Part shown: in pieces, positions 1 through 64,000 of the stretch
Layout: each line of letters opens with the position of its first letter
Numbering within the stretch: position 1 is the first letter of the stretch
Source: Anaerosoma tenue
Lineage (GTDB): Bacteria > Actinomycetota > Coriobacteriia > Anaerosomatales > Anaerosomataceae
DNA: 64,000 nucleotides
Direction: 5' to 3'
Assembly (NCBI RefSeq): GCF_023161965.1
Contig: NZ_JALNTY010000002.1
Location: forward strand, 78,018 to 142,017
The notes under the pieces: generated by a model
What the model was told of the DNA's origin: nothing
Seen by the model: the letters and a program-made list of their open reading frames with translations, nothing else
Databases searched by the model: none
Position numbers and translations under genes: made by a program

Positions 1-31
1 GGTTGCCGAGCCCCACGACCATGCGTGCCAT
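1..31 (-). CDS. pth: Peptidyl-tRNA hydrolase, N-terminal fragment
   Basis: Only the first ten codons lie in the window. They read MARMVVGLGN, the typical start of bacterial peptidyl-tRNA hydrolase, which recycles peptidyl-tRNA released from stalled ribosomes. The ATG lies 11 bp beyond the stop of the L25/Ctc gene on the same strand; ctc followed by pth is a widely conserved pair. Recognition rests on the short VGLGN motif plus context. Confidence 0.75.
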   Translation of the reverse strand, partial: MARMVVGLGN

Positions 32-42
32 GGCTGAGTCGA

Positions 43-696
43 CTACTCCTCGGTCTCCTCGGCTTCAGCAGCCTCTTCGCCAACCTCAGGAACCTCGGTG
101 ACCTCACCGATCTCGGCCTCCGGCTCCTCCTCCTCGCCCATGGGGGCGACGACGGACACGAGCACGGTCTCCGGGTCGTCCAGAAGCGTGACGCCCTTGG
201 GGGCCGTGAGATCCGCCACCGTCAGCGAATCGCCGATCCCAAGCGCGGACACGTCGACCTCGATGTGCTCGGGCAGGTCCTTCGGATTGGCCTCGATCCT
301 CAGCTCACGTGCCGAGTGCATCAGCGTACCGCCGGCGCGCTCGCCCTCCGAGGAGCCCACGAAACTGACCGGCACCACGGTCTGGAACGAGTGACCCATA
401 TCGATGGCCCAGAAGTCGATGTGCTGCACGAAGCCCTTGACCTCGTCGCGCTTGACCTCCTTGATGATGACGTCCACCGGGGCCTTGTCCCCATCGATGG
501 TGAGTGAGACCAGCGTGGCCCCCACCGAGGCGTGCTGCATCAGACGGTCGAACTCCTTGCCGTCGACGGACAGGGAGCGCGCGTCGACCTTGGAGCCGTA
601 CATCACCGCCGGCACCAGGCCCTCGGACGCCAGCTTGTGGCTGGTCTTGCCCGTGATCTCACGGACCTGTGCGTTCAACTCGACAACGTGCGTCAT
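43..696 (-). CDS. rplY: 50S ribosomal protein L25, Ctc (TL5) type
   Basis: 217 residues. The N-terminal ~90 residues are the 5S rRNA-binding L25 domain (starting VVELNAQVREITGK) and residues ~95-185 are the beta-rich TL5/Ctc C-terminal domain. A very acidic Glu-rich tail follows, as in many long L25 proteins. It binds 5S rRNA in the large subunit; in Bacillus the homologue Ctc is a general stress protein. The ATG is preceded by a GAGGAGG ribosome site at good spacing. It lies between prs and pth as in Bacillus. Confidence 0.95.
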   Translation of the reverse strand: MTHVVELNAQVREITGKTSHKLASEGLVPAVMYGSKVDARSLSVDGKEFDRLMQHASVGATLVSLTIDGDKAPVDVIIKEVKRDEVKGFVQHIDFWAIDMGHSFQTVVPVSFVGSSEGERAGGTLMHSARELRIEANPKDLPEHIEVDVSALGIGDSLTVADLTAPKGVTLLDDPETVLVSVVAPMGEEEEPEAEIGEVTEVPEVGEEAAEAEETEE

Positions 697-751
697 GCGT
701 TCGTTCCTCCTCTTGTTCTTCGGGTGACGCGTACGCGCCCCCCGGATCTCG

Positions 752-1717
752 CTACAACTGGAAGTCCGGATCGAAGAGCTCCGAGACCGAGTCGTCGTTG
801 TACACGTTCTGGATGGCCCGCGCGATCAGCGGCGCCACCGACAGTAGACGAAGCCTACCATGCTGCCGCTCAACGGGGACGGGAAGCGTGTTAGTGACCA
901 CGACCTCCTCGATGGGTGCGGACTCCAGCCGATCGAACGCGGGCGGCGAGAAGATGCCATGGGTCGCCGTGACCCAGACCTTGGAGGCGCCCTTGTTCAC
1001 CAACGCCCGAGCGCCCTCGGTCACCGAACCGGCGGTGTCGATCATATCGTCCGCGAGGATGCAGTTCTTGCCCTCTACGTCGCCGATGACATGCGTGATC
1101 TCAGCGACATTGTGCTCCGGACGGCCCTTGTGGAGTATGGCGAGCTCGCCGCCGAGCATGTCCGCCATCTTCTTGGCGGCTTTCACCCTGCCGACGTCGG
1201 GCGAGACGACCACGAGGTCCTCGAGGCCGAGTTCGTCGAAGTAGTCCGCCAGGATGGGCAGCGCGGTCAGATGGTTCACGGGCTGGTTGAAGAAGCCCTG
1301 GATCTGCCCCTGGTGCAGGTCCATCGCGATCACCCGCTCGGCGCCGGCAGTGGTCAGCAGGTCGGCCACGAGCTTGGCGGTGATGGGCTCACGTGCCGCT
1401 GACTTCTTGTCCTGACGCGCGTACGCGTAGTGCGGGATCACCGCCGTGATGCAGCGCGCACTCGCGCGCTTGGCGGCATCGATCATGATCAGCAGCTCCA
1501 TCAAGGCCGCGTTCACCGGCTGGCACATCGACTGCACCAGGAAGACGTCGGCGCCACGTACGCTCTCCAGGTAGCGCACGTAGATCTCGCCGTTGGCGAA
1601 CTTGGAGACCCGGATGTTCCCGAGTTCCACGCCAAGGTGCCGCGCGATATCCTCCGACAGCTCGCGGTTATGGGTTCCCGCGAACACCATCATGCGCTTG
1701 CCGGGTGTGGAGATCAT
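752..1717 (-). CDS. prs: Ribose-phosphate pyrophosphokinase (PRPP synthetase)
   Basis: Makes 5-phosphoribosyl-1-diphosphate from ribose-5-phosphate and ATP for nucleotide, His and Trp synthesis. Class I features are visible: KFANGEIYV, the flexible-loop YARQDKK segment, the DLHQGQIQGFF metal/ATP region, and the ribose-phosphate loop DDMIDTAGS. From the ATG at 1717 the protein is 321 residues, the family's usual length. The frame is open to a GTG at 1780 (342 residues), but no good ribosome site precedes that codon, so the shorter start is preferred. It sits between glmU and the L25 gene, the Firmicutes-type order. Confidence 0.93.
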   Translation of the reverse strand: MISTPGKRMMVFAGTHNRELSEDIARHLGVELGNIRVSKFANGEIYVRYLESVRGADVFLVQSMCQPVNAALMELLIMIDAAKRASARCITAVIPHYAYARQDKKSAAREPITAKLVADLLTTAGAERVIAMDLHQGQIQGFFNQPVNHLTALPILADYFDELGLEDLVVVSPDVGRVKAAKKMADMLGGELAILHKGRPEHNVAEITHVIGDVEGKNCILADDMIDTAGSVTEGARALVNKGASKVWVTATHGIFSPPAFDRLESAPIEEVVVTNTLPVPVERQHGRLRLLSVAPLIARAIQNVYNDDSVSELFDPDFQL

Positions 1718-1817
1718 GCTCTCGATCGCTCCCTCATCTTCCGGGGCCTGTACTCCCGCTGCTGCGACCACCTTCGTCACAGGGTATCGTATCAGTGTGA
1801 GCCGCTTCGCTCACTTG

Positions 1818-2843
1818 TCACGCGCCGTGATTCGGTGTCCCGGCGTCTCGGGTCCGGTGGATCCACGGACCTACCGCCTCGTGATCGGCAACGACCGCAC
1901 CCGTGAGTACCGAGTTGTCCACGCTGCATCCGCTCCCGACCCTGCAATCGGTGAGCCGGGAACCCGGCCCGAGTATGCAATCCTCGCCGACCACGGTATC
2001 GCCGAACAAGAACGTGAGCGGCTCGATGACGGTGTCCCGACCGATCGCCACCTCAGGGCCGATCCACACGAGACCCGGGTCCGTCATGGTGACGCCATTG
2101 AGCATGTGGCGCTCGTTGATGCGCCGCTGCAGCACGGCAGCCGCCTCGGAGAGCTGCACGCGACTGTTCACGCCGAGCGTCTCGTCGGGATCGTCAGCCT
2201 CCACAGCCACCACCCCAAGACCTGCGCTGCGAAAGTGCGCGACCATGTCGGTAAGGTAGTACTCGCCCTGGGCGTTTGCGTTCTGAAGGCGGTGCAGATG
2301 CTCGAAGAGGGCGGCCGCATCGAAGCAGTAGGTGCTGGTATTGACCTCGTCGATCGCGTGCTGCCCCTCGGCAAGGTCCCTGTGCTCCACGATCCCCGCG
2401 ATGGAGCCGTCGGGATCCCGCACGATGCGCCCGTATCCGGTGGGATCCTGAAGACGTGTGGTGAGCACCGAGCACGCCGCTCCGGCATCTTCGCGCGACT
2501 CGATCAGACGCGCGAGCGTCGCGGGCGTGAGCAACGGACAGTCACCGGCGAGGACAAGCAGGGAGCCGGAGCCGCCCGAGAGCGTGTCTTCGGCGCACAT
2601 CACGGCGTGACCCGTTCCGAGCTGCCGGTCCTGACGCACGAACTCCACATCGTGCACGATCGCCTCAACGGTCTCTGCATGATGTCCCGTGACGACGATC
2701 ACCCTGTCGCACCCTGCCTCCCGCGCGGCAGCCACCGCATGGCCGACCAGCGGGACTCCCAGGATGCGGTGAGCGACCTTGGGGAGGGACGACTTCATAC
2801 GAGTCCCCTCACCGGCCGCAAGGATCAGAGCGGTCGCGCCCAT
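1818..2843 (-). CDS. glmU: UDP-GlcNAc pyrophosphorylase, GlmU-like, C-terminally short
   Basis: The nucleotidyltransferase domain is intact: LILAAGEGTRMKSSLPK at the N-terminus (G-x-G-T-R and the catalytic Lys), the QLGTGHAV uridine-binding stretch, and the AGDCPLL metal site. It should convert GlcNAc-1-P plus UTP to UDP-GlcNAc for peptidoglycan. At 341 residues it is about 110 shorter than usual GlmU (~450-460). The left-handed beta-helix begins (GPEVAIGRDTVIEP) but ends soon after VGPWIHRTRD, before the region that holds the acetyltransferase His and the acetyl-CoA site. No downstream frame restores it. The start is the second ATG of an ATGATG, five bases from AAGGAG; the frame is open upstream, but that part overlaps tRNA-Gln. 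Confidence 0.88.
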   Translation of the reverse strand: MGATALILAAGEGTRMKSSLPKVAHRILGVPLVGHAVAAAREAGCDRVIVVTGHHAETVEAIVHDVEFVRQDRQLGTGHAVMCAEDTLSGGSGSLLVLAGDCPLLTPATLARLIESREDAGAACSVLTTRLQDPTGYGRIVRDPDGSIAGIVEHRDLAEGQHAIDEVNTSTYCFDAAALFEHLHRLQNANAQGEYYLTDMVAHFRSAGLGVVAVEADDPDETLGVNSRVQLSEAAAVLQRRINERHMLNGVTMTDPGLVWIGPEVAIGRDTVIEPLTFLFGDTVVGEDCILGPGSRLTDCRVGSGCSVDNSVLTGAVVADHEAVGPWIHRTRDAGTPNHGA

Positions 2844-2889
2844 CATGGCTCCTTCATATCGGGGCCCGGCGCCCCGCTCGGTAGCAGTG

Positions 2890-2964
2890 TGGCTGGGGCG
2901 GTAGGATTCGAACCTACGGATGACGGAGCCAAAGTCCGTTGCCTTGCCACTTGGCGACGCCCCA
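2890..2964 (-). tRNA. tRNA-Gln (anticodon UUG)
   Basis: A 75-nt cloverleaf with encoded CCA. The acceptor TGGGGCG pairs with CGCCCCA, the T arm contains GGTTCGAATCC, and the anticodon stem ACGGA/TCCGT encloses the loop CTTTGGC, giving anticodon TTG. It lies between spoVG and glmU on the same strand, 46 bp before the glmU start, and may be co-transcribed with them. Confidence 0.95.
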
Positions 2965-3101
2965 AGGACACCCGCTCGGCGGGCCTCCGTAAGCGCAAGG
3001 GAGTATACCACAGCGCGCCCGTCCCCAGATGCGGATGGATGCACGACACGGCGGTGCGCAGCGAGCAAGTGCGGGGGCGTCTCCGGCGCGGAACGAGATG
3101 C

Positions 3102-3401
3102 CTAGTGAAGCGAGCCGACGGACTCGGCCGCCTCGGTGAAGGCGTTGACGCCTCCCTCGGCCTCGAACTCGCTCAGTACCGCATCCTGGATCCTCTGGCG
3201 CGCATCGGCGTTGATGGGATGGCAGATGTCGCGGAACTCGCCGCTGGGGAGCTTGCGTGACGGCATGGCCACGAACAGACCCTTGTCGCCGTTCACGACC
3301 CGGAGGTCATGGATGACGAACATGTCGTCGATCACGATGCTCGCGATCGCGCACACCTTGTTCATCGCCACCGGCCTGAGCGTGACTTTGGTTATGTCCA
3401 T
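3102..3401 (-). CDS. spoVG: Septation/gene-regulation protein SpoVG
   Basis: 99 residues starting MDITKVTLRPV, with the conserved AIASIVIDDMFVIHDLRVVNG and FVAMPSRKLPSGEFRDICHPIN segments that define SpoVG. Family members bind DNA or RNA and affect septation, sporulation or virulence genes in Firmicutes; the role in an apparently non-sporulating actinobacterium is unknown. The chosen ATG follows an AGGGGG ribosome site; longer in-frame starts add unrelated sequence. It lies between ispE and glmU as in Bacillus. Confidence 0.95.
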   Translation of the reverse strand: MDITKVTLRPVAMNKVCAIASIVIDDMFVIHDLRVVNGDKGLFVAMPSRKLPSGEFRDICHPINADARQRIQDAVLSEFEAEGGVNAFTEAAESVGSLH

Positions 3402-3503
3402 ATCCCGTGCCCCCTGCAGGTCCTCGTTTGCCCCTGGTGAGTTCTTCGACGCCCCTACCGCCATCCCTGCACTCAAGGAAACGTAAGGAAACGTGCCGGC
3501 AGG

Positions 3504-4376
3504 TCAGTCTCGTTCGACCGCACACGCGCGGCCGCACGTCCGCGTCGCGGCGCTCCAGTAACCTGCCTCCGCCGCGTGGGCCGCACATGCCTCGGCAGAG
3601 CCGCCGGCGTCGCAGATGCCGAACACCGCCGAACCGCTGCCCGCCATCGCCGCCCCGAGCACCCCGGGGTGCGACCGGACCAGATCGAGCGCGTGGCCCA
3701 CCGACGGGACTAGACGAGCCGAGGAAGGAGTCATGGCGTTGAACAACAGTGCGGCCACGCGTTGGGCATCCCCCTCGACGAGTGCGCGCTCCAGCGGCTC
3801 CACCGGTGGCGCAGCCTCATGCGGCATGTCGTCGAACGCCCGGTACGCCTCGGCAGTGGCCACAGGCTCCGCAGGCCGGACCAACACCACCGGGACGTCC
3901 AGCGCCGGAAGACGACGCAGGAAGACATCCCCGCGGCCCGTGAAGCGCGCCGCCCCTCCATCGAGGAAGAACGGGACATCCGCGCCAAGAGAACGGGCGA
4001 TGCTGTAAAGGTCCTCACCGCGCTCTGAGACACCCCAGAGCGTCGCCAGGCCGACGATCACGGCTGCGGCGTCGGAGCTCGCCCCGCCGAGCCCCGCGCC
4101 TGCCGGTACACGCTTACGAACGGTCACCGAGACGAGAGGCTCCCGGTCGAAGTGCTCGGCCATGGCCAGCACGGCTTTGTACGCAAGATTGTCGTCGTCC
4201 GCCAACCCGAGGTCGGGCACGCACGAGAAGCGTAGGCGCTCCGCCGGGCCCACGGTCACCTCGTCGCCGAACTCAAGCGCGTGGAGCACCGTGTCCACGG
4301 GATGATAGCCGTCCGGCCGGACCGGTCCGACCGCGAGATAGAGGTTGACCTTCGCCGGCGCGTGGATGCGGAGCAT
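3504..4376 (-). CDS. ispE: 4-diphosphocytidyl-2-C-methyl-D-erythritol kinase
   Basis: GHMP kinase of the MEP isoprenoid pathway; phosphorylates CDP-ME at the 2-OH with ATP. The N-terminal substrate signature APAKVNLYLAV is present, and the ATP loop reads PAGAGLGGASSDAAA at about residues 90-105. The C-terminal GSGSAVFGI motif is also present. 290 residues, normal size. The start ATG follows GGAGG by four to five bases. Neighbours veg and spoVG match the Bacillus order. Confidence 0.95.
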   Translation of the reverse strand: MLRIHAPAKVNLYLAVGPVRPDGYHPVDTVLHALEFGDEVTVGPAERLRFSCVPDLGLADDDNLAYKAVLAMAEHFDREPLVSVTVRKRVPAGAGLGGASSDAAAVIVGLATLWGVSERGEDLYSIARSLGADVPFFLDGGAARFTGRGDVFLRRLPALDVPVVLVRPAEPVATAEAYRAFDDMPHEAAPPVEPLERALVEGDAQRVAALLFNAMTPSSARLVPSVGHALDLVRSHPGVLGAAMAGSGSAVFGICDAGGSAEACAAHAAEAGYWSAATRTCGRACAVERD

Positions 4377-4449
4377 CGTTCCTCCCCGGGCACACGACAC
4401 GCGGGGCATCGGAGCCCCGCGTGTCGTCATGATCTGCCGTGACCTGCCC

Positions 4450-4731
4450 TTAGTTGAGCCAGCCGAAGATGCATTCGCCGGTGTCGCAATCGGTCAGCTC
4501 GACCGTTCCGGTGAGGATGTCGACGTAGCTGTATGAGACGCGCGCAGTGCGGCCCCGCTTCTCGTCGATCTTGAGAACGAACAGACTCGGATGCGTCTGC
4601 TCCAGAACACCCTCGCGTTCAAGAACCTTTGAGCGGCCCATGTTCGCCTTGAGCTTCATGCGCTCGCCCATCATGGACTCGAGGTCGGCACGTATACGGC
4701 CGACGACCTGGACCTGATTCAGAGTATCCAT
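4450..4731 (-). CDS. veg: Veg family protein
   Basis: 93 residues; the stretch VGRIRADLESMMGERMKLKANMGRSK is characteristic of Veg (DUF1021). In Bacillus subtilis Veg affects biofilm gene expression; its molecular activity is not established. It stands between rsmA and ispE exactly as in Firmicutes. Confidence 0.93.
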   Translation of the reverse strand: MDTLNQVQVVGRIRADLESMMGERMKLKANMGRSKVLEREGVLEQTHPSLFVLKIDEKRGRTARVSYSYVDILTGTVELTDCDTGECIFGWLN

Positions 4732-4773
4732 GTATCAACCTCCTCGAAGAGAGTTAGTATACAGAAGATTGTG

Positions 4774-5640
4774 TCAGAACACAACTCCGCCGGACCCCTC
4801 AGCGGCTGCGCCAAGGGCCAGGAACTGCTCCACGTCGAGGTTCTCCGCGCGAAGCGTGCCGTCGATCCCCGCACGGCCGAGAATCGTCGATGCCGTTGCC
4901 GCGTCGACCCCCAGGCCCGCGGCCAACGAGTTCCGCACCGTCTTGCGCCTCTGGGAGAACGCGGCGTCCGCGACCCGCCCCGCAACCGCTATGCGTTCCG
5001 CGGCAGCACGCTCCGCGCGCTCCAGGCGGATCACAGACGAATCGACCCGTGGCGGAGGCAGGAAGCACGTGCGGGGAACGGGGAAACGGCCGGTTACCCG
5101 TGCCCTCAGAGCCAGCTTCACCGTGTAGGCTCCATACGCCTTCGTCCCCGGTATAGCCGCCATCCGGTCGGCCACCTCGGCCTGGACCATCACCACGGCC
5201 CGCTGCAGTGACGGCATCTCCTCGAAGAAGCGGAGCACGACGGTCGCGGCGACCGCGTACGGCAGGTTGGCCACAAGCGCTCGCGGCGCGTCATCCCCGG
5301 CGCCGAGCAGGTCGACCGGAACGGTCACCGCGTCGGCGTGCACGACCCGCAGACCCCGGCTCTCGTCGGCCAGCTCTGCGAGGACGGGGATGAGGCGTGC
5401 GTCGTACTCGACGGCAGTGACATGGGCGCCGACGGCAAGCAGCGCATCGGTGAGCGTACCGATACCGGGTCCGATCTCGAGGACACGCTCTCCGGGTCGA
5501 AGCGCTGCGCTATCGACGATGCGACCGACGATGTTGTCGTCCACGAGGAAGTGCTGGCCGAGCGCCTTGCGGGTGTACAGCCCGTGTCGCTTGAGAACGC
5601 CGATCGTAGCCGACGGAGTGGCCAACCTGGAGTGCGGCAT
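4774..5640 (-). CDS. rsmA: 16S rRNA (A1518/A1519) dimethyltransferase
   Basis: 288 residues. Rossmann methyltransferase motif I VLEIGPGIGTLTDALL follows the KALGQHFLVDDNI signature. The catalytic motif IV reads NLPYAVA, and the C-terminal helical domain contains the SQRRKTVRNSLA motif. It dimethylates two adjacent adenines near the 3' end of 16S rRNA and contributes to small-subunit assembly. In Bacillus the gene follows rnmV; no rnmV lies here, and the upstream neighbour is the YabE-like gene. Confidence 0.95.
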   Translation of the reverse strand: MPHSRLATPSATIGVLKRHGLYTRKALGQHFLVDDNIVGRIVDSAALRPGERVLEIGPGIGTLTDALLAVGAHVTAVEYDARLIPVLAELADESRGLRVVHADAVTVPVDLLGAGDDAPRALVANLPYAVAATVVLRFFEEMPSLQRAVVMVQAEVADRMAAIPGTKAYGAYTVKLALRARVTGRFPVPRTCFLPPPRVDSSVIRLERAERAAAERIAVAGRVADAAFSQRRKTVRNSLAAGLGVDAATASTILGRAGIDGTLRAENLDVEQFLALGAAAEGSGGVVF

Positions 5641-5658
5641 GTGGCGCGGGCCTCCGGG

Positions 5659-6750
5659 CTAGTCGGCGAGGATGGTGATGGCCACGCTCCGCCTGCCCCA
5701 TGCGCGAGCATCGGCAACCGCGGCGGACGGGCCGCCCGACCAGAAGCAGACATCGATAGTGGTGCCCTTGATCGCCCCGCCCGTATCAGCAGCGACCGCA
5801 TACCCGTAGCCCGGCACGTAGAGCTTCGTCCCCAGCGGGATGACCGAAGGATCCACCGCGACCACGCCCCATCCGGCCGGGATGCCGTAGTAGGAGATCC
5901 TGTTCTCGATGATGGGCAACCCACCGCATCCGGGGTCCCAGGGTGTGTACGCGGTGGCCGTGACCCTGAGCGTCCGTCCCGACGACTCCGGTGCATCCGC
6001 GCCCGACCGGGCACCGGGCGGCGTGGCGCCGGACGCCGCCATCTCGACGTTCACAGGCGGAGGGGGCTCCCTCGTCCCGACCTTGACGACGGCAGGGATC
6101 GGCTCCTCGAGGATCTCCTCGGCCTTGACGACCCGCCCGACCTCGACATCGCCCTGCATGAGCACCTGGAACACGCGAACGGCGCGGCCTTGCACGCCTT
6201 CGCGCGCGGTGGAACTCTCACCCACGAGCAGACCCGCATCGGGCTCCTCCACCGTGTCGAACGCGACGTCGACTTCTTCCTTGACGATCCGCGTGTACAC
6301 CTCGGCGGCCGTGATGACCATCCCCTCCGTAAGGGGGGCGTCGATCGAGGGCGTGACGGCGATCCCTCCTGTGGGGTCGAGCCCCACGGCGACCAGCGCG
6401 TCGGCGACGGTGCTGCCGATGACCCTCACATCCACGGGCGTGCCGCCGCAATCGATCGTCACCGGGACCGCCTGCCTCACGACGATCTCCGCGCCATCGG
6501 CGATCGGCTGCTCAGGCAGCGGACTGACGAGATCGCCCTCGTCGAGGACGATCTCCACCTCCTGGAGAACGTCCGCCACGGTGGCGGCGTCTGTCTTGTG
6601 ATAGGCGACCTTGCCGTCGACGACGACCGTGACGCCCTTCTTGGCCCAGGCGAACCCGTATACTGCGCTTGCTGCGACTACGATGGCTAGTGCGACTACT
6701 GCGACGTGGTGGTTCTTCAACAGGCGGGCCGGTTGAACCGGCGTACGCAT
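5659..6750 (-). CDS. YabE/Rpf-like cell-wall protein: DUF348, G5 and 3D domains
   Basis: 363 residues. An N-terminal membrane anchor or signal (VAVVALAIVVAASAVYGFAW) is followed by two DUF348 ubiquitin-like repeats (~40-145), a G5 domain (~150-235) and a C-terminal 3D domain. The 3D domain carries its three Asp: VAVDPSVIPLGT, AADTGG, TIDVCF. 3D domains share the fold of lytic transglycosylases such as MltA, so the protein probably cleaves or remodels peptidoglycan outside the cell. Position next to tatD and rsmA matches Bacillus yabE. The ATG is preceded by AAAGG; the frame is open ~230 bp further upstream, but that part overlaps the flavoprotein's 3' flank and looks non-coding. Confidence 0.88.
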   Translation of the reverse strand: MRTPVQPARLLKNHHVAVVALAIVVAASAVYGFAWAKKGVTVVVDGKVAYHKTDAATVADVLQEVEIVLDEGDLVSPLPEQPIADGAEIVVRQAVPVTIDCGGTPVDVRVIGSTVADALVAVGLDPTGGIAVTPSIDAPLTEGMVITAAEVYTRIVKEEVDVAFDTVEEPDAGLLVGESSTAREGVQGRAVRVFQVLMQGDVEVGRVVKAEEILEEPIPAVVKVGTREPPPPVNVEMAASGATPPGARSGADAPESSGRTLRVTATAYTPWDPGCGGLPIIENRISYYGIPAGWGVVAVDPSVIPLGTKLYVPGYGYAVAADTGGAIKGTTIDVCFWSGGPSAAVADARAWGRRSVAITILAD

Positions 6751-6907
6751 AGCAGCCTTTCGACTGGTTACAGTGCCCTGTCTGCACGCGACCTTCGGAG
6801 TATAGCCCAACCCCGCCGCTCCGGGCCACGGGGCCGAACGCTGGACGCGACGAACGGCGGTGTGGACGCGAGGCGGCACGAGCGCCCGGTGGCGATGGGC
6901 GGTCGGA

Positions 6908-7543
6908 TCACTCCGCCTGTCTGCGACGAGCGGCCTCGAGCGCCACCGCCGAGCCCAGGATGCGCGCCCCCTCGAGTGCATGGAGCCGATGTGCGATGTC
7001 GCCGGGGGCGTCGACCCCGGACGCCTTCATCACATCGAGCACGTCGACGCCGAGCACCGCCATCACGCTGCGAGTGGTCGCCTCGGCGGCTTCGAACCCG
7101 TACGGATCGCCGCCGCTGCGTGCCAGCAGGACCGCTCCGGGGCGACGCGGGGGCCGTGGACGGTCGAGCACGTGCGTACGCGCCCAGTACGGCTGCATCC
7201 GGTCGTAGAGGATCTTGAGGGTGGCTGGCACGGTTGCGAAGTACACCGGGGAGGCGACGACGATCGCGTCGGCCGAGTCGAGCGTGGCGAATACGTCCTG
7301 CCACCCGTCCGCCAGTATGCACTCCCCCGTCTCCGAGCAGTCGTTGCAGCCCCGGCACGGAGCGAGGCCGGCGTCGGCCGCAACGAGCGTCTGCGTTCGC
7401 GCGCCGGCGATCGCAGCGCCTTCGAGCGCCGCCTTCAGGAGCGTGTCGCTGTTGCCCCCGCGCCGCGGACTGCCCGCGATCCCCAGCACGAGCGGCTGTG
7501 CCGTCTGCGGGGCCTGACCGGTATCGTGCGCGTTGGCGCTCAT
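6908..7543 (-). CDS. Flavodoxin-fold iron-sulfur flavoprotein / NADPH-dependent FMN reductase family
   Basis: 211 residues. The FMN-binding start LGIAGSPRRGGNSDTLL and the ASPVYFATVPATLKILYDR segment are typical. A compact cysteine cluster CRGCNDCSETGEC (CX2CX2CX5C) matches the [4Fe-4S] site of archaeal-type Isf flavoproteins, so it is likely a cytoplasmic electron carrier or reductase. The ATG overlaps the tatD stop by four bases, so the two are translationally coupled. It occupies a place where Bacillus has no such gene, suggesting a lineage-specific insertion. Confidence 0.85.
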   Translation of the reverse strand: MSANAHDTGQAPQTAQPLVLGIAGSPRRGGNSDTLLKAALEGAAIAGARTQTLVAADAGLAPCRGCNDCSETGECILADGWQDVFATLDSADAIVVASPVYFATVPATLKILYDRMQPYWARTHVLDRPRPPRRPGAVLLARSGGDPYGFEAAEATTRSVMAVLGVDVLDVMKASGVDAPGDIAHRLHALEGARILGSAVALEAARRRQAE

Positions 7544-8391
7544 AGGACATGCGCCCGGCTAAACAGCTGGCGAGCGTTCGCCAGCGCGGATCGCGCCACC
7601 TCGGCATGCGGAAGATCCTTCGCATCGGCCACGGCCTCCGCATTGAGTACCGCGAAAGCCGGCTCGTTGGGCCGACCCCGATATGGATGCGGCGCGAGGA
7701 ACGGGCAGTCGGTCTCAACGAGCAGGCGGTCGAGCGGGACGATGCGGGCCGCCTCGCGCACGGCATCCGCCTTCTTGAACGTCACGGGTCCCGCGAACGA
7801 GATGAAGCAGCCGAGGTCGAGGAAGCGCCGCGCGAGCTCGGGCCCTTCGGTGAAGCAGTGGATGATGCACCCCGCGGGTGGAGGCCCGACCTCCTCGATG
7901 ATCTCGAGTCCCTCCTCGTGAGCCTCGCGCAGATGTATCTCCACCGGAAGCCCCACCTCATGCGCCAGCGCGAGGTGCGCGCGGAACCACGCGCGCTGCG
8001 TGTCTCTCGGGGAGTGGTCGTAATGGAAGTCGAGGCCGAGCTCGCCGAACGCGCCCACCCGCGGATCGTCGGCCAGCTCGCGCAGGCGCACGAGGAGCGC
8101 GTCGTCGCCCTCCTTGGCGTTGTGCGGATGCCATCCCACGATGAGCCGCACGTCCGGCACGGACAACCCGTCTGCATCGAGGTGTCTCTGCGCGTCACAC
8201 ACCCATCCCTCGAGCCCGCCAAGGGTGCTCTCAGGCGCCTCGGTAAGATCCACTACCGTTGCCACGAGCGCTATACGCGCGTGAGCGGCGCGCACGAGCG
8301 CCGCCACCGGATCGTCGAGCATCGCGAGGTGCGCGTGAGCGTCCACCGAGGGGGCGCCGAGGTCGGGCAGGACGGGCAGCGATTCGACCAC
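7540..8391 (-). CDS. tatD: TatD-family metal-dependent hydrolase/DNase
   Basis: 283 residues from a GTG start (VVESLPVLPD) that has a GGAAGG site upstream and lies 26 bp past the metG stop. The frame is open further upstream, but only inside metG. The metal site DAHAHLAML, the GELGLDFHYD motif, VEIHLREA and the VETDCPFLAP signature identify the TatD amidohydrolase family. Members are 3'-5' DNases or tRNA hydrolases. Follows metG as in Bacillus yabD. Confidence 0.92.
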   Translation of the reverse strand: MVESLPVLPDLGAPSVDAHAHLAMLDDPVAALVRAAHARIALVATVVDLTEAPESTLGGLEGWVCDAQRHLDADGLSVPDVRLIVGWHPHNAKEGDDALLVRLRELADDPRVGAFGELGLDFHYDHSPRDTQRAWFRAHLALAHEVGLPVEIHLREAHEEGLEIIEEVGPPPAGCIIHCFTEGPELARRFLDLGCFISFAGPVTFKKADAVREAARIVPLDRLLVETDCPFLAPHPYRGRPNEPAFAVLNAEAVADAKDLPHAEVARSALANARQLFSRAHVL

Positions 8392-8417
8392 GGTTCTTCC
8401 CTTCCGGTCCTTTGCGG

Positions 8418-9980
8418 CTATACCTCGTCGTAGATACGCGGGAACAGGGACTCGCCTTTGGTGACGGGCGAGCCCTCGGACAGGCCTCCCCATTCGGCTG
8501 CCTGAAGGATATCGTCCACTGCTGTGATATCCCCGAGGCCGAGGCGACGCCACACCTCCGCGGACGTCGCGGGCATCACCGGGGCCGTGAACAGCGCGGA
8601 GATACGCACCGCCTCGAGGGCGTTGTACAGCACCGCGGCCAGCCGCTCGGTATCACCCTCCTTGGCCAGAGTCCAGGGAGCGCTGTTCTCGATGTAGCGG
8701 TTCGCGTACTTGATCAGCTCCCAGGCGCTCTCGAGCGCTGCCGAGTAGTCCAGGCGCGACATGTGGTCCTCGTACGTCTCGGGCAGCTTGCCGGCGATCG
8801 CGCGCATCGTCGCATCCTCGTCGGTCTCTCGTGAGAGGTCGGGCGCGGCGGGCGCGAAGCCGTCGAAGTACTTCTCGGTCATGTTGAAGAGGCGCGAGCA
8901 CAGGTTGCCCCAGTCGTTGGCGAGGTCACCGTTGTAGCGCTGGACCATGCTTTCCATCGAGATGGACCCGTCATGGCCGAACGAGACATCCCGCAGGAAG
9001 TAGTAGCGGTACGCATCCACGCCGAACCGCTCCACGAGCGAGGCGGGTGTCTGTGCGTTCCCCTTGGACTTGCTCATCTTCTCACCCTTGGTGAGCAGGA
9101 ACCCGTGAGCGAAGACGCTCTTGGGGGGCTCGATGCCGGCCGCCATGAGCATCGCGGGCCAGATCACGCAGTGGAAGCGGATGATGTCCTTGCCTACGAA
9201 GTTGTAGTCGGCCGGCCAGTAGCGCTCGAAGCGCTCGATGTCGGCGGGGTCATCGCTGCCATAGCCAAGCGCCGTGATGTAGTTGAGGAGGGCGTCGATC
9301 CAGACGTAGGTGACGTGCCCTTCGGCGAAGGGGATCGGAACCCCCCAGGAGAACGTGGTGCGGGAGATGGAGAGGTCCCGCAGGCCACCCTGCACGAACG
9401 AGACGACCTCGTTGCGGCGCGTCTCAGGCTGCACGAACGCCGGGTTGGCCGCGTAGAAGTCCAGGAGCGGCTGCTGGAACTCGGAGAGCTTGAAGAACCA
9501 GTTGTCCTCACGGATGAACTTGACCTCGCGCCCGCACTGGGGGCAGATGCCGGGCTCCTCGAGCTGGTCGGCGGTCCAGTAGGTCTCGTCCGGAACGCAG
9601 TACCAGCCCTCGTAGTGGCCCTGGTAGAGGTAGCCGTCATCGTGCAGCTTCTGCCAGAAGGCCTGCACGCCACGCTTGTGGCGCTCCTCTGTGGTGCGGA
9701 TGAAATCGTCGTACGAGATGTCGAGCATCCGCCACGCCTCGGTGAACTTGGGAGCGATCGAGTCGACCCACTCCTGAGGCGACACGCCGTGCTCCTCGGC
9801 AGCCTGTGCGATCTTCTGACCATGCTCATCGAGTCCTGTGAGGAAACGGACGTCGTGGCCGGTCATCCGCCGGTAGCGCGCGATCGCGTCGGCGGCGACC
9901 GTGGTATACGCGGTGCCAAGGTGTGGTTCGGCGTTGACGTAGTAGATAGGCGTAGTGACGTAGAATGGCGCCTTGCTCAC
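8418..9980 (-). CDS. metG: Methionyl-tRNA synthetase
   Basis: 520 residues from a GTG. HIGH motif variant PHLG in TTPIYYVNAEPHLGTAYT and the KMSKSKGN signature (GEKMSKSKGNAQTP) are present. There is a zinc knuckle CPQCG (around GICPQCGREVKF) with a single CxxC, the Bacillus/Thermus short form. No C-terminal tRNA-binding OB domain is attached. Charges initiator and elongator tRNA-Met. Divergent from the abrB-like gene, with a ~116 bp shared upstream region. Confidence 0.96.
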   Translation of the reverse strand: MSKAPFYVTTPIYYVNAEPHLGTAYTTVAADAIARYRRMTGHDVRFLTGLDEHGQKIAQAAEEHGVSPQEWVDSIAPKFTEAWRMLDISYDDFIRTTEERHKRGVQAFWQKLHDDGYLYQGHYEGWYCVPDETYWTADQLEEPGICPQCGREVKFIREDNWFFKLSEFQQPLLDFYAANPAFVQPETRRNEVVSFVQGGLRDLSISRTTFSWGVPIPFAEGHVTYVWIDALLNYITALGYGSDDPADIERFERYWPADYNFVGKDIIRFHCVIWPAMLMAAGIEPPKSVFAHGFLLTKGEKMSKSKGNAQTPASLVERFGVDAYRYYFLRDVSFGHDGSISMESMVQRYNGDLANDWGNLCSRLFNMTEKYFDGFAPAAPDLSRETDEDATMRAIAGKLPETYEDHMSRLDYSAALESAWELIKYANRYIENSAPWTLAKEGDTERLAAVLYNALEAVRISALFTAPVMPATSAEVWRRLGLGDITAVDDILQAAEWGGLSEGSPVTKGESLFPRIYDEV

Positions 9981-10096
9981 CGGTTGTTACCTCATCTCCG
10001 GTATGGGTATTTATGGAAGCGACTCCATATCCTGCAGACAGTCCCACATCATACCGCACCGTATGGTGCGAGCTCTCGACAGAGGGAGATGGTCCG

Positions 10097-10339
10097 ATGA
10101 ACGACACCGGGATAGTGCGCCGGGTGGACGACCTCGGCCGCATCGTCATACCGATGGAGCTGCGACGGACGCTGGGTATCCACGTGAAAGACCCGATCTC
10201 GATATCCGTGGACGGTGAACGCATCATCCTCGAGCGATACCGCGAATCGTGCGTGATATGCGGGAGCGAGGACGACGTGAGGACCGTGAAGGAGCGTCCC
10301 GTGTGCGCGGCCTGCATCGCCGATATCAAGCGACGCTAG
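10097..10339 (+). CDS. AbrB/SpoVT-type transition-state regulator with zinc-finger tail
   Basis: 80 residues. Residues 5-45 are a SpoVT-AbrB swapped-hairpin DNA-binding domain (GIVRRVDDLGRIVIPMELRRTLGI). The C-terminal half has two CxxC pairs (CVICGSE and CAACIAD), predicting a small zinc ribbon as in Bacillus Abh/AbrB relatives. Preceded by GGGAGAT. Divergent from metG, as abrB is in Bacillus. Confidence 0.92.
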   Translation: MNDTGIVRRVDDLGRIVIPMELRRTLGIHVKDPISISVDGERIILERYRESCVICGSEDDVRTVKERPVCAACIADIKRR

Positions 10340-10351
10340 GCGTGTAGGCTC

Positions 10352-11188
10352 CTAGCCGAGAGAGATGCGATAGACATCGTTGCGGGGCAGGCCGAACTCG
10401 CTGGCGGCCGCCCTCACGGCATCGCGACGCGAGAGGCCCGTCGATTCGAGCTCGCGCAGCCGATCTGCCACCGCCTCCTCGTCGATCGCCAGCTGCGCGG
10501 GAGCGCGTGGAGGACCCACGAGGATGACCACCTCGCCCTTGAGCTGCCGCTCGGCGAACAGCCCTGCGAGTTCGCCGATCTCGGCACGCGCAACCTCCTC
10601 ATGAAGCTTCGTCAGCTCCCTGGCGAGCGCCGCCGCACGCCCGGGGAACGCCTCCGCCAGAGAAGCAAGCGTAGCGGCCGCGCGACCGGGAGACTCGTAG
10701 AAGACGAGCGTGGCATCCAGGTCGATCAGTCTCTTGAGCGCCCTTGAACGCTCACCCGCCTTCCGCGGGAGGAAGCCGCCGAAGTAGAACGAGTGCGCGG
10801 GCAGTCCGCTCGCAACGAGTGCGGTGAGGATAGCGGACGCGCCCGGCAGCACCTCCACGGGCACTCCGGCCTCCAGGCAGCCGTCCACGAGGTCTTCGCC
10901 AGGATCCGAGATGCCCGGCATGCCCGCGTCAGACACGAGCGCGATGCGCTCGCCTCGCTCCATGCGGTCCACCAGCTCCGGCGTCTTCGCCATGCGGTTG
11001 TGCTCGTGGTACGCCTCAAGGGGCGTGTGGATGTCGTATCGCGAAAGCATCTTGCGGGTCACCCGCGTGTCCTCGGCGGCGATCACATCCGCGGTACGAA
11101 GCGCGTCAAGGACGCGGAGCGTCACATCGCCCAGGTTGCCGATGGGCGTGGCGCAGACGAGCAGGCGTCCCTGTGCTCCTTCACTCAT
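10352..11188 (-). CDS. rsmI: 16S rRNA (cytidine1402-2'-O)-methyltransferase
   Basis: 278 residues; tetrapyrrole-methylase fold. Motifs LLVCATPIGNLGDVTLR, AAEDTRVTRKML and VSDAGMPGISDPG are diagnostic of RsmI. It methylates the 2'-OH of C1402 in 16S rRNA using SAM. The start ATG overlaps the stop of the upstream membrane-protein gene by eight bases, implying coupling. Convergent with the abrB-like gene. Confidence 0.95.
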   Translation of the reverse strand: MSEGAQGRLLVCATPIGNLGDVTLRVLDALRTADVIAAEDTRVTRKMLSRYDIHTPLEAYHEHNRMAKTPELVDRMERGERIALVSDAGMPGISDPGEDLVDGCLEAGVPVEVLPGASAILTALVASGLPAHSFYFGGFLPRKAGERSRALKRLIDLDATLVFYESPGRAAATLASLAEAFPGRAAALARELTKLHEEVARAEIGELAGLFAERQLKGEVVILVGPPRAPAQLAIDEEAVADRLRELESTGLSRRDAVRAAASEFGLPRNDVYRISLG

Positions 11189-12194
11189 CGCCGGGCGGCA
11201 TATCCGGCTGCTGCGGCTGCGGATCCGATTGCGGAGGCAAGGTCTCCGCCGTCGGGGGCGCATATGCGGGCGGCGCATATGCGGATGCAGCAGTCGCCGT
11301 GACCGGCTCCAGGCCGGCCAGCTTGCGGAAGAACAGCGTCCAGGCCGAGTGCACGAACGTCGCGTAGATCGCGTTGGGCACCATCAGTACGAGTATGAGC
11401 AGCAGTCCGAGCAATGCGGCCAGCGCATACTGCTCCCCTATGGCCAGGAACACGATGGCGATGGCCACCGGCACCACGACGATCGCTATGGCCACGCCGT
11501 ACGCAACGCCTGGCAGCAGCATCACCAGCCAGAAGACGAATAGCCCCTTCTTAGCCCACAGGTCGTTCCACGCCTGCTTGATCGCCACTCCGAAGGTCAT
11601 GTCGCGCAGCACACCGTAACGGATCGCAACGGGCGAGATGATGCCGATGATGAACGCCGCCGCGATGAGCACCACGATGAGCAGCGGAGCGACGAAGCAG
11701 AGGCCGGCGCTGCCGGCCGCCACACCGAACGAGTTGTCGGAGGCGAGTCCGCCTGCGGTCGAGGCAAGCGCGACCATGGAGAACACGAGCACTATCGCGA
11801 GCAACGGGAGCCCGAGGACGAACTGGACCATGAAGGTCCGTCCCCACTTGGCGAACCCTACCGACCACGCGTCCCCCAGGGCGGGGGTCCGGCCCTCAGC
11901 GGCTTCGTTGGTCCCGTGGGCGATGCCGCCCTGAGCCGCGATCCCGAGGATCCACAGCGCGATGCCGACGATGAGGAGCGCGCCTAGGAGGATAAGGACG
12001 AGCCCGAAGTTGGTCTCAAGCCAGCGACCGAACTGGTCACCGGTCCGACCGAAGTCGTCGGAGCCTGTCTGGTAGCTGCTGCCTCCCGAACTCCCGCCCC
12101 CGCCCATCGCGCCGGCGAAGAGACCCAGTATCCAGAGCGCCTTGTAGCGCCAGGTGATGTTCCACGCACGCTTCAGCAGGTCGAAGTAGTCCAC
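11181..12194 (-). CDS. Multi-pass membrane protein of unknown function
   Basis: 337 residues, not assigned to a named family with confidence. After a short amphipathic start (MDYFDLLKRAWNITWRYKALWILGLFAGAMG) there is a Gly/Ser-rich loop, then about five further hydrophobic segments. The C-terminus is Pro/Ala/Gln-rich (AYAPPAYAPPTAETLPPQ) and probably cytoplasmic. The architecture recalls bacterial membrane proteins that begin with a conserved W-rich helix. It overlaps rsmI by eight bases. Confidence 0.7.
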   Translation of the reverse strand: MDYFDLLKRAWNITWRYKALWILGLFAGAMGGGGSSGGSSYQTGSDDFGRTGDQFGRWLETNFGLVLILLGALLIVGIALWILGIAAQGGIAHGTNEAAEGRTPALGDAWSVGFAKWGRTFMVQFVLGLPLLAIVLVFSMVALASTAGGLASDNSFGVAAGSAGLCFVAPLLIVVLIAAAFIIGIISPVAIRYGVLRDMTFGVAIKQAWNDLWAKKGLFVFWLVMLLPGVAYGVAIAIVVVPVAIAIVFLAIGEQYALAALLGLLLILVLMVPNAIYATFVHSAWTLFFRKLAGLEPVTATAASAYAPPAYAPPTAETLPPQSDPQPQQPDMPPGDE

Positions 12195-12227
12195 GTCGAG
12201 CTCCTGTCCGTCTCTTGTCGGTGATGC

Positions 12228-13358
12228 CTAATCGACGCGCACCAGTTCGTACTCGCGCGTACCGAGCCCCATCTCTTCTGCATATCGTATCGCGTGGGTA
12301 CCGTCCACACCGGTGATCGCCACGAACTTGTCGTCACCCGCGGCAAGACCTTCGCCACGCGAGCCGGCGAGCCCGGTCGCTTCGGTAACGAGATCGTACG
12401 CGGCCTGCTCGATCGCCACGATGTCCGTGGAGGCGAGGATGCCTATATCGGGCACCACGGGCGCATCCGAGAACTCGAAGCAGTCGCAGTCGGGGGTGAC
12501 GAGCGTGACGAACGATACGTAGACGATCTTGCCGTCCTTGCCATCCAGAGCGCCGGCCACATGCTCGACGATCTTCTCCTGGATGCTCGTGGCATCGGTC
12601 TTCCACTGCGTCGCGATCGCCCCGTACGGACACGCCGCGACGCACTCGCCACAGCCGTAGCACACCGAGTAGTCGACCACGGCGTACGAGTCCGGACCGA
12701 TCGTGATGGCGTCCACCGGGCACCACCGGACGCAACGCCCGCATGCCGTGCACGCATCCGGCGTCACCTCCGGACGGAAGTCGGCGTGCATACGCTGTTT
12801 GGCCGAGCGGGAACCCAGACCCATACCCACGTTCTTGAGCGCGCCGCCAAAGCCCGTGGCCTCGTGGCCCTTCACGTGCGTCACCACGACCATCGCGTCG
12901 GCATGCACGGCAGCCGAGCCGATGCGCACCGAGTCGAAGTGGCGACCCTTGACCGGGATATCGATAGCGTCGCGCCCGTCGAGACCGTCGGCGATGATGA
13001 GCGGCGCATCCACCGTCGCGAACGAGAAGCCGTTGTGTATCGCACACGCGAGATGGTCCACGGCATTCGCGCGCTCGCCACGATAGAGGGTGTTCGCGTC
13101 GGTCAGGAACGGCTTGCCTCCGGCGTCACGCACCCTTCTGACCACCTCGCGCAGGAACACCGGGTGGACGAATCCTGTGTTCCCCTGCTCCCCGAAGTGC
13201 AGCTTGACCGCCACCAGATCGCCCTCGGCGATCGCCCCTCCGAGTCCTGCCCTGCCGAGGAGCCCGCCCATGCGCGCCACCATGCTGCGCTTCATGCGCG
13301 AACGCATCGGCGCGAAGAACACCTGTGCGGACGCCTTCTCCGTACCCGCGGCGCTCAT
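12228..13358 (-). CDS. DUF362 protein with two [4Fe-4S] ferredoxin clusters
   Basis: 376 residues. An N-terminal and central DUF362 domain (VAVKLHFGEQGNTGFVHPVFLREVV; VVTHVKGHEATGFGGALKNVGMG) encloses a ferredoxin insert with two CX2CX2CX3C motifs: CTACGRCVRWCP and CYGCGECVAACP. Family members are common in anaerobes, and their reaction is not established. It overlaps the downstream-named ROK gene by four bases (ATGA), so the two genes are coupled. Confidence 0.88.
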   Translation of the reverse strand: MSAAGTEKASAQVFFAPMRSRMKRSMVARMGGLLGRAGLGGAIAEGDLVAVKLHFGEQGNTGFVHPVFLREVVRRVRDAGGKPFLTDANTLYRGERANAVDHLACAIHNGFSFATVDAPLIIADGLDGRDAIDIPVKGRHFDSVRIGSAAVHADAMVVVTHVKGHEATGFGGALKNVGMGLGSRSAKQRMHADFRPEVTPDACTACGRCVRWCPVDAITIGPDSYAVVDYSVCYGCGECVAACPYGAIATQWKTDATSIQEKIVEHVAGALDGKDGKIVYVSFVTLVTPDCDCFEFSDAPVVPDIGILASTDIVAIEQAAYDLVTEATGLAGSRGEGLAAGDDKFVAITGVDGTHAIRYAEEMGLGTREYELVRVD

Positions 13359-14332
13359 CGCTGTATCCCCTCGCGCGAATCGTGCTCGTCGAACGCGAGC
13401 GCCGCAGCGCCGAGCATTCCCGCGTCATTACCGAGTTCGGCCTGGACCACCCGCACGTCGCGTCGACCAGCCAACGCCTCCGCATCGATCATCTCGGCGG
13501 CGCGTTCTACCAGGAAGCCGCACGACTCACCCACGCCGCCACCCACGATGACGAGCCGCGGGTTGAGCAGGTTGACGACTCCCACGAGCGCCCGTCCGAG
13601 CACCTCTCCCGCCTCGAGCAGGATCGTCCGCGCGTCCTCGTCGCCCGCGAGAGCGGCCTCGATCACATGCTCAGCGGTGATCTGCTCCGCATCGCCGCCG
13701 GCCGCCTCGCGCAGGGTGTGGGCACGGAACGCCCGCGCGGCTTCTCTTCCGCGCGCCGCAAGGGCGGGGCGCCCCACGAACGACTCGAGATGACCGGTAC
13801 CGCCACACGGGCAGGGCGGCCCGTCGAGGTCGACCACCATGTGGCCGATCTCAGCGGCGAGACCGCGCGACCCCCGATAGGGTTCTCCGTTGAAGAACAG
13901 CGATCCGCCGACGCCCGTGCCGAGCGTGATCATCACGAAGTCGCGGGCCTTCTTGCCCGCCCCGAACCTGCTCTCGCCGATCCCGGCGCAGTTGCTGTCG
14001 TTGTCGATCGTCACGGAGTGGCGTACCCGTGACATGATCAGCGAACGCATATCCACGCCATTGAGGGGGAGGTTGGTGCAGAACTCCACAGACTGCTTGA
14101 GGAAATCGATCTGCGCCGGCAGCCCGACGCCGATCCCGGCGATCTCGGACGGATGGACGCCTGATGACACGTCTTCGATGAGCTCGATGATCGCATCCAC
14201 GATCGCGAACGGTCCGGCGTCCCTGGGGGTGAGCGTACGGACCTCCTTGACGATCCTGCCCTTGCGCTCGACGAGCCCGGCGGCCACTCTCGTGCCGCCG
14301 ACATCGACGCCGACTGCGTAGGACGTTCGCAT
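13355..14332 (-). CDS. ROK-family sugar kinase (probable glucokinase)
   Basis: 325 residues. The ATP-phosphate loop VGVDVGGTRVAAGLV is at the N-terminus, IDNDSNCAGIGE holds the catalytic Asp, and TLGTGVGGSLFFNG follows. The ROK zinc motif is CPCGGTGHLESFVG, with His where the usual CxCGxxGC motif has its last Cys; this is tolerated in some members. Likely phosphorylates glucose with ATP in the cytoplasm. Good ribosome site GGGAGG before the ATG. Transcribed ahead of the DUF362 gene. Confidence 0.88.
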   Translation of the reverse strand: MRTSYAVGVDVGGTRVAAGLVERKGRIVKEVRTLTPRDAGPFAIVDAIIELIEDVSSGVHPSEIAGIGVGLPAQIDFLKQSVEFCTNLPLNGVDMRSLIMSRVRHSVTIDNDSNCAGIGESRFGAGKKARDFVMITLGTGVGGSLFFNGEPYRGSRGLAAEIGHMVVDLDGPPCPCGGTGHLESFVGRPALAARGREAARAFRAHTLREAAGGDAEQITAEHVIEAALAGDEDARTILLEAGEVLGRALVGVVNLLNPRLVIVGGGVGESCGFLVERAAEMIDAEALAGRRDVRVVQAELGNDAGMLGAAALAFDEHDSREGIQR

Positions 14333-14408
14333 GCCTATCTACCTCCCGGGCTTGGAAGAGCCGATACCGACCCTCCGTCGATGATACCAGCAGGCGCCGA
14401 CAGCCCGG

Positions 14409-14903
14409 TCAGTAGTCCCAGACCACGCCGCGGCTCTTGATGATCCCCAGGTCGCGCATCGCCTCGAACATGCGCGCTTCCGGCACACCGAACAGCCCGG
14501 CCAGATAGCGGTAGTCGTTGAACCACTTCTGGGCCTGGTCGCGGACTATGAAGCCCGGGGTCGTGAACTCGGCCGCCATGAGATCGGCCACCTTGTGGTC
14601 GCGCTCCCGGTCGCGAGGATACGACTCCTCGGGATCGTTGATGACGACGAGGACATGGGCAAGCACGTGGCCGAGCCCCAGTTGGCGCACCCCGATGGGC
14701 CGTGACGAGTTGAGCAGTATCGCGGGGAGACCGTCTTCGTAGATCAGCGCCGCGTTGAACCACGGCGGGAGGGACAACGTACGGACGGGTATGCCGAGAT
14801 GAGAGGCGACCGTCTCCAGCGCGATCGGCGGCTCGCTCACACCGGCCGCGCGGAGCTCGTCTTCAACGAGCTGACGGTAGTATGCATCGCTGCGAAGTGT
14901 CAC
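14409..14903 (-). CDS. ImmA/IrrE-like domain protein lacking the catalytic Glu
   Basis: 164 residues from a GTG preceded by AGAAGG. The layout resembles ImmA/IrrE zinc peptidases: an N-terminal helical part (ETVASHLGIPVRTLSLPPWFNAALIYEDGLPAILLNSS), then the helix where HExxH should be, then the helix DHKVADLMAAEFTTP. The motif reads H-V-L-A-H (GLGHVLAHVLVV), keeping both His but replacing the Glu with Val, so proteolysis is unlikely. The C-terminal third resembles the winged part that follows in this family. Its function may be ligand or partner sensing. Divergent from the HEAT-repeat gene. Confidence 0.7.
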   Translation of the reverse strand: MTLRSDAYYRQLVEDELRAAGVSEPPIALETVASHLGIPVRTLSLPPWFNAALIYEDGLPAILLNSSRPIGVRQLGLGHVLAHVLVVINDPEESYPRDRERDHKVADLMAAEFTTPGFIVRDQAQKWFNDYRYLAGLFGVPEARMFEAMRDLGIIKSRGVVWDY

Positions 14904-15044
14904 GAACACCCTTCTGACCGCCGCGATAGGGAATACGATATACGTGTTGCCGCGTTTCCGGAACGAGTCACACAGACGCGCGCCGTTTATGCTACGACTG
15001 TTGACGATATACCCACAGGCCCCGGAGATGCGAGAGGAGGAGCC

Positions 15045-16973
15045 ATGGAGCACCCGACCGGAACGCTTCCCGCGCGAGCCGAGGACCTGCTCCGCATGCT
15101 TGCGTCCGCACTCGGGGCCGTGCGCCTGTACCCCCCCGCCAGCCCGCTTCGCAATGAAGCCATCGCGCGCTTCATCACTGCCGCTCGCGACCTCACCGCC
15201 GCCCATGGCGCGCTCCAGTACCGGGTGGACCGCAACCGCTTCATCATCGGGGACACGCCGGTGGGAGCGACCCTCCCCTCGGTCGTGGGACTCGCCGAGA
15301 CGCTCCACCGGCTTCAAGTGGGACAGATGATCGTGGCTCCCGACCTCACGGACGCCGAGCTTATACGCTTCCTCGATGTCATCAGCGGCGACTCCGCGGC
15401 CGTGCGTGGGTCGGGCGGCATCCGGAAGGCGCTGATCGACGCGGGTGTGGAGAACATCGCGGTTGTGGAGGTGACGCTGCGCGCCTCGACCGAGGAAGGT
15501 ATCCTCGGCCTCGACCTCACCGCCGCGCCGCTCACCGAGATCGCTCCCGAGATCGCCTCCGCTTCCGCTTCATGGGCCGACGCCGTAGCGGCCGGTGACC
15601 CGCCGGCCGATGCTGTCGCCGACGCGATCGAACGGCTGGAGCCCGCCGCCCGGGACCTCGCGCTGACCCGGTGCGCGGAGGCGCTCCGGTTCCTCGATGA
15701 GGCGACACGAGCGTCGCTTCTGGAGGCAGCACTCCACGCGAGCCCGGCCGGAGAGACGATGTCGGGGATGCTCGACGTGATCGCGCACATCCCGCCCGCC
15801 GCGCTCGCGCGACTGCTGCGCGTGGTGTCACAGATGAACGGGGACACCCCCGAAGGCATCCTCGGCGGGCTCGATCTTCCCCCCGAGGTCGCGGAAGAGG
15901 TCGCAGCGCTCCTCAGGCCCTCGCCACAGTCGGATGAGGAGCGGGGCGTACCGGCCGAGGCCCACGTAGAGGCCATGGCCTCCGAGGTGGCCGGCGCCGA
16001 CGAGCACGATGTGTTCGAGCTCGACCGGCTGGTGGCGGGCACCACAGCACGCGACGCTGCGGCTCGCGGCCTGGACACCGCCATCGAGATCGCGCGGCTC
16101 AGGCCCACCGAGGAGTCGCTCAAGGCGCTCTCCGAGGCGATCCCCGCCGCAAGCGCGGCGGGAGCGCTCCGGGAGATCGCCGAGGCCGTCGGACTCCTGG
16201 ACGAGTGCGCCCAGGACCCCGGACTCGCGGTCGCGGCCCGCGCGGCGCGGGAACCGCTGGCGGATCCGACGCTCGCCAGGGAGAGCGTCCGCCAGCTGAG
16301 CCTGGACCGGTCCTCGGGCGCGGCGCGCACGGTGCTCGCGGCCACCGGCGCCACCGGGGCCGAGGCGCTGATAGACGCGTACGTGCAGGGCGACGCGGCC
16401 TCGCGTGACCGGATCGTGGCGCTCGTCGAGCCGCTTGCCGAGTTGGTGGCGCCAACGGCAGGACGCATCCTCCGGAACGGGGATCCCGCCACGGCGATCG
16501 CAGCGCTGGCGATGCTCCGCGCGGTCGGCTCACGACGACTCGTGCCCACCGTCGCGCTCGGCCTCGAGCACCTCGACAGCCGTGTGCGGGAGGCCACGGT
16601 GAAGGCGCTCTCGTCCATCCAGGGGACCGAGAGCGTCAAGATGCTCGAGCGTTGCCTCGGCCATTGGGACCCCGAGACCCGGCGGGCGGCGGCACGCCAC
16701 ATCGGCGAGGCGCGAGTGGACGAGGCGGTGCCCGCGCTCGTGAAGGTGCTCTCCTCATCGGAGATGAATGAGAGGAACTACGAGCTCAAGAAAGAAGTAC
16801 TCAAGAGTCTGGAGGTCCTGCGCTCGGATCGCGCCGTCCCCGCACTGCAGCGCCTCGCGTCGCGACGTGTGGTGTTCGGCAAGAAGCACCGTGAACTGCG
16901 GTACCTGGCGCAACGAGCCCTCGATGCGATCGAAGGCCGGGCCCGCTCCGACAGAAGGGGGAGTACCGAGTGA
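15045..16973 (+). CDS. HEAT-repeat protein with N-terminal domain shared with the next gene
   Basis: 642 residues. Residues ~10-110 form a domain (LLRMLASALGAVRLYPPASPL ... LDVIS) with clear similarity to the N-terminus of the following HD-GYP protein. A long Ala/Glu-rich helical middle follows. Residues ~500-630 contain HEAT-type repeats (LEHLDSRVREATVKALSSI; CLGHWDPETRRAAARHIGEA; VPALVKVL). No catalytic motif or signal peptide is seen, so a scaffold or interaction role is inferred. The ATG follows a strong AGAGGAGGAG. Its stop overlaps the next start (GTGA). Confidence 0.75.
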   Translation: MEHPTGTLPARAEDLLRMLASALGAVRLYPPASPLRNEAIARFITAARDLTAAHGALQYRVDRNRFIIGDTPVGATLPSVVGLAETLHRLQVGQMIVAPDLTDAELIRFLDVISGDSAAVRGSGGIRKALIDAGVENIAVVEVTLRASTEEGILGLDLTAAPLTEIAPEIASASASWADAVAAGDPPADAVADAIERLEPAARDLALTRCAEALRFLDEATRASLLEAALHASPAGETMSGMLDVIAHIPPAALARLLRVVSQMNGDTPEGILGGLDLPPEVAEEVAALLRPSPQSDEERGVPAEAHVEAMASEVAGADEHDVFELDRLVAGTTARDAAARGLDTAIEIARLRPTEESLKALSEAIPAASAAGALREIAEAVGLLDECAQDPGLAVAARAAREPLADPTLARESVRQLSLDRSSGAARTVLAATGATGAEALIDAYVQGDAASRDRIVALVEPLAELVAPTAGRILRNGDPATAIAALAMLRAVGSRRLVPTVALGLEHLDSRVREATVKALSSIQGTESVKMLERCLGHWDPETRRAAARHIGEARVDEAVPALVKVLSSSEMNERNYELKKEVLKSLEVLRSDRAVPALQRLASRRVVFGKKHRELRYLAQRALDAIEGRARSDRRGSTE

Positions 16974-18448
16974 CCGACACGCCTGCCAACGAGGATAGAC
17001 TGGAATCACCCGAGGAGATGGCGTCGTTCGCCGGACCGGCGTCAAGGGCGCCGTTCTCGAGCGCCAAGCGTCTGGCTGCCGCACGGGCGCTCGCGCGCGC
17101 GTTGGCGGTGGCCCAGAACAACGACTCGCTCTATCCTCCCACCCATCCGCTGGTGGAGCAGTCCACCCGGGAGCTCGCCGAGGCCGCATCGGCCCTTGCT
17201 GAGATCGGCTTCGAGGAGATCACGCTCAACGTCTACAAGGCGACCCTCTTCATCGAGAACCAGGTGCTTCCCGAAGAGAGCGTGACGTACCGCAAGCTCA
17301 TCGAGGACCTGCTCGCCCGCGGGATCTCGGCCGTGACCATCTCTCTCGGCTTCTCACAGGCGCACGCCGCCACGTTGGCGTCGCTCCTCAACGAGGACTC
17401 CATCACCACGATCGAGGACGCACGCGCATACCTGAGCCACGCCGGCGTCACCAGCGTTTCCCTGGCCGAGACGAGCGACCTCGACGACGAGCTCCGCGCC
17501 GCCGAGGAGGCCGAGAACAAGGCCCGCGGGCGGGAGGTCTACGACCAGGGCGTGGAGCTCATGCGGGACGTCGAGACGCAGGCGAAGCTCGGCAAGGTCT
17601 TCGAGGTGGACGCGCTCCAGAAGATGGTGAGCGGGCTGCTCGACACGTTGTTCAAGGACCCCGCCGCGATCCTCGGGCTGGCGGCGATCAAGAGCCACGA
17701 CGACTACACGCTCAACCACTCGCTGAACGTCTGCATACTGTCGCTGTCGCTCGGCGCCTCGATCGGCCTCGATGCGGAATCGCTCAAGTCGCTCGGGCTT
17801 TCAGCGCTCCTCTACGATCTTGGCAAGGTGCGCATCCCCGAGGACATCCTGAACAAGGAAGGCCCTCTGAGCGCGGATGAGTGGCAGATCGTGAAGAGCC
17901 ACACCACCGAGGGCGCCGATCTGCTGAAGCGCATCCAGCTTGTCGACCAGATGCCGATGGTGGTGGCCTACGAGCACCACCAGCGCCATGATCTGCAGGG
18001 ATACCCGCGGGCGGACGCGCCACAGGAGCAGCATCTCTTCTCCAAGGTCGTGGCCCTGTGTGACGCATATGACGCGATGACCACGCGGCGGCCCTTCAGA
18101 CGTGAGATCAGGCCTGACAAGGCGCTGGCGGTGTTGATGCAGGGCCGCAACAAGGCATACGACCCGAGCGTCACGAAAGCCCTCGTGGCCATGCTCGGCA
18201 TCTATCCGATGGGCGCCGTGGTGACCATCAACGACGGATCGACGGCCATCGTGTTCAGGGTGAACAAGGACGATCTGCTGCGGCCCCGCGTGAAGCGCGT
18301 GATCGCGGCCGATGGCCGCTGGCTCGAGGATCCCGAGATCGTGGATCTGCGGCTCATAGACCCCGAGACCGGCACGTACGACCTCTCCATCACCGAGTGC
18401 ATCCCCGCCAGCGACGCGGGCATAGACGACGTCTGGCAGTACCTGTAG
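16970..18448 (+). CDS. HD-GYP-domain protein with altered catalytic motif
   Basis: 492 residues from a GTG. The N-terminal domain (~40-160, LARALAVAQNNDSLYPPTHPL) is shared with the upstream HEAT protein. A linker helix precedes the HD-GYP domain (~230-400). HD-GYP proteins hydrolyse cyclic-di-GMP, but here the HD dyad reads Y282-D283 (LLYDLGKVRIP instead of LLHDIGK) and HHExxDGxGYP reads HHQRHDLQGYP (residues 336-346). Loss of a metal-binding His and the Glu suggests weak or no phosphodiesterase activity and perhaps a c-di-GMP or protein-binding role. Overlaps the HEAT gene by four bases. Confidence 0.88.
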   Translation: MTDTPANEDRLESPEEMASFAGPASRAPFSSAKRLAAARALARALAVAQNNDSLYPPTHPLVEQSTRELAEAASALAEIGFEEITLNVYKATLFIENQVLPEESVTYRKLIEDLLARGISAVTISLGFSQAHAATLASLLNEDSITTIEDARAYLSHAGVTSVSLAETSDLDDELRAAEEAENKARGREVYDQGVELMRDVETQAKLGKVFEVDALQKMVSGLLDTLFKDPAAILGLAAIKSHDDYTLNHSLNVCILSLSLGASIGLDAESLKSLGLSALLYDLGKVRIPEDILNKEGPLSADEWQIVKSHTTEGADLLKRIQLVDQMPMVVAYEHHQRHDLQGYPRADAPQEQHLFSKVVALCDAYDAMTTRRPFRREIRPDKALAVLMQGRNKAYDPSVTKALVAMLGIYPMGAVVTINDGSTAIVFRVNKDDLLRPRVKRVIAADGRWLEDPEIVDLRLIDPETGTYDLSITECIPASDAGIDDVWQYL

Positions 18449-18467
18449 CATCTGTCCGCATCGACAA

Positions 18468-18497
18468 GGGCGCGGCTTCCATCGGAGCCGCGCCCTT
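18468..18497 (+). terminator. Rho-independent terminator, 10-bp GC stem
   Basis: GGGCGCGGCT pairs perfectly with AGCCGCGCCC around an 8-base loop and is followed by TTCTGT. It lies 20 bp after the HD-GYP stop and 30 bp beyond the stop of the opposing lipoprotein gene, so it may serve both. Confidence 0.8.
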
Positions 18498-18525
18498 CTG
18501 TACGCCCGATCACGGTGCGCCAACC

Positions 18526-18873
18526 TCACTCGAGCGCGTCTTCAACGTCCCTGAAGTCCGTATCGTCGGGCAGCGCCATCTCGTCGAGCTCACGGATGAT
18601 CGTCTCCAACTCGAGCGAGATCGCCTCCTGATCGTCCGGAGCGGGAAGCGGGTCATCGGGGGAGTAAGCGCTGTCAGAGGACCCGTCCGAGTCCACCGGG
18701 ACGGAGACGCTCGTATCCGCACTGTCGCCAACCCCGGAGTCCGCGTTCTGGTCGGACGGCGGCGAGACGGCCTCCGGGGAGGTCGCCTCATCCGTCGTCA
18801 CCCCTATGTCACACCCTGCCGTGAGCGCCATGACGACGATCAGCGCTCCGGCAGCGACAACGCGCATCCTCAC
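18526..18873 (-). CDS. Small secreted lipoprotein, unknown function
   Basis: 115 residues. The signal ends in the lipobox LTAGC, so Cys21 is expected to be lipid-anchored. The mature part is acidic and rich in Ser/Asp/Pro (disordered-looking), ending in a short predicted helix (ISLELETIIRELDEMA). No family recognised. Its start overlaps the stop of the upstream coiled-coil gene by four bases (ATGA), so they form one unit. Confidence 0.7.
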   Translation of the reverse strand: MRMRVVAAGALIVVMALTAGCDIGVTTDEATSPEAVSPPSDQNADSGVGDSADTSVSVPVDSDGSSDSAYSPDDPLPAPDDQEAISLELETIIRELDEMALPDDTDFRDVEDALE

Positions 18874-19409
18874 TCGGTGTCTTCCTCCACCTCGAGGTCC
18901 TCGGCGATATCCTGCAGGAGCTGTGCGGCCTCACGCAACTGGACCCTCGCCTGGTTCATCGTCCTCACCGAGATGCGGGCCTGGTTCCGCGCATTGAGGA
19001 ACGCTCCCCTGCGGTTGCCGGCATCCGGTACGCCGAGGAACTCACGGGCCGCGATCCGCTCCTGCTCGCGGGCCTGCGTCCGGAGCTGCTCGCACTCCTG
19101 CAGCATCTCACGGACCTGGGAGACGTCGCCGCCGGCCTGCTCGACGACACCGGCGAGCTGCATGATGCGCTCCTGCCTCTGCTCCATCGCGCGCAGCGCT
19201 TCATCGAAGCGTGTCGCGCGCCGCTGGAGCGCGAACTCGATCCGGTCCTGCAAGTAGGACGGCCCGGCCTGGTTAGGCGCAGCGGTGACCGCCGGACCGT
19301 TCTGGGCCACGGCGGATCCCTGGCCGGCAAGCGCCGCTGGCGCCGTGAAGGCGAGCGCCAGCACGGTGACCAGCGTCAACGCGAGCGTCCTTGAGAGACC
19401 CTTCTTCAT
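18870..19409 (-). CDS. Secreted coiled-coil protein, unknown function
   Basis: 179 residues. A clear signal peptide (MKKGLSRTLALTLVTVLALAFTAPAALAG) is followed by a Gln/Arg/Glu-rich helical region, residues ~60-175, rich in heptads (LQRRATRFDEALRAMEQRQERIMQL; VREMLQECEQLRTQAREQERIAARE). No enzyme motif. The ATG at 19409 has the best spacing to GGGGTG; ATG 19415 is an alternative. Lies just downstream of a two-component system on the same strand, with a 112 bp gap, and is coupled to the lipoprotein. A periplasm-like or wall-space sensor role is possible but unproven. Confidence 0.7.
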   Translation of the reverse strand: MKKGLSRTLALTLVTVLALAFTAPAALAGQGSAVAQNGPAVTAAPNQAGPSYLQDRIEFALQRRATRFDEALRAMEQRQERIMQLAGVVEQAGGDVSQVREMLQECEQLRTQAREQERIAAREFLGVPDAGNRRGAFLNARNQARISVRTMNQARVQLREAAQLLQDIAEDLEVEEDTE

Positions 19410-19521
19410 GATCATCACCCCATCGATAGTAACGTCTATCGCACGTGATAAGTCGCGGTCGTACACAAGGAAGTATCGGCGGCGAGGGTTGGAGCCGGAT
19501 GAAGCGGGTGTTGAGATACGG

Positions 19522-20976
19522 TTAAGGACCGGCCACGCCAACTGACGCGCCTGCGGCCACATCGTCGAGGGGCAGATCGACGACAAGCCGCGCGCCGCCG
19601 ATCGGCGAATCCTCGGCGCTGATCGAGCCTCCCATCGCCTCGGCAAGGCGCTTACAGATCGCAAGGCCCAGGCCGAACCCGCCGGTGGCCGGCGTGCGGC
19701 TGGGATCCAACCGTGTGAAGCGGTCGAACACCCGGTCGCGCTCGGACTCGGGTATGCCCGGTCCCGAGTCGTCCACGACGAGCGTCCACCGGCCGCCCTG
19801 CGCCTCCGCGCTCACACGGACCTCGCCTCCGGCGGGCGTGTACGCGAGCGCGTTGGATGCCAGCGCGGATGCCACCTGCAGGAGCCGGTCCGCATCGCCG
19901 CAGGGAGCCGGGCCGGCCAGGTCGTCCACATGGAAGCGTATCCCGAGCGCGAGCGCGGAGGACTCGTGGCGCGCACGAAGCGCCTCGGCAAGACCTGTGA
20001 TGTGTATCGGTTCGCGAGCCACCGCCACCCGCCCTGAGTCGAGGTCGGCAAGTGCGAGGAGCGTGCTCGTGAGCTCCATGAGGCGGCTGGCTTCATCGCG
20101 GATGATGCGGGCGAACCGCTCGCGCTTCTCGTCGGTGTCGGCCATCCCGTCGAGCAGCGCGCCTGCGTACCCCTGGATGGAGGTGATCGGCGTCCGCAAC
20201 TCGTGGGAGACGTCGCCCACGAACTCCTTCTGAGCCGAGTAGGCCGCGTGTACGCGGGCCGACATCGCGTTGAACGACCGCGCAAGCGCCCGCACCTCGG
20301 CATCGCCCTCCACCGCGACCTGACGCCCCCACGACCCCCCGGCGATCGCCTCGGCAGCGTCGCGGAGGCGCACCAGGGGCGCGGTGACCCTGCGCGCGGC
20401 AACCCCTCCCGCGAGCCACGCCCCGGCGATCGCGAGCAGCGCAGCCATGGCCCCTATGAGCGCCCCCGTGCGCAGCACGGGCACGGCCTCGCGGAGCGGC
20501 TGGATCGCCAGGAGATACCCGTCGCCAACGGGAGCGGCCACGACGATCACACGCCCCGCGCCCGACACGGCTTCCACCCCCGTGCGGACGCCCCGCACAT
20601 CGGACTCGCCGGTGAGACGGCCCACGTCGTACGTGACGGCGGCACCCTCGGCGGGGAGCGGATGCACCACGGCGCCCTCGCCGTCTACGAGTACGAGGCG
20701 GGCGTCGAGGAGGCGCCCCTCGACCTCGAAGAGCTGCGCGCGGAGGCCCGTGAGCGCCGGAGCGGAACCGGGCTCCACGTCGCCCGCGGTGGCCATGCCT
20801 TGCGCGATCGCGTACACCTGGCGCGAAAGCTCCGCGGTTCGCAGGGAGATCGTCGAGCCGAGCCACACGGCATAGAGCGCCACCACTGTGAGCGCCACGG
20901 AGACGGCGGCCACCGCGGCTACGGTGATGCGCACGCGTCGGGTGATACCCGGGTGCGCCTGCGCCGGCCCGGTCAT
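19522..20976 (-). CDS. HAMP-containing sensor histidine kinase
   Basis: 484 residues. There are two transmembrane segments (VRITVAAVAAVSVALTVVALYAVW near the start; ALIGAMAALLAIAGAWLAGG in the middle) around a ~130-residue extracytoplasmic sensor region. A HAMP linker follows, then an H-box DVSHELRTPITSIQGY with the phosphoryl-accepting His. The ATPase domain has an N-box ASNALAYTP, G1 DDSGPGIP and G2 GFGLGLAIC. It follows the response regulator gene by four bases, so the two are a cognate pair. The signal is unknown. Confidence 0.93.
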   Translation of the reverse strand: MTGPAQAHPGITRRVRITVAAVAAVSVALTVVALYAVWLGSTISLRTAELSRQVYAIAQGMATAGDVEPGSAPALTGLRAQLFEVEGRLLDARLVLVDGEGAVVHPLPAEGAAVTYDVGRLTGESDVRGVRTGVEAVSGAGRVIVVAAPVGDGYLLAIQPLREAVPVLRTGALIGAMAALLAIAGAWLAGGVAARRVTAPLVRLRDAAEAIAGGSWGRQVAVEGDAEVRALARSFNAMSARVHAAYSAQKEFVGDVSHELRTPITSIQGYAGALLDGMADTDEKRERFARIIRDEASRLMELTSTLLALADLDSGRVAVAREPIHITGLAEALRARHESSALALGIRFHVDDLAGPAPCGDADRLLQVASALASNALAYTPAGGEVRVSAEAQGGRWTLVVDDSGPGIPESERDRVFDRFTRLDPSRTPATGGFGLGLAICKRLAEAMGGSISAEDSPIGGARLVVDLPLDDVAAGASVGVAGP

Positions 20977-20980
20977 CTGA

Positions 20981-21664
<684 letters not shown>

Positions 21665-21768
21665 CTGCGGCCCCCTGTCCGTGTGGACTCAGTGTAACCC
21701 CTCGTGGGAGCGCACGGGGCGTATCGGAGTGTCGCGGGTCCACGTTGCGACGATGCGCAGCGGGGCTG

Positions 21769-22068
21769 CTACACGGCTTCCCGTCGTGCGACGCGCACCA
21801 GCCGTCCCACCGAACGGCCGACCCGGTACGCGATCTCAGGACCGAGCGAGCGGGAGCGTTCATGGGGTTCCGTCGGAAGCGTCCGGTCGTATCTGGCACG
21901 GGATACCGGGTCCGACAAGGTCTCGTAGGCTTCGATGAGCCGGCGTGCGGTATCGGCGTCACCGCCATGATCGGGGTGCGTGTCCCGCATCAGTCGGCGA
22001 TATGCGGCGGCTATGACCTGCTGAGAGGCGTCTCGCCGCACCTGCAGCAGCCGGTAGTGATCGGTCAC
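21769..22068 (-). CDS. Small J-domain (DnaJ-like) protein
   Basis: 99 residues from a GTG. Residues 1-65 form a J domain with the HPD tripeptide (YRRLMRDTHPDHGGDADTARRLIEAYETLSDPVSRARYD). No Gly/Phe, zinc-finger or substrate-binding domain follows, only an Arg-rich tail. Likely stimulates a DnaK/Hsp70 ATPase; the client is unknown. Divergent from the radical SAM gene. Confidence 0.82.
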   Translation of the reverse strand: MTDHYRLLQVRRDASQQVIAAAYRRLMRDTHPDHGGDADTARRLIEAYETLSDPVSRARYDRTLPTEPHERSRSLGPEIAYRVGRSVGRLVRVARREAV

Positions 22069-22349
22069 GTGCGCACGACCTCGCTTCGCGTACGGGGATC
22101 TCGGACAAGCGCGCTTCACGGCGCATCGTACCACTGCGAGACCCGTGACTGTGCGAGCAGCGTGGGTCCGACAGGAGCGACCCCGCTCCTCCATAAGGAT
22201 GGCATCCGAGGTGCTAGTGAGGCGTGGAGCCCCGGCGCTCCAGGCACCCCGAAAGGCGGTTCCGGCCCCTCGGAACACGCGGTTCCGGTGGTACCATGTT
22301 CAGTGTTCTAAAGGGACCACATGCGATGAACGACAGGAGATGCCCCCGA

Positions 22350-23870
22350 ATGAGCAGAGTCCTCTTCGTCACCCCGCCGTACAAGTGCTGGGGCCAGCAG
22401 ATGATCGGCAACTGGCCGCCGCTGCACCTCGTCTACCTCGCTGGCGCTGCGGTTCATGCCGGGCATGAGGCGAAGATCTACGACGCGATGTACAAGGACA
22501 CCTCGTACGACGAGATCCGGCACCAGGTGGAAACGTACAAGCCCGACGTGGTGATGTCGCTCGACTACCTCCCCGTCACTGGCGCGATCAGCACCTGCAC
22601 CGTTCCGGCCGCCGTGGAGGCCCTCCGGGTCGCCAAGCAGGTGAACCCCGATATCCATACGCTCATCGGCGGGCCTCACCCAACCTTCATGTATGAGGAG
22701 ATGCTCGCCGAGGAGGACAATCCTGTGGATGTCATCCTCCGCGGCGAGATGGAGGCGACCCTCGAGCAGCTGCTTGACGCGCTGGCCGAAGGAACACCGC
22801 TCGACGATGTCCAGGGCGTCGCGTTCGTGCGCGACGGGGAGATCGTGGCCACCCCTCAGCGGCCGCACATCCAGGACCTCGACACGCTCACGCCCGCATG
22901 GGACCTGCTCGACTGGGACGACTACCACTACAACATCGACCCCTGGGGCCGCATGGCCTCGATCCTCACCTCTCGCGGCTGCATGATGGGCTGCTCGTTC
23001 TGCAGCCAGCGGGTCTTCTGGCGCGGCGAGTGGCGCGCGCGTGACCCGCACAAGGTGATGGATGAGATCCGCCACCTCGTGGAGGAGTACGAGGTCGAGT
23101 TCATCACCATGATCGACGCGTACCCCACGCGGGACCGCGATCGCTGGGAGAAGATCCTCGACCTGCTGATCGAGGCCGACCTGGGTGTGCAGCTGCTCAT
23201 CGAGACCCGCGTGGAAGACATCATCCGCGACGAGGACATCCTGCATAAGTACGCCGACGCAGGGATCATGCACATCTACCTCGGCCTTGAGACGTCGACG
23301 GACGAACTGCTCAACAGCCTCAACAAGGGCACCACGATCGACATGAACGAGCACGCCGTGAAGATCCTCAAGCAGCACGACATCATGATCGAGGCGTCGT
23401 TCATGATCGGCTTCCCGGAGGAGACCTGGGACTCGATCAAGGAGACGGCGGCGATGGCGGCGCGGCTCAACCCGGATATCGCGGTCTTCCCCGTGCTCAC
23501 GCCGATGCCGTACACGTCGCTTTGGGACGAGGTGCACGACAGGATCCGGGTGTGGGATTACTCCAAGTACAACATCTCCACGCCGATCATCGAGCCGTAC
23601 AACATGTCACTGACCGATGTGACGATCGCGCTGGGACGCTGCTACATGACGTTCTACGCCAACAAGATGAACGAGATCCTGGCACTTCCCGAGGGCTTCA
23701 AGCGCAGCTACATGCTCTCGGCGATGAAGGTCATGATGCGCGACTACGGCGAGCAGTTCGACTTCCTCGGCATCGGCAAGGAGAAGATCGGCGAGATGCC
23801 CAAGAAGATGGCCGACGCGATGAAGAAGATCTCGGGCACCGAGAAGAGCGCAGAGAAGGCGGCCGAGTAG
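22350..23870 (+). CDS. B12-binding-domain radical SAM protein
   Basis: 506 residues. The N-terminal ~160 residues have the cobalamin-binding-like Rossmann domain of BchE-type enzymes (VLFVTPPY start, IGGPHPTFMYEEML, VDVILRGEME). The radical SAM core begins at ILTSRGCMMGCSFCSQ, the CX3CX2C motif for the [4Fe-4S] cluster, with later GLETSTDELL and ASFMIGFPEET. The family includes methyltransferases, cyclases and P-C bond enzymes; the substrate cannot be told from sequence. The tail is Lys/Glu-rich. An earlier ATG at 22326 is possible. A strong hairpin follows the stop. Confidence 0.88.
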   Translation: MSRVLFVTPPYKCWGQQMIGNWPPLHLVYLAGAAVHAGHEAKIYDAMYKDTSYDEIRHQVETYKPDVVMSLDYLPVTGAISTCTVPAAVEALRVAKQVNPDIHTLIGGPHPTFMYEEMLAEEDNPVDVILRGEMEATLEQLLDALAEGTPLDDVQGVAFVRDGEIVATPQRPHIQDLDTLTPAWDLLDWDDYHYNIDPWGRMASILTSRGCMMGCSFCSQRVFWRGEWRARDPHKVMDEIRHLVEEYEVEFITMIDAYPTRDRDRWEKILDLLIEADLGVQLLIETRVEDIIRDEDILHKYADAGIMHIYLGLETSTDELLNSLNKGTTIDMNEHAVKILKQHDIMIEASFMIGFPEETWDSIKETAAMAARLNPDIAVFPVLTPMPYTSLWDEVHDRIRVWDYSKYNISTPIIEPYNMSLTDVTIALGRCYMTFYANKMNEILALPEGFKRSYMLSAMKVMMRDYGEQFDFLGIGKEKIGEMPKKMADAMKKISGTEKSAEKAAE

Positions 23871-23903
23871 TCTCCCGGGCCAGCCTGGCAGCGGACGAAA
23901 CAC

Positions 23904-23934
23904 AAGGACGGCGGGCATACTGCCCGCCGTCCTT
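23904..23934. terminator. Bidirectional hairpin terminator, 13-bp stem
   Basis: AAGGACGGCGGGC pairs perfectly with GCCCGCCGTCCTT across a 5-base loop, between the radical SAM gene and the converging 695-residue cytochrome gene. The stem ends in AA/TT on both sides, allowing use from either direction. Confidence 0.85.
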
Positions 23935-23975
23935 CTCATTGCCGTTGCGGCACTACGCGTGATACGACCGTCGCC

Positions 23976-26063
23976 TCATCCGCCTGAGATGAACGCCCCT
24001 CCGTGCGGATCGAACACGCCGTTGTGGCAGCTCACGCACTCGGTGGCGTCGGTCGTAGTGGCTCCCGTGGGCTGATAGTCGTCCGTGAAGAGCGTGTCGT
24101 AGTAGTGGCAGACGCACCTGCCATGGTCTTCCTTGTACTCGAAGCCGAAGTTCGGCCTGATCGCAACGAGTTGCGGGCCGTGACACGACACGCACCGGAT
24201 GCTGTGCTCGCCCCGGGCCGTTGCCTCCCAGGCGGCGTGCGCGTCTACGTGGTAGGGATCGGGGGCGAGCGGGTCCATCGGCGCCACGTGGCAGCTCTCG
24301 CACGAGTCCGCACCGGCGGAATCACCGCATGCGTGGCACGAGCAGCCGGCGTGCTCTCCGGGCGCAACCGCCAAGAGGTCGCTCCCGTGACATGAGACGC
24401 AGCCGCTGCTCTTCGTCTCGATCGCAGGCGTGAGAGCGGCATGCCCGGCCGCGGGGTCGTGCCACTCTGCGAATCCCGCGCTTGAGTGACAGGCACCGAG
24501 ACACGTGACCGACGGCGCGACGGTCTCGTTATGGCAGGCGGCGCAACCGGGCGGCTCTTCACCGGACGCCCGGAAGTCGATCGCATGCATCCTCGTGACG
24601 TCCGTGCCGTGGCAGTTCGCCCCGAAGCAGGTGCCGCTGACCGTATGTGCGGCTACGCCCGCATGCTCTTGTTCGGCAGAAGCATGGCAGTCCTCACAGG
24701 TCTCAGCCGCCACATAGACGCCGGTGACGTGACATGAGACGCACGCGGTGTGCAGCTCCACCACGCCGGCAGTGTGGCAACCCGACTGCGTGCACGCCTC
24801 GCCGCCCTCGCTCGTGAGGGCCGGATGCGTGCTGGCATGCCCCACCGGAGCGCGCTGACCGTCATGGCAGCTCTCGCAGTCGCGAAGCGGCGCGGTGTCG
24901 TGGCAGTACACGCAGCCGCCGCTCACACCGTCGATATGGATCGACGCGAGGTTCGTGTCGTGGCATCCGGAGTCCGTGCAGAAGACCCTCGGGAGGTCGT
25001 GGCCGGTGAGAGGCTCGACGACCCGCTGGAGCGCCGAAGCGACCGAGGCGCGCACCGCAGGCGAGACGACCGCCGTGCCACCGAACACGTGGTAGGCGTC
25101 CACGCCCTCCTTGATCTCGCCGAGGAGTCTCCCGGTCTGTGCCGGCAGCTCGGCCGTACGGGTCATCAGAAGCACGGACCGGTTCTTGCCAAGGAGCGGA
25201 CCGGCGCACAGCGCGTCGGGGAACGACTCGCCCGTGGCGATGCCGAGGCGGTCCCACTGCATACCCATCGAGACGCCGTAGCGCGCGACCGCGATGGCCG
25301 TCTCGTAGCGGTTCGCGCCCGCGAGACGCGTACCGGCCCGAGCGCCGAGAGCGGTCTCAACGGAGGTGGGGACCACGCCGGTGCCCCCCAGGATGTCCAC
25401 GGCGTCCATCCCCGCCGAAAGCCGGAAGACGCCGGCGCCGTCGACGAGGACGAGCGGCATCCCCTGTGCGTACATGAGCGGAGCAGCGGCAAGAGCGTCG
25501 GCATAGCCCGTGCCCGTGGCTATGAACGCGCCCCCATCGTAGGCATCGCCCAGCATCTGGATGGTCTTGTCGGCGACCACCTTGGCGGTGGAGTAGCGAT
25601 CGGACCCGGCAAGGCGTTCGGCGCTGAGCCCCGCGGCTGTGAGCTGTGACTCACACCGCGCGGAGACCGCGCCGGTGCCCCCGAGGATGTAGACCTTCGT
25701 GGCGCCGAGACGCTCGATCTCGGCGAGCACCGGCGCCTCGATGCTGTCGCCGCCGGTGAGCAGGATCGGCCCCCTCACGGCTCCCGCGAGGGCGGAGCCG
25801 CCCAACGCGTCGGGGAAGTCCCTGCCGGTCGCCAGGACCACGCTCGTGGCCGTACCGAACCGCCGGGAGGCCTCGATCGCCGTTGTCACACGGTCGGGAC
25901 CCTGGATGGGGATAGCGACCGGGGTGACCACCTCGGCCATGGGGATGATTGACGCATCCGCCGCGGTCGCGGCACCCGGCATGGCGAACGCGAGCGCGAT
26001 CCCGGTTGCCAGCACCCCCGTTATCGCACGATGCCTGAACAGCGACCTTCGCATGCCTGCCAC
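23976..26063 (-). CDS. Cell-wall-binding (CWB2) multihaem c-type cytochrome, 695 aa
   Basis: A signal peptide (ends near AATA-ADAS) is followed by three CWB2 repeats, ~55-345, each with FPDAL/YADAL and ILGG/VFGG motifs that anchor proteins to wall polymers. The haem region starts at C362. Nine CXXCH sites are seen (CVYCH, CESCH, CVSCH, CEDCH, CAACH, CVSCH, CESCH, CVSCH, CVSCH). There are also three CX4CH (CTDSGCH, CTQSGCH, CFGANCH), one CX3CH (CLGACH) and two CXCH (CSCH, CVCH), so up to 15 haems. Many distal His are available. Exported, and matured by the ResB/CcsA pair encoded just upstream. A GTG start follows GGGGGAG. Paralogue of the 1163-residue cytochrome at the other end of the cluster. 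Confidence 0.92.
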   Translation of the reverse strand: MAGMRRSLFRHRAITGVLATGIALAFAMPGAATAADASIIPMAEVVTPVAIPIQGPDRVTTAIEASRRFGTATSVVLATGRDFPDALGGSALAGAVRGPILLTGGDSIEAPVLAEIERLGATKVYILGGTGAVSARCESQLTAAGLSAERLAGSDRYSTAKVVADKTIQMLGDAYDGGAFIATGTGYADALAAAPLMYAQGMPLVLVDGAGVFRLSAGMDAVDILGGTGVVPTSVETALGARAGTRLAGANRYETAIAVARYGVSMGMQWDRLGIATGESFPDALCAGPLLGKNRSVLLMTRTAELPAQTGRLLGEIKEGVDAYHVFGGTAVVSPAVRASVASALQRVVEPLTGHDLPRVFCTDSGCHDTNLASIHIDGVSGGCVYCHDTAPLRDCESCHDGQRAPVGHASTHPALTSEGGEACTQSGCHTAGVVELHTACVSCHVTGVYVAAETCEDCHASAEQEHAGVAAHTVSGTCFGANCHGTDVTRMHAIDFRASGEEPPGCAACHNETVAPSVTCLGACHSSAGFAEWHDPAAGHAALTPAIETKSSGCVSCHGSDLLAVAPGEHAGCSCHACGDSAGADSCESCHVAPMDPLAPDPYHVDAHAAWEATARGEHSIRCVSCHGPQLVAIRPNFGFEYKEDHGRCVCHYYDTLFTDDYQPTGATTTDATECVSCHNGVFDPHGGAFISGG

Positions 26064-26205
26064 GATCGGACTCCCCCTTCGCTGCCGCTCCCCGCATGTA
26101 ACAGGACGCCGCGGGCGTGCCCTCGGCCTCCGTCACGTAGGATACATGACGGCGCTGACACATAGGCCCGCCGCCCGATCCATGATCGGCCCTGCACGCA
26201 CGGCC

Positions 26206-27048
26206 TCAGAGGTCCTTGCCGAGCCCGCCGATCCCCGCGTGGGTGGTGTCGAAGACGGCGGGTATGCCGATGAGCGTGAAGAGCGAGAGCGGCATCGCGC
26301 AGATGGCCACCCACGCCAACCGCTCGCCGCCCCATTTGAGCGTGTAACGAAGGTGCAGGTAGACGGCGTAGATGATCCAGACGATCAGGCTCCAGGTCTC
26401 CACGGGATCCCAGCCCCAGTACCGGCCCCATGCCTCGTTAGCCCAGATGGCGCCGGTGACGATCATGATGCCCCAGAAGAAGAACCCCACAAGCACGTAG
26501 CTCACGGTGAGGTTCTCGAGCGCATCCTGGGCCGGCAACCGCTCGAAGCGCCGCGCCCACTCGCCCGTCTTGGAGCGTTCGCGGACCACGTACGCGATGG
26601 CCAGACCGAACGAGATCACGAACGCGCCGAACGCGAGATTGGCGAACACCACATGGATCGCCAGCCAGAAGCTCGTGAGCTTGCCGGTCATCGGCACTTC
26701 GGTCGTCTGTGCGAGCATCGCGCCGCCGAGCAGCAGCAGCGCAACCGGCATCACGCCGATGCCGGCGCTGGCAAGCCTCGGCTGCCGCCACGCCACGACC
26801 ACGAACGTGGCTACCACGAACAGCACCAGGGCCGCTGAGACCTCGTAGAAGCCGAGATAGGGGCCATGCCCTACCCTGACCCACCTGAGGCCGAGGGAGG
26901 CCGTCTGCGCCACCAGGCCGGCTGTGGCGACCACCACCGCGATGCGAATGAACCTCTCCTTGCTGAAGACCACACCGATCGCCGAGACGGCGGTCGCTCC
27001 GGCGTACAGGAGGAGGGTGACCCAGGTCATGATGATCTCGAAGGTCAC
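26206..27048 (-). CDS. ccsA: Cytochrome c biogenesis protein CcsA (ResC/CcsB type)
   Basis: 280 residues, about eight hydrophobic segments. The haem-handling WWD domain is visible as WANEAWGRYWGWDPVETWSLIVW, and conserved His lie in flanking helices (IHVVFANLAFGAFVISF; YLHLRYTLKW). With ResB it forms the system II haem exporter and ligase that attaches haem to apocytochromes outside the membrane. GTG start overlapping the resB stop (GTGA). Confidence 0.93.
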   Translation of the reverse strand: MTFEIIMTWVTLLLYAGATAVSAIGVVFSKERFIRIAVVVATAGLVAQTASLGLRWVRVGHGPYLGFYEVSAALVLFVVATFVVVAWRQPRLASAGIGVMPVALLLLGGAMLAQTTEVPMTGKLTSFWLAIHVVFANLAFGAFVISFGLAIAYVVRERSKTGEWARRFERLPAQDALENLTVSYVLVGFFFWGIMIVTGAIWANEAWGRYWGWDPVETWSLIVWIIYAVYLHLRYTLKWGGERLAWVAICAMPLSLFTLIGIPAVFDTTHAGIGGLGKDL

Positions 27049-28478
27049 GAACGGCTCCCTTCAACGGCGCCGAGCGCGCGGCGCAGCTCGTCTTCGATCT
27101 CGCTCCTGCTGGTGGAGTGGATGCGCCAGAGACGCATCCTCACCAGGAGCCTGGTGCCTTCGGGGCCCTCGAGGGTCCACGCCTTCAGCACCATCTGCCG
27201 GGCGAGCGTGGCCACCCCGAGACCGATCATCGAGATGGCGCCCGCGATGTAAAGCAGGGGGATGGACGGGTCGTCCACCATCTGCAAACGGGCGTAGTAG
27301 TCCACGCCCAGAAGCCGCAATTCGCCGCCCGTAGGCAGCGCGACACCCTCGTCGACGCTGATGACCTCGTCGACGACCGCGGCACCCCCGGTGTCCACGA
27401 TCACCACATGAGCGGCGGGCACCTCAGGAGTGCGCGCCACCAGGCCCTCCGGACGCTCGTCCAGGGGCACCGACACGATCACGTGGTAGGCCAGCACACC
27501 GTCGGGCCCGGCCAGGCCGAGCGGGGTGATCGGCGCCGTACCGTCGGGGTTCCCTTCGGCGAAGTCGACCAGCTGTGTGGTGCGCTGCACCTCGGCGCCC
27601 GCGTCGTCCACCATGGCGAGTGTCGCCGAAAGCCCGTAGTCCACAGGGTAGATCGTGAGCGCGCCTTGTTTGAGCGTGTTGTTCGGATAGACCAGCTGCG
27701 ACGCGAGCACGTTGCCCTCGCCATCGAGGACGGTGACCGTGGGGGTGGGCCCGCGATGAAGATCGCCGGTCACGTAGTCGATATCGAACGCATCGACCCT
27801 GATCCACCGGTCCACGAGGTCCCAGTTGTGCAGCGGGCCGCTCGTAAGCTGGCCGTACGACCCGGGCTGGTCGGGCTTGGTCTGACCCACCGCCACACCC
27901 ATCTGCCCGGAAGCGCGCGCCAGACTGCCGCCGGCGATCAACACGATCAGCGCCACGAGCGCCCAGTGGAAGACCGCCGTGCCCCAGACAGACCACCAGG
28001 GAGAGACTGCCGAGACGACACGCTCACCCTTACGCAAGGATATCCCGAGGTGCTCGAGCGTCGCCGCCGTCCGCTCGACGATGGCGGCGCTGTCGAGTGC
28101 CGGATCGCAGACGATCTCGAAGTCCGCGGACGTCTCATCCCCGGGCTCTACGTCGCTGCGTGCGTCACGGAGTGAACGGGCGCGGCGGCGCGCCACTCCG
28201 GTGCGCTGCCACGCGCAGGCGGCCGTACACAGTGCCAGGAACAGACCCGGTACGATGAAGAGAGGGCTGGTGAACGCTTCGTGCAGGCCGAGGGCACCGG
28301 CTACCGTCTCGAGAGCGGGGTTGGCAGCGGCCCAGAGCGCCACCCCCATGGGATCCAGGTCTCTCTGGGGAACGAACGAGCCGATGATCGACCACACGCC
28401 GACCCAGAGCAGCAGGACCATGGCGAGCACTGGCGAGGTGAGGAACCTCCAGACCCGTCGGCCGAACCCCATGATCAC
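27045..28478 (-). CDS. resB: Cytochrome c biogenesis protein ResB (Ccs1)
   Basis: 477 residues. Three N-terminal membrane helices (SPVLAMVLLLWVGVWSIIGSFVP; LFIVPGLFLALCTAACAW; VFHWALVALIVLIAGG), a large extracytoplasmic beta-rich domain, and a final helix (IPLLYIAGAISMIGLGVATLARQ). Starts at GTG or at the ATG two codons later. Partner of CcsA, with four-base overlaps on both sides, so lipoprotein-resB-ccsA are translated as a coupled string. Confidence 0.92.
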   Translation of the reverse strand: MIMGFGRRVWRFLTSPVLAMVLLLWVGVWSIIGSFVPQRDLDPMGVALWAAANPALETVAGALGLHEAFTSPLFIVPGLFLALCTAACAWQRTGVARRRARSLRDARSDVEPGDETSADFEIVCDPALDSAAIVERTAATLEHLGISLRKGERVVSAVSPWWSVWGTAVFHWALVALIVLIAGGSLARASGQMGVAVGQTKPDQPGSYGQLTSGPLHNWDLVDRWIRVDAFDIDYVTGDLHRGPTPTVTVLDGEGNVLASQLVYPNNTLKQGALTIYPVDYGLSATLAMVDDAGAEVQRTTQLVDFAEGNPDGTAPITPLGLAGPDGVLAYHVIVSVPLDERPEGLVARTPEVPAAHVVIVDTGGAAVVDEVISVDEGVALPTGGELRLLGVDYYARLQMVDDPSIPLLYIAGAISMIGLGVATLARQMVLKAWTLEGPEGTRLLVRMRLWRIHSTSRSEIEDELRRALGAVEGSRS

Positions 28479-29104
28479 TCGACCGGCCCCAGCGCAGTGG
28501 CTTCGACCGCGTCCACGACCCAGTCGTCACCCTGTTGGACGACAGTGTAGATCGCATCGTAGGAGGCCTCGTGCGGACCGCTGATGACCTCGCCGGCGTT
28601 CTTCACGGAGACGTAGTTGTAGCTCCAGGTCTCCTTGACGACCACCTCGACGCTCTCCTCCCCCTCACGGACGTCCTGCACCTCGAGGGACTCGAGCGTC
28701 TGGTCGATCAGGCGACCCTTCTGGATGTTGTACTGGATGTACGCGTCGACCCGGACCTCCTGGTAGCTCGTCATCGTGGGGAGCGCAACGCGTGGCTGCG
28801 CGATCCTGTACGCGTACGAACTCCAGTCGAGATACGAGCGCACCGCCGCCTCCGGCGTGGAAAGGTCGATCGTCTCCGGCTCGCTCGCAAGCGCTTCCTC
28901 GGTGACCTGCACCTCCACAGCCGGTCCACCCATCCCCTCGCCCGCCGCCTCGGCCTCTCCGCCGGCCTCATCGGACGTGCAGCCGGTTGATACACCTAGC
29001 CCAAGACCCAGCAGGACGACGAGACAGCAGACGATCACTGTGCGGACCCCATCGGCGTACGCATGCGTGCGAGCATCGGACCGATCCGAGCGAAGCGATT
29101 CCAT
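28475..29104 (-). CDS. Lipoprotein of the cytochrome cluster, unknown function
   Basis: 209 residues. A hydrophobic signal ends in the lipobox GVSTGC, predicting a membrane-anchored extracytoplasmic protein. The mature part (PEAAVRSYLDWSSYAYRIAQ ... VVVKETWSYNYVSVKNAGE ... YTVVQQGDDWVVDAVEA) has the helix-then-sheet pattern of NTF2/SnoaL-like domains; this is an inference from pattern only. Overlaps resB by four bases. Position suggests a role in cytochrome assembly or docking. The start at 29104 is preferred over 29113, which has no spacing to its AAGG. Confidence 0.72.
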   Translation of the reverse strand: MESLRSDRSDARTHAYADGVRTVIVCCLVVLLGLGLGVSTGCTSDEAGGEAEAAGEGMGGPAVEVQVTEEALASEPETIDLSTPEAAVRSYLDWSSYAYRIAQPRVALPTMTSYQEVRVDAYIQYNIQKGRLIDQTLESLEVQDVREGEESVEVVVKETWSYNYVSVKNAGEVISGPHEASYDAIYTVVQQGDDWVVDAVEATALGPVE

Positions 29105-29136
29105 CTCCACCATCCTTGGTTCGAACCTGCAGGTAC

Positions 29137-29748
29137 TCAGAAGAAGAGCCCGTAGAGGTCGGTCGTACCCTCTATGGCGATCAGCATCCACCGCTGACCG
29201 CTGCGAGCCATGCGTAACCTCAGAGCCTGGTCGGCGCCTTCTTCATCCGGCACGGTGACGGACACGAGCGCCTCATCGTCGCCCACATACTCCACCTCTC
29301 CGGGGCTGTCTTCAAGGATGGCGCCGAACAAGGTTCCGTCAGCGACTACGGTGCCATTCTCCACGCCCGCCTGCAGGGATTCGACGAACTGGTCGGCGAA
29401 GGTCTGCTCCATCGCGCTGGCGGGGAAGTCGCCGCCATGCATGCTCGACCCGCCCGCGGAGGCGTCTTCATCACGCGCTCGAGCCATCGTGTCCGCTGCG
29501 AATGCGAGGCCGACGCCGTTGGCGTCCATGTACGTCCGCACGCCCGTCCAGTCGCCGTCTTCAGCGGCCTCGGCAAGGAGCACCACCGCATCGTCGGGCA
29601 TCGCGCCCGGCTCTCCCGTGTCCGACTGACACCCCGCGACCGCCGAGAGCGCCACGAACGCGAGGCCGACCAGCGCCAGCCGCAGAAGCGCATCGCGGGT
29701 CCAGTTGCCGTTCGCGTGGCGTACCACAAGCCCACCATCCCCAGTCAT
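29137..29748 (-). CDS. Second lipoprotein of the cytochrome cluster, unknown function
   Basis: 203 residues. The signal ends in LSAVAGC. The mature part is acidic (PDDAVVLLAEAAEDGDWTGVRTYMDANG) and closes with a sheet-like end (DEALVSVTVPDEEGADQALRLRMARSGQRWMLIAIEGTTDLYGLFF). The overall pattern resembles the neighbouring lipoprotein, so both may share an NTF2-like fold, though direct sequence identity is low. ATG preceded by AAAGG. Only 32 bp separate it from the next lipoprotein. Confidence 0.72.
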   Translation of the reverse strand: MTGDGGLVVRHANGNWTRDALLRLALVGLAFVALSAVAGCQSDTGEPGAMPDDAVVLLAEAAEDGDWTGVRTYMDANGVGLAFAADTMARARDEDASAGGSSMHGGDFPASAMEQTFADQFVESLQAGVENGTVVADGTLFGAILEDSPGEVEYVGDDEALVSVTVPDEEGADQALRLRMARSGQRWMLIAIEGTTDLYGLFF

Positions 29749-29777
29749 AGCGAACCTTTCACCTCGTACAGCCAGCA

Positions 29778-29805
29778 CGGGGGCGGGCATCACTGCCCGC
29801 CCCCG
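29778..29805 (-). terminator. GC-rich intercistronic hairpin, 12-bp perfect stem
   Basis: CGGGGGCGGGCA and TGCCCGCCCCCG pair perfectly with a 4-base loop, 65 bp past the stop of the split-Soret gene. No U-tract follows on the minus strand, so it could be a weak terminator or an mRNA-stability element between high- and low-expressed genes. Confidence 0.6.
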
Positions 29806-29870
29806 CTCAGTGCATCTACCTGATCGTCTTCAGGTCCGCGACACGTCGCTCGCCTGAGACCAGCAGGGTC

Positions 29871-30758
29871 CTACTGGTGGCACGACTCGTCGCACTTCAT
29901 CTTGCCGGCAACATGCGGAGCGCAGTCCAGGATAGCCTGGTCGTATCCGCCCGCACCACCGTGGCAGCCTGAGGTCAGGCATGCATCGACGCTGGGGTCG
30001 AGCACGGGGGTCGGAATGGTGCCAGCCATGAAGTCGTTGACAAGCTCGGCGAGCTTGTACACGCAGTCGTACACGAGCTTCGCACAACGGTCGCTACCCG
30101 CGGCACCGGCGTTGCCGGCGAACTCCGCGGTGACCCATGCGCCATCAGCGCCGCCCGCGGCCTCGAGCCAACGGCCGTGCGATGAGTGGCACAGGAGCGA
30201 CTTCGGCACCGACATCGGTGCGCTGTCCTTGGGCTGCTTGGAGGCGTCGGAGATCGTCCAGCCGCCGTCGGCCCAGTCCTCGTACGCGGCGTTGGTGGGG
30301 AACGCGGTGCGCTCGTACCACGCCATGTACTCGTCGATAACGTTGCCGTTGTTGGTGACGATCTTCAGCATCGCGGCGCCGCCGTTGGGAACACCACAGA
30401 GGTTACGCCACGCGTTGACGCCACCGCCGCCGTAGTTGAAGAGACCCTTGGGGATGGCTGCGTACGACGAGCTCGGGAAGTTCTCTGCGATCTGGCCAAG
30501 CACGGGCCAGTAGGTACCCTCGCATCAACCACCCTGTCCGCCGCCTGCGATGCCCTTGTAGATCTCATAGCCCTTGCGGGCGAGCGCCGCGGGATCAAGC
30601 GCGATCCAGTTGGCGCCCTGGATCGAGGTGTCCGGGAACGTCGTCACCGGAGTTGCAACGGCAGGCGCCGCACTGGTGACCGCAGGGAGCACCGAAGCAG
30701 CCGCCACCGCTGCAGTCCCTCCCAGGAACTGCCTGCGGGAAAGCTTGCTGTTTTCCAT
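29871..30758 (-). CDS. Split-Soret-type cytochrome c, probable selenoprotein (UGA at codon 78)
   Basis: Two open segments in the same frame, separated only by TGA at 30527-30525, form one 295-residue protein. An N-terminal Tat signal (SRRQFLGGTAAVAAASVLPAV) follows ATG 30758 with GGAAG upstream. Around the UGA the sequence reads IYKGIAGGGQGG-U78-C79-EGTYWPVLGQIAE, where split-Soret relatives have a Cys-Cys-like pair. Conserved NYGGGGVNAWRNLCGVPNGGAAM and LLCHSSHGRW segments follow. C-terminal haem sites are CLTSGCH (CX4CH, 260-266) and CDESCH (CX3CH, 289-294). A SECIS-like hairpin starts directly after UGA. Likely an exported two-haem redox protein. If UGA is a true stop, this would be a broken gene, but the strict frame and hairpin argue against that. 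Confidence 0.82.
30486..30524 (-). promoter_or_regulatory. Candidate bacterial SECIS element
   Basis: Directly after the in-frame UGA, TGCGA (30524-30520) pairs with TCGCA (30490-30486). An upper stem CTGGCC (30510-30505) pairs with GGCCAG (30497-30492) around the 7-base loop CGTGCTT. The apical loop begins 20 bases after UGA and has G at its second position, consistent with known bacterial SECIS geometry. It lies within the coding region, as bacterial SECIS do. Confidence 0.7.
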
Positions 30759-30815
30759 GTTCACTCTTCCTTTCTCTGCCCGCCTGAGCGGGTGTCGTTC
30801 ATCTGCGATCCGCAT

Positions 30816-30845
30816 CCGGAGGGGCGGGGATTGCCGCCCCTCCGG
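30816..30845 (-). terminator. GC-rich intercistronic hairpin, 12-bp perfect stem
   Basis: CCGGAGGGGCGG pairs with CCGCCCCTCCGG over a 6-base loop, 14 bp after the stop of the 1163-residue cytochrome gene and before the split-Soret gene. No U-tract. May partly terminate or protect the upstream message. Confidence 0.6.
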
Positions 30846-30859
30846 CTGTACGGTTGCCG

Positions 30860-33800
30860 TTAGTCCGGTGCCACCATGTCTGCGTTGTAGTCATCCATGT
30901 AGTCGGACTTGTTGGTGATGATACGGACGTTGCTGCCGTCGCGCTCCTGGACCGCGTGATAGTGGTGGCCGCAACCCTCACAGGTGTAGCGGTCCCATAT
31001 CGCGGCGCCGTCCACGAAGTCGACCGGGCCGGAGGCGGGCCATGTCAGAGCGCCCATGCCGTTGGTGCCGGTCTCGGGATCGAGCAGCATCGCGGTACCC
31101 TCGGTTGCCGTGGTACCGAGCACGTACGGCGAACGGTACGGCGCACGGTCGCCCTCGATGAGGCCGGCGTGGATGCCGTTGACGGTGCCGTTCCAGCCGG
31201 TGTTCACCAGCAGACGCGGAGTATCCCACGCGTGCGGGACGGCCACGTGGCAGTTCACGCACTGGGCGGAACCGTCGGTGGTGTCCTGGTGGTGGCTGGA
31301 GTGCGCGGTGTTCGAAGAACCGATCGCATTGGTGTTGACCGTGCCGGTGTCTTCGCTCTGACGGTGAGCCACAGAACCGCTCGTGGAATCCTCAGAGGCG
31401 ACCGGGGCCCACGTGATCGGGTCGGTGTACATCGTCCAGTACGGTGTTCCCCGCACGGCCGTGATGGTGCCTTCCTCGCTCATCGTGGTCTCAACGCTGC
31501 CCGGGATCGTGTACTCGAACGGCGTAGAGCCGGTGGAGATCTCCGGCATGATCTGGCCGGTCACGGTGCCCTGGTTGTAGTTCTGCAGGTCGTGACACTT
31601 CGAGCAGATCGTCATGACGCTGCCGTCCTCGTACTCGACGTTATCGGGGGTCGTCGCCAGCACCGAGCGGATCCTGATACCTGACGGGTACTCCGCCGTG
31701 TTCTTGGTCAGCTCCGCCATGTAGAACGGGGCCGAGTAGTCGGGGTCGATGCCCCAGTAGTCGTCAGCGCCGTGGGGGCCTGCCGCCTCGAAACCGGTGT
31801 GGCAGTCTTCACAGGTGATGACATCCGTCGCCAGCAGACCCGTCATGGCATCTGCGGGGGCGTTGGGATCGCTCTCCTCCCAGAACACGTTGACCGTCGG
31901 GAACTGCCACACGTCGGTGACAGGGTTGCCGTCGGTACCCGTGAGCAGGGCGCTGAAGTCCTCCACAGCACCAATCGACCCGAAGGTCGTGGTGTTGTGA
32001 CCGGAGGCCGCGACCCAGCTCTCCGCGTGGTGCGGGGAGACCTCGGTGGCGAAGCCATGCGGCGCGAACGCGTCACTGTGGCAGTCGACACACTCGCCAG
32101 CCTCGGTGGTCTTCGCGTTGATGAGCTCGAAGCCCGAGTCGATCAGATCGTCGTAGGCGTGGCACACGCAACCCGCGTGCGCATCCTTGACGTGCATATC
32201 GATCTCGCCGACCGCAAGCAGGTCGGTGCCGTGGCAGTCGACGCATGCGTCACTGTAGTCGCCATCGATGATGGCTTCCACGGAGTCATGCGCGCCCACG
32301 TGGTACGGATGATCCACACCCGGAACCATCGGATCGGTGTGGCAGTCCTCGCACGCGTACTCGCCGCCCTGACCATAGCCATAAGCATGGCAGGAGCAGC
32401 CATCGTGCTCACCAGGAGCAACGGCCATGAGATCCTGGCCGTGGCAGGACACGCAGCCCGCGCTGTTCGCCGCGATGGTGTCCTCGATCACGTCATGCGC
32501 GCCCACGTGATACGGATGCGCAGCATTCGGATCGAACGGGTCGGCGTGGCAGGACTCGCAGGAGTCCGCGCCGGCCGTGTGGCCGTAGGCGTGGCAGCTG
32601 CAGCCCTTGTGCTCACCGGGAGCGACCATCGTGACGTCGGAGCCGTGGCAGGAAACGCAGCCGCCGCTGTTCGCCTCGATGTTCGTGGTGAGCATGTCGT
32701 GACCGACGCCGGTGTCGTGATAGGCGCCGAACTGGTTGAGGTCGTGGCACACGCCGAAGCACGTGGTGGACGGCTCAACGGTGTCGTTGTGGCACGCGGC
32801 ACAGCCGGTGACCACGCCGTCGCCACTGAAGTCGATCCCGTGCATGTCGGTGACCACGTTGGTGCCATGGCAGTACGAATCGAAGCAGGTACCCGCGTCG
32901 GGAACGACGTGGGCGGCGACAGCGCCGTGCTTCTCCTCGGTGGTGCCGTGGCAGTCCTCACAGGTGCTGATCACGGAGATGTCGGTCGTGTCGTTGTGGC
33001 ACGACGTGCAGTCCGCGTGCAGATCGACGACGCCACCGGGGTGGCAGCCGACCTGCGAGCAGCTCTCATCGCTGGTGCTGAGAACCTCAGGGTGCGAAGC
33101 GGCGTGCGCATCGGTGTGGCACGTCTCGCAGTCGCGCTGCGGAACATCAGCGGTGTGGCATGCGTAGCAGCCGCCGTTGTTGAGGTCGATGTGGATCGCT
33201 GCCAGGTTCGTGTCGTGGCACCCGGAACCGGTGCAGAACACGTCGGGCAGGTCATGACCACTCAACACGGGAGGCGGCGGGGTCGTGGCGGTCACGGCGG
33301 AGTCGATGTCCGCACGGACATCGGCCGCTATCGTGGCCAGGCCACCGAACAGGTAGTAGTAGGAGACATCGCCCCGGGCGCTCACGAGCAGCGCCTCGGT
33401 CTCGTCCGTGAGCTGGGTGGACTCGGTGAGAAGCACCACGGAGCCCTTGCTGCCCACGAGCGGGCCGGCGCACAGCGCGTCCGGGAAGTTCTCGCCGGTC
33501 ACGACACCCAGGTTGTTCCAGGACAGACCAAGGGAGACACCGTACTCGGCGACCTCTGCGGCAGTCTCATAGCGGTTGGCGCCCGCAAGACGTCCGTCGT
33601 ACTTGGCTCCAAGGCTGGTCTGGACGGAAGCGGGCACGACGCCCGTTCCACCAAGGATGGTGACATCGGTGACTCCGGCCGGAAGCGTGTAGTTGCCGGC
33701 GCCGTCCACGAGGACGAGCGGCATGCCTTCGGCGAACATGATCGAGGACGACGCGAGCGCGTCGGGGAAGTTCAGGCCGGTGGCCATGAACGCCTTGCCC

Positions 33801-34351
33801 TCGAAGCTGCCACCGAGAAGACCGATGGTCTTCGCGGCGACCTTGGCGGCGGTGTCATACCTGTTGCCGCCGGCGATGCGCTCGATGCTGACACCGGGAA
33901 GCGCATCGATCTGGGCTGCAGCCGCGTTAGAAACGGCAGCCGTACCGCCCAGGATGTACACCTTGGAGGCACCAAGGCGCTGGATCTCGGCCAGGACCTG
34001 CGACGGTACCGACGCCGCGGGGGTCAAGAGAATCGGGCCGTCGACAGCACCCGCGAGCGCGGCGCCGCCGAGAGCGTCCGGGAACGATTCACCGGTTGCG
34101 ATGACTACGTTCGCGGCGCTTCCGAACTTCTTTGAAGCCTCCACAGCCGTCAGGTAGCGGGTAGCTCCCTGAACGAGAATCGCAGTGGGATCGGTCGGTG
34201 CCGTGGCCATCACCAATGATGTGGTCGTGGATGGCAACTTTGGCACCTGGGCTGCGGAGGCTACACCCGGTGCAGCCAGCGCAAGCACCAATCCCGCTAC
34301 GAGCACGCCGACAATAGCGGCGCGTCGGAACGGACCATGCCTACTGTTCAT
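30860..34351 (-). CDS. Cell-wall-binding (CWB2) multihaem c-type cytochrome, 1163 aa
   Basis: Signal peptide (AAIVGVLVAGLVLALAAPGVASA), then three CWB2 repeats at ~60-150, 160-245 and 255-345 (FPDAL, ILGG, NRYDTA/NRYETA). A Pro linker leads to the haem region from C373. I count 14 CXXCH, three CX4CH (CTGSGCH, CSQVGCH, CFDSYCH), one CX3CH (CFGVCH) and three CXCH (CSCH twice, CVCH), up to 21 sites. A CEGCGHH near the C-terminus is not counted. The last ~350 residues are haem-poor with CEDCH, CSKCH and CVNCH widely spaced. The product should be exported and held in the wall, giving a chain of haems across it. Strong GGGAGG before ATG. First gene of the cluster. Confidence 0.93.
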   Translation of the reverse strand: MNSRHGPFRRAAIVGVLVAGLVLALAAPGVASAAQVPKLPSTTTSLVMATAPTDPTAILVQGATRYLTAVEASKKFGSAANVVIATGESFPDALGGAALAGAVDGPILLTPAASVPSQVLAEIQRLGASKVYILGGTAAVSNAAAAQIDALPGVSIERIAGGNRYDTAAKVAAKTIGLLGGSFEGKAFMATGLNFPDALASSSIMFAEGMPLVLVDGAGNYTLPAGVTDVTILGGTGVVPASVQTSLGAKYDGRLAGANRYETAAEVAEYGVSLGLSWNNLGVVTGENFPDALCAGPLVGSKGSVVLLTESTQLTDETEALLVSARGDVSYYYLFGGLATIAADVRADIDSAVTATTPPPPVLSGHDLPDVFCTGSGCHDTNLAAIHIDLNNGGCYACHTADVPQRDCETCHTDAHAASHPEVLSTSDESCSQVGCHPGGVVDLHADCTSCHNDTTDISVISTCEDCHGTTEEKHGAVAAHVVPDAGTCFDSYCHGTNVVTDMHGIDFSGDGVVTGCAACHNDTVEPSTTCFGVCHDLNQFGAYHDTGVGHDMLTTNIEANSGGCVSCHGSDVTMVAPGEHKGCSCHAYGHTAGADSCESCHADPFDPNAAHPYHVGAHDVIEDTIAANSAGCVSCHGQDLMAVAPGEHDGCSCHAYGYGQGGEYACEDCHTDPMVPGVDHPYHVGAHDSVEAIIDGDYSDACVDCHGTDLLAVGEIDMHVKDAHAGCVCHAYDDLIDSGFELINAKTTEAGECVDCHSDAFAPHGFATEVSPHHAESWVAASGHNTTTFGSIGAVEDFSALLTGTDGNPVTDVWQFPTVNVFWEESDPNAPADAMTGLLATDVITCEDCHTGFEAAGPHGADDYWGIDPDYSAPFYMAELTKNTAEYPSGIRIRSVLATTPDNVEYEDGSVMTICSKCHDLQNYNQGTVTGQIMPEISTGSTPFEYTIPGSVETTMSEEGTITAVRGTPYWTMYTDPITWAPVASEDSTSGSVAHRQSEDTGTVNTNAIGSSNTAHSSHHQDTTDGSAQCVNCHVAVPHAWDTPRLLVNTGWNGTVNGIHAGLIEGDRAPYRSPYVLGTTATEGTAMLLDPETGTNGMGALTWPASGPVDFVDGAAIWDRYTCEGCGHHYHAVQERDGSNVRIITNKSDYMDDYNADMVAPD
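32285..32662 (-). repeat. Tandem 57-58-residue haem-binding unit within the cytochrome
   Basis: Two adjacent copies (32492-32662 and 32285-32458) encode GCVSCHGxD-x-VAPGEHxGCSCHAYG, then CExCHxDP and HPYHVGAHD. Each unit carries three haem motifs: CXXCH, CXCH, CXXCH. A third, more diverged partial copy follows (CVDCHGTDLLAVGEIDMHVKDAHAGCVCHAYD). The 695-residue paralogue has one copy. This indicates growth of the cytochrome by internal duplication. Confidence 0.8.
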
Positions 34352-34836
34352 TCCCTACCTCCCTGCTCTCGACGACAGGCAGCGGCACGCCAACGGCGCA
34401 ACCGCCAATCTTCCTTAATATACTCCTACGACACGGGATGTACATGCTTTCGTTCGGGAATCCACAAATTAATTACGAACAGATTAACCACCTTCTTACG
34501 TCGTCCTGGCGAACGTGAACGTCCCGTGAGTCCACCCCATTTCGTTAAGTATCGACGTTGAATCGCGAGGACTTAAGGGGTTTGTACCCGACTTTCGCGT
34601 GAGGTGGTGGTCTGTATCGTGTCACGCGCCGAACGGTCGTTGCGCCGGGAGCGAACGGCGGCATGCACTCGTCCCCCACGCACGAAGACCCGCCCACGAT
34701 CGGGCGGGTCTTCTTGTCTTTGCGAGGTTCTCGGCCGGCTGCGCATCAGGAAGAGGGCGTGGCTACACCCGGGCAACCCTCGACTCATGGTCAAGGCATA
34801 CGCACGGACGGCCTGCTCACAGGTGCAGTCCGCCGA
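34352..34836. other. Intergenic region upstream of the cytochrome cluster
   Basis: 485 bp without a convincing gene. The part next to the cytochrome start is AT-rich for this genome (AATTAATTACGAACAGATTAACC around 34470-34492) and probably holds the cluster's promoter, but I see no clear -35/-10 pair. A TATATTAAGGAAG stretch lies ~60 bp before the ATG on the minus strand. A strong hairpin lies at 34684-34713. Confidence 0.5.
34684..34713 (+). terminator. Hairpin terminator, 12-bp stem, U-rich on the plus strand
   Basis: GAAGACCCGCCC pairs with GGGCGGGTCTTC around 6 bases and is followed on the plus strand by TTGTCTTT. On the minus strand it lies 124 bp past the SDR stop but has no U-tract. 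Either it ends the SDR message imperfectly, or it ends an unrecognised short plus-strand transcript. Confidence 0.65.
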
Positions 34837-35643
34837 TCACTTGTCGATCGGGCCCCAGATGTCGTCGCCACGCATGACCACGTCGGCCCCGCCATCAACG
34901 TAGATGGTCTGGCCCGTCACATGTGTGTTCGCAGGGCTTGTGAGCCAGATCATGAGCTCGGCCACTACCTCGGGCTCCGCGAAGCCGTTGAGCGGCATCG
35001 GCACGACGGTGGCAAGGTACTGACGCCCCTCCTCCGACTTGAGCCACTCCTCGGTCATCGGAGTGCGGATGACGCCCGGGCCCACGGCGTTGAGCGGGAT
35101 GCCTGCCCCGGCCCACTGCTCCTTGGTCGACTCACGGCGGACCCACCGGCTGATCGCGCGCTTGGTGGAGGCGTAGATGAGGCCCTGCGCAACCTGCGGC
35201 CCCTGCTCGTCGGCGATCTTCTGCGCGATCCCCCGCGCCTTGTCCTCGTCGTCCTCCACACACATCGCGTCGACCAGCGAGGGGTCGTTCTCCTGCAGCG
35301 AGGAATACGAGCTGATCAGGACGGCACGCGGCGCCTCGGCTTTGGCGAGCACCGGCGCCATCGCCTCGAGGAACTCGGCCATGCCGAAGTAGTTGACCGA
35401 GACGGTGAGAGGTGTGGGCAACGTAACGCCGGCGCACGCGATCACCGCGTCCACAGACCCATCGGCAGCGGAGATCGCCGCAGACGCACCATCGATGCGA
35501 CCCTGCCGCGTGCTCAGGTCGGCGATGACGTCGGCGCCCTTCAGATCGACCCCCACGACGGTGTGCCCCTGCGCCTCGAGGAGCTCCTTCGTCGCCTTGC
35601 CGATGCCGGACCCGGCGCCGGTGATCACATATGTGCGAGCCAT
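34837..35643 (-). CDS. SDR-family dehydrogenase, 3-alpha-hydroxysteroid dehydrogenase-like
   Basis: 268 residues. Nucleotide loop VITGAGSGIGKATKELL, then VDLKGADVIADLS, the active-site Y-x3-K in IYASTKRAISRW, and a C-terminal HVTGQTIYVDGGAD. The short spacing after the Rossmann motif and the IACAG/SSYSSLQE arrangement resemble bacterial 3-alpha-HSD/carbonyl reductases, but the substrate is not known. Start at ATG 35643, with a GTG one codon earlier. Two palindromes lie just upstream; one matches the region before the other SDR gene in this window. Confidence 0.87.
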   Translation of the reverse strand: MARTYVITGAGSGIGKATKELLEAQGHTVVGVDLKGADVIADLSTRQGRIDGASAAISAADGSVDAVIACAGVTLPTPLTVSVNYFGMAEFLEAMAPVLAKAEAPRAVLISSYSSLQENDPSLVDAMCVEDDEDKARGIAQKIADEQGPQVAQGLIYASTKRAISRWVRRESTKEQWAGAGIPLNAVGPGVIRTPMTEEWLKSEEGRQYLATVVPMPLNGFAEPEVVAELMIWLTSPANTHVTGQTIYVDGGADVVMRGDDIWGPIDK

Positions 35644-35665
35644 CACGACAACCCCTTTCCTTCAG

Positions 35666-35683
35666 GATACCTCGGTAGGTATC
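35666..35683. promoter_or_regulatory. Perfect palindrome GATACCT-CGGT-AGGTATC
   Basis: Seven-base arms with a 4-base centre, 23 bp upstream of the SDR ATG. The size and position fit a dimeric repressor operator. The regulator is unknown. Confidence 0.55.
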
Positions 35684-35698
35684 GTCACGTGCACAGCA

Positions 35699-35718
35699 TT
35701 TGTATCACAAGTTACAAA
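35699..35718. promoter_or_regulatory. Operator-like palindrome, shared with the second SDR gene
   Basis: TTTGTATC-ACAA-GTTACAAA, one mismatch in 8-base arms, 56 bp before the SDR start. 15 of 20 positions match the site at 52582-52601, which lies 54 bp before the other SDR gene. Likely bound by the same TetR-like or similar regulator. Confidence 0.6.
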
Positions 35719-35720
35719 CT

Positions 35721-35897
35721 CTATGCCACCCGGGAATCGCGCGGGCCGGTGGGCTCAGGGGGCGTAGAGCACTGTGTGCGCGTCCTGCACGAGGAGCATG
35801 AGCCGCTGCAGCCGACGACCTTGAGCGTGTTGCACCTCGGACAGCGCAGTTCATCACCCGGAAGACCGCACGACGGGCATACGGGCAAGATGCTCAT
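35721..35897 (-). CDS. 58-residue Cys-rich zinc-ribbon-like protein in the feo operon
   Basis: Starts at an ATG that overlaps the feoB stop (ATGA). The sequence has CPSC, CPRC and CSGSCSSC clusters plus one more Cys: eight Cys in about 40 residues, followed by a Pro-rich tail. It probably binds zinc or iron. Small Cys-rich proteins often follow feoB (FeoC or FeoB-associated types), but this one is not clearly either. Tight coupling to feoB supports it being a real gene. Confidence 0.7.
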   Translation of the reverse strand: MSILPVCPSCGLPGDELRCPRCNTLKVVGCSGSCSSCRTRTQCSTPPEPTGPRDSRVA

Positions 35898-37729
35898 GCC
35901 ATCACCACTCCCAGCGCCTTGGACACGATGCCCCCGAAGAACAGTGCGAACGCCACGGAGCCTGCGAACAGTCCGGCGAAGTACGCCCAGCCCCGCTCCT
36001 TGAGGATGACCATCGCCGACGCGATGCACGGCACGAACAGCGTGATGGTGACCATGCCGACGAGCAGCTGCGGATCGGTGAGGTCCATGGTGAAGAACCC
36101 TGCCGCGCCGAAGTCGCGACGCACGAAGCCCATCACGAACGCGGTGGCAGCCTCTGCGGGCAGTCCGAGCCAACCGGTGGTCAGCGGTCGCGCCACCGCA
36201 ACGATGCGCTCGAGCGCGCCTGTCACCTGCAGCAGACCGATCACCAGCGAGCCCGCGGTGAAGAACAGCGTGACCTCCCGCATGAAGTGCCAGACCTTTA
36301 CCGCGCTCTTGCGGACCACGTTGTCGATGCGCGGGAGCCGGAGCGACGGCAGGTCGATCAGAAGGTCGGTGGACTGCCCCGGTACCATGCGGTTGAGCAC
36401 CGCCCCTACCGCGCCGAACACGAACACCAGCAGCGAGATGTAGAGCACGGCGTAAATGGCATCAGCGCGGGCCATCAGCCCCGCTATCACGGCGATCTGC
36501 GCGGAGCACGGAACGGCGATGGCCATCAGCGCCGTGGCGATGAAGCGCTCCCGTTTGCTGCCGAGGATGCGCGTGGTGAGCGTGCCCATGGTCACACACC
36601 CCAGGCCGAGGATCAGGGGGATCACGGCGCGCCCGTTGAGGCCGACCGCGTTCAGCGTGCGATCAGCGAGCGCTGCGATCCTCGGCAGATAGCCGGAGTC
36701 TTCAAGCACGGCGAGTAACATGTAGAAGCCGCCGACGAGCGGCAGGATCACACCCAGAAGATAGGTGGGGGTCATCGTGAGCACGCCGAACTCACCGGCG
36801 AGCAGCGTATGGAGCCAGGTACCAGGCGCCGAAACAGTTGCGACCGCACCCTCGATGAACGGCACCCAGTGGGCGAGCATGACATCCTCTTCGAGCAGCC
36901 CCACGAGACCGCCCGCGATCCACTGGCCCAGCACGACCCACATCGCGTACAGCAGGCCGAGAAGCATCGGGATTCCCGTGAGAGGGTGGAGCATCCAGCG
37001 GCTCAGCCGTGCGGCGAAGCCCGCGCCCTCCCGCGTCTCACGTACGACCTCGGCACAGATCACGTCCACGCGCCGCCGCCGCTCGCGGTAGATGCTGTCG
37101 CGCTGAGTGCCGGGCTCGAGGCCGCACCGGGCGCTCACCTCTTCATCGCCCTCCAGCACCAGGAGCGCTTCCGACCGGAGGCTGATACGACGCTGCAAGT
37201 CGGGCAGACCCTCCTGCAGGGCGGGATCACCGTGCCCTGCGCGTGCGGCAGGGAGAACGCTCTTCAACTCCTCGACGCCCGTGCCCTTCACGGCTGCCGT
37301 AGCGATCACCGGAACGCCGAGCAACTCCTCAAGGCGCGCCTGGTCGATCGCGACCCCCTGCCTGCGCGCCTCGTCGGACATGTTGAGCACGACGACCATC
37401 CGCTTGCCCATGTCCAGCAACTGCAGCGTAAGGAAGAGGTCTCTCTCCAGATGGACGGCATCGACCACGTTGACCACGATGTCGCCGGTGAGGATGATGT
37501 CGCGCGCCACCCGTTCCTCCTCGTTGAACGAGGAGACGCCGTAGACGCCCGGGGTGTCCACGATCTCGTACACGCCCATGCGGCCGCGCACGAGCTCGAC
37601 CGTGGTTCCCGGGAAATTCGACACGTCCACGTACGTTCCGGTGAGCGCGTTGAAGACCGCCGATTTGCCGACGTTGGGATTGCCCGCAAGCACCAGGCTG
37701 ACGGGCCGCGCGTCCGTGCTACCGCTCAT
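35894..37729 (-). CDS. feoB: Ferrous iron transport protein B
   Basis: 611 residues. N-terminal G domain with VLAGNPNVGKSAVFNAL (G1), NFPGTTVE (G2), DTPGVYG (G3) and VLNMSDE (G4). The membrane part has about nine helices, with two Gate regions (VGGFYMLLAVLEDSGYLPRIA and the C-terminal FGAAGFF segment). It moves Fe(II) into the cell. It overlaps feoA by 11 bases and is followed by a coupled Cys-rich small gene. Slightly shorter than E. coli FeoB. Confidence 0.95.
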   Translation of the reverse strand: MSGSTDARPVSLVLAGNPNVGKSAVFNALTGTYVDVSNFPGTTVELVRGRMGVYEIVDTPGVYGVSSFNEEERVARDIILTGDIVVNVVDAVHLERDLFLTLQLLDMGKRMVVVLNMSDEARRQGVAIDQARLEELLGVPVIATAAVKGTGVEELKSVLPAARAGHGDPALQEGLPDLQRRISLRSEALLVLEGDEEVSARCGLEPGTQRDSIYRERRRRVDVICAEVVRETREGAGFAARLSRWMLHPLTGIPMLLGLLYAMWVVLGQWIAGGLVGLLEEDVMLAHWVPFIEGAVATVSAPGTWLHTLLAGEFGVLTMTPTYLLGVILPLVGGFYMLLAVLEDSGYLPRIAALADRTLNAVGLNGRAVIPLILGLGCVTMGTLTTRILGSKRERFIATALMAIAVPCSAQIAVIAGLMARADAIYAVLYISLLVFVFGAVGAVLNRMVPGQSTDLLIDLPSLRLPRIDNVVRKSAVKVWHFMREVTLFFTAGSLVIGLLQVTGALERIVAVARPLTTGWLGLPAEAATAFVMGFVRRDFGAAGFFTMDLTDPQLLVGMVTITLFVPCIASAMVILKERGWAYFAGLFAGSVAFALFFGGIVSKALGVVMA

Positions 37730-38015
37730 GGCGCCGCCCCGGCCTCACGGCGCCACCGATGACCCGGATCCTCCGGGCGAGAGCGCGGCCGATGGCGATC
37801 TCCTGCCGGCCCGACCTGACGACGATGGGGCCTGCGGGTATGCGCGTGACGCAGTGGATGTCCGCGCCCTCGGCCATGCCGAAACGCAGCGCCTGTATCC
37901 GGGCCGACGGATCGTCGATCTCGACCACCCTGAGCGACTGACCGGCGCGCGCGGTATCAAGCGACGATGTCGCGACCATCGGCTCTATGACGGAGGTGTG
38001 GGCCATGAGGTCCAT
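37719..38015 (-). CDS. feoA: Ferrous iron transport protein A
   Basis: 98 residues, SH3-like. LDTARAGQSLRVVEIDDPSARIQALRFGMAEGADIHCVTRIPAGPIVVRSGRQEIAIGRALARRIRV matches FeoA throughout. Helps FeoB function at the inner face of the membrane. First gene of the operon. ATG follows AAGG, with a DtxR-like palindrome 16-35 bp upstream. Confidence 0.92.
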   Translation of the reverse strand: MDLMAHTSVIEPMVATSSLDTARAGQSLRVVEIDDPSARIQALRFGMAEGADIHCVTRIPAGPIVVRSGRQEIAIGRALARRIRVIGGAVRPGRRHER

Positions 38016-38030
38016 GTGCGTCCCTTCTTG

Positions 38031-38050
38031 GAGTTAGTATGTGCTAACTC
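38031..38050. promoter_or_regulatory. DtxR/IdeR-like iron box before feoA
   Basis: Perfect palindrome GAGTTAG-TATGTG-CTAACTC. The TTAG...CTAA core matches metal-dependent DtxR-family operators, which repress feo genes when Fe(II) is plentiful. Confidence 0.72.
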
Positions 38051-38125
38051 TGCCATTGGCAAATACGAAGCCAACTTCGCGGACGGGCGCGAGATTCCTT
38101 CGGGAAGTCGCGCCGGGACGCACAA

Positions 38126-38148
38126 CGACCGGCCCACGGGGCCGGTCG
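38126..38148 (-). terminator. Hairpin after tRNA-Phe
   Basis: CGACCGGCCC pairs with GGGCCGGTCG across 3 bases, 14 bp beyond the tRNA-Phe 3' end, followed on the minus strand by TTGTGCG. Confidence 0.7.
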
Positions 38149-38161
38149 CCAGGAGTATCTA

Positions 38162-38237
38162 TGGTGGCCAGAGACGGACTTGAACCGCCGACACGGGGAT
38201 TTTCAATCCCCTGCTCTACCATCTGAGCTACCTGGCC
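38162..38237 (-). tRNA. tRNA-Phe (anticodon GAA)
   Basis: 76-nt cloverleaf with encoded CCA. Acceptor GGCCAGG, D arm GCTCAGATGGTAGAGC, anticodon arm GGGGA-TTGAAAA-TCCCC with GAA, T arm GGCGGTTCAAGTCCGTC. Confidence 0.96.
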
Positions 38238-38326
38238 ATGTGTGCTGCAAGAGAGTACCCAACGGCGGGCGGGAGCGCAACCTCCCGGAGCGCGGCACCC
38301 GGGTCTGCGCCCGCGTCGATTCCGCC

Positions 38327-39058
38327 CTAGAAGTCCACGCGATGGAACACGACGCCGAGCCATGGCCGATCGGCCTCACCCGGCGTGCCCACCGGCCCTG
38401 CGGCACGGTCGCCCTCACATCGCTTGTTGACCTCGGCCTTCGTGCCGAAGACGAGCTCGGCCCAGCATGCCCGGGGATCGCCGTCCTTGGGCTTGCCCAC
38501 GCTCCCGTCGCTCACGTAGTGGACAGCACGTCCGTCGGGAGCCGTGAGCACGCGGTGGTACGGGATGTGGACATGCCCCACGCACACCACGTCGGCGCCG
38601 CCGAGGTCGGCGAGCTTCGCCAGATTGTCGTCCGGCCTGTCGGGCATGAGGTACTCGTTGATCCTCCGCGGGCTTCCGTGGCAGAGCAGCACCCTCGCGC
38701 CCGACGCGTTCAGCCGGATGTCGTCGGCCAGCGTCGCCAGGTACGCGTGCTCGGCGTCGTCCAGGACGGCATCGGTGCGCGTGTAGCTCTCGGCGCCCAC
38801 GGCCTTGTCCTCGGGCGTGGGATAGTAGCAGCCGCAGCCGCCCTTCCTGTTGCCGACCCCGTCGTCGTAGTTGCCGCGGATCACCGGATCGCGCGTGGCG
38901 CGTACCCGCGCGATCACGCCCGACGGGTCAGCGCCATAGCCCACGAGATCGCCCAGGCAGTACCGTTCGGCGATACCGGCGCACACGATGTCGGCAAGCA
39001 CCGCCTCGAGGGCGGGTACGTTCCCGTGGATGTCCGAGTACAGCGCGATGCGACGCAT
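38327..39058 (-). CDS. Metallophosphoesterase (YfcE/calcineurin-like)
   Basis: 243 residues. Metal-binding motifs are in order: ALYSDIHGN (D-x-H), CLGDLVGYG (GD), RGNYDD (GN[HY]D-type), LLCHGSP and CVGHVHIPY (GH-x-H). Likely a phosphodiesterase or phosphatase, with unknown substrate. Starts one base after the acr3 stop, so it belongs to the arsenic operon by position; a link to arsenic resistance is not established. Confidence 0.85.
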   Translation of the reverse strand: MRRIALYSDIHGNVPALEAVLADIVCAGIAERYCLGDLVGYGADPSGVIARVRATRDPVIRGNYDDGVGNRKGGCGCYYPTPEDKAVGAESYTRTDAVLDDAEHAYLATLADDIRLNASGARVLLCHGSPRRINEYLMPDRPDDNLAKLADLGGADVVCVGHVHIPYHRVLTAPDGRAVHYVSDGSVGKPKDGDPRACWAELVFGTKAEVNKRCEGDRAAGPVGTPGEADRPWLGVVFHRVDF

Positions 39059-39059
39059 C

Positions 39060-40175
<1,116 letters not shown>

Positions 40176-40176
40176 C

Positions 40177-40479
40177 TTAGTGCTCCTCTCCATCACACAC
40201 AGGATGCTGTTCCAGCAGGGTGTCGAGCAGTTCGCGGAGACCGGTGAGCGGCTCATCGGTGATGCAATAGAGCATCCGCGTGCCCTGGCGGGTTGCACGC
40301 ACGAGGCCCGCCCGCTTCAGCACGCCGAGATGCTGAGAGATCGTCGACTGTGCCAGCGGCAACGCTTCGAAGACCTCGCCGCCCATGCATGACTCCTGAG
40401 CCGCCAGCAGCCGGAGGATACGCACCCGCGCAGGGTGGCCGAGTGCGTGTGCCACCGCTGCAATGCTTCGATCGTCCAT
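40177..40479 (-). CDS. arsR: ArsR-family metalloregulatory repressor
   Basis: 100 residues. Winged helix HALGHPARVRILRLLAAQ ... LAQSTISQHLGVLKRAGLVRATRQGTRMLYCI. Cys residues lie at ESCMGG, LYCI and HPVCDGEEH; there is no classic CVCDL pair, so As(III) is probably bound by a different Cys set. Represses its own operon through the palindrome just upstream. Confidence 0.92.
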   Translation of the reverse strand: MDDRSIAAVAHALGHPARVRILRLLAAQESCMGGEVFEALPLAQSTISQHLGVLKRAGLVRATRQGTRMLYCITDEPLTGLRELLDTLLEQHPVCDGEEH

Positions 40480-40497
40480 CGACCCCTCCCGGGTAGC

Positions 40498-40521
40498 ATC
40501 AATCGTATTTCTACGATAGAT
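40498..40521. promoter_or_regulatory. ArsR operator palindrome
   Basis: Core ATCGTA-TTTC-TACGAT (40502-40517) is perfect, and flanking ATC/GAT extends it to 24 bp with one mismatch. It lies 19 bp before the arsR ATG, a typical autoregulatory site. Confidence 0.7.
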
Positions 40522-40605
40522 GCCCGGTGCGGCATCGGTCAACGCTTCTGGCGCGAAAGCAACACCGGGTTTACCATCGGGATATCCGAGACCAAGGGGG
40601 ACGCC

Positions 40606-41343
40606 ATGAGACGCTCGCTGGCTGTACTGCTGATCGCCCTGCTCGCATCCGCCATGATGTCGCTCGGGACGGGATGCGCGTGCTCTGTCGGCACGCAGGA
40701 GCCCGAGGCCGCGGAGCCGTCACCGGCGCCTTCCGGCGAGTCGGTCGACAAGGGTGACGACAAGGTCCTGTCGCCAACGCTCGAGCAGTTCCTGGACGCG
40801 AGCAAGAAGACAGGATCGTTCTCGCTCCTCACCACCATGCCCAACGGCACGATCTACGACCAGACCGGCGAGTTCTGGGTGGACGGCAATCTGTTCCGCT
40901 TCGACCTGTACCAAGACGGCGAGCTACTGCGGTCGATCATGTCCCCCGACGGAGTCACCGCCTACTTCGTACGGTACGCGGAGCAAGCGTCCCAGCCATC
41001 CGTTGCGAGTGTCGAACGCTATCTCGAGGAGTTCGGCGAGCCCGACGAGTCTGCCGTTGAGGACGGCATCGACGAGGAGACGGGCGCCACGCGCGTGGTC
41101 TACACCCTGCAGCGCGTCGATGCTATGGAAGGCGCCGCGAACGCATGGTACGTGGAAGACATCACGTACCTTGTGCTCGACGACACGGTGATCGGCGTGA
41201 TCTCCCGCGGAGCGGTGCCCGAGGAGGACGGCTCGGTGGGCGAGCTACAGGTGGCGCGCCGGCTGTTCTCCGACGTGGAAGTTGGCGCCGACATCGACCC
41301 CGCACTCTTCGAGCTTCCGTTCCCCGTGCAAAACGCGCAGTAG
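40606..41343 (+). CDS. Lipoprotein, unknown function
   Basis: 245 residues. Signal RRSLAVLLIALLASAMMSLGTGC with lipobox LGTGC; a second Cys follows (GCAC). A Pro/Glu-rich linker leads to a beta-rich domain (GSFSLLTTMPNGTIYDQTGEFWVDGNLFRFDLYQDGELLRSIMSPDGVTAYFVR) that recalls LolA/LppX-like lipid carriers in pattern only. Divergent from arsR, followed by a strong terminator. Confidence 0.72.
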   Translation: MRRSLAVLLIALLASAMMSLGTGCACSVGTQEPEAAEPSPAPSGESVDKGDDKVLSPTLEQFLDASKKTGSFSLLTTMPNGTIYDQTGEFWVDGNLFRFDLYQDGELLRSIMSPDGVTAYFVRYAEQASQPSVASVERYLEEFGEPDESAVEDGIDEETGATRVVYTLQRVDAMEGAANAWYVEDITYLVLDDTVIGVISRGAVPEEDGSVGELQVARRLFSDVEVGADIDPALFELPFPVQNAQ

Positions 41344-41367
41344 CTCACGCTTGCAGGCGCAACGCAA

Positions 41368-41395
41368 GAAGGGCGGCCCCTTGGGGCCGCCCTTC
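41368..41395. terminator. Hairpin terminator, 13-bp stem
   Basis: GAAGGGCGGCCCC pairs with GGGGCCGCCCTTC with a very short loop, between the converging lipoprotein and cold-shock genes. Confidence 0.8.
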
Positions 41396-41422
41396 CGTGC
41401 GAACGTGAGTCGCGCGCGCTAC

Positions 41423-41626
41423 TTAGAGCGGGCGGACGTTGGTCGCCTGCTTCTTGCCGTTGTTGCCCATGGCCTCCTCGAACGAGACCTTCTGGCCCTC
41501 GTCGAGAGTCTTGAAGCCCTCCGACTGGATCTCGGAGAAGTGGACGAACAGATCGTCGCCACCCTCACGCGAGATGAAGCCGTAGCCCTTGTCCGGGTTG
41601 AACCACTTAACGGTACCTTCAGCCAT
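41423..41626 (-). CDS. csp: Cold-shock protein
   Basis: 67 residues, a complete [33 protein letters not shown] contains RNP1 (KGYGFI) and RNP2 (LFVHF). Binds single-stranded RNA/DNA and melts mRNA structure. Its leader of about 100 bases carries a terminator-like hairpin directly upstream of the ribosome site. Confidence 0.95.
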
Positions 41627-41654
41627 TCCTAACCTTCTTCCTCGCCCTTATTGG

Positions 41655-41703
41655 GCAAAACAAACGGCGTGACTCCGCTTTTCTGATAGCGGTGTGTCAC
41701 GCC
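41655..41703 (-). terminator. Terminator-like hairpin in the cold-shock gene leader
   Basis: Reading leftward, GGCGTGAC pairs with GTCACGCC (outer stem). CCGCT pairs with AGCGG (inner stem), and a U-rich GTTTGTTTTG follows. It lies downstream of dodecin and only 28 bp before the csp ATG, so it may both end the dodecin message and act as an attenuator for csp. Confidence 0.75.
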
Positions 41704-41736
41704 GCAATCCTTCGGGCCCCAACGGCCCACGCACGC

Positions 41737-41745
41737 AGTGTAGCA
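41737..41745 (-). promoter_or_regulatory. Probable csp promoter, extended -10
   Basis: On the minus strand TGC-TACACT forms an extended -10. A TTGACA lies upstream but 24 bases away, too far for a normal spacer. Transcription from here would pass the leader hairpin before csp. Confidence 0.4.
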
Positions 41746-41805
41746 GGTTCCGCGCCGTAACGCACCTGTCAACTGGCGGCGTCAGTCCGTCATGCCGGAT
41801 GGATG

Positions 41806-42027
41806 CTAGTCCGTCAGTTCGGAATGGTACTTGAAGGAGACCTTCATCTTCACCCGGAACTCGACGATCTCGTTGCCCTCGAGACGGACGTCGCTCGTGA
41901 CGACCTCGGCGATACGAAGGTCCTCGAGCGACTCGGCGGCCGCTTTGAGTGCCGAGCGCGCCGCCTCCTCCCAGCTCTCCGTGCTGGTCCCCACGAGTTC
42001 TATCACCTTGTACACGCTGCCTGGCAT
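41806..42027 (-). CDS. Dodecin (flavin-binding)
   Basis: 73 residues, MPGSVYKVIELVGTSTESWEEAARSALKAAAESLEDLRIAEV matches the dodecin fold, including the flavin-stacking Trp in ESWEEA. Forms dodecamers that store FMN or CoA. Confidence 0.93.
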   Translation of the reverse strand: MPGSVYKVIELVGTSTESWEEAARSALKAAAESLEDLRIAEVVTSDVRLEGNEIVEFRVKMKVSFKYHSELTD

Positions 42028-42123
42028 CGGGCACCCCTCCTCAGTTCGGAACGGTCATGCGGCGGGACACGCCGCCACTTGTGACCATTCCCTCAGAGAA
42101 GAGGTCCTACCACGCCGGTACGC

Positions 42124-43854
42124 TTATCGGCGCACCTCGCACTCGTTGTCGGTGGCATCGGGGTCGCCGCTCTCGGCGTCACTGGCGAACACCTTCACGT
42201 CGCCAACGCCGATCGCCTCGGCGGCCATCTCGCGGAGCTTGTACTTCTGGATCTTGCCGGAAGCCGTGAGCGGGAACTCGTCGACGAAGAACACGTACTT
42301 GGGCGCCTTGTAGCGGGCCATCCGCGCACGTGCGAACTCCTGCACGTCGCTCTCGGTGATGTCCGCTCCGGGCGAGCGGCGCACGAAGGCTCCCACCACC
42401 TCGCCGTATTTGGCGTCGGGCACGCCGATCACCTGCGCATCCTCCACGCCGGGCATCGTGTAGAGGAACTCCTCGATCTCACGCGGGTAGATGTTCTCCC
42501 CACCGCGGATGATCATGTCCTTGATGCGGCCGGTGATGCGGTAGTACCCGTGCTCATCCACGGTGCCGATGTCTCCCGAGTGGAGGTAACCCTCGCTGTC
42601 GATGACGGCCGCGGCGGCCTCGGGCATCTTGTAGTAGCCCTTCATGACGTTGTAGCCGCGGCAGCACAGCTCACCCGGCACGCCTGGTGCACACTCTTCG
42701 CCGGTCTCGGGATCGATGACCTTCACGTCTACCTGGTCGTGGGCGCGCCCCACCGTCTCGCACTTGCGCTCGAGGCTGTCATCGACGGTCGTCTGCGTGA
42801 ACACCGGCGACGTCTCGGTGAGGCCGTAGCAGATCGTCATCTCCGAGGCGTGCATCTTGTCGATGACCTGGCGCATCGTCTCGATGGGGCATGGCGAGCC
42901 GGCCATGATGCCGGTACGGAGGCTGGTGAGATCGAACATGTCGAACATCGGGTGCGCCAGCTCGGCGATGAACATCGTGGGCACGCCATAGAGCGCGGTC
43001 GCCCGCTCCTTCTCCACGGCGGCGAGCACGAGCACCGGATCGAAACTCTCCACACCCACCACCGTGGCGCCGTGCGTGAGCACGGCAAGCACACCGAGCA
43101 CGATACCGAAGCAGTGGAAATACGGCGGCGGTATGCACACGCGGTCACGCTCGGTGAACTTCTGGCGTTCGCCGATGTAGAAGCCGTTGTTGAGGATGTT
43201 CCGGCTCGTGAGCATGACGCCCTTGGGGAACCCCGTGGTGCCCGAGGTGTACTGCATGTTGATGACGTCATCCGTGTGCAACGACGCCGTCATCGCGCGG
43301 AGCGGCTCGTCGGGCATGTTGTCGCCGAGCACGAGAAGCTCGGGCATCGAGTAGAAGCCCCGGTGCTTCTCGGGGCCGAGGTAGATCAGGTTCTTGAGGA
43401 ACGGGAACTCCTCGCTCTCGAGGTGACCGCGCTCCTGGGTCGACGCTTCGGGGACGAGGCCCCGAACGATCTCGATGTAGTCCACATCGCGGAACTGGTC
43501 GATGATCGCAAGCGCCTTCATGTCGGACTGCTTGATCACGTAGGCGAGCTCGTGAGCCTTGTAGACCGGGTTGACCGTCACGAGCACGGCGCCGATCTTG
43601 GCCGTGGCGAACGCAAGCGTGAGCCAGTCGGGGATGTTGCGCGCCCAGACGCCCACGTGATCGCCCTTGGTGATGCCGATGGCGAGCAATCCCTTGGCGA
43701 GCTGATCCACGCGCTCGTCGAACTCGCGGTACGTCCACCGCAGGTCGCGATCGGGATAGACGATGAAGTCGTTGTCCGCGTGCTTGGCCACCTGCATCTC
43801 GAAGTACTGGCCGAAGGCAAGGTCGGTATGCAGTTGTTCGTTGGTGTAGGCCAT
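42124..43854 (-). CDS. AMP-forming acyl-CoA synthetase (FadD-like)
   Basis: 576 residues. ATP loop [12 protein letters not shown], then [15 protein letters not shown] (A5 region), [36 protein letters not shown] (A7-A8) and the catalytic Lys in [11 protein letters not shown]. Activates a fatty or related carboxylic acid to acyl-CoA via an adenylate. The downstream-ending gene of a two-gene unit with an XRE-cupin regulator, nine bases apart. Confidence 0.92.
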
Positions 43855-43863
43855 GGCCGCCCC

Positions 43864-44442
43864 CTACGCCGGTGCGTACACGACGGCGAGGATACGCGCC
43901 GGACCTTCGCCGGCCGAGCGCACCTGGTGCGGCACGATCGAGTCGTAGTAGATGCTGTCACCGGCCTCGAGCGTGTGGGTGGACTTGCCGTACTCCACCT
44001 CAAGCGCTCCGTCGATGACGTAGAGGAACTCCTCGCCTTCATGACTGGAGAGCTTGTGCTCGCCTGCGGCCGCCGGCTGCACATCGATCAGGAACGGCTC
44101 CATGTGTCGGGAGGCCTTGCCGCTCGCCAGCGAGAAGAAGTCGAGCACGCCTGCGTCGCTCGACGTCTCGAGGCTCTTGATCCGCGTGACCGCTTCGGCC
44201 TGGTCGCGACGCGTGACGATCGGACCAAGCTCGGTCTCGTCGTCCAGGAGCGTGCCGAGACGGACACCCAACGCGCGCGTCAGCTTGATGAGCGGCGTGA
44301 GCGACGGAGCGACCTCGCCGCTTTCCAACGCGAGGATCGTCGTTGCGTCACAACTGCTGCGCTCGGCGAGCTCCTCGACCGAAAGGCCGAGCGATTCGCG
44401 GAGCGTGGTGATCTTGCCGGCGATGCGGTTCTCGGAAGCCAT
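43864..44442 (-). CDS. XRE-cupin transcriptional regulator
   Basis: 192 residues. N-terminal HTH (GKITTLRESLGLSVEELAERSSCDATTILALESGEVAPSLTPLIKLTRALGV) and C-terminal cupin (HEGEEFLYVIDGALEVEYGKSTHTLEAGDSIYYDSIVPHQVRS) likely binding a small effector. Controls metabolism genes in many bacteria. It probably controls the acyl-CoA synthetase next to it. ATG 44442 has the best spacing to AAGGGG; 44448 is also possible. Confidence 0.9.
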   Translation of the reverse strand: MASENRIAGKITTLRESLGLSVEELAERSSCDATTILALESGEVAPSLTPLIKLTRALGVRLGTLLDDETELGPIVTRRDQAEAVTRIKSLETSSDAGVLDFFSLASGKASRHMEPFLIDVQPAAAGEHKLSSHEGEEFLYVIDGALEVEYGKSTHTLEAGDSIYYDSIVPHQVRSAGEGPARILAVVYAPA

Positions 44443-44559
44443 CGGCATGTCCCCTTCCCCGGTTGCATCCACAGCGATCCAGCTGCGGTACGTGCATGAT
44501 AACGGAAGGCCCGTGCGAGGGCCGCCACATCAGGGGACGGAAGCCGAGGGCGCTGGTCT

Positions 44560-45024
44560 TCAGGTCGTGACGTCGGCCGAGACGAGCACCTGGCGACCAC
44601 TGACGTCGAACACCGAGGTGTTCCGGGCGCCACCAAGGACGTTCCACTCCTCGGGCGTTGTGTTCGTGACCGCCGGAGGCGTGAGCCATGTGCTCTCCAC
44701 CGCCTCAAGGCACGTGGCCACGCAGCCTGCGGCAACGCTCGCGATCTCGCCAAGGATGGACTCGAGCACGCCCGGATCGGCGCCCGACGCATCGGTGACG
44801 CCGAAGCGGTCGCGCGCGATATCGGCGCATAGGTCGACCGGCGCCGCAACCGACATGACCCCCGCGACACCACCGCGCATACCCACGCACGCGAGCAGGC
44901 ACTGACCCGCAGACGAGCGACAGTCGCCCGCGCGTGCCACCCCCGCACCGATGAGACCGTCGAGCACACCGCCTACCGTCGACTCGAGAGTCGAGGCAAC
45001 AGTGGATCGTGACATCGTCGGCAT
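44560..45024 (-). CDS. CheX/CheC-like domain protein with changed active site
   Basis: 154 residues. The region CLLACVGMRGGVAGVMSVAAPVDLCADIARDRFGV ... GVLESILGEIASVAAGCVATCLEA matches the CheX layout (beta strand, then E-x2-N helix). The phosphatase Asn is replaced (GEIAS), so CheY-P phosphatase activity is doubtful. Unusually many Cys (six). No chemotaxis genes nearby. Confidence 0.55.
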   Translation of the reverse strand: MPTMSRSTVASTLESTVGGVLDGLIGAGVARAGDCRSSAGQCLLACVGMRGGVAGVMSVAAPVDLCADIARDRFGVTDASGADPGVLESILGEIASVAAGCVATCLEAVESTWLTPPAVTNTTPEEWNVLGGARNTSVFDVSGRQVLVSADVTT

Positions 45025-45172
45025 AGCGCTCCCCTCGCAGCCGTCGAGCCCCCGCCATAGAGTAGACGACGGAGCCTCGGATGGACAACGCCCGACCGGG
45101 GCCGGAGGTTACGCGAGATGTGTCCACGCATCCCGGGTATACGTGTCCTGGCATTTCGGAGATGGAGGCATC

Positions 45173-45799
45173 ATGAGCACCTACTCTGCCCGGCCGGGAA
45201 GCGCGGCCGTCGGCGTGTCGGCTCAAGGAGTCCTCGCCGCTGTGGCGGGGGCCGCAGGCCTCGCGGCGGCCATGACCGTGCTCTATCGCACGATGGCCGC
45301 GATCATGGAGACCGAAGGCGGCTTCGTGGCGCTGGGCGGGCCGTACGAGATCGCACACCCGGCGCCCGACTGGGCCTGGCTCGTGCCGGTGGCGATCCTG
45401 TCGCTCTTCGCGTTCGGCGGACTCAGCCTGTGGGCGTCGATGCGGGGATGGGGCCTTAACCCCATCGCGTATGCCTGGTCCGCGCTCTTCCTCTCGCTCG
45501 GCTGGAACTTCCTGCGCCTCGGGCTCATCGACCCGCCTGAAGGACAGAACGCCGCGTGGGGCTGGATCGCTTCAGGCGTGGCGTTCTGGGTGATGGCGCT
45601 CGTACCGGCGCTCGGGCCGATCCGACGGCGCATGGCGGTGGCGCGTTACGGCCCCGACGCACTCACGGCAGGCGTGAGGACCGGACCGTTCGGGCTGCCT
45701 GTCCGTGACACCTCGCCGATCTTCATCGTGGTGCAGGCGGCCGGAGCGGCCCTTGGCGTGGCCGGAGGACTCGCGCTCTTCAGCACTATCGCCGCGTGA
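45173..45799 (+). CDS. Four-helix membrane protein, unknown function
   Basis: 208 residues with about five hydrophobic stretches: GVLAAVAGAAGLAAAMTVLY, WAWLVPVAILSLFAFGGLSLW, AYAWSALFLSLGWNFL, AAWGWIASGVAFWVMALVPAL and a C-terminal FIVVQAAGAALGVAGGLALF. No family recognised. ATG after GGAGG. Converges on ppk2, ending 15 bp from it. Confidence 0.7.
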   Translation: MSTYSARPGSAAVGVSAQGVLAAVAGAAGLAAAMTVLYRTMAAIMETEGGFVALGGPYEIAHPAPDWAWLVPVAILSLFAFGGLSLWASMRGWGLNPIAYAWSALFLSLGWNFLRLGLIDPPEGQNAAWGWIASGVAFWVMALVPALGPIRRRMAVARYGPDALTAGVRTGPFGLPVRDTSPIFIVVQAAGAALGVAGGLALFSTIAA

Positions 45800-45814
45800 C
45801 CTGCCGGCTCCGCC

Positions 45815-46648
45815 TCAGTACACCTCGGGCACGTAGGTCTGCGAATCGATCGGCGGACGGATATACCCTCCCTCGGACTGCTTGCGAGGCGGCAGCTCGA
45901 ACGGCGCAGGAAGGACGTCTTTGTAGGGGATCTGCGAGAGCAGATGGTGGATGCAGTTGAGCCGCGCGCGCTTCTTGACGTCGCCCTCCACCACCCACCA
46001 GGGACATTCTCTTATGTCGGTGTACTTGAACATCTCGTCCTTGGCGCGCGAGAAATCCTCCCAGCGGTCGCGGCCCTTGAGGTCGGTGTCCGAGAACTTC
46101 CACCGCTTGAGCGGATCGTCGATGCGTTCCTGGAAGCGACGGTCCTGCTCCTCATCGGAAATGGAGAACCAGTACTTGATCACGATGATGCCGGAGCGGA
46201 CCAGCATGCGTTCGAACTCCGGGCAGTCCCGGAAGAACTCCTGCACCTGTTCCTCGGTGCACCAGCCCATAACGCGCTCCACGCCCGGCCTGTTGTACCA
46301 GGACCGGTCGAACAGCACGATCTCGCCCGCGGCGGGGAGGTGCGGCGTGTAGCGCTGGAAGTACCACTGGGTGGTCTCGCGCTCCGTGGGCACCGGCAGC
46401 GCGACCACCCGGCAGATGCGCGGGTTCAGCACCTGCGTGATGCGCTTGATGGCGCCGCCCTTGCCGGCCGCGTCACGTCCCTCGAAGACCACCACCACGC
46501 GCAGGCCCTCGCGCTTCACCCACTCCTGGAGCTTCACCAGCTCGATCTGCAGCTTCTCGAGTTCTCGGTTGTAGGTCTTCTTGTCGAGCTTGCCCGTGCC
46601 CTTCCCGTCGGTGGTCGCTGCACGAGACGACGTCTTCTTCTTGCTCAT
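45815..46648 (-). CDS. ppk2: Polyphosphate kinase 2
   Basis: 277 residues. Walker A GRDAAGKGGAIKRI, lid-region Arg and Walker B DRSWYNRPGVERVMG, plus KYWFSISDEEQDRRFQ. One-domain PPK2, which uses polyP to phosphorylate nucleotides (ADP/GDP) or the reverse. It follows ppk1 by two bases. Confidence 0.93.
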   Translation of the reverse strand: MSKKKTSSRAATTDGKGTGKLDKKTYNRELEKLQIELVKLQEWVKREGLRVVVVFEGRDAAGKGGAIKRITQVLNPRICRVVALPVPTERETTQWYFQRYTPHLPAAGEIVLFDRSWYNRPGVERVMGWCTEEQVQEFFRDCPEFERMLVRSGIIVIKYWFSISDEEQDRRFQERIDDPLKRWKFSDTDLKGRDRWEDFSRAKDEMFKYTDIRECPWWVVEGDVKKRARLNCIHHLLSQIPYKDVLPAPFELPPRKQSEGGYIRPPIDSQTYVPEVY

Positions 46649-46650
46649 CG

Positions 46651-48783
46651 CTACCCCTTGCCCTTGCCGCGCTTGCGCTTCTGTGGCGTGCCCTTCTTCC
46701 CCCGTTTCGGCGATACGCTCTTGCGTATCCCGAGCAGGGCTTCCTGGGCGTGCACCGGCTTCCCCTCGGCAGATGCGCGCTCATACGTCCCGTCGGGCAT
46801 CATGACCCGCCGCTTCACGTTGTCGGCCAGGTACACCCCCAGGATCTCATCGCGCAGGCGCGCGACGAGCCGGGCGTCGCGCACCGGGGCCAGGACCTCC
46901 ACCCTCCGGTCGAGGTTCCTCGGCATGAGGTCGGCGCTGCCGATGTACACGTCGGGCTTGCCGTCGTTGCCGAACCAGTAGATCCGACTGTGCTCGAGGA
47001 ACCGGCCGACGATGCTGGTGACCCGGATGTTGTCGCTCACGCCGGGCACGCCAGGACGCAGACAGCACACGCCGCGCACCATGAGGTCGACGCTGACCCC
47101 CGCCTGAGACGCCTCGTAGAGCAGCACGATCATCCGCTGGTCCACCAGCGAGTTCATCTTGAACACGAGCTCGCCGCGGCGGCCCGCCCGCGCGTGGTCC
47201 ATCTCGCGACGGATGAGCGTCGCGACGCCCTCACGCAGATCGACCGGAGCCACGAGGAATCGCCGGTAGTGGCTGGTCCGCACGTAGCCGGTGACGAGGT
47301 TGAACAGGGCGGAGGCGTCTTCGCCCATCTTGTCGTCGCAGGTGAGCAGGCCGAGGTCTGTGTAGAGCGTGGCCGTGACCGGGTTGTAGTTGCCGGTGCC
47401 GATGTGCACGTACCGGCGGATGCGGCCGCTCTCCCGCCGCACCACGAGCGCCACCTTGCTGTGCGTCTTGAGGCCCACGAGTCCGTACACCACGTGCACG
47501 CCCGCCGCCTCGAGCGCTCTGGCCCACTCGATGTTGCTTTCCTCGTCGAACCGCGCCTTGAGCTCCACCAGGCAGGCGACCTCTTTGCCCTCGATCGCGG
47601 CCTCCATGAGCGCCTCGACGATCGGTGAGTTCCTTCCCACCCGGTAGAGGGTCGTCTTGATCGCGAGCACGTCGGGATCATGCGCAGCCTGCCGGATCAG
47701 CGCCACAACCGGCTCGAACGACTCGAAGGGGTGGTGCAACAGGATGTCGTGCTCCCGGATCATGGTGAAGATGTCGGTCTCGGATCCGGGCTCCACCGGC
47801 ACGGTCACCGCCGGAACGAACGGAGCGTACTTGAGGTCGGGACGGTCTATCTCGGCGAGGGCGAAGAGGTCGCTCATGCCCAGCGGCGGCTCGATCGTGA
47901 GCACGTCCGCAGGGTCCATGTCGAGGTTCTCCACCAGGATGTCCCTGATGTGGTCGGGCATCGTGGGCTCCACGGTCATCCGCACCACGGAGCCGAAGCG
48001 TCGCTGCCGGATGCCCTGCTCGATCGTCTCGAGCAGATCGTCGGCTTCGAGTTCCTGGATCACCATCTCGGCGTCGCGCGTGATGCGGAAGGGGTGCGCC
48101 TCAACCACTTCGTAGCCGGGGAACAGCGTCCCCGCGTGCGCGATGACGAGTTGCTCCAGCCACACGAACGCGTGCTGCCGGCTGTCTCCGCCGCCGTCCG
48201 AGACACGAACGAACCGGGGCAGGGCCTTCGGCACCTTCACGCGGGCGAACCGCTCCTCGCCATCCGGCCCCTTCACCACGATGGCGATGTTCATGCTTAG
48301 GTTGGAGATATGCGGGAAGGGCCTTCCCGGATCGAACGCCAGCGGCGTGAGCACGGGGAACACGTCGGTGGCGAAGTACTCGTCGGCGACGGCGCGTTCC
48401 TGTTCATCGAGCTCGTCATAGCCGAGCATGCGTATCCCGGCGTCGGCGAGCTCGGAAGCAAGACCCCTGAAGCACCCCCTCGCCCGGGCCAACATGCCCG
48501 GGACGCGGTCCCGTACGGCGGCAAGCTGCTCGGCCGCGGTGAGGCCGTCGTCGGAGAGTCCGCCCACACCGGCCGCCACCTGCTGCTTGAGTCCGGCGAC
48601 CCGGACCATGTAGAACTCGGACATGTTGGAGCTGAAGATCGCGAGGTACTTGGCGCGCTCGAGCAGAGGGTTGGCGGTGTCCAGGGCCTCCTCCAGGACG
48701 CGCTCCTGGAAGCGGAGCAGCGCCAGTTCACGATTGATGTACAACACCGGGTCGTCGAGCCGGGGTGTCGTGTCCTCTGCCAT
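46651..48783 (-). CDS. ppk1: Polyphosphate kinase 1
   Basis: 710 residues. N, H and two C domains are present: YINRELALLRFQERVLEEA at the start, HHPFESFEPVVALIRQAAHDPDVLAIKTTLYRVG in the middle, and the phospho-His in GLKTHSKVALVVRRE. The C-terminal tail is Lys-rich. Makes long-chain polyP from ATP. Heads the ppk1-ppk2 pair. Confidence 0.95.
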   Translation of the reverse strand: MAEDTTPRLDDPVLYINRELALLRFQERVLEEALDTANPLLERAKYLAIFSSNMSEFYMVRVAGLKQQVAAGVGGLSDDGLTAAEQLAAVRDRVPGMLARARGCFRGLASELADAGIRMLGYDELDEQERAVADEYFATDVFPVLTPLAFDPGRPFPHISNLSMNIAIVVKGPDGEERFARVKVPKALPRFVRVSDGGGDSRQHAFVWLEQLVIAHAGTLFPGYEVVEAHPFRITRDAEMVIQELEADDLLETIEQGIRQRRFGSVVRMTVEPTMPDHIRDILVENLDMDPADVLTIEPPLGMSDLFALAEIDRPDLKYAPFVPAVTVPVEPGSETDIFTMIREHDILLHHPFESFEPVVALIRQAAHDPDVLAIKTTLYRVGRNSPIVEALMEAAIEGKEVACLVELKARFDEESNIEWARALEAAGVHVVYGLVGLKTHSKVALVVRRESGRIRRYVHIGTGNYNPVTATLYTDLGLLTCDDKMGEDASALFNLVTGYVRTSHYRRFLVAPVDLREGVATLIRREMDHARAGRRGELVFKMNSLVDQRMIVLLYEASQAGVSVDLMVRGVCCLRPGVPGVSDNIRVTSIVGRFLEHSRIYWFGNDGKPDVYIGSADLMPRNLDRRVEVLAPVRDARLVARLRDEILGVYLADNVKRRVMMPDGTYERASAEGKPVHAQEALLGIRKSVSPKRGKKGTPQKRKRGKGKG

Positions 48784-48873
48784 GCGCTCCCCCTTTCCTC
48801 CGCGTGAGCCCTCTTTCCAGTGTATTCCTCTTCGACGGGTCGCGATGCGCCGCTTCGAGGTGACAGGACACGC

Positions 48874-50388
48874 CTAGCGCGACGCCTCGTCGCCGAGCAC
48901 GTCCACCTTCACGTCCCAGACCCGTTCCGCGAGATCGGCCTTGCGCGCCGCGCCGTGTACCTCGATGTCGAGCGGATGACGTCCTTCGATCCGCACGACC
49001 AGCCGGTCGCCGGCGATACAGGCCGTCACCGCGTGTACGCGCTGGCCCCGCGACCTGTCGAGCCCGTCGGCCAGGCGGAGGATGGCAGCCAATCGTGAGA
49101 CGAGCGCGACCTCTCCCGGGTCGAGCGGCTCGAGCGCCTCGTGCCCGGGCTTGGGCAGCGCGCCCTTGTGGTAGCGCGCCACCGCCGCCACGACCAGCAC
49201 CTCCAGAGCGCTGAAGCCGGGGATGTCGGCGTGCGCGATCAGGTGGTGGCTGTGTTTGTGGTGGTCCGCATGCGCCACGTGATAGCCCACATCGTGAAGA
49301 AGCGCCGCAGCCTCAAGCAGCGGCCGCCCCTCGGCATCGAGGTCGAGATCAGAGGCGAGGTCATCGAAGAGGCGCAGCGCCAGGTACCGCACGTGCTCGG
49401 CATGCGCGGCATCGTAACCGTATCTACGGCCGAGTTCCCGAACGGAGCGCATCCTATCAGCCACCGGCAGGACGCCGCGCTCCCGCTCGACCACCTCGAG
49501 CACGATCCCCTCACGCATCCCACGTGCGTTCACCACGACCCCGCGAGCGCCGAGCATGCGGACGACCTCGTCGAGGACCACCGCCCCGCAGACGATGAGG
49601 TCCACGCGGCTCTGTGAGAGCCCGCTCATGCGGGTGCGCTCCCGCGCTGTGCTACGCGCGAGCACCGAGCGAAGCTCATGAAGATCCGCCGAGACGATCT
49701 CGAAGCCGTGGACGCCCGGCAGCTCAAGGTCACGTCCGGCGGCGATCATCGCGGCCAGCGTGGTGATGGTACCGCCCGATCCGGCGAGAGCACCTGTGTG
49801 CTCGGCTGGCGAGAGCTGCGTGTCGAGCGCATCACGCACGTGCTGCGTGAGGCGCTCATGCGTATCCGCGGACATCGGGTCGCCACCGAAGCGGCCGGAC
49901 AAGACCACCGCTCCGAGCGGCATGGACACGGCTCTCTCCACCTGCGTCCCGGTGGCGTGGACCACCTCCACCGACCCGCCCCCGATATCGACGACCGAAA
50001 CCTCGCCGCTGAGCGCCAGACCGTCGACGGCCGACAGCAGAGCGAGCCTGCCTTCGTGCTCACCGGTGATGACGTCGATCTCCAGCCCCGTTTCCCGCCG
50101 GACGCGATCTGCGAAGGCGGCGCCGTTCGCGGCCTCCCGAACGGCGGCGGTGGCTACCGCGCGTATGTGGGTCGCAGAACGTTCGCGGGCGAGCCGGACC
50201 ATCCGGTCGAGCGCCGCCACCGCTGCGTCCATCGCTTCGTCGGAGAGCAGGCCCGTCTCATGTACGCCGCGTCCAAGTCGGGCGTATGCCTTCTCCTCAT
50301 CGAGCGTCACACGCCGCCCGCCCACGGGCACGTCCACGATCATGAGCCTGATGGAGTTCGACCCGATGTCGATCGCCGCCACGCGCAT
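48874..50388 (-). CDS. ppx: Exopolyphosphatase / GppA family with HD domain
   Basis: 504 residues. The Ppx/GppA ATPase-like fold is shown by AAIDIGSNSIRLMIVDV, VVDIGGGSVEVVH and GSGGTITTLAAM. The C-terminal ~180 residues carry an HD motif (AALLHDVGYHVAHADHHKHSHHLI). It degrades polyP or pppGpp. It starts two bases past the CHAD gene's stop. From the ATG at 50388 it has the expected length. Confidence 0.93.
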   Translation of the reverse strand: MRVAAIDIGSNSIRLMIVDVPVGGRRVTLDEEKAYARLGRGVHETGLLSDEAMDAAVAALDRMVRLARERSATHIRAVATAAVREAANGAAFADRVRRETGLEIDVITGEHEGRLALLSAVDGLALSGEVSVVDIGGGSVEVVHATGTQVERAVSMPLGAVVLSGRFGGDPMSADTHERLTQHVRDALDTQLSPAEHTGALAGSGGTITTLAAMIAAGRDLELPGVHGFEIVSADLHELRSVLARSTARERTRMSGLSQSRVDLIVCGAVVLDEVVRMLGARGVVVNARGMREGIVLEVVERERGVLPVADRMRSVRELGRRYGYDAAHAEHVRYLALRLFDDLASDLDLDAEGRPLLEAAALLHDVGYHVAHADHHKHSHHLIAHADIPGFSALEVLVVAAVARYHKGALPKPGHEALEPLDPGEVALVSRLAAILRLADGLDRSRGQRVHAVTACIAGDRLVVRIEGRHPLDIEVHGAARKADLAERVWDVKVDVLGDEASR

Positions 50389-50390
50389 GA

Positions 50391-51326
50391 CTACTCGCCT
50401 CCCCCGTCGAGCGGAGCGAGCAGTGCCGTGCCGAGGTCGCTCAGGGGATGTGCTGCACACAGGTCCGCGAACCGTGCGCGGGCCGCCTCGCCCCGGGAAG
50501 CGAGGGCCCTCCGGATCCCGTCGAGGTCGTCCGGCCCGATGCCTGCGCGTGCCGATGCGCCTACAAGGCGCGGATCGGTCAGCATCGCGACGAAGACCTC
50601 GGCATCATGCATCTCACCGAGCGCATCCTGAAGATCGCGAAGGGTGGCGTGGGGATCGTCGAACGAACCGCCGTAGCACGGTGCGAAGACCTCCACGGCG
50701 TACCTGAGCCGCTTGTACGCGATCCTCAGCGCGTGATACTGGGATGCGTCGTCGCTCTCCCTGGCGAGCTGCTGCGCCGCACTCACCGCTTCAAGCCGGA
50801 CGGCGACCGCCCTGCGCGCGAACCATACGAGCGGACGGCTCGCCTCCTTGCCCGCCGAGACACGCCGCACCGCGCGATCGAACGCTCGCCGGTCCGACGC
50901 CATGCCCCGCGTGCGCAGCCATTCCTGCAGCGGTACGACGTCACGCTCCCGCTGCCCCAGGCTGTAGCCGATGACGAAGGCCACCGCCCTGCGGCCCCGT
51001 TCATCGAGACCCTCGCCTGCGGAGCTGACGGCGCGGATGAACACATCGGCATCCCGCACAGGGCCGAGCACGCGCGTGACAGAACGGCCACGTTTACGCC
51101 ACGTGGCGAGCGCCCCGCGCTCGTAGGCGGGCGACAACAACCGTAACGCCTCCCGGAAGCGGCGCGAGGCCACGCGGGCATCGTGCACCGCCTCCTCGTT
51201 GGCATCCGAACGGACAGCCTCCTCGAGAGCGAACAGACGGTCCGCTTTGGCGCGCAGCAGCAGTGGAGCGGCATCGCGCAGGGGGGTGTGCGCCTCGACG
51301 CCGGGAACGCAGAAACGCCCGCTCAT
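50391..51326 (-). CDS. CHAD-domain protein (polyphosphate-associated)
   Basis: 311 residues, mostly helical and rich in His/Arg/Lys. CHAD hallmarks are EEAVHDARVASRRFREALRLL and the second half YHALRIAYKRLRYAVEVF. CHAD domains bind polyP and localise to polyP granules. First gene before ppx, ppk1 and ppk2 on the same strand. Confidence 0.9.
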   Translation of the reverse strand: MSGRFCVPGVEAHTPLRDAAPLLLRAKADRLFALEEAVRSDANEEAVHDARVASRRFREALRLLSPAYERGALATWRKRGRSVTRVLGPVRDADVFIRAVSSAGEGLDERGRRAVAFVIGYSLGQRERDVVPLQEWLRTRGMASDRRAFDRAVRRVSAGKEASRPLVWFARRAVAVRLEAVSAAQQLARESDDASQYHALRIAYKRLRYAVEVFAPCYGGSFDDPHATLRDLQDALGEMHDAEVFVAMLTDPRLVGASARAGIGPDDLDGIRRALASRGEAARARFADLCAAHPLSDLGTALLAPLDGGGE

Positions 51327-51462
51327 GGTCCGCCCTTTCACGGCGCCGTCCATCCATCACCGAGCCTAGACCCCGCATACGCACCGGGCAAGGGAGGATG
51401 GACACGCGCGAGAGGGGTACGAACTCTACGTGGACCGCTCCGACATGGCCCGGGGGTACGTG

Positions 51463-51678
51463 ATGACCTGCTACATGAAGCGCCTCGGTTGGCTCTTCCG
51501 GGTGCTCGATCTGGATAACGATGCGGGCAACCAGCACCGGCTCGACCGCGCTATCAAGGACCTCCTCGGCCTGCCGCCCGACGCACCGTGCGAGGATGTG
51601 GAGGCGTACCTAGACGCGCTCTCTGGCGAGGAGCGGTTCGACATGATCGACACCCTGGAGCGTGCGCTCTCCGCATGA
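51463..51678 (+). CDS. Small hypothetical protein, 71 aa
   Basis: MTCYMKRLGWLFRVLDLDNDAGNQHRLDRAIKDLLGLPPDAPCEDVEAYLDALSGEERFDMIDTLERALSA: a hydrophilic helical protein with no family recognised. Start chosen from GGGGG upstream; 51430 would add 11 residues. The coding pattern (acidic helices, clean stop before a terminator) favours a real gene. Confidence 0.5.
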   Translation: MTCYMKRLGWLFRVLDLDNDAGNQHRLDRAIKDLLGLPPDAPCEDVEAYLDALSGEERFDMIDTLERALSA

Positions 51679-51706
51679 CCCGTAGGGTATCCGTCCATCC
51701 GTGCAT

Positions 51707-51737
51707 GCGAACGGGCCGCCATCGGCGGCCCGTTCGC
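51707..51737. terminator. Hairpin terminator, 14-bp perfect stem
   Basis: GCGAACGGGCCGCC pairs with GGCGGCCCGTTCGC around ATC, between converging small hypothetical and SDR genes. Confidence 0.85.
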
Positions 51738-51763
51738 TTACATCGCCTGTGGCTGCGAGGCTA

Positions 51764-52528
51764 TCAGGCAGCACCCCAGCCGCCGTCGACCGCGACCAAC
51801 GCGCCGTTGACCATCTTGGACTCATCCGAGGCAAGGAAGAGCGCCAGGTTGGCAACGTCCATCGGCTGCAGGAACGCCGGGATGATGCCGCCATAGACAC
51901 CGGCCTTCTCCGCGCCTACCGCGTTGATCTTCGACTGATCGACGCTGGCCATGATGTTGGTGGCCACGCCACCCACGATCATTGCGTTGCAGCGGATCCC
52001 CTGCTTGGCGTAGTACCAGGCGGTATTCTTGGTGAGGCCCACGCACGCGTGCTTGGACATCGTATACACGACACCCGCCGCGCCGCCGTGCTCGCCGGCA
52101 GCCGACGCGGTGTTCACGATCGACCCGCCGCCCTTGGGCAGCATGACCTTGAGCGCCTCACGGGTGAGATAGAGCGGGCCGTACGCGTTGATGCTCATGA
52201 CGCGGGGGAGGAACTCATCACTGAAATCCTCGGCTCCCGCGAAGTTGTCCATCACGCCCGCGTTGTTGCACAGGACGTCAAGCGTCCCGAACGAGTCCAC
52301 GGCCGTCTGCACGATCTTGGCGCAGTCCTCGGGCTTGGACACGTCACCCTGTACGCCGACGATCTCGCCGCCCGCGTCCTTGACCTCGGCCACGACCTCA
52401 TCAAGCGTCGTCTGGTTCCACTCGGCGGCGACGACCTTGGCGCCCTCGCCGGCGAACAGGTTCGCCATGGCGCGGCCCATACCGGAACCCGCGCCGGTGA
52501 TCACAGCCACTTTTCCTTCGAGTCTCAT
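51764..52528 (-). CDS. SDR-family oxidoreductase
   Basis: 254 residues. TGAGSGMGRAMANLF NAD(P) loop, NNAGVMDNF, catalytic Ser in NTASAAG and Y-x3-K in YTMSKHAC, ending VAVDGGWG. Classical short-chain dehydrogenase; the substrate is unknown. Strong promoter and operator-like palindrome upstream, shared in sequence with the other SDR gene. Confidence 0.92.
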   Translation of the reverse strand: MRLEGKVAVITGAGSGMGRAMANLFAGEGAKVVAAEWNQTTLDEVVAEVKDAGGEIVGVQGDVSKPEDCAKIVQTAVDSFGTLDVLCNNAGVMDNFAGAEDFSDEFLPRVMSINAYGPLYLTREALKVMLPKGGGSIVNTASAAGEHGGAAGVVYTMSKHACVGLTKNTAWYYAKQGIRCNAMIVGGVATNIMASVDQSKINAVGAEKAGVYGGIIPAFLQPMDVANLALFLASDESKMVNGALVAVDGGWGAA

Positions 52529-52581
52529 ACCATGCCCCTTCCCCGGCCGGAAGCACGATGACGTCCTCCCAGCCCCTCAGA

Positions 52582-52601
52582 TTAGTAACAAACGTTACAA
52601 T
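52582..52601. promoter_or_regulatory. Operator-like palindrome overlapping the SDR promoter
   Basis: TTAGTAAC-AAAC-GTTACAAT; the inner GTAAC/GTTAC arms are perfect. It overlaps the -10 of the leftward promoter, so a bound protein would block it. It also lies 88 bp before the rightward DUF4345-like gene. Confidence 0.6.
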
Positions 52602-52624
52602 ACAAGAGTCACCGCGTATGTCAA
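52597..52624 (-). promoter_or_regulatory. Sigma-70-type promoter of the SDR gene
   Basis: On the minus strand TTGACA (52624-52619), a 16-base spacer and TATTGT (52602-52597), about 70 bp upstream of the ATG. Confidence 0.6.
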
Positions 52625-52688
52625 CGCACCACCCCCTCCGGACAGCGGGTATGTACCCCGAAACCGCAGATGACGGATAGGAGGGGCC

Positions 52689-53045
52689 ATGGATTGGGCG
52701 CTCGCCCCGGCGATCGGAGGGGCGGCCATCATGATGCTGTTCGGCTTAGCCGCCGCGGTGCGACCGGGGGCCCTGGCGCGGGTGGGCGTCTCCGCGTCCT
52801 CCCCGCTGGGCACGTCGGAGATCCGCGCTGTGTTCGGCGGCATGTTCATCGCCCTGGGCGTCGGCTGCCTGGTCACACGAGAGCCGATCGTGTTCGCCGT
52901 GGTGGGAGCCGCGTGGTTGGCCGATGTGGTGGTACGGGCCGTCTCGGTGTTCCTCGACGGGGTGCCCATCCGGGAGGCCATAACCGTCCTGGCGATCGGG
53001 TCCTTGCTGGGCGCCGCTATCCTCAGCGGCTACTGGGCCGCCTGA
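52689..53045 (+). CDS. Small membrane protein, DUF4345-like
   Basis: 118 residues, four hydrophobic helices with the EIRAVFGGMFIALGVGCL motif typical of DUF4345 proteins. Function unknown. Divergent from the SDR gene; its 3' end overlaps the yaiI gene by 16 bases tail to tail. Confidence 0.75.
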   Translation: MDWALAPAIGGAAIMMLFGLAAAVRPGALARVGVSASSPLGTSEIRAVFGGMFIALGVGCLVTREPIVFAVVGAAWLADVVVRAVSVFLDGVPIREAITVLAIGSLLGAAILSGYWAA

Positions 53046-53491
53046 GGACTGCGCAAGAGCCGCTCGAGCTGTTCGATGAAGTGCTCCCGGTCCTCGTCGG
53101 TGAACTTGGAGGGGCCTCCATGGCGGCCGCCCTGCCTACGGAGCTTGGCCTGGGCGTGCCGTACGGCAAGCTCGGCATCGATGGTCGCGAGGTGGAAGAT
53201 GCGCCCGCGTGGGCTCAGGGCCCCCGCACCCTTGCCGAGCGCCATGGCCGCCAGGCCGATGTCCTGCGTCACGACGGCATCCCCCGCGGCCAGACGCTCC
53301 ACCACCGCGAAGTCGGCGGCGTCGCGACCGCCGCTCACCTGCACCGCCTCGACTCCGCGGCGCGAGGCGTACCGGTCGAGGTTCTGAGTCGAGTTGGCCA
53401 CCACGACCGCGCTCCAGCCATGCTCGCGCGCCACCTGGATCGCTTCACGGGTGACCGGGCAGGCGTCGGCGTCTATGAAGAGGGTGGGCAC
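53030..53491 (-). CDS. YaiI/YqxD family protein (DUF188)
   Basis: 153 residues. FIDADACPVTREAIQVA at the start, DAADFAVVERLAAGDAVVTQDIGLAA in the middle, and GRHGGPSKFTDEDREHFIEQLERLL at the end match the family, which has a PIN-like fold. Function unproven. Confidence 0.9.
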   Translation of the reverse strand: MPTLFIDADACPVTREAIQVAREHGWSAVVVANSTQNLDRYASRRGVEAVQVSGGRDAADFAVVERLAAGDAVVTQDIGLAAMALGKGAGALSPRGRIFHLATIDAELAVRHAQAKLRRQGGRHGGPSKFTDEDREHFIEQLERLLRSPQAAQ

Positions 53492-53515
53492 CCTACGAGT
53501 CTCCGATCCGCTGGC

Positions 53516-54904
53516 CTATCGTTCTTCGAGCGACCGGTACTCCCGGCGACCCGCCACGCTCTTGTACGCGGGGCGGATGATCTTGCCCCGGTTGGCGATC
53601 TCCTCGATCCGGTGCGCGCACCACCCCACGGTACGGGCGCAGGCGAAGAGCGGCGTGTACAGCTCCTCCGGGATGTCGAGCATCCGGTACACGTAGCCTG
53701 AGTAGAAGTCCACGTTGGCGCTCACGCCCTTGTAGACGGTGCGCCGCTTCTCGATAGCGCGCGGCGCGATCTGCTCGACCTTCGTGAGCAGGTCGTACTC
53801 CTCGGCAAGGCCCTTGGCCTCGGCAAGCTGACGCGCGTAGTCGCGCAGGATGATCGTTCGGGGGTCCGACACCGAGTAGACCGGGTGGCCCATGCCGTAA
53901 ATGAGACCCGACCGATCGAACGCCTTCCTGTCGAGGATCCGGAGCAGGTACTCCTCGATCTCCTCGTCATCGTCCCAGTCGTCAACGGTGGTGCGAAGGT
54001 CGTCGAACATGCGGACCATCTTGATGTTGGCGCCACCGTGCCGGGGACCTTTCAGGGAGCCGAGGGACGCCGCTATCGTCGCGTAGGTGTCGGTGCCTGT
54101 GGATGAGACCACGTGCGCGGTGAACGACGAGTTGTTCCCTCCGCCGTGCTCGGCATGCAGCACGAGCGCCAGATCGAGCACCCGCGCCTCGAGGGCGGTG
54201 TACCGGGTGTTCCGTCGCAGCATGTGCAGGATGTTCTCCGCCGTACCGAGCTCTGGGTTCGGCCGGTGGATCACCAGGCTGTCGTTGAGGTACTGGTCGA
54301 CGTACGCCTGGAACGCGTAGACCGCCATCAAGGGCGTGGCGGCGATCACGTCCAGGCTCTGGCGGAGCAGCGCCGGCATCGAGATGTCATCGGGGTCGAT
54401 GTCACGCGTGTACAGCGCGAGGATGCCGCGCGACATGGCGTTCATGATGTCGCGGCTCGGCATCCGGAGCACCGCGTCGTGGATGAAGTGCCGCGGCAGG
54501 TTCCTCCGCTCGGCGAGCTGGCTCTCGAAGCGCCGCAGCTCCTCGGCGTTCGGCAGCTCCCCGAAGAGGACGAGATAGGCCGTCTCCTCGAATCCGAGCC
54601 GCCCCTCATCGAGGAAGCCGTGCACGAGGTCATCGATGCTAATGCCGCGGTAGATGAGTTCGCCGGGAATCGGGACGTATGTGTCGCCTTCCGCAGATGA
54701 GCCCACAACGTCGCCGATCTGCGTGAGGCCTGCGATGACACCCTTGCCCGAGACGTGCCGGAGACCCCGCTTCACGTCGTACTGCGAGTACTGGTCCGCC
54801 TCCACGATGCTGCTGTCGTGGGCCATGCGGCTCCATCGCTGCAGCATGTCTTCGGTGGTCTCTCGACTGGTGGGGCGGGTCGTCTCCGGAGCGGGCTCGG
54901 CCAT
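53516..54904 (-). CDS. gltA: Citrate synthase
   Basis: 462 residues. Catalytic His in LVLHAEHGGGNNSSFT and GMGHPVYSVSDPR, and CoA/oxaloacetate-site GSLKGPRHGGANIKMV. Condenses oxaloacetate with acetyl-CoA. No other TCA genes in the window. The N-terminal ~40 residues are extra relative to short Si-type enzymes. Confidence 0.94.
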   Translation of the reverse strand: MAEPAPETTRPTSRETTEDMLQRWSRMAHDSSIVEADQYSQYDVKRGLRHVSGKGVIAGLTQIGDVVGSSAEGDTYVPIPGELIYRGISIDDLVHGFLDEGRLGFEETAYLVLFGELPNAEELRRFESQLAERRNLPRHFIHDAVLRMPSRDIMNAMSRGILALYTRDIDPDDISMPALLRQSLDVIAATPLMAVYAFQAYVDQYLNDSLVIHRPNPELGTAENILHMLRRNTRYTALEARVLDLALVLHAEHGGGNNSSFTAHVVSSTGTDTYATIAASLGSLKGPRHGGANIKMVRMFDDLRTTVDDWDDDEEIEEYLLRILDRKAFDRSGLIYGMGHPVYSVSDPRTIILRDYARQLAEAKGLAEEYDLLTKVEQIAPRAIEKRRTVYKGVSANVDFYSGYVYRMLDIPEELYTPLFACARTVGWCAHRIEEIANRGKIIRPAYKSVAGRREYRSLEER

Positions 54905-55129
54905 GGTATCTCCTCTTCATCCGTCCTGCATCGGACGGCGGTTTGGTCATCAGATGTCCGCGCCGGGTGTTCCCACCGGCCGGAGCAGGGATCGCGACGC
55001 GTGAAATCCGTGGACGACAGCGGTCGCGTTGCTCGTCTCGCAGACATTGTACCCGATGGATACGACCTTCCGGTGCACTCCGCCTGGAGGAGCGGCGGAA
55101 GCCGAAGCCGGATGGGCCACCTACGCGAA

Positions 55130-55149
55130 AGCCGCCCTCAAGGACGGCT
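55130..55149 (-). terminator. Terminator after tRNA-Asp
   Basis: On the minus strand AGCCGTCC pairs with GGGCGGCT (one G-U) over TTGA and is followed by TTTCGC; 12 bp past the tRNA end. Confidence 0.7.
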
Positions 55150-55161
55150 CGGGAGATCATG

Positions 55162-55239
55162 TGGCGGGAGTGACGGGGCTCGAACCCGCGACCTCCGGCT
55201 TGACAGGCCGGCGCTCTAACCAGACTGAGCTACACCCCC
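55162..55239 (-). tRNA. tRNA-Asp (anticodon GUC)
   Basis: 78 nt including encoded CCA. Acceptor GGGGGTG/CACTCCC, anticodon arm GCCGG-CCTGTCAAG-CCGG region with GTC, T arm GCGGGTTCGAGCCCCG. Confidence 0.95.
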
Positions 55240-55376
55240 GCATGGGGCGTCCGCCCTGGGCGGACAGCATACGGATTCTATCTGCCGAGAACCCCGTTGT
55301 CCATACGTCGCACGAATTGGGAAGGCACGGACGGGGCGGAAACCGATATCCTGGGGAGCGTGGGAAGGAGACGACC

Positions 55377-56012
55377 ATGTCCGAGGCAGCATCCGCACTG
55401 AAAGCCGGGCTCGCCGAGTCGATCGGGGCACGTGACCGCGCCGGAGCCGTCACCGCCGCTATCTCCGCGATCGCATCGGGCGAGTTGACCATCCCCGCCC
55501 TGTACGACACGCTCGCAGACCTCCTCACCGAGATCGGCGATTCCTGGCAGGCCGGTGAGACGAGGGTGTGGGAAGAACACTACGCCACCGCGGTGGCGCG
55601 GACCATAGTCGAGGCGTGCCAGCCTTACGTGATCGAGCATGCTGCGCCGCCCATAGGGCGGACCGCCGTGTTCGCCACTCCGTCGGAGGAATACCACGAC
55701 CTCGGGCTCCGGATGCTTGCGGACCGCTTCACTCTCGCCGGGTGGTCGGCGCACCTCCTCGGCGCGAACGTGCCGGCTCACGAACTGCTCTCCGCCGTCC
55801 GCGAACTGGCTGCCGACGCGGTGGTGCTCTCGGCATACACGCACTACCATCGCGTCGCGCTGAAGGCGTACGTGGACGCCGTGCGTGCCGCGTTCCCCGA
55901 CATGGACGTCTGGGTGGGTGGTGCAGCCTTCGCGTTCGAGCACGATGACTGGCCCGACGAGATGATGCTCGAGCCTCACGAAGTGCCCGAGCTCGCTGGC
56001 CGGGTGGTCTGA
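55377..56012 (+). CDS. Stand-alone cobalamin-binding domain protein (CarH-like sensor)
   Basis: 211 residues. Helical B12-binding cap (~1-90) with the Wx9EH motif (W-QAGETRVWE-EH), which in CarH/LitR photoreceptors packs over adenosylcobalamin. The Rossmann domain follows, with EYHDLG in place of DxHxxG. No DNA-binding domain is present. Two bases before an ABC permease gene, suggesting light- or B12-dependent control of transport. Methyltransferase corrinoid proteins share the fold, so that role remains possible. Confidence 0.82.
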   Translation: MSEAASALKAGLAESIGARDRAGAVTAAISAIASGELTIPALYDTLADLLTEIGDSWQAGETRVWEEHYATAVARTIVEACQPYVIEHAAPPIGRTAVFATPSEEYHDLGLRMLADRFTLAGWSAHLLGANVPAHELLSAVRELAADAVVLSAYTHYHRVALKAYVDAVRAAFPDMDVWVGGAAFAFEHDDWPDEMMLEPHEVPELAGRVV

Positions 56013-56013
56013 C

Positions 56014-57130
56014 GTGCTGAGCCTCAGGATCGCAGCGCGCTTCCTCAAGAGCTCACCCGGGCAAAGCCTGCTCATCATGGCCGGGATCGCCGTGGGCATC
56101 GCCACGCAGATATTCGTGGGCTCGCTCATCACGAGCCTCCAGGCCGATCTCATCGATTCCGCAGTGGGCTCGAGCGCGCACATCACGCTGCTGCCCGGAG
56201 AGGGCGAGACGGTGGATCGCGCACTCGCGGCCGACGCCTCCGCCTCCGAGGACCTCATCAGCACGGCCGTTCCCGTACGCACGCTCTCGGGCATCTTCGT
56301 GGACGGCGAGGACAGCGTTCCGCTATCCATCACCGGCGGCGACGCCGCCCGGCTCGACACCATCTACGGACTGTCGGACCGGATGGCGGCGGGCTCGTTC
56401 CGCCTCGGTGAAGGCGAGGCGGTCGTGGGCACGGTGTTCGCCGAGAAGTACGGCGTCGGGACGGGAGATGGGCTTGACGTCCTCTTGCCGAGCGGCTCGC
56501 CCGCGACCTTCGAGGTGAGCGGCGTCTTCGACCTCGGCCAGGCTACGGCGAACGAACGCGTGGCGTTCGTGGACGCCGCATCCGCGGCTGACGCGCTGGG
56601 ACTGGCTGACGACGAGTACTCGGCGGTCCAGATCCAGCTGGACGACGTCTTCGCTTCGACGGACGTTGCCGCCCGCCTCTCGGAGAAGTACGACGTCGAG
56701 GCGGTGGATTGGCAGGCCGAGAATGAGCAGCTGCTCTCCGGTCTCGCCGCGCAGTCGGGCTCCTCGGCGATGATCCAGGCGTTCGTGCTCATCGCGGTGG
56801 CGCTGGGTATCGCCTCGACGCTCGCCATCAGCGCCGTCCAGAAGACGCGCCAGATCGGCATCCTGAAGGCCATCGGCATGGGCGACGGCGCCGCGGGTCG
56901 CATCTTCCTGTGGCAGGCGGCGCTCCTGGGCGTTGGCGGCACGCTGGGCGGTATCGCGCTCGGCTTCGGCCTCATCGCGCTCTTCGGCGTGGTGCCCGTG
57001 CCGTTCTCGATCAGCCCCGAGCCCACGTTCATCGCGCTTTCCGCGGCCATCGGCATCACCGTCGCGCTGCTCTCATCCGTGATCCCCGCACGATCCACGT
57101 CGCGACTCGACCCGATCGAGGTGATACAGA

Positions 57131-57138
<8 letters not shown>
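56014..57138 (+). CDS. MacB/FtsX-type ABC transporter permease
   Basis: 374 residues from a GTG. One N-terminal helix, a large extracytoplasmic domain and three C-terminal helices (AFVLIAVALGIASTLAISAV; IFLWQAALLGVGGTLGGIALGFGLIALFG; FIALSAAIGITVALLSSVIP). QKTRQIGILKAIGMGDG is the FtsX signature. Overlaps the ATPase gene by eight bases. Confidence 0.9.
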
Positions 57139-57829
<691 letters not shown>

Positions 57830-57836
57830 CCGTCTG

Positions 57837-58028
57837 CTACCGGTCCTTGCGCAAGTTGCTGAGTGCCGCCACAGCGATACCCAGACACATGCCGACGCCC
57901 ATTCCGAGCACCAGCTCGCCGAGCGCTGTGCCGATCGCCAGACCCACGAGCGCTCCGACGACGATCGCGGTGCCGATATCGATGCGGTTGCCGTTCTTGC
58001 CGGGATCATCCGGTGTTCGCTGCGCCAT
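57837..58028 (-). CDS. Glycine-zipper small membrane protein, 63 aa
   Basis: IDIGTAIVVGALVGLAIGTALGELVLGMGVGMCLGIAVAAL: two helices with repeated GxxxG spacing. Last gene of the leftward ABC operon, two bases after its larger relative. Function unknown; the glycine zipper suggests tight helix packing in membranes. Confidence 0.72.
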   Translation of the reverse strand: MAQRTPDDPGKNGNRIDIGTAIVVGALVGLAIGTALGELVLGMGVGMCLGIAVAALSNLRKDR

Positions 58029-58030
58029 CC

Positions 58031-58261
58031 TCAGCGCCTCCTTGCCGACTCGACGACAGCTCCAGCCACGGTGCCGACCGCCGCACCGGCGATCATGCCC
58101 ATCACGAGGTCCCCAAGGAGGATCCCGAGGCCCATGCCGAGCCCGGCGCCTATGCCGATGAGCGCGCCCATGCCGGGCGCCGCCTGGCGAGAAGCCACGC
58201 CGTGCTCGATGAGCGGGCGGCCGTCCTCGGCGCTGCCTGCGATGTCCAAGTAGTCGTTCAT
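58031..58261 (-). CDS. Glycine-zipper small membrane protein, 76 aa
   Basis: MNDYLDIAGSAEDGRPLIEHGVASRQAAPGMG, then two helices ALIGIGAGLGMGLGILLGDLVMGMIAGAAVGTVAGAVV with GxxxG repeats like the next gene. It begins 13 bp after the ABC ATPase stop; start from GGAGC upstream. Confidence 0.75.
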   Translation of the reverse strand: MNDYLDIAGSAEDGRPLIEHGVASRQAAPGMGALIGIGAGLGMGLGILLGDLVMGMIAGAAVGTVAGAVVESARRR

Positions 58262-58274
58262 CCCCCGCTCCTTC

Positions 58275-58970
58275 CTAAGCTGCAGCCGTGACCTGTCCGT
58301 CCACGACACCGTCGCGCATACGTACCGTCCTGTCACACGCCCTGGCGACCTCAGGGTTGTGCGTGACGATGACGAATGTCGTCTCCTTGTCGCGATTGAC
58401 GTCGCGCATCAACGCGACGATGTCGTCCGAGGTCGCGGTGTCGAGGTCGCCTGTCGGTTCGTCGCCCATCACGATCGACGGACCGTTCACCAACGCCCGG
58501 GCGATGGCCACCCGCTGCTGCTGACCGCCCGAGAGCTCACTCGGCAGATGGCGCACGCGATCGCCGAGACCGACCTCCTCGAGCAGCGCGTGAGCGACCA
58601 CCGATGCGCTTTTGCGCGACGCGCCGGCGTACTCCGCGGCAAGTGCGACGTTCTCAAGCGCGGACATGGTGGGAACCAGGTTGAAGCCCTGGAAGATGAA
58701 GCCCACCTCCCGCCCGCGAAGCCGTGCAAGTTCGCGGCCCCTCAACCCGTCGACCCGACGGCCCGAGAGCCATACCTCGCCCGCGTCGGGTGTGTCGAGA
58801 CAGCCCGCGATATGCATCAGTGTTGACTTACCCGAACCCGACGGTCCCATGATGGCCACCATCTCGCCGGGCGCTACCTCGAGCGAGGCCCCGCGCAGGG
58901 CGTCCACGTAGTTCTGCTTGCCCAGACGGTAGCGCTTCGTCACACCGTCGATGCGTACGATCGGTTCCAT
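58275..58970 (-). CDS. ABC transporter ATP-binding protein (LolD/MacB class)
   Basis: 231 residues. Walker A GPSGSGKST, Q-loop FQGFNLVPT, signature LSGGQQQRVAIARAL, Walker B IVMGDEPTGDLD, H-loop VTHNPE. Second gene of the TetR-linked operon, 75 bp after the permease. Confidence 0.95.
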   Translation of the reverse strand: MEPIVRIDGVTKRYRLGKQNYVDALRGASLEVAPGEMVAIMGPSGSGKSTLMHIAGCLDTPDAGEVWLSGRRVDGLRGRELARLRGREVGFIFQGFNLVPTMSALENVALAAEYAGASRKSASVVAHALLEEVGLGDRVRHLPSELSGGQQQRVAIARALVNGPSIVMGDEPTGDLDTATSDDIVALMRDVNRDKETTFVIVTHNPEVARACDRTVRMRDGVVDGQVTAAA

Positions 58971-59045
58971 GTGCGTACTCCCTCCTCAGCGGCACCCCCG
59001 CGGCGCCGCGCGTCGTTTCCTGTCACCTGCGGCCCGTAGGGACCC

Positions 59046-60209
59046 TCATTCGTAGCGCAGGGCGCGCACCGGGTTCAGCCGGGCCGCGTACCACGCCGGG
59101 TACAGCCCCGAGACGATGCCGAGCACCAGCGCGAATGCGACAGACCCTGCGGCGAGCCGGGGTGTCAGGAGGAACAGCTCGGTTGCGCTCTGCGCCCCCG
59201 CCTGATTGCCCGCCGCCCCCACGAGCGCCCCGAGGCCGAGACCGAGAAGACCTCCGATCACGCCCATCACGGCCGACTCGGCGATGAACTGGCGCATGAT
59301 CGCGCCGTCGGTGGCGCCGATCGCCTTGCGGACACCTATCTCACGTGTACGCTCGGCCACCGACATGGTCATGGTGTTGATCACGGACAGACCTCCCACC
59401 AGAAGCGACACGACGGCGATGGCGTAGATGATCTGGTTGAAAATCTTCAGCGGCTCCTTCACCGAGGTCTCGAAGCCGGCGGGACCCATGGCCGAGACAT
59501 CATCGACCTTCTGCGAGATGACCGTGGCCATCTCGTCGGGATCCTGACCGTCCTCAAGGTAGACGGCGATCGACGTGATGAGCGTGTCACGATCGACCGT
59601 GTCCCGTATAGCGGCCGGAAGGTCGGCGACCAGGAGCTCCTGCGCGTCGGCAAGCGGGATCTGCACGGCCATGTCCGGCGCCGTGAGGGTCTTGCCGAGA
59701 ATGCCCACCACCTCGAACTCGGTGCCGCGCACGTCGATCGTGCCACCCACCTCGGCGTCGAGATTGGATACCAGGTCGGCCCCGACGACCGCCACGCCGC
59801 GGTCGCCCCGTTCGAGCTCGCGGCCCTGCACTACCTCCGACTCGAAGGACTCGTAGCCGTGCTCCCGGAAGTCGCTCGCCTGGATGTTGGCGGCCACGCC
59901 GATGCTCACAGCGGACGGCTCCGTTTCCAGGAGCATCATCACGGACCCTGCCGCGCGGGCCACGCCGTCGATCCGCTCGATCTCGCCGATGAGGTCTGTG
60001 GAGATCGGCTCAGTGGAGAAGCCGGCCATGCCGCTCATGCCGCTCACGATCACCTTGTCGGCGTAGTAGTCAGCACCGCCGTCCACGAGAAGGCTGAGCT
60101 TCTCGGCTATCGACCCCATCACGACAAGGGCGAGCACCCCGATCGTGATGCCGAATATGGTGAGCAGCGCACGCGTCTTGCGCCTGAACACCGACCGTAG
60201 GACCCTCAT
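59046..60209 (-). CDS. MacB/FtsX-type ABC permease
   Basis: 387 residues. N-terminal helix LLTIFGITIGVLALVVMGSIA, a large outer domain, and three C-terminal helices with VAERTREIGVRKAIGATDGAI. Likely exports a lipid, peptide or drug. First gene of the operon, facing the TetR gene across a shared operator. Confidence 0.93.
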   Translation of the reverse strand: MRVLRSVFRRKTRALLTIFGITIGVLALVVMGSIAEKLSLLVDGGADYYADKVIVSGMSGMAGFSTEPISTDLIGEIERIDGVARAAGSVMMLLETEPSAVSIGVAANIQASDFREHGYESFESEVVQGRELERGDRGVAVVGADLVSNLDAEVGGTIDVRGTEFEVVGILGKTLTAPDMAVQIPLADAQELLVADLPAAIRDTVDRDTLITSIAVYLEDGQDPDEMATVISQKVDDVSAMGPAGFETSVKEPLKIFNQIIYAIAVVSLLVGGLSVINTMTMSVAERTREIGVRKAIGATDGAIMRQFIAESAVMGVIGGLLGLGLGALVGAAGNQAGAQSATELFLLTPRLAAGSVAFALVLGIVSGLYPAWYAARLNPVRALRYE

Positions 60210-60232
60210 CGTTGCTCCTCGTGACGGACGTT

Positions 60233-60267
60233 TAACTTAACGTCGTTTACTGACCGCTGTTAAGTTA
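60233..60267. promoter_or_regulatory. Inverted repeat TAACTTAAC / GTTAAGTTA, TetR operator candidate
   Basis: Perfect 9-base arms separated by 17 bases in the divergent ABC-tetR region. The spacing suggests two bound dimers or one large site. Confidence 0.65.
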
Positions 60268-60366
60268 TCGCCTGCGACAGCCTGTGTCAAGCACAGAGTG
60301 CAGCGATTCTTGACCATTTTGAAGAACATCGTTAACCTTATGGCACCAGGAACGAGAGGAGTCACT

Positions 60367-60984
60367 ATGGCCGCACGCCCATCGAATCCCCGCATGGCGG
60401 CGGACATCATCGAGGCTGCAGCCTCCCTCGTGGAAGAGAACGGGCCCGAGGGGGTCACGATGCGCCTCGTGGCCGAGCGCATCGGATACAGCGCGACGAC
60501 GATCTACCTGTACTTCAAGAACAAGGAGCAGTTGCTCGACGAGACCGTCAACAGGGCGTACGACTGGTTCGCGGACGCGCTCGAGCGGGCGCAGACAGCG
60601 GATACCGCTCCCGAGCGCATACGACAGGGCGCTCACGCATACGTGGAGTGGGGCCTCACCAATCCGGGGATGTATCGCCTGATGTTCGAGTGGGGCTATC
60701 TGGGCGACATCTCCGACGAAGCGATCTTCGCGCGCCGGGCCAGCTGGCGGCGTACACGCAACGTGGTGGAACGCGGCGTGGAGGACGGCTGCTACCGATC
60801 CGATCTGGACAGCGCGCTTGCGGCCGACACCATCTGGGTGGGCGTGCACGGCCTGACCTCGCTCGCCATCTCTGGACGCATGTTCGGCAACCCGGGGGTA
60901 GCCGATCCCGTGGTGGTTGCCAGGCGGACCCATCAGCTTGCCGATGCGCTCGCTGACAGCTGGGAGGCCGCCTGGCGAGCCTGA
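60367..60984 (+). CDS. TetR-family transcriptional regulator
   Basis: 205 residues. N-terminal HTH ADIIEAAASLVEENGPEGVTMRLVAERIGYSATTIYLYFKNKEQLLDETV and a C-terminal TetR_C-type ligand domain. The ATG follows GGAG; an earlier ATG at 60340 is less likely. Probably represses the divergent ABC-glycine-zipper operon and itself. Confidence 0.93.
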   Translation: MAARPSNPRMAADIIEAAASLVEENGPEGVTMRLVAERIGYSATTIYLYFKNKEQLLDETVNRAYDWFADALERAQTADTAPERIRQGAHAYVEWGLTNPGMYRLMFEWGYLGDISDEAIFARRASWRRTRNVVERGVEDGCYRSDLDSALAADTIWVGVHGLTSLAISGRMFGNPGVADPVVVARRTHQLADALADSWEAAWRA

Positions 60985-60993
60985 GGGCCTGGC

Positions 60994-61944
60994 CTAGATG
61001 TCCAGATCCAGCTGCTGCTCGTGCTCGCCGGTCACCGGCTTGACGAGCTCGGGGCCGAGGATGTCCGCGAGCTCCCGTGCGTTGCGAGGCGCATAGTCGT
61101 ACTTGCAGTTGTTGAACATCACGTACGTGACATCGGTCTGCTCCGCGAGCTCCCGTACCCGTGGGACCCATTCCTCGAGCTCGTCTTGGCCGTACAGGTA
61201 GTCGAAGCGGTCCGCGGCGGACACATTCCTGGCGAAGTAGGTGTCACGGTTGCGGCCGTGCAGCCGTACGTACCCCACCCTCGACGTGGCCGCCACGAGC
61301 GGCGGCATCGTGGTGTGCGTGGGGAACTGCGGTGCGTCGACCCCCACGTAGGTGATGTCACGATCGCTGAGGAACCGCAGCGTGTCGCGCACCCGTTCGG
61401 GGGAGACCCAGGAGGGATGACGGAACTCCACGAGCATCCGCCGCTTGCCGAGCCGACCTCGTGCGTAGTCGATGTAGGCCAGGTTGTCCTCGAGGACCGC
61501 ATCGTCGAGAGCGGTGAAGAACGGCGGGAACTGCATGAGGACACCGCCAAGCTTGCCTTCGCGCTCAAGCGGCTCGATCGAATCGCAGAAGAGGTCGAAC
61601 GCGAGATCCACCATCTCCTGGGAGGGACGCTTCACGCGGCCGCGCTCGACCTCATGCGGGTACTCGCGAAGCTCGGGATGGAGCGCCCGCTCATCGACCG
61701 CGTGCTGGGTCATCATGCCGAACGCCTTCACGTGGAAGACGAAGCCCTCCGGCGTGCGCCGCGTCCAGTTCTCGACCACCCGTCGATCCGGGATTGCGTA
61801 GAAGGGAGCGTCGGCCTCCACGGTATCGAAGCGCTGTGCGTAGTGCCGCAGGCGCGCCGCAGGTGTCGACACGTCAGGCGGATACCACGCCTCGATCATG
61901 GTCCTGTCGGCCCACGAGCAGGTGCCCACATGCACCCGTCCCAC
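60994..61944 (-). CDS. DUF72 family protein
   Basis: 316 residues. TIM-barrel-like DUF72 motifs VGTCSWADRTMIEAWYP, FDTVEADAPFYAIP, LVEFRHPSWV and YVMFNNCKYDYAPRNA. Activity unknown; widely conserved. Confidence 0.92.
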   Translation of the reverse strand: MGRVHVGTCSWADRTMIEAWYPPDVSTPAARLRHYAQRFDTVEADAPFYAIPDRRVVENWTRRTPEGFVFHVKAFGMMTQHAVDERALHPELREYPHEVERGRVKRPSQEMVDLAFDLFCDSIEPLEREGKLGGVLMQFPPFFTALDDAVLEDNLAYIDYARGRLGKRRMLVEFRHPSWVSPERVRDTLRFLSDRDITYVGVDAPQFPTHTTMPPLVAATSRVGYVRLHGRNRDTYFARNVSAADRFDYLYGQDELEEWVPRVRELAEQTDVTYVMFNNCKYDYAPRNARELADILGPELVKPVTGEHEQQLDLDI

Positions 61945-61961
61945 GTCGAACCACCTTCCAC

Positions 61962-62258
61962 CTACCGCAGGGACAGGTACTCCGCAAGCGCCGCCGCCTC
62001 ATCGTCGGTCAACTCGGCGCCGCGCATGATCATCTGGTCGATGACCGCAGCCCACCCGACCGCGTCGTACTGCTCGGCGAGCACCGTGTCGAGCGAGTGA
62101 CATCCCACGCACTTCTCGTTCAGGATCGCCTCTCCGTCAAGCCCCGTCGCTTCCCCGGGTGTCGGCTCTGGCGCGGGGGCCGGTTCTTCGGCGCCGCATC
62201 CCCCCAGAAGCAGCAGGGTTGCGGCCAACATCACCGTGATGAGAGTGCGCGTCGACAT
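61962..62258 (-). CDS. Monohaem cytochrome c lipoprotein
   Basis: 98 residues. Lipobox LLGGC, a Pro/Glu linker, then one CVGCH haem site (LNEKCVGCHSLDTV) and a class I cytochrome helix with a likely Met ligand in QMIMRGAELTDDEAAALAEYL. A membrane-tethered electron carrier that could feed the wall cytochromes. Confidence 0.9.
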   Translation of the reverse strand: MSTRTLITVMLAATLLLLGGCGAEEPAPAPEPTPGEATGLDGEAILNEKCVGCHSLDTVLAEQYDAVGWAAVIDQMIMRGAELTDDEAAALAEYLSLR

Positions 62259-62313
62259 ACATCATCCTCCTGCCGGTCTTCTGCAGTCAGCATACTTTGC
62301 GATATGACACCGA

Positions 62314-63207
62314 TTAGATACCCGTGCCGGTACCTGCGGACACACGCGCAGCGTCGGCCTCGAGCAGCGGTGTGTAGTCACGCACGTAATCATCGAACGT
62401 GAGCGGCACCGGGGGTGCGTGATAGTCCCAATCGAACGTCTCCACAACAAGGTCGGCGAAGTTCGCGCGCACGAAGCGCTCGGTGGTCGCGTAGTCGAGC
62501 AGCGGGTCGAATCGCGACATGCCGAAGAAGCACGGCTGCCGGTAGGGTCCGGCCAGGTCCTCCTCGGTCACCGTGAGGATCTCGCGCACCTGTGCGGCCA
62601 GCACCCAGATCGTCGACTCCGAGTACGACATGAGGCGGGCGCGCAAGTCTGTGGGCGATTCGAAGCCACCCACATCCTGCATGAACCACGCAAACAGCCG
62701 GACCGCCCGCTCGCTCGCGAAGAGGCGCGCCAGCGTGTGCCGCGGCAGTCGTCGCTCCAGCACCGCCGTGACGGTGGACACGAGTGCGCGGTCGAGCGAG
62801 GGTCGTGTGAGGGCCCGGTTGCTCACGCACGGCGAGAGAAGCCCGACCTTCGTCACACGGTCGCCGTGCGCCTGCAGCGCCCGCAGCGCGAGGATGCCGC
62901 CGAATGAGAAGCCGAGAAGGGCGAACCGATCCGCGCCAACGTGGTCCGCGAGCTGGCCGATGACGTCGGCCAGGCGGGCGCTGGAGAAGCCGTCCTGGAG
63001 GGGCGCACTCCCGCCGTGGCCCGGCATCTCGAAGAAGTACGTGCGATAGCGTTGAGCCACGAACTGGATCATCGGCGTCCAGTCCTCGATGAGGCTGATG
63101 GTGGCGGGCACGATGATGAGCGGTGGCCCATCGCCGCACTCCGCGTACCGCAGACTGGTCGACGCCAGCTCGGCCTGGTGGATGGTGACGGGCAACGGTT
63201 CGGTCAA
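62314..63207 (-). CDS. Alpha/beta hydrolase
   Basis: 297 residues from a TTG. Nucleophile elbow GFSFGG (Ser), upstream PGHGGS and VPATISLIEDW. Catalytic Asp is likely in SRFDPLLDY, and the His in WDYHAPP. Substrate unknown. Confidence 0.85.
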   Translation of the reverse strand: MTEPLPVTIHQAELASTSLRYAECGDGPPLIIVPATISLIEDWTPMIQFVAQRYRTYFFEMPGHGGSAPLQDGFSSARLADVIGQLADHVGADRFALLGFSFGGILALRALQAHGDRVTKVGLLSPCVSNRALTRPSLDRALVSTVTAVLERRLPRHTLARLFASERAVRLFAWFMQDVGGFESPTDLRARLMSYSESTIWVLAAQVREILTVTEEDLAGPYRQPCFFGMSRFDPLLDYATTERFVRANFADLVVETFDWDYHAPPVPLTFDDYVRDYTPLLEADAARVSAGTGTGI

Positions 63208-63323
63208 GAAGGTCCTGCTCTCAAGGGTTCGGGCGAACGGTTGAGGGTATCATGTCCCCAACACCCCTGTCGTTCAAGGAGTCGAGATCCCAGCCAGCCA
63301 GGAGTCCACACGGTCAGTCGTCA

Positions 63324-64000
63324 TGGCGGAGACGCACGCAGTCCTCGATGCCTTGCGTGCGCCGCTCGATGCCGGACTCGAGCTTGACAACACTCCCGGC
63401 GCTTTCCTCGCCTCCATCTTCCTGGTGCGATGCGCGCGCAACCTGGCCGCCGTGCTGCTCCTGTGCGAGACGGGCTGGGCCCCCGAGGCCCAGACGCTGC
63501 TGCGGGCCATGGTGGAGGACATGGTCACGTTGTCGTACATCTCCACCGACCCCGAGCAGCTCCCCCTCAAGTGGTTGCGCTTCGAGAACCGTCGGCTGCC
63601 CGACGCCGAGCAACTCCTCGCCGCGTTCTCGGGACAGAAGATGCCCGAGCGCGAGGACCAACCCAAGTACGAACGCTGGACACGCCTGAGCTTCAACGGG
63701 ATGGCCAAGCGCGCGGAGAAGGTCGTGCCGGGGATCCTTGAGTACCTCAGGTACGTCTATCCGATCCTCTCCGACCGCGCCCACGGCAACACCTCCGCGA
63801 GCAGCATGTACATGCGCGTGTATCCTGATGGGACCGTTGAGCCGCTGTACCTGCCATCTGGCGCCCAGTCGGAGATCACGCTCTGCAACGCCGTCACGGT
63901 CACGTACACCACGGCGGAGCGCGTGAGGGCGCTTGGCGTGACCGTCGATCTTGGCCCGATCGAGCTCGCAGAGCAGCGGATCTACGACGCGTGCGGTCTC
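63324..64000 (+). CDS. DUF5677-like protein, C-terminus cut by window edge
   Basis: At least 225 residues, open to the end of the window. MAETHAVLDALRAPLDAGLELDNTPGAFLASIFLVRCARNLAAVLLLCETGWAPEAQTLLRAMVEDMVTLSYI is helical and resembles the DUF5677 start, as does YPILSDRAHGNTSASSMYM. Function unknown. Confidence 0.6.

Follow-up and report, generated by a model that had tools for sequence, protein, structure and literature searches.

Does the in-frame TGA that divides a cytochrome gene of Anaerosoma tenue stop its translation, betray an error or a decayed gene, or encode selenocysteine (Sec)? The host is a bacterium from a mud volcano that belongs to the order Anaerosomatales, class Coriobacteriia, and the whole stretch of DNA analysed here (the window; 64,000 nucleotides) has a G+C content of 66.6%. 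The gene lies on the minus strand at 29871-30758 and runs for 295 codons from ATG to TAG; when translated from 30758 to 29871 with TGA as U, its sole internal stop is the TGA at codon 78 (30527-30525), around which the product reads ...GGQGG, U78, then CEGTYWP. The original prediction, two open segments in a single frame separated by one TGA at codon 78, was correct in frame and coordinates and had left the strand unstated. Sequence comparison leads to an overall reading, to which we assign a probability of about 0.9, in which the product would be a dihaem cytochrome of the split-Soret / C_GCAxxG_C_C superfamily, exported by the Tat pathway, with UGA 78 read as Sec and this Sec most likely placed in an iron-centre site.

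The N-terminal region (residues 1-35; 30654-30758, minus strand) carries the motif SRRQFLG, with the twin arginines at residues 8-9, and is matched by TIGR01409 and, at 26.9 bits and above the cut-off, by PF10518, in agreement with the Tat signal that had been proposed. The protein as a whole is a full-length homolog of 1H21, the split-Soret cytochrome c of Desulfovibrio desulfuricans ATCC 27774 (E 4.7e-11 alone and 2.2e-47 with a family profile), and the two share four cysteine positions and two C-terminal haem sites. Both the split-Soret identity and the paired haem sites had been anticipated, and the alignment to 1H21 confirms them, the sites being of CX4CH and CX3CH form: opposite CLTSGCH (29961-29981, minus strand), 1H21 has CGECH and homologs have CX2-5CH, and opposite CDESCH (29877-29894, minus strand), they have CTPCH and CX2-3CH, respectively. 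Neither is a plain CXXCH, whereas CXXCH occurs at the equivalent places in homologs. The Desulfovibrio protein differs from that of the window in its haem spacings and in gene context, which here is that of a cell-wall cytochrome, and the window protein has Sec for the first of the four cysteines. NF047622 matches all 16 members of the homolog set, but the window protein scores 66.7 bits against an equivalog cut-off of 400, and because of this shortfall the status of Desulfovibrio equivalog is not claimed; on sequence grounds, it is classed as a divergent member of the split-Soret superfamily. An AlphaFold model built from a three-sequence alignment reached a pLDDT of 33 and was set aside.

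Only four cysteine columns are invariant across the 16 homologs when Sec is counted as Cys, and these correspond to the C_GCAxxG_C_C signature: U78 (30525-30527), C121 in a CGxxxG context (30396-30398), C190 in LCH (30189-30191), and C225 in DRC (30084-30086), all on the minus strand. PF09719 matches 12 of the 16 homologs at E 0.01 or better and scores the window protein at 20.3 bits against a gathering cut-off of 27; TIGR01909, whose NCBI name already includes '(seleno)protein', matches five of the 16. It had been suggested that Sec78 forms a Sec-Cys pair with its neighbor where relatives would have Cys-Cys. This was not upheld: the residue after U78 in the seven Sec proteins is C, C, S, C, G, C, and C, so that two species have Ser or Gly at position 79, and in most Cys homologs a lone Cys precedes A, S, M, or G. 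Judged from the alignment, the key residue is the first of four spaced cysteine positions and not part of a vicinal pair.

Homologs were sought in the phylum, class, and order and in genome contigs. A TGA at exactly codon 78 with the frame open beyond it was found in seven species of one family (the window gene, L037 (=L027), L038 (=L028), L039, L040, L041, and L043), while the same column holds TGC or TGT in nine other genomic homologs and Cys in 1H21, giving 7 TGA against 10 Cys; the comparison of codons and residues at position 78 that had been recommended therefore returned TGA or Cys in every case. Identity to the window protein within the Sec group falls from 72% to 38%, and the TGA has therefore been kept over a long divergence. 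On the tree, the Sec label requires two changes; one Cys-to-Sec gain followed by a return to Cys in the Cys-type gene L042 is an example of a history that may, at weak support, account for them. L065 (in G426) and L066 (in G455), which have Sec and Cys, respectively, are syntenic orthologs with the same neighbors. Ahead of the split-Soret gene, both genomes have a histidine kinase and a LytTR response regulator, a hint that its expression may be under signal control. The two types occur together in G409, as a Cys-type gene (L053; G409:C62:45199-45948) and a Sec-type gene (L041; G409:C30:9052-9957). No split-Soret gene was found in genome G164 in the homolog searches.

The A. tenue genome encodes the machinery that Sec insertion would need, with selD, selA, selB, and a tRNA-Sec (anticodon TCA) together in a compact selD-selA-selB-selC cluster at G000:C4:155460-160440, so that the prediction does not fall for want of any of the four genes. 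The SelD frame itself contains an in-frame TGA in three of three genomes tested. In A. tenue, SelD (L029; G000:C4:155460-156377) and a formate dehydrogenase (L071; G000:C1:892243-893283) have one in-frame TGA each, that of the formate dehydrogenase at the canonical U-H site, and both are probable selenoproteins as judged from their sequences. Neither selA, nor SelB above the cut-off, nor a true tRNA-Sec was found in G424 or G426, two metagenome-assembled Sec carriers, probably because of an assembly gap. In G426, the gene that trails selC elsewhere is found 1.2 kb from the start of a contig and is oriented as it should be were the sel cluster to lie beyond the edge of that contig; G424 lacks this gene. 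Comparing the presence of the Sec form with that of the sel genes is uninformative because Cys-only genomes carry selA too.

A candidate bacterial SECIS element occupies 30486-30524 (minus strand), immediately past the UGA. It consists of a lower stem, UGCGA/UCGCA, adjoining the UGA and an apical hairpin, CUGGCC[CGUGCUU]GGCCAG (30510-30492). All seven Sec genes have a 5-6 bp hairpin beyond the UGA, most commonly as CUGGCC[CGUGAUU]GGCCAG and with its loop about 20 nt past the UGA; the lower stem is weaker and holds in most of the seven. Cys-type genes are without the SECIS-type loop. L042 (G455:C92:31036-31938), placed with weak support beside the Sec gene L043, still has a weaker hairpin at the corresponding position. 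Synonymous codon conservation in the 15 codons past the TGA is 0.77 compared with 0.58 elsewhere for the seven genes, and 0.81 compared with 0.57 for six; the windows of highest synonymous conservation in the gene surround the TGA, some beginning up to 20 columns upstream. Folding-energy z-scores for the hairpin region are unremarkable, and an Rfam scan of the 64-kb window returned tRNAs only. The stem shows no covariation among the seven genes, and the hairpin is therefore a good SECIS candidate and no more.

Seen in one genome alone, an internal stop would be taken for a sequencing error or a pseudogene. In this instance, the identical TGA recurs in the separate assemblies of seven species, none of which shows frame decay beyond it, and dN/dS in five pairs is 0.13-0.57 past the TGA and 0.13-0.84 ahead of it, so the sequence downstream is under purifying selection; error or pseudogene was rejected as already refuted by the shared TGA, and its residual probability is negligible. 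Recoding that involves no selenium, whether through TGA read as Trp, general readthrough, or a programmed short product of 77 residues, might draw on the absence of covariation in the hairpin stem across the seven Sec genes, a test that is uninformative here because the stem hardly varies. Against it stand the sel machinery in the genome and the aligned residue, which is always Cys and never Trp. Six of eight neighboring genes checked end in TGA, which is therefore normally a stop here, and on these two observations, the Cys column and the ordinary use of TGA as a stop, the reading as Trp was rejected. A product of 77 residues would be without both haem sites and would lack three of the four invariant cysteines. 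Selenium-free recoding as a whole is thus very improbable, and for practical purposes sequencing error, frame decay, and TGA as Trp are excluded. The window protein is, on this comparison, very probably a selenoprotein, in which codon 78 would be decoded by SelB and tRNA-Sec under the direction of the hairpin just past the UGA.

The gene neighborhood bears on what the cytochrome may do. Six of the seven Sec species, the window counted, share one gene order: a CWB2 cell-wall-binding multihaem cytochrome (in the window 30860-34351; PF04122 and PF14522), the Sec gene, two conserved exported proteins with no Pfam match (29137-29793 and 28475-29191), the cytochrome c biogenesis system II protein ResB (27045-28478; PF05140), and a CcsA-type cytochrome c assembly protein (26206-27048; PF01578), all on the minus strand. 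This shared order suggests that the products act together in moving electrons across the cell wall, as far as gene context can indicate. The two Pfam-less genes overlap each other and stand between the cytochrome and ResB in these six genomes. The CWB2 proteins at 23976-26063 and 30860-34351 (minus strand) contain many haem-type motifs, CX4CH spacings among them, and a FeoB-type ferrous iron transporter gene (35894-37729, minus strand) lies upstream of the cytochrome cluster. The cultured type strain, A. tenue M08DHB-T, has a genome of 2,107,022 bp in 6 contigs with 66.58% G+C, and it grows with thiosulfate or sulfur and not with ferrihydrite; Parvivirga hydrogeniphila is an obligate iron reducer (PMC9686372). 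Given these growth properties of A. tenue, sulfur-linked and mineral-linked roles for the cluster are equally open. A cluster of A. tenue with weak MtrA and OmcH homologs and cytochrome c biogenesis proteins, MCK8114945-47, has been described (PMC9686372) and may be the locus studied here.

Within the protein, the Sec would be the first of four positions (78, 121, 190, and 225) making up a second redox site, distinct from the C-terminal haems. In a study of the Desulfovibrio split-Soret cytochrome, newly found cysteines were reportedly proposed to bind an iron-sulfur centre, possibly [2Fe-2S]. If the four positions hold this non-haem iron(-sulfur) centre in A. tenue as well, the selenolate of Sec78 is most likely a ligand or reactive group there. 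ResB and CcsA would attach the haems to the split-Soret protein, and through these haems electrons would move, in one direction or the other, between it and the multihaem cell-wall cytochrome encoded next door. The most specific form of this proposal, in which Sec directly ligates an Fe-S centre that shares one small protein with two stacked haems and is wired to a Gram-positive cell-wall cytochrome chain, is tentative and falls somewhat short of even odds. A rival account, to which we give roughly one chance in three, accepts Sec insertion and leaves the iron aside: Sec78 would be a free catalytic selenol, acting for example on thiosulfate, polysulfide, or a disulfide and exchanging electrons with the haems. 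The use of thiosulfate or sulfur by A. tenue (PMC9686372) and the service of Sec as the reactive group of many selenoproteins (PMC13188914) would fit this account. It sits less well with the place of the Sec among four invariant positions; for this family, a title cited in PMC5701242 reports a novel iron centre.

Some multihaem selenoproteins and the C-GCAxxG-C-C selenoproteins have already been catalogued in two reviews (PMC9312934; PMC13188914). Forms 1 and 2 of the latter (PF09719 and TIGR01909; PMC13188914) share the four-Cys signature with the window protein and belong to a family known to include selenoproteins, and their Sec may occupy the corresponding Cys position; by their Pfam and NCBIfam models, however, they are Cys-signature proteins without a haem domain, whereas the window protein is a Tat-exported cytochrome. 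ExtKL (NF040886) and the octahaem tetrathionate reductase family (TIGR04315) resemble it as c-type cytochromes catalogued as selenoproteins (PMC13188914), but going by the listed models alone they are different families. The split-Soret cytochrome is absent from a 2026 table of 119 prokaryotic selenoprotein families (PMC13188914), a full-text literature search found nothing on a Sec-containing form, and no description of selenoproteins in the order Anaerosomatales was found in the searchable literature.

The protein of the window would accordingly be the selenium form of a known cytochrome family, an identification well supported by comparison and one from which we infer the chemistry. It would add a cytochrome family not found among the 119 catalogued families of prokaryotic selenoproteins, and would mark one of four conserved cysteines as chemically special in a widespread redox protein. 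Should the iron-ligand proposal hold, the site would be a natural selenolate-ligated Fe-S site linked to a cell-wall cytochrome chain. Because the host is available as a cultured type strain and related genomes carry syntenic orthologs of the gene in Cys and Sec form, what selenium contributes at this site is directly testable.
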